A stretch of DNA of 7,811 nt from a bacterium (GTDB taxonomy: Bacteria; Blakebacterota; Blakebacteria; Blakebacterales; Blakebacteraceae): contig JALGWK010000066.1 in assembly GCA_025774205.1 (NCBI GenBank), positions 1 to 7,811 of the forward strand. The letters run 5' to 3'. Below, piece after piece: positions 1-7,811 of this stretch. Every line of letters starts with the position of its first letter. Position 1 is the first letter of the stretch. Made by a program: the position numbers and the translations under genes. Under the pieces are notes generated by a model. The model saw only the letters and a list, made by a program, of their open reading frames with translations, was not told the origin of the DNA and ran no database searches.

Positions 1-1488
1 GCCGGCGGACATCCCTTCACCTACCGGATCGAACATCGGCCTTTGAGCCGCCCGGCGTGGGATCCGATCGATGGTTCCCTCACGATCGTCGGGGAGGATG
101 AGCCGCTGCTCGAGTTCCATTCCAATTTCAACATGATCGCCAGCAACTCGCATTCGACACCTCCCGAAGGAGTAAGGGCGGAACTCGTCTTCGTCGGGGC
201 CGGACGGGCGGAGGACTTCGAGGGCCTCGATGTAGCGGGAAAGATCGTCTTCGGCGCCACCAGTGTTGGTCGGCTCTACCGCTCCGCGGTCCAGCAGGGC
301 GCGCTCGGAGCGCTCGGGTACAGCATGGCGGCCTACAAGCGGCCGGAGATCTACCGTCACTCCATCACTTTCACCTCCATCTCCTACGACGCGGAGCGGG
401 AGGGCTGGGGCCTGGCGCTCTCCCTGGCCGCCTTCGAGCGGCTCCGGGAGGCCGTGGCCGAGGGACGGGTGGAGGTCGAGGTGAAGATCGAAACCCGCAT
501 CTTCGAGTCGGAAGAACTCACCATCATCGCCGATGTCCACGGCACGGAACGGCCGGAGGAGCGGTTCGTCTTCAGTGCCCACGTCCAGGAACCGGGCGCC
601 AACGACAACGCTTCCGGTGTCGCGACCCAGTCGGAGATGGCCTGCGCCATTCCGCGGATGGTGGCCGCCGGCATGCCGCTGCCCCGACGCTCGATCTCCT
701 TCGTCTGGGGGGACGAGATCAGCAGCACCAGACGGTACCTCCAGGATGACCCGGAGCGGACGGCCGGGGTCAGGTGGGGGATCAGCCTCGACATGGTGGG
801 GGAGAACACCGCCCTGACCGGCGGTACCTTCCTGATCGAGAAGATGCCCGATCCCTCAGCGGTAGTCACCCGGGGGGAGGATCAGCACACCGAGTGGTTC
901 GGTTCCCGGAGAGGGCTGGCCGAGGACCGGCTGGTGCCGCACTACTTCAACGACTTCATCCTCTCCCGCTGTCTCGATCAGGCGGCGGCCACCCGCTGGG
1001 TGGTGAAGACCAACCCCTACGAAGGGGGGAGCGATCACGTTCCCTTCCTCAGCGCGGAGGTGCCCGGTCTGCTTCTCTGGCACTTCACCGATTACTTCTA
1101 CCACACCGACGGGGACCGGCTGGACAAGGTCTCGGCCAGCGAAATGCGGAACGTCGGCGTCTCGGCCCTGGTGAGCGCGCTGATCCTGACCTCGGCCGAC
1201 GAGGCGGCCGCCGTGGCGATCATCGAGGAGGTCACCAATGCGGCGATCACCAGACTCGATACCGAGTATGAACTGAGCCGCCAGGCGATCGGGGAGGGGG
1301 GCGAGAAGGCTGGTGAAGTACGGATCATACGCCTCTGGCGCGACTGGTACGCCGGGGCGATCCGTGAAGCGTCCGATATCGAGGTCGGGGGACCATCAGC
1401 CGCGATCGAACGGGTCATCGCCGGAGCGGTCGACCAGGTGATGGAGCATGGCACCAGGCTGATTGGACTGCTCGACAGTGGACGATAG
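1..1488 (+). CDS. M28 family zinc metallopeptidase with PA-like insert, 5' truncated
   Basis: The reading frame is open from base 1 to the TAG at 1486-1488 (495 visible residues), so the gene starts upstream of the window. A TTG at 43 is in frame, but the 14 residues before it read as normal protein and lack a signal peptide, so it is not taken as the start. Numbering from that TTG, residues about 43-155 resemble a PA-type insert (VFVGAG, GLDVAGKIVFG). The M28 zinc site follows: His180 (SAHVQEPG), Asp188 (GANDNASG), Glu225 (WGDE), Asp250 (SLDMVG) and His332 (GGSDH), then a YHTDGDRLD motif. All five expected metal ligands are present. Family knowledge: M28 enzymes are co-catalytic zinc aminopeptidases or carboxypeptidases, usually exported in these bacteria. 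Oddity: Asp224 sits where the family normally has its general-base Glu. The C-terminal 120 residues look helical. The substrate cannot be told; export is inferred because the N-terminus is missing. Confidence 0.9.
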   Translation, partial: AGGHPFTYRIEHRPLSRPAWDPIDGSLTIVGEDEPLLEFHSNFNMIASNSHSTPPEGVRAELVFVGAGRAEDFEGLDVAGKIVFGATSVGRLYRSAVQQGALGALGYSMAAYKRPEIYRHSITFTSISYDAEREGWGLALSLAAFERLREAVAEGRVEVEVKIETRIFESEELTIIADVHGTERPEERFVFSAHVQEPGANDNASGVATQSEMACAIPRMVAAGMPLPRRSISFVWGDEISSTRRYLQDDPERTAGVRWGISLDMVGENTALTGGTFLIEKMPDPSAVVTRGEDQHTEWFGSRRGLAEDRLVPHYFNDFILSRCLDQAAATRWVVKTNPYEGGSDHVPFLSAEVPGLLLWHFTDYFYHTDGDRLDKVSASEMRNVGVSALVSALILTSADEAAAVAIIEEVTNAAITRLDTEYELSRQAIGEGGEKAGEVRIIRLWRDWYAGAIREASDIEVGGPSAAIERVIAGAVDQVMEHGTRLIGLLDSGR

Positions 1489-1504
1489 TGATATCATGAG
1501 CCGC

Positions 1505-1522
1505 GCCTCCGGTCACGGAGGC
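1505..1522 (+). other. Intercistronic GC hairpin
   Basis: GCCTCCG at 1505-1511 and CGGAGGC at 1516-1522 form a perfect 7-bp stem around the loop GTCA. It lies between the peptidase stop and the ribosome binding site of the EgtC-like gene. No T-run follows, so it is not an intrinsic terminator. It may stabilise or separate mRNA segments; that role is inference. Confidence 0.45.
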
Positions 1523-1531
1523 CCGCTACCC

Positions 1532-1536
1532 GGGAG
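1532..1536 (+). promoter_or_regulatory. Ribosome binding site that decides the start of the EgtC-like gene
   Basis: GGGAG at 1532-1536 is 3 nt from the ATG at 1540 but 9 nt from the ATG at 1546. Normal Shine-Dalgarno spacing therefore favours 1546, giving a protein that begins Met-Ser-Arg-Leu-Leu. This matches where family members begin Met-Cys-Arg. Confidence 0.65.
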
Positions 1537-1545
1537 TGAATGCCG

Positions 1546-2370
1546 ATGAGCCGTCTGCTGGCTTACATGGGACCCCCGATCCCGCTCTCACGCGCGATCA
1601 TCAATCATCCGCACTCCCTTATCGAGCAGGCGTACGCGCCGAAGGAGATGGTCACCGGCACGATCAACGCCGACGGCTACGGTTTCGGCTGGTATTCGGA
1701 TCAGAGTGAACGTCCCGGCGCCTATCACCGGGCGACTCCGATCTGGAGCGATCCCGACCTGCCGCGGGTCGGACGTGTCATCGACAGCTCCTGCATCTTC
1801 GCGGCGGTGCGCAACGCCACCCCCGGATTCGCGGTCGACCTGCTCAACGTCCCCCCCTACGTGCACCGTCACCTGCTCTTCATGCACAACGGCGCCATCG
1901 AGGGGTTCAACCACCGTTTCCGCAACATCCTGCTGAAAGGCATCTCGGAGGAGATCCAGGCCACCACCCACGGTTCGGCCGATTCGGAGGTCCTCTTCGG
2001 TCTGGCGCTTACGCAACTGCAGCGAGCGGGCGGAATGGGAGGGGAGGGTGCGGAGGCGCTGCGGGACGCTCTCGATCACACGCTCAGGCGGGTGATGGAG
2101 ATCGCCGGACCTGAGCAGGCCCGGGCTTCCCTCAACATGGGACTGACCAGCGGTCGGGCCATGGTCTTTACGCGTCTGGCCCGCGGGATCGAACCCAATT
2201 CCCTCTACCTCCTCAGGAAAGAAGAGGCGGTCTGGATCGCCTCTGAGCCGCTCGACGAGGCCGATGACTGGCAGGAGGTCCCGCCCGACAGCTGGGTTAT
2301 GATCGAATCAACAGGGACGGTCGAGATAACCTCGATACCCGATCTGCCCCCACGCCGCAGCTGGAGATAA
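1546..2370 (+). CDS. egtC: EgtC-like class II glutamine amidotransferase with Ser in place of catalytic Cys2
   Basis: The 274-residue protein has the length and layout of EgtC, the cytoplasmic Ntn-type amidohydrolase that removes the gamma-glutamyl group from gamma-glutamyl-hercynylcysteine sulfoxide in ergothioneine synthesis. Visible family motifs are the RLLAYMGPP N-terminus, NADGYGFGWY (41-50), AAVRNATPG (86-94), NVPPY (101-105), HNG (114-116), SADSE (144-148), TSGRAMVFTRLARG (201-214) and IASEPLDEADDW (231-242). The start at 1546 is chosen for ribosome-binding-site spacing and because it places residue 2 at the family's N-terminal nucleophile. That residue is Ser (AGC, 1549-1551), not Cys; the only cysteine is Cys83. 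After Met removal it would expose an N-terminal Ser, which could act as an Ntn nucleophile or could mark a protein without amidase activity. There is no signal peptide. No egtA, egtB or egtD is visible, so the symbol names the family, not a proven pathway role. The stop is 14 nt before the next gene's ATG. Confidence 0.8.
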   Translation: MSRLLAYMGPPIPLSRAIINHPHSLIEQAYAPKEMVTGTINADGYGFGWYSDQSERPGAYHRATPIWSDPDLPRVGRVIDSSCIFAAVRNATPGFAVDLLNVPPYVHRHLLFMHNGAIEGFNHRFRNILLKGISEEIQATTHGSADSEVLFGLALTQLQRAGGMGGEGAEALRDALDHTLRRVMEIAGPEQARASLNMGLTSGRAMVFTRLARGIEPNSLYLLRKEEAVWIASEPLDEADDWQEVPPDSWVMIESTGTVEITSIPDLPPRRSWR

Positions 2371-2371
2371 G

Positions 2372-2376
2372 TGAGG
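2372..2376 (+). promoter_or_regulatory. Ribosome binding site for the propeller gene
   Basis: TGAGG at 2372-2376 lies 8 nt before the ATG at 2385, directly after the TAA of the EgtC-like gene. A GTG at 2376 is also in frame, with GGAG at 2363-2366 as a possible site. It would only add Met-Leu-Ile, and ATG is preferred. Confidence 0.5.
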
Positions 2377-2384
2377 TGCTCATC

Positions 2385-5300
2385 ATGTCCGGAGTCCGTT
2401 CCCCATATCGGGCCGCGTTGTGCGCGGCCCTTCTTCTCGTCATGGCCATCCCGATCGGGAGCAGGGCTCAGTCGGGAAGTGTCGATCCCTCCCTCATTGA
2501 AGTCCTGAGGGTCAGGAATATCGGGCCGGCCAACCTGGGGGGCCGGATCCACGATGTCGAGGCCCATCCCGACGATCCCGCCACGATCTGGGCCGGGCAT
2601 GCGTCCGGGGGCGTGTTCAAGAGCGTTAACCACGGCACGACCTGGGAGGCGGTCTTCGACGACCAGATCTCCACCTCGATCGGCGACATCGCGATCGCGC
2701 CCTCCAATCCGTCGATCGTCTATGTGGGGACCGGTGAGCAGAACAATCGCCAGTCTTCATCATGGGGCCACGGGATGTACCGGACTATGGACGGGGGGGA
2801 GAGCTGGACCCATCTGGGACTGGAGGGCACCCATCATATCGGTAAGGTGAAGGTGCATCCCGATAATCCCCATGTCGTCTGGGTGGCTGCCGTCGGTCAC
2901 CTGTGGGGACCGAACGAGGAGCGGGGGGTCTTTATGACCACTGATGGGGGCGCCACCTGGACGAAGACCCTCTACATCAACCAGGACACAGGTGTGATCG
3001 ATCTGGCGATCGACCCGGAGAGTCCGAACATCCTTTACGCGGCCGCCTATCAGCGTCGACGGACCGGGTTCGGATTCAACGGCGGTGGACCCCACGGTGG
3101 GATCTACCGGAGCACCGACGGCGGGCGGAACTGGCAGAAACTGACCGTGGGTCTCCCCACTGGTGAGGTCGGGCGGATCGGCCTCGACATCTGCCGGTCG
3201 GAGCCAAACGTGGTCTACGCCGTCATCGAGAGCCGCGAAACCGCGGAGGATCACCGGGTTGGAGGGGTGAGGCAGGATCGTTCCCCTCTCGGGGGCGTCT
3301 ACCGCTCGGATGATCGGGGAGCCAGCTGGACCCATATGAGTACCGAGAACCCGCGGCCGATGTATTACAGTCATATCCGGGTTGATCCGAACAACGATCT
3401 GAGGATCTGGGTACTCGCCACCCAGATATCGGTCAGCGAAGATGGCGGCATCACCTGGAACCGCAGATTCGTGGGTGGGATCCATGTCGACCACCACGCC
3501 CTGTGGTGGGACCCGAACGACTCCGATCACATCATCGTCGGCAACGACGGGGGACTCGACTGGACCTGGGACGGGGGTGAGACCTGGGTGGATATGCAGA
3601 CCGTGCCCTGGTCGCAGTTCTACGAGATCAGCGCCGATAACGTCGAGCCGTTCTACCACGTCATGGGCGGGCTGCAGGACAACTCCACCTGGTACGGCAA
3701 CAGCGGCAACTACTGGCGGATCGGCATCACCAACCGCGACTGGATGACGATCAACGGGGGGGACGGTTTCTACGCCGTGGCCGATCCCGTCGATCCCGAT
3801 ATTGTCTACGCCGAGTCGCAGGGGGGGAACGTGAACCGGAAGGACATGGCTGTGATGAGCAGCCGGTCTATCAAGCCGGTCCCTCCGGAAGGATCGGGTG
3901 AACGCTACCGGTTCAACTGGAACAGCCCGATAGAGATCAGCCCGCACAATCCCGCGAGGATCTATTTCGGAGGGAACCGCCTCTTCATCAGTGACGACCG
4001 CGGTGATACCTGGCGCCGGACCGACGATCTCACGAAGCAGATCGACCGGAACGACCTGGAGATAATGGGGGTGGTCAACAGCCAGATCCGGATCTCCCGC
4101 AACGACGGGATCTCCACCTACGGCAACCTCACCACCATCAGCGAATCGCCCCACACCGCCGGTGTGATCTGGATCGGTACCGACGATGGGAACCTGAAGG
4201 TCTCGCGCGATGACGGCACGACCTGGGCCGAGGTCTCCGATCGCATCCCCGACCTGCCGCCCCGTACCTATGTGACGAGGATCGAGGCGAGCCGCTTCGC
4301 CGGGGGCCGGGCGTATGTGACCTTCGATGGCCACCGGAACGATGATTTCAACATCTACCTCTTCGTGACCGAGGATTTCGGGCGTCGCTGGACCCTGCTC
4401 TCAGGCGGATTCCCGGCCGGGAGCAACGCCAATGTCATCCGCGAACACCCCCGGAACCCCAACCTCCTCTTCCTCGGGACCGAACGGGGGGCGTACTGGT
4501 CGTACGACCGGGGCGGGACCTGGAACCTCTTCGAGGGGGATATCCCGCGGGTGCCGGTGGATGACATCTACGTCCACCCCGACCGGAACGACCTGATCTT
4601 CGGCACCCATGCCCGCGGCGCCTGGATCATGGATGACATCAGCGCCCTGGAGGGGATGAGCGAAGAGGTCTTCCGCAGTCCGCTGACCCTTTTCCCGATC
4701 CGTCCCGCCTGGCGCTACAGCCGGTCGGGTCATCTCCAGGACCAGGGCGACTTCGTTTTCATCGCGCCCAATCCGCCCTACGGTGTCCTGATCAATTACT
4801 TCCTGCCGAACGAACTGACGGCGGAGGATGAGGTCTCGATCGTGATCACCGACGCTTCAGGCGAGTTCGTCTTCCGGATGTCGGGCACGAAGGAGCAGGG
4901 CGTGAACCGCGTCGTGTGGTCCTTCATGCATTCAATCGAGACCACCATGACCCCGGCGCAGCCGGGCATGCCGGTGTCATTCGCGTCCTCCGCCGCCGAA
5001 GCGGTGCCGGGCACCTATACGGTCACGGTGAGCGCGGGTGGAGCAACCGGGTCACAGACCGCGGAGGTCCGGCTCGATCCGAGGCTTGAGGGTCGGGTGG
5101 ACCTGCGGAACATGATCGCCCTGCGGGACGCGCAGCTCCAGGTAGCGCGACTCACGGCGGGACTCGACGGACCAGGTCAGAGATTGCAGGCGGTCAGCAG
5201 CCAGGTCCAGGAACTGCGGCAGTTCCTGCAGGCGCGGGATATCCCGGAATCGGTAGCGGACGCCCTGACAGCGTTCTCCGGAGAGATCCGGGACCTGACG

Positions 5301-5567
5301 GAGCGCTACTTTGCGGGCGGCGGTTTCCGGGCTCCGGGCAATGCGACCCGGGCACGACTGGCGGGGATCAACCGGGAGCTGAGAGGGGTGACCGGGCCGC
5401 TGCCGGCCGATGTCATGAGCCGGCTAGACGCGCTTGAACCGGAGGTCGGGGCGGCAGCAGATGCCGTGGAGGTGTTCCTCACCTCACGCGTTCCCGAACT
5501 GAACCGGACCCTGGGCAGCGCCGGGATATCCTTCATTCTGCCGCCGGGGATACCGCCCGCTGGCTGA
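2385..5567 (+). CDS. Exported VPS10/sortilin-type Asp-box beta-propeller protein
   Basis: The protein has 1060 residues from the ATG at 2385. It begins with a signal peptide: Arg5 and Arg9, a hydrophobic core (AALCAALLLVMAIPI), and a likely signal peptidase I site after Ser-Arg-Ala28. The mature part opens with RNIGPANLGGRIHDV, typical of the large sortilin-N-terminal/BNR-repeat family often annotated as glycosyl hydrolase. Eleven Asp-box motifs (S/T-x-D-x-G-x-x-W type) start near residues 80, 134, 185, 243, 308, 351, 394, 536, 607, 662 and 706, consistent with one large or two stacked propellers. Residues about 795-900 look like a beta-sandwich (VSIVITDASGEFVFRM; PGTYTVTVSAGG). Residues about 905-1035 are helical and Gln/Leu-rich. 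The likely location is periplasm, outer membrane or outside the cell. Asp boxes are structural and do not show catalysis, so no reaction is assigned; a role in binding or processing proteins or glycans is only inference. It is probably co-transcribed with the EgtC-like gene and is followed by a terminator. Confidence 0.9.
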   Translation: MSGVRSPYRAALCAALLLVMAIPIGSRAQSGSVDPSLIEVLRVRNIGPANLGGRIHDVEAHPDDPATIWAGHASGGVFKSVNHGTTWEAVFDDQISTSIGDIAIAPSNPSIVYVGTGEQNNRQSSSWGHGMYRTMDGGESWTHLGLEGTHHIGKVKVHPDNPHVVWVAAVGHLWGPNEERGVFMTTDGGATWTKTLYINQDTGVIDLAIDPESPNILYAAAYQRRRTGFGFNGGGPHGGIYRSTDGGRNWQKLTVGLPTGEVGRIGLDICRSEPNVVYAVIESRETAEDHRVGGVRQDRSPLGGVYRSDDRGASWTHMSTENPRPMYYSHIRVDPNNDLRIWVLATQISVSEDGGITWNRRFVGGIHVDHHALWWDPNDSDHIIVGNDGGLDWTWDGGETWVDMQTVPWSQFYEISADNVEPFYHVMGGLQDNSTWYGNSGNYWRIGITNRDWMTINGGDGFYAVADPVDPDIVYAESQGGNVNRKDMAVMSSRSIKPVPPEGSGERYRFNWNSPIEISPHNPARIYFGGNRLFISDDRGDTWRRTDDLTKQIDRNDLEIMGVVNSQIRISRNDGISTYGNLTTISESPHTAGVIWIGTDDGNLKVSRDDGTTWAEVSDRIPDLPPRTYVTRIEASRFAGGRAYVTFDGHRNDDFNIYLFVTEDFGRRWTLLSGGFPAGSNANVIREHPRNPNLLFLGTERGAYWSYDRGGTWNLFEGDIPRVPVDDIYVHPDRNDLIFGTHARGAWIMDDISALEGMSEEVFRSPLTLFPIRPAWRYSRSGHLQDQGDFVFIAPNPPYGVLINYFLPNELTAEDEVSIVITDASGEFVFRMSGTKEQGVNRVVWSFMHSIETTMTPAQPGMPVSFASSAAEAVPGTYTVTVSAGGATGSQTAEVRLDPRLEGRVDLRNMIALRDAQLQVARLTAGLDGPGQRLQAVSSQVQELRQFLQARDIPESVADALTAFSGEIRDLTERYFAGGGFRAPGNATRARLAGINRELRGVTGPLPADVMSRLDALEPEVGAAADAVEVFLTSRVPELNRTLGSAGISFILPPGIPPAG
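2410..2430 (+). other. GC-only hairpin inside the signal-peptide coding region
   Basis: GGGCCGCG at 2410-2417 and CGCGGCCC at 2423-2430 make a perfect 8-bp all-G/C stem with the loop TTGTG. It is followed at once by the T-rich run TTCTTCT (2431-2437). It lies about 25 nt into the propeller gene. It could slow translation or cause partial termination, or it may simply follow from Ala codons on both sides (GCC GCG and GCG GCC). Confidence 0.4.
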
Positions 5568-5613
5568 GTGAGGTCACGATCGCCTGAGCTGAAGTGATCG
5601 AGGCAGGTCATCG

Positions 5614-5650
5614 AACGCCTCCCGTCCGCCGGACGGGGGGCGTTTTATTT
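5614..5650 (+). terminator. Rho-independent terminator after the propeller gene
   Basis: The arms AACGCCTCCCGTCC (5614-5627) and GGACGGGGGGCGTT (5631-5644) pair over 14 bp with one T-G wobble and the loop GCC. They are followed by TTATTT, making a T-rich tail. It lies 46 nt after the TGA of the propeller gene. The tail reaches 5650, within the TAA stop codon (complement of 5649-5651) of the convergent receptor gene. On the - strand the hairpin is followed by CGATGACC, with no T-run, so strong termination is expected only for the + strand. Confidence 0.9.
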
Positions 5651-7811
5651 AATTCGGATTCCAGTTCACTGCCACCACGATGTGACGGCCCGGATTGTGG
5701 ACTCCCGAGCCGTGCTCCTTGTAGGCATGATCGAAAATATTGCCCAGCGTCACGCTCAGCCGCACCGGGCCGAACCTGCGACTCCCCCTCAGGTTCCAGT
5801 CCGACCAGCCGGGAGTGCCGCCGGGATCGATCCGGGTGTCGTAGATATCGTCGGTCGAGAGCCGCCGCTGGTCGGAGGCGGCCCTGACGAAAAGTTCGGC
5901 GGTCGTCGCCTCCTGTTGCCAGAGGATCCCCATCAGTCCCATCAGGGGCGGGATCCGTCTCATCGGTTCGTCGGCGGAGATGTTCCTGCCATAGGTGTAG
6001 AAGAGACTCTGCCGCAGCGTCAGTCGGCTGCTGACGGTCCACCGGCTCTGGAGTTCGAGGCCCTGGATCCAGGCCCGGTCGGAGTTGACCTTCATCCAGG
6101 CCTGTTCACCGGGATCCTCGATCCCGCTCCCGTTGGTGTCGACCCAGGTCTCTCCGGCCCAGCTGCCGGGGGCACGGACGATCAGGTCACGGATCGAGGT
6201 ACGGAAGAACCACGCTTCAATGTCGCTGCCGTTCCACTCCACTTTGGTGCCCAGCTCGTAGTTGGTGCTGGTTTCCGGACTCAGGTCGGGGCTGGGTACA
6301 TCCACGCCCGAGTTGGATGCCTTCAGGACGATGGTATCATTGAAGTTGGGCGCCCGGAAGCCCCGCGAGACGGTGGCGACCAGGTTCAGCCACGGCTTCA
6401 GCCGGTGACTGATCCCGATGTTGCCGGTGATATCCCGGAAGGATTCCTTATAGCGGCCGAAGGGAACGTCAAGGAGGGCGTCGATGGTGATTGCGCTCCA
6501 CCTGATCCCGAAGTCGATATCGGTCGCCGGTCCGGGGGTGAAGTTGTCGCTGAAGAAGGCACCGAACTGGGAATAGTCGGCACCGTCCGGGAAGGCCCCG
6601 CGGGTCTGGTAAGAGGTGTCGACCGTACTCTCGGTCCGGGTGCTTGCCACGGTGTCGTGGTAGTACTCGAGGCCCCATCGAAGGGTGTGGCGCGGTGAAG
6701 TCAGGGCAGTGAACTGCAGAAAGGTGCCGATGGTTCTGGTGACATCGTCATCGGTGGTCAGCAGGGGAGATCCGGTTCGGCGCTGGATCCGTCCTTCGTG
6801 CTCTCGCTGCCAGGAGACGTTCCACTCGACGCTGCTCAGCCAGGGGAGTGGTTGACGATGGGAATATTCGATCATGCCGAGGAACCGGTCCTGCGGTTCG
6901 TAGAGATAGGTTTCGTACCGTCCCGAGGCGTACTGGTCGTACCGGGGAACTTCCGACTGCCGGACCTTGAGCAGGTCAGCCCGCACGATCTGTCTGTCGC
7001 TCAACCGGAGGGCGGTGATCAGGTGGAAGCCGATGTCGTCGTACCCGGTCGGTTTGTGAACCGGGATCTCGCCGCCCGGGTCGAGGTTGCCGATCGACCT
7101 GGCTGTCACGCCCGCCTGCGCCGCGAAGTCTGTTCCGGCCGCCCTCAGTCCAAGGTGCACACTGCGGCCGTCGTCAGCCGAGGTGTAGCGGGTGGAGAGG
7201 TTGGGCGCGAGACGGAAGCCGCCGTCGGTGAAGGCGGGCGGCCGGGTGATCATGTTCACCACCCCGCCTATGGCGTCCGATCCGTAAAGGACCGACCCCG
7301 GGCCGCGAACCACCTCGATCCGTTGCAGCGCTTCAGCGTCCACAGTGTTCATATACTGGTTGCCGCCCGGTCTGATCGTCGGCCGGTTGAGACGAACACC
7401 GTTGTAGAGGAGGAGGATGTCGTTGCCGATCAGGCCCCGGATGATGGGGGCTCCATGGCCGGCAGTCGTCTTCTGCACCAGAATCCCGGTCATTTCGCGG
7501 AGAGCATCAGCGGTGCTCGATGAGGAACGGTGTTCGATGACGTTCTCGTCTCCCACCGCGACGGCTTTCTGGGTGCGGAATTCCGATTCAGACCGGCGAT
7601 TGGCGGTAACGGTCACACGCTCCATCTCGAGCGCTTCCGGGATCAGGTGGATCTCCAGCTGGAGGGTTTCGCCCTCGTCGAGTGAGACCGGTACTTCGTA
7701 CTCCCGGTATCCGAAATAGCTGGCGACCAGGATATCCTCGAGAGGGGGAAGGTTGAGGATGACGAACCTTCCCTCCCGGTTGGTGAACGAGCCGCTGGTC
7801 GACTCCCGCAG
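5649..7811 (-). CDS. TonB-dependent outer-membrane receptor with carboxypeptidase-regulatory-like N-terminus, 5' truncated
   Basis: The frame is open from the right edge (7811) to the TAA at 5651-5649, giving 720 visible residues. The in-frame ATG at 7625 is internal: the 62 residues before it (including TNREGRFVILNLPPLEDILV and SYFGYREYEVPVSLDEG) are a carboxypeptidase-regulatory-like beta-sandwich, so the true start and signal peptide lie outside the window. Next comes a TonB-box-like VTVTANRR (visible residues 66-73), then the plug at about 87-192, with ALREMTGILVQ, IIRGLIGNDILLLYNGVRLN, IEVVRGPGSVLYGSDAIGGV and NMITRPP. The remaining 530 residues are a 22-strand-type barrel with alternating aromatic strands. 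It ends in GNIFDHAYKEHGSGV and a last strand VVAVNW followed by NPN, rather than the usual terminal aromatic. The family takes up ligands such as siderophores, haem, cobalamin or glycans across the outer membrane using TonB-ExbBD energy. The ligand here is not identifiable. A predicted surface loop holds an EF-hand-like sequence (6105-6140). The gene converges on the + strand genes. Confidence 0.93.
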   Translation of the reverse strand: MRESTSGSFTNREGRFVILNLPPLEDILVASYFGYREYEVPVSLDEGETLQLEIHLIPEALEMERVTVTANRRSESEFRTQKAVAVGDENVIEHRSSSSTADALREMTGILVQKTTAGHGAPIIRGLIGNDILLLYNGVRLNRPTIRPGGNQYMNTVDAEALQRIEVVRGPGSVLYGSDAIGGVVNMITRPPAFTDGGFRLAPNLSTRYTSADDGRSVHLGLRAAGTDFAAQAGVTARSIGNLDPGGEIPVHKPTGYDDIGFHLITALRLSDRQIVRADLLKVRQSEVPRYDQYASGRYETYLYEPQDRFLGMIEYSHRQPLPWLSSVEWNVSWQREHEGRIQRRTGSPLLTTDDDVTRTIGTFLQFTALTSPRHTLRWGLEYYHDTVASTRTESTVDTSYQTRGAFPDGADYSQFGAFFSDNFTPGPATDIDFGIRWSAITIDALLDVPFGRYKESFRDITGNIGISHRLKPWLNLVATVSRGFRAPNFNDTIVLKASNSGVDVPSPDLSPETSTNYELGTKVEWNGSDIEAWFFRTSIRDLIVRAPGSWAGETWVDTNGSGIEDPGEQAWMKVNSDRAWIQGLELQSRWTVSSRLTLRQSLFYTYGRNISADEPMRRIPPLMGLMGILWQQEATTAELFVRAASDQRRLSTDDIYDTRIDPGGTPGWSDWNLRGSRRFGPVRLSVTLGNIFDHAYKEHGSGVHNPGRHIVVAVNWNPN

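Follow-up and report, generated by a model that had tools for sequence, protein, structure and literature searches.

An EgtC-like protein carrying serine in place of the cysteine nucleophile of its family (Ser2 for Cys2) has been fixed in at least two species of one bacterial genus, where its gene is maintained by purifying selection. Since these bacteria apparently make ergothioneine by a different route, the Ser2 protein has probably taken on another job. The reading that we favour, at about even odds, is that an EgtC descendant no longer tied to ergothioneine synthesis has been repurposed as a serine-type Ntn amidohydrolase, with a gamma-glutamyl or glutamine-like amide as its substrate.

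The Ser2 gene in two species

The window analysed is a whole contig (C205; 7,811 nt) of the MAG G000 (3.09 Mb, 527 contigs, 86% complete). Its features, together with the codons of the Ser2 protein discussed below, are as follows.

1..1488, + strand: M28 peptidase, upstream neighbour, 5' end cut by the contig end (same position in G001)
1496..1553, + strand: two ATGAGCCG copies (1496-1503 and 1546-1553) flanking a 42-nt stretch with the hairpin GCCTCCG/CGGAGGC (stretch absent in G001)
1532..1536, + strand: GGGAG, Shine-Dalgarno-like, 9 nt ahead of ATG 1546 (from the sequence)
1546..2370, + strand: EgtC-like protein of the class-II glutamine-amidotransferase fold, 274 aa, Ser2 (TIGR03442, PF13230, structure model compared with EgtC)
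1549..1551, + strand: AGC, Ser2, the nucleophile position (all 124 close homologues have Cys here; AGC also in G001)
1810..1812, + strand: codon of Arg89, invariant, matching the Arg that binds the gamma-glutamyl carboxylate in class-II amidotransferases (predicted role; alignment with EgtC and GlmS chains)
1885..1893, + strand: codons of His114-Asn115-Gly116, oxyanion-hole motif, kept (family alignment)
1981..1983, + strand: codon of Asp146, invariant, matching the putative alpha-amino-binding Asp of the family (family alignment)
2385..5567, + strand: BNR/Sortilin-Vps10-like repeat protein, downstream neighbour (same position in G001)
5649..7811, - strand: TonB-dependent receptor, convergent, 5' end cut by the contig end (same position in G001)

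The reading frame of the Ser2 gene is intact (274 codons). The encoded protein opens Met-Ser-Arg-Leu-Leu-Ala-Tyr, with AGC directly following the ATG at 1546-1548, at the place where EgtC has Met-Cys-Arg. One other start, two codons earlier, was considered and is disfavoured. GGGAG lies just 3 nt ahead of ATG 1540 (which would give Met-Pro-Met-Ser), so that ATG 1546, with its spacing of 9 nt, is the better placed. The earlier start is also disfavoured by G001, a second MAG of the same genus (82% complete; four genomes of the phylum were sampled), in which the in-frame upstream sequence reads stop-N-D-I and contains no start codon.

The G001 orthologue (80% protein identity, 78% nucleotide identity) also begins ATG-AGC and lies in an identical gene order: M28 peptidase, Ser2 gene, BNR/Vps10-like protein and convergent TonB receptor. 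A sequence-only reading of the window had reported an intact frame with Ser2 replacing Cys2 in a protein of the EgtC family, and both this frame and the family assignment by fold and sequence were confirmed. The same reading had left room for a sequencing or assembly error, as a single base separates TGC from AGC. The same AGC in the independent G001 orthologue, at this level of nucleotide divergence, excludes such an error for practical purposes, and we assign it a negligible probability. Close homologues of the same clade that all carry Cys2 had been named as evidence against a genuine Ser2; the same-genus orthologue carries Ser2.

Comparison of the Ser2 genes of G000 and G001 gave a dN of 0.127 and a dS of 0.995, i.e. 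a dN/dS of 0.13, which is approximate with dS near 1; the three neighbouring genes gave 0.13-0.14, and this comparison is independent of that uncertainty. A gene in the first stages of decay after loss of function is very improbable. Although its presumed pathway partner EgtB was not found (see below), its dN/dS is that of its neighbours, neither species has a frameshift and no other invariant residue is lost, in contrast to the decaying cyanobacterial homologue L138 (Gly2, Gly89, Asp115).

The two genomes differ at the gene start, where G000 has 50 extra nucleotides, consisting of the second ATGAGCCG copy and the 42-nt stretch with its 7-bp hairpin. This leaves a 17-codon upstream frame (ATG 1496), whose stop codon (TGA, 1547-1549) overlaps the start codon of the Ser2 gene. 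A mobile element was considered and rejected: the 50-nt difference is single copy in the genome, and the hairpin region folds no better than shuffled sequences (z -0.32). The difference is accounted for equally well by slippage at the 8-nt repeats, with a deletion in G001.

The neighbours of the Ser2 gene within the window point to no substrate or pathway. The gene is not near egtD, unlike many Cys2 EgtC genes.

Family assignment, active site and origin

The Ser2 proteins match the EgtC equivalog model TIGR03442 over their full length (226.6 bits in G000 and 226.3 bits in G001; cut-off 218.65), and PF13230 (GATase_4) is matched with 43.5 bits (cut-off 23). An AlphaFold2 model built from a nine-sequence alignment (pLDDT 82.6, pTM 0.84; residues 33-39 and the C-terminus are poor) superimposes on the EgtC structures 4ZFJ/4ZFK/4ZFL with Z 27 and 2.3-2.5 A over 224-228 residues, residue 2 falling on residue 2. 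The matches to PurF and GlmS have Z 22-24. A structural model and an inspection of the pocket had been proposed as a check; the EgtC-like fold, Arg89, Asn115-Gly116 and Asp146 all proved to be retained.

Residue 2 was tabulated in 135 homologues, drawn from genome searches that covered about 980 genomes and from a single scan of genome contigs. Cys2 was recognized by motif in 125 of the 135 (107 ATG-initiated, 18 with another first codon). In an alignment of the 124 close homologues, from which distant rows were set aside, Cys2 is universal (124/124), and Ser2 occurs in both members of the genus, which is the tabulation that the sequence-only reading had called for. Among columns conserved at 97% or more in this alignment, position 2 is the only one at which the genus pair departs from the family. 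Both proteins keep Arg3, Gly9, Gln28, Asn41, Asp43, Gly44, Gly46, Arg89, Pro104, His114, Asn115, Gly116, Asp146, Ser147, Leu220, Ser233, Glu234 and Trp242. At less conserved columns, Phe105 is replaced by Tyr and, in G000 only, Asp202 by Ser. The pocket roles of Arg89 and Asp146 are predicted from alignment to EgtC and GlmS chains and from general knowledge.

As regards its class, the protein has the Ntn fold, the family match, and the Arg89, Asn115-Gly116 and Asp146 of class-II amidotransferases. Two defining features of EgtC are missing from the genus: (i) the Cys2 nucleophile and (ii) a genome with EgtB and usually an egtB/C/D cluster, the latter absence being provisional. Judged by sequence model and fold, the protein belongs to the EgtC branch, and by the defining catalytic residue and by pathway it falls outside the definition of EgtC. 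We therefore name it EgtC-like with Ser2, not EgtC; as a statement of function, the label 'EgtC' given by automatic annotation is probably wrong.

Five further relatives lack Cys2: the cyanobacterial L138 (Gly2) and the distant L039 (Val2), L041 (Ala2), L043 (Ser2) and L046 (Ala2), residue 2 of the four distant ones having been assigned by eye from the reading frame. Asn115 is replaced in all five (by Asp, Gln, His, Tyr and Thr), and Arg89 is also lost in L138 and L046. The genus pair is thus the only non-Cys2 case that retains Asn115, in a contrast set that is small (five proteins, four of them distant). Within the limits of this sample, no other observation argues as well as the retention of Asn115 for an active site that is still in chemical use.

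L138 (G449 C1:2692067-2692852), a cyanobacterial EgtC with Gly2, Arg89 replaced by Gly and Asn115 by Asp, has intact Cys2 sisters on short branches; it looks recently inactivated despite its open frame. The GATase_4-like proteins L039, L041, L043 and L046, without Cys2 and the oxyanion Asn and mostly with Arg89 and Asp146, may be a group of their own that binds gamma-glutamyl compounds without catalysis.

In a maximum-likelihood tree of 122 sequences, the Ser2 pair forms one clade (100/100), which answers the phylogenetic question raised by the earlier reading. This clade is sister to actinobacterial EgtCs (95/90) and nested within a large group that includes cyanobacterial and gammaproteobacterial proteins. 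Many members of this group adjoin egtD, and in most of the tested genomes an EgtB gene is adjacent (e.g. in G600, EgtB at 270928-272181 and EgtC at 272244-272990). Nesting among EgtB-linked EgtCs indicates that Cys2 is ancestral; the ancestor was thus very probably a working Cys2 EgtC, and a single TGC-to-AGC change explains the present Ser2 state.

Ergothioneine synthesis in the genus

EgtD is encoded in both MAGs; the G000 protein exceeds the TIGR03438 cut-off, and the G001 gene is split across two contigs. Directly 3' of egtD, both carry a gene for a molybdopterin oxidoreductase fused to a cysteine desulfurase, of the MES type. The fusion is full length in G001 (1140 aa; L019:280-3699), and the G000 copy (L011, C166) is cut by the contig end and an N gap. 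In the G001 protein the N-terminal half matches acetylene hydratase 2E7Z and the C-terminal half NifS/IscS, as in the published description of MES (PMC9516567). All eight cysteines and the lysine reported as functional are conserved: Cys19, 22, 26, 52, 157, 1078, 1101 and 1139 and Lys956 of the G001 protein stay in register, always 4 or 5 residues further along, with Cys14, 17, 21, 48, 153, 1074, 1097 and 1135 and Lys952 of Caldithrix abyssi MES (PMC9516567). The G001 protein thus combines the Mo-pterin and cysteine desulfurase domains with the Fe-S, metal-ligand and relay cysteines, the PLP lysine and an adjacent egtD.

No EgtB was detected at cut-off in any of four phylum members (G000-G003); the best hit was a 35-bit match covering, judging by its position, only the formylglycine-generating-enzyme-like domain. 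A GCS2-type gamma-glutamylcysteine ligase was likewise not found in the genus. Both absences are provisional, the two MAGs being 86% and 82% complete; the presence of EgtD and MES is not.

MES is a metallopterin-dependent ergothioneine synthase that passes sulfur from cysteine straight to trimethylhistidine. This route has no gamma-glutamyl intermediate, and so EgtC has no job in it. From its gene content, the genus appears to make ergothioneine by a route other than EgtB/EgtC. With EgtD and MES present and neither EgtB nor a GCS2-type ligase detected, the normal EgtC substrate, gamma-glutamyl-hercynylcysteine sulfoxide, is probably absent.

These data also bear on an EgtC that still serves ergothioneine synthesis with a serine nucleophile, EgtB having been missed in the incomplete assemblies. 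The scores above the TIGR03442 equivalog cut-off in both genomes and the presence of egtD fit this view. However, neither genus member has EgtB at cut-off, MES directly follows egtD in both MAGs, the gene lies away from egtD while many Cys2 EgtCs adjoin it, and no GCS2-type ligase was found that would make gamma-glutamylcysteine. We therefore consider it improbable. As compared with EgtC (TIGR03442; 4ZFJ/4ZFK/4ZFL), the protein is alike in fold (Z 27), in length, in its near-invariant residues save position 2 and in its place in an EgtB-linked clade; it is unlike EgtC in Ser2, in its distance from egtD and in its lineage, which has MES and no detected EgtB.

The idea that loss of EgtB generally leads to Ser2 is not supported, as Cys2 homologues also occur in genomes in which no full-length EgtB was found. 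Seven genomes of a small phylum (G055, G198, G329, G970, G971, G973 and G974) have a Cys2 EgtC-like protein and no full-length EgtB that could be found, and no MES metallopterin domain was detected in these seven. Their Cys2 proteins probably have another EgtC-like function outside ergothioneine synthesis.

Predicted activity of the Ser2 protein

In the mechanism proposed for the serine-type amidohydrolase, methionine aminopeptidase would remove Met1 and expose Ser2. A gamma-glutamyl or glutamine-like substrate would be held at its alpha-carboxylate by Arg89 and at its alpha-amino group by Asp146. Activated by the alpha-amino group of Ser2 itself, the Ser2 hydroxyl would attack the gamma-amide, Asn115/Gly116 would stabilise the oxyanion, and water would then hydrolyse the gamma-glutamyl-serine ester. 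A serine nucleophile with its own alpha-amino group as the base is characteristic of serine Ntn hydrolases (PMC3289653). The substrate is probably not gamma-glutamyl-hercynylcysteine sulfoxide, since with MES ergothioneine arises from cysteine and trimethylhistidine in a direct step.

Glutaryl-7-ACA acylase and the penicillin acylases, serine Ntn hydrolases of other subfamilies, share the N-terminal Ser and alpha-amino base predicted here. Their serine is exposed by autoproteolysis and not by simple Met removal. The class-II glutamine amidotransferases (GlmS, PurF; PF13230 GATase_4, PF13522) share the Ntn fold and the Arg/Asn-Gly/Asp glutamine-binding set, but the protein described here is standalone, has no synthase domain and carries Ser at the nucleophile position. 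Replacement of Cys by Ser in these amidotransferases generally abolishes activity, which counts against a serine hydrolase, as does the compatibility of purifying selection and a retained pocket with a binding protein.

The alternative is a catalytically dead pseudoenzyme in which the fold and pocket serve to bind or sense glutamine or a gamma-glutamyl compound; it might act as a regulator or a carrier. We give it an appreciable probability, below that of the serine amidohydrolase. The ordinary nucleophile is lost, and the other non-Cys2 relatives look dead. The fold matches also include the beta-lactam and carbapenam synthetases, in which the GAT fold has lost its catalytic Cys; these enzymes are fused to synthetase domains and are far more diverged, unlike the present protein, which keeps its active site apart from the nucleophile. 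EgtC C2A was crystallised with the natural substrate (4ZFL), which means that the pocket can bind without Cys2 and keeps the pseudoenzyme reading alive. On the other hand, the genus pair keeps Asn115 and every other near-invariant residue, unlike the five dead-looking relatives, and the replacement is a conservative Ser, a genuine Ntn nucleophile, not Gly, Ala or Val. For these reasons we favour the serine amidohydrolase over the dead gamma-glutamyl-binding protein. Both options, serine-type Ntn hydrolase and binding protein, had been raised by the sequence-only reading and are still live; the assay substrate that it proposed is probably not made in this genus.

Somewhat short of even confidence, we suggest that the Ser2 protein is the first natural enzyme of the class-II amidotransferase fold in which Cys gave way to a working Ser with an otherwise unchanged active site, derived from EgtC in a metallopterin-route lineage and with a new gamma-glutamyl or glutamine-like amide as its substrate. 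No earlier natural Ser variants of this fold were found in the open-access literature searched, and "first" is our own judgement.

The EgtC equivalog model (TIGR03442) names the Ser2 proteins EgtC, though nucleophile and pathway partner are both missing. Nature has here exchanged the nucleophile cleanly, and the pathway gives this swap a clear rationale; the function is a predicted one. The case offers a clean natural experiment on the switch of a cysteine Ntn hydrolase to serine by one base change with its active site kept, and it shows how an enzyme of the ergothioneine pathway may find a new use in bacteria that rely on a different route.
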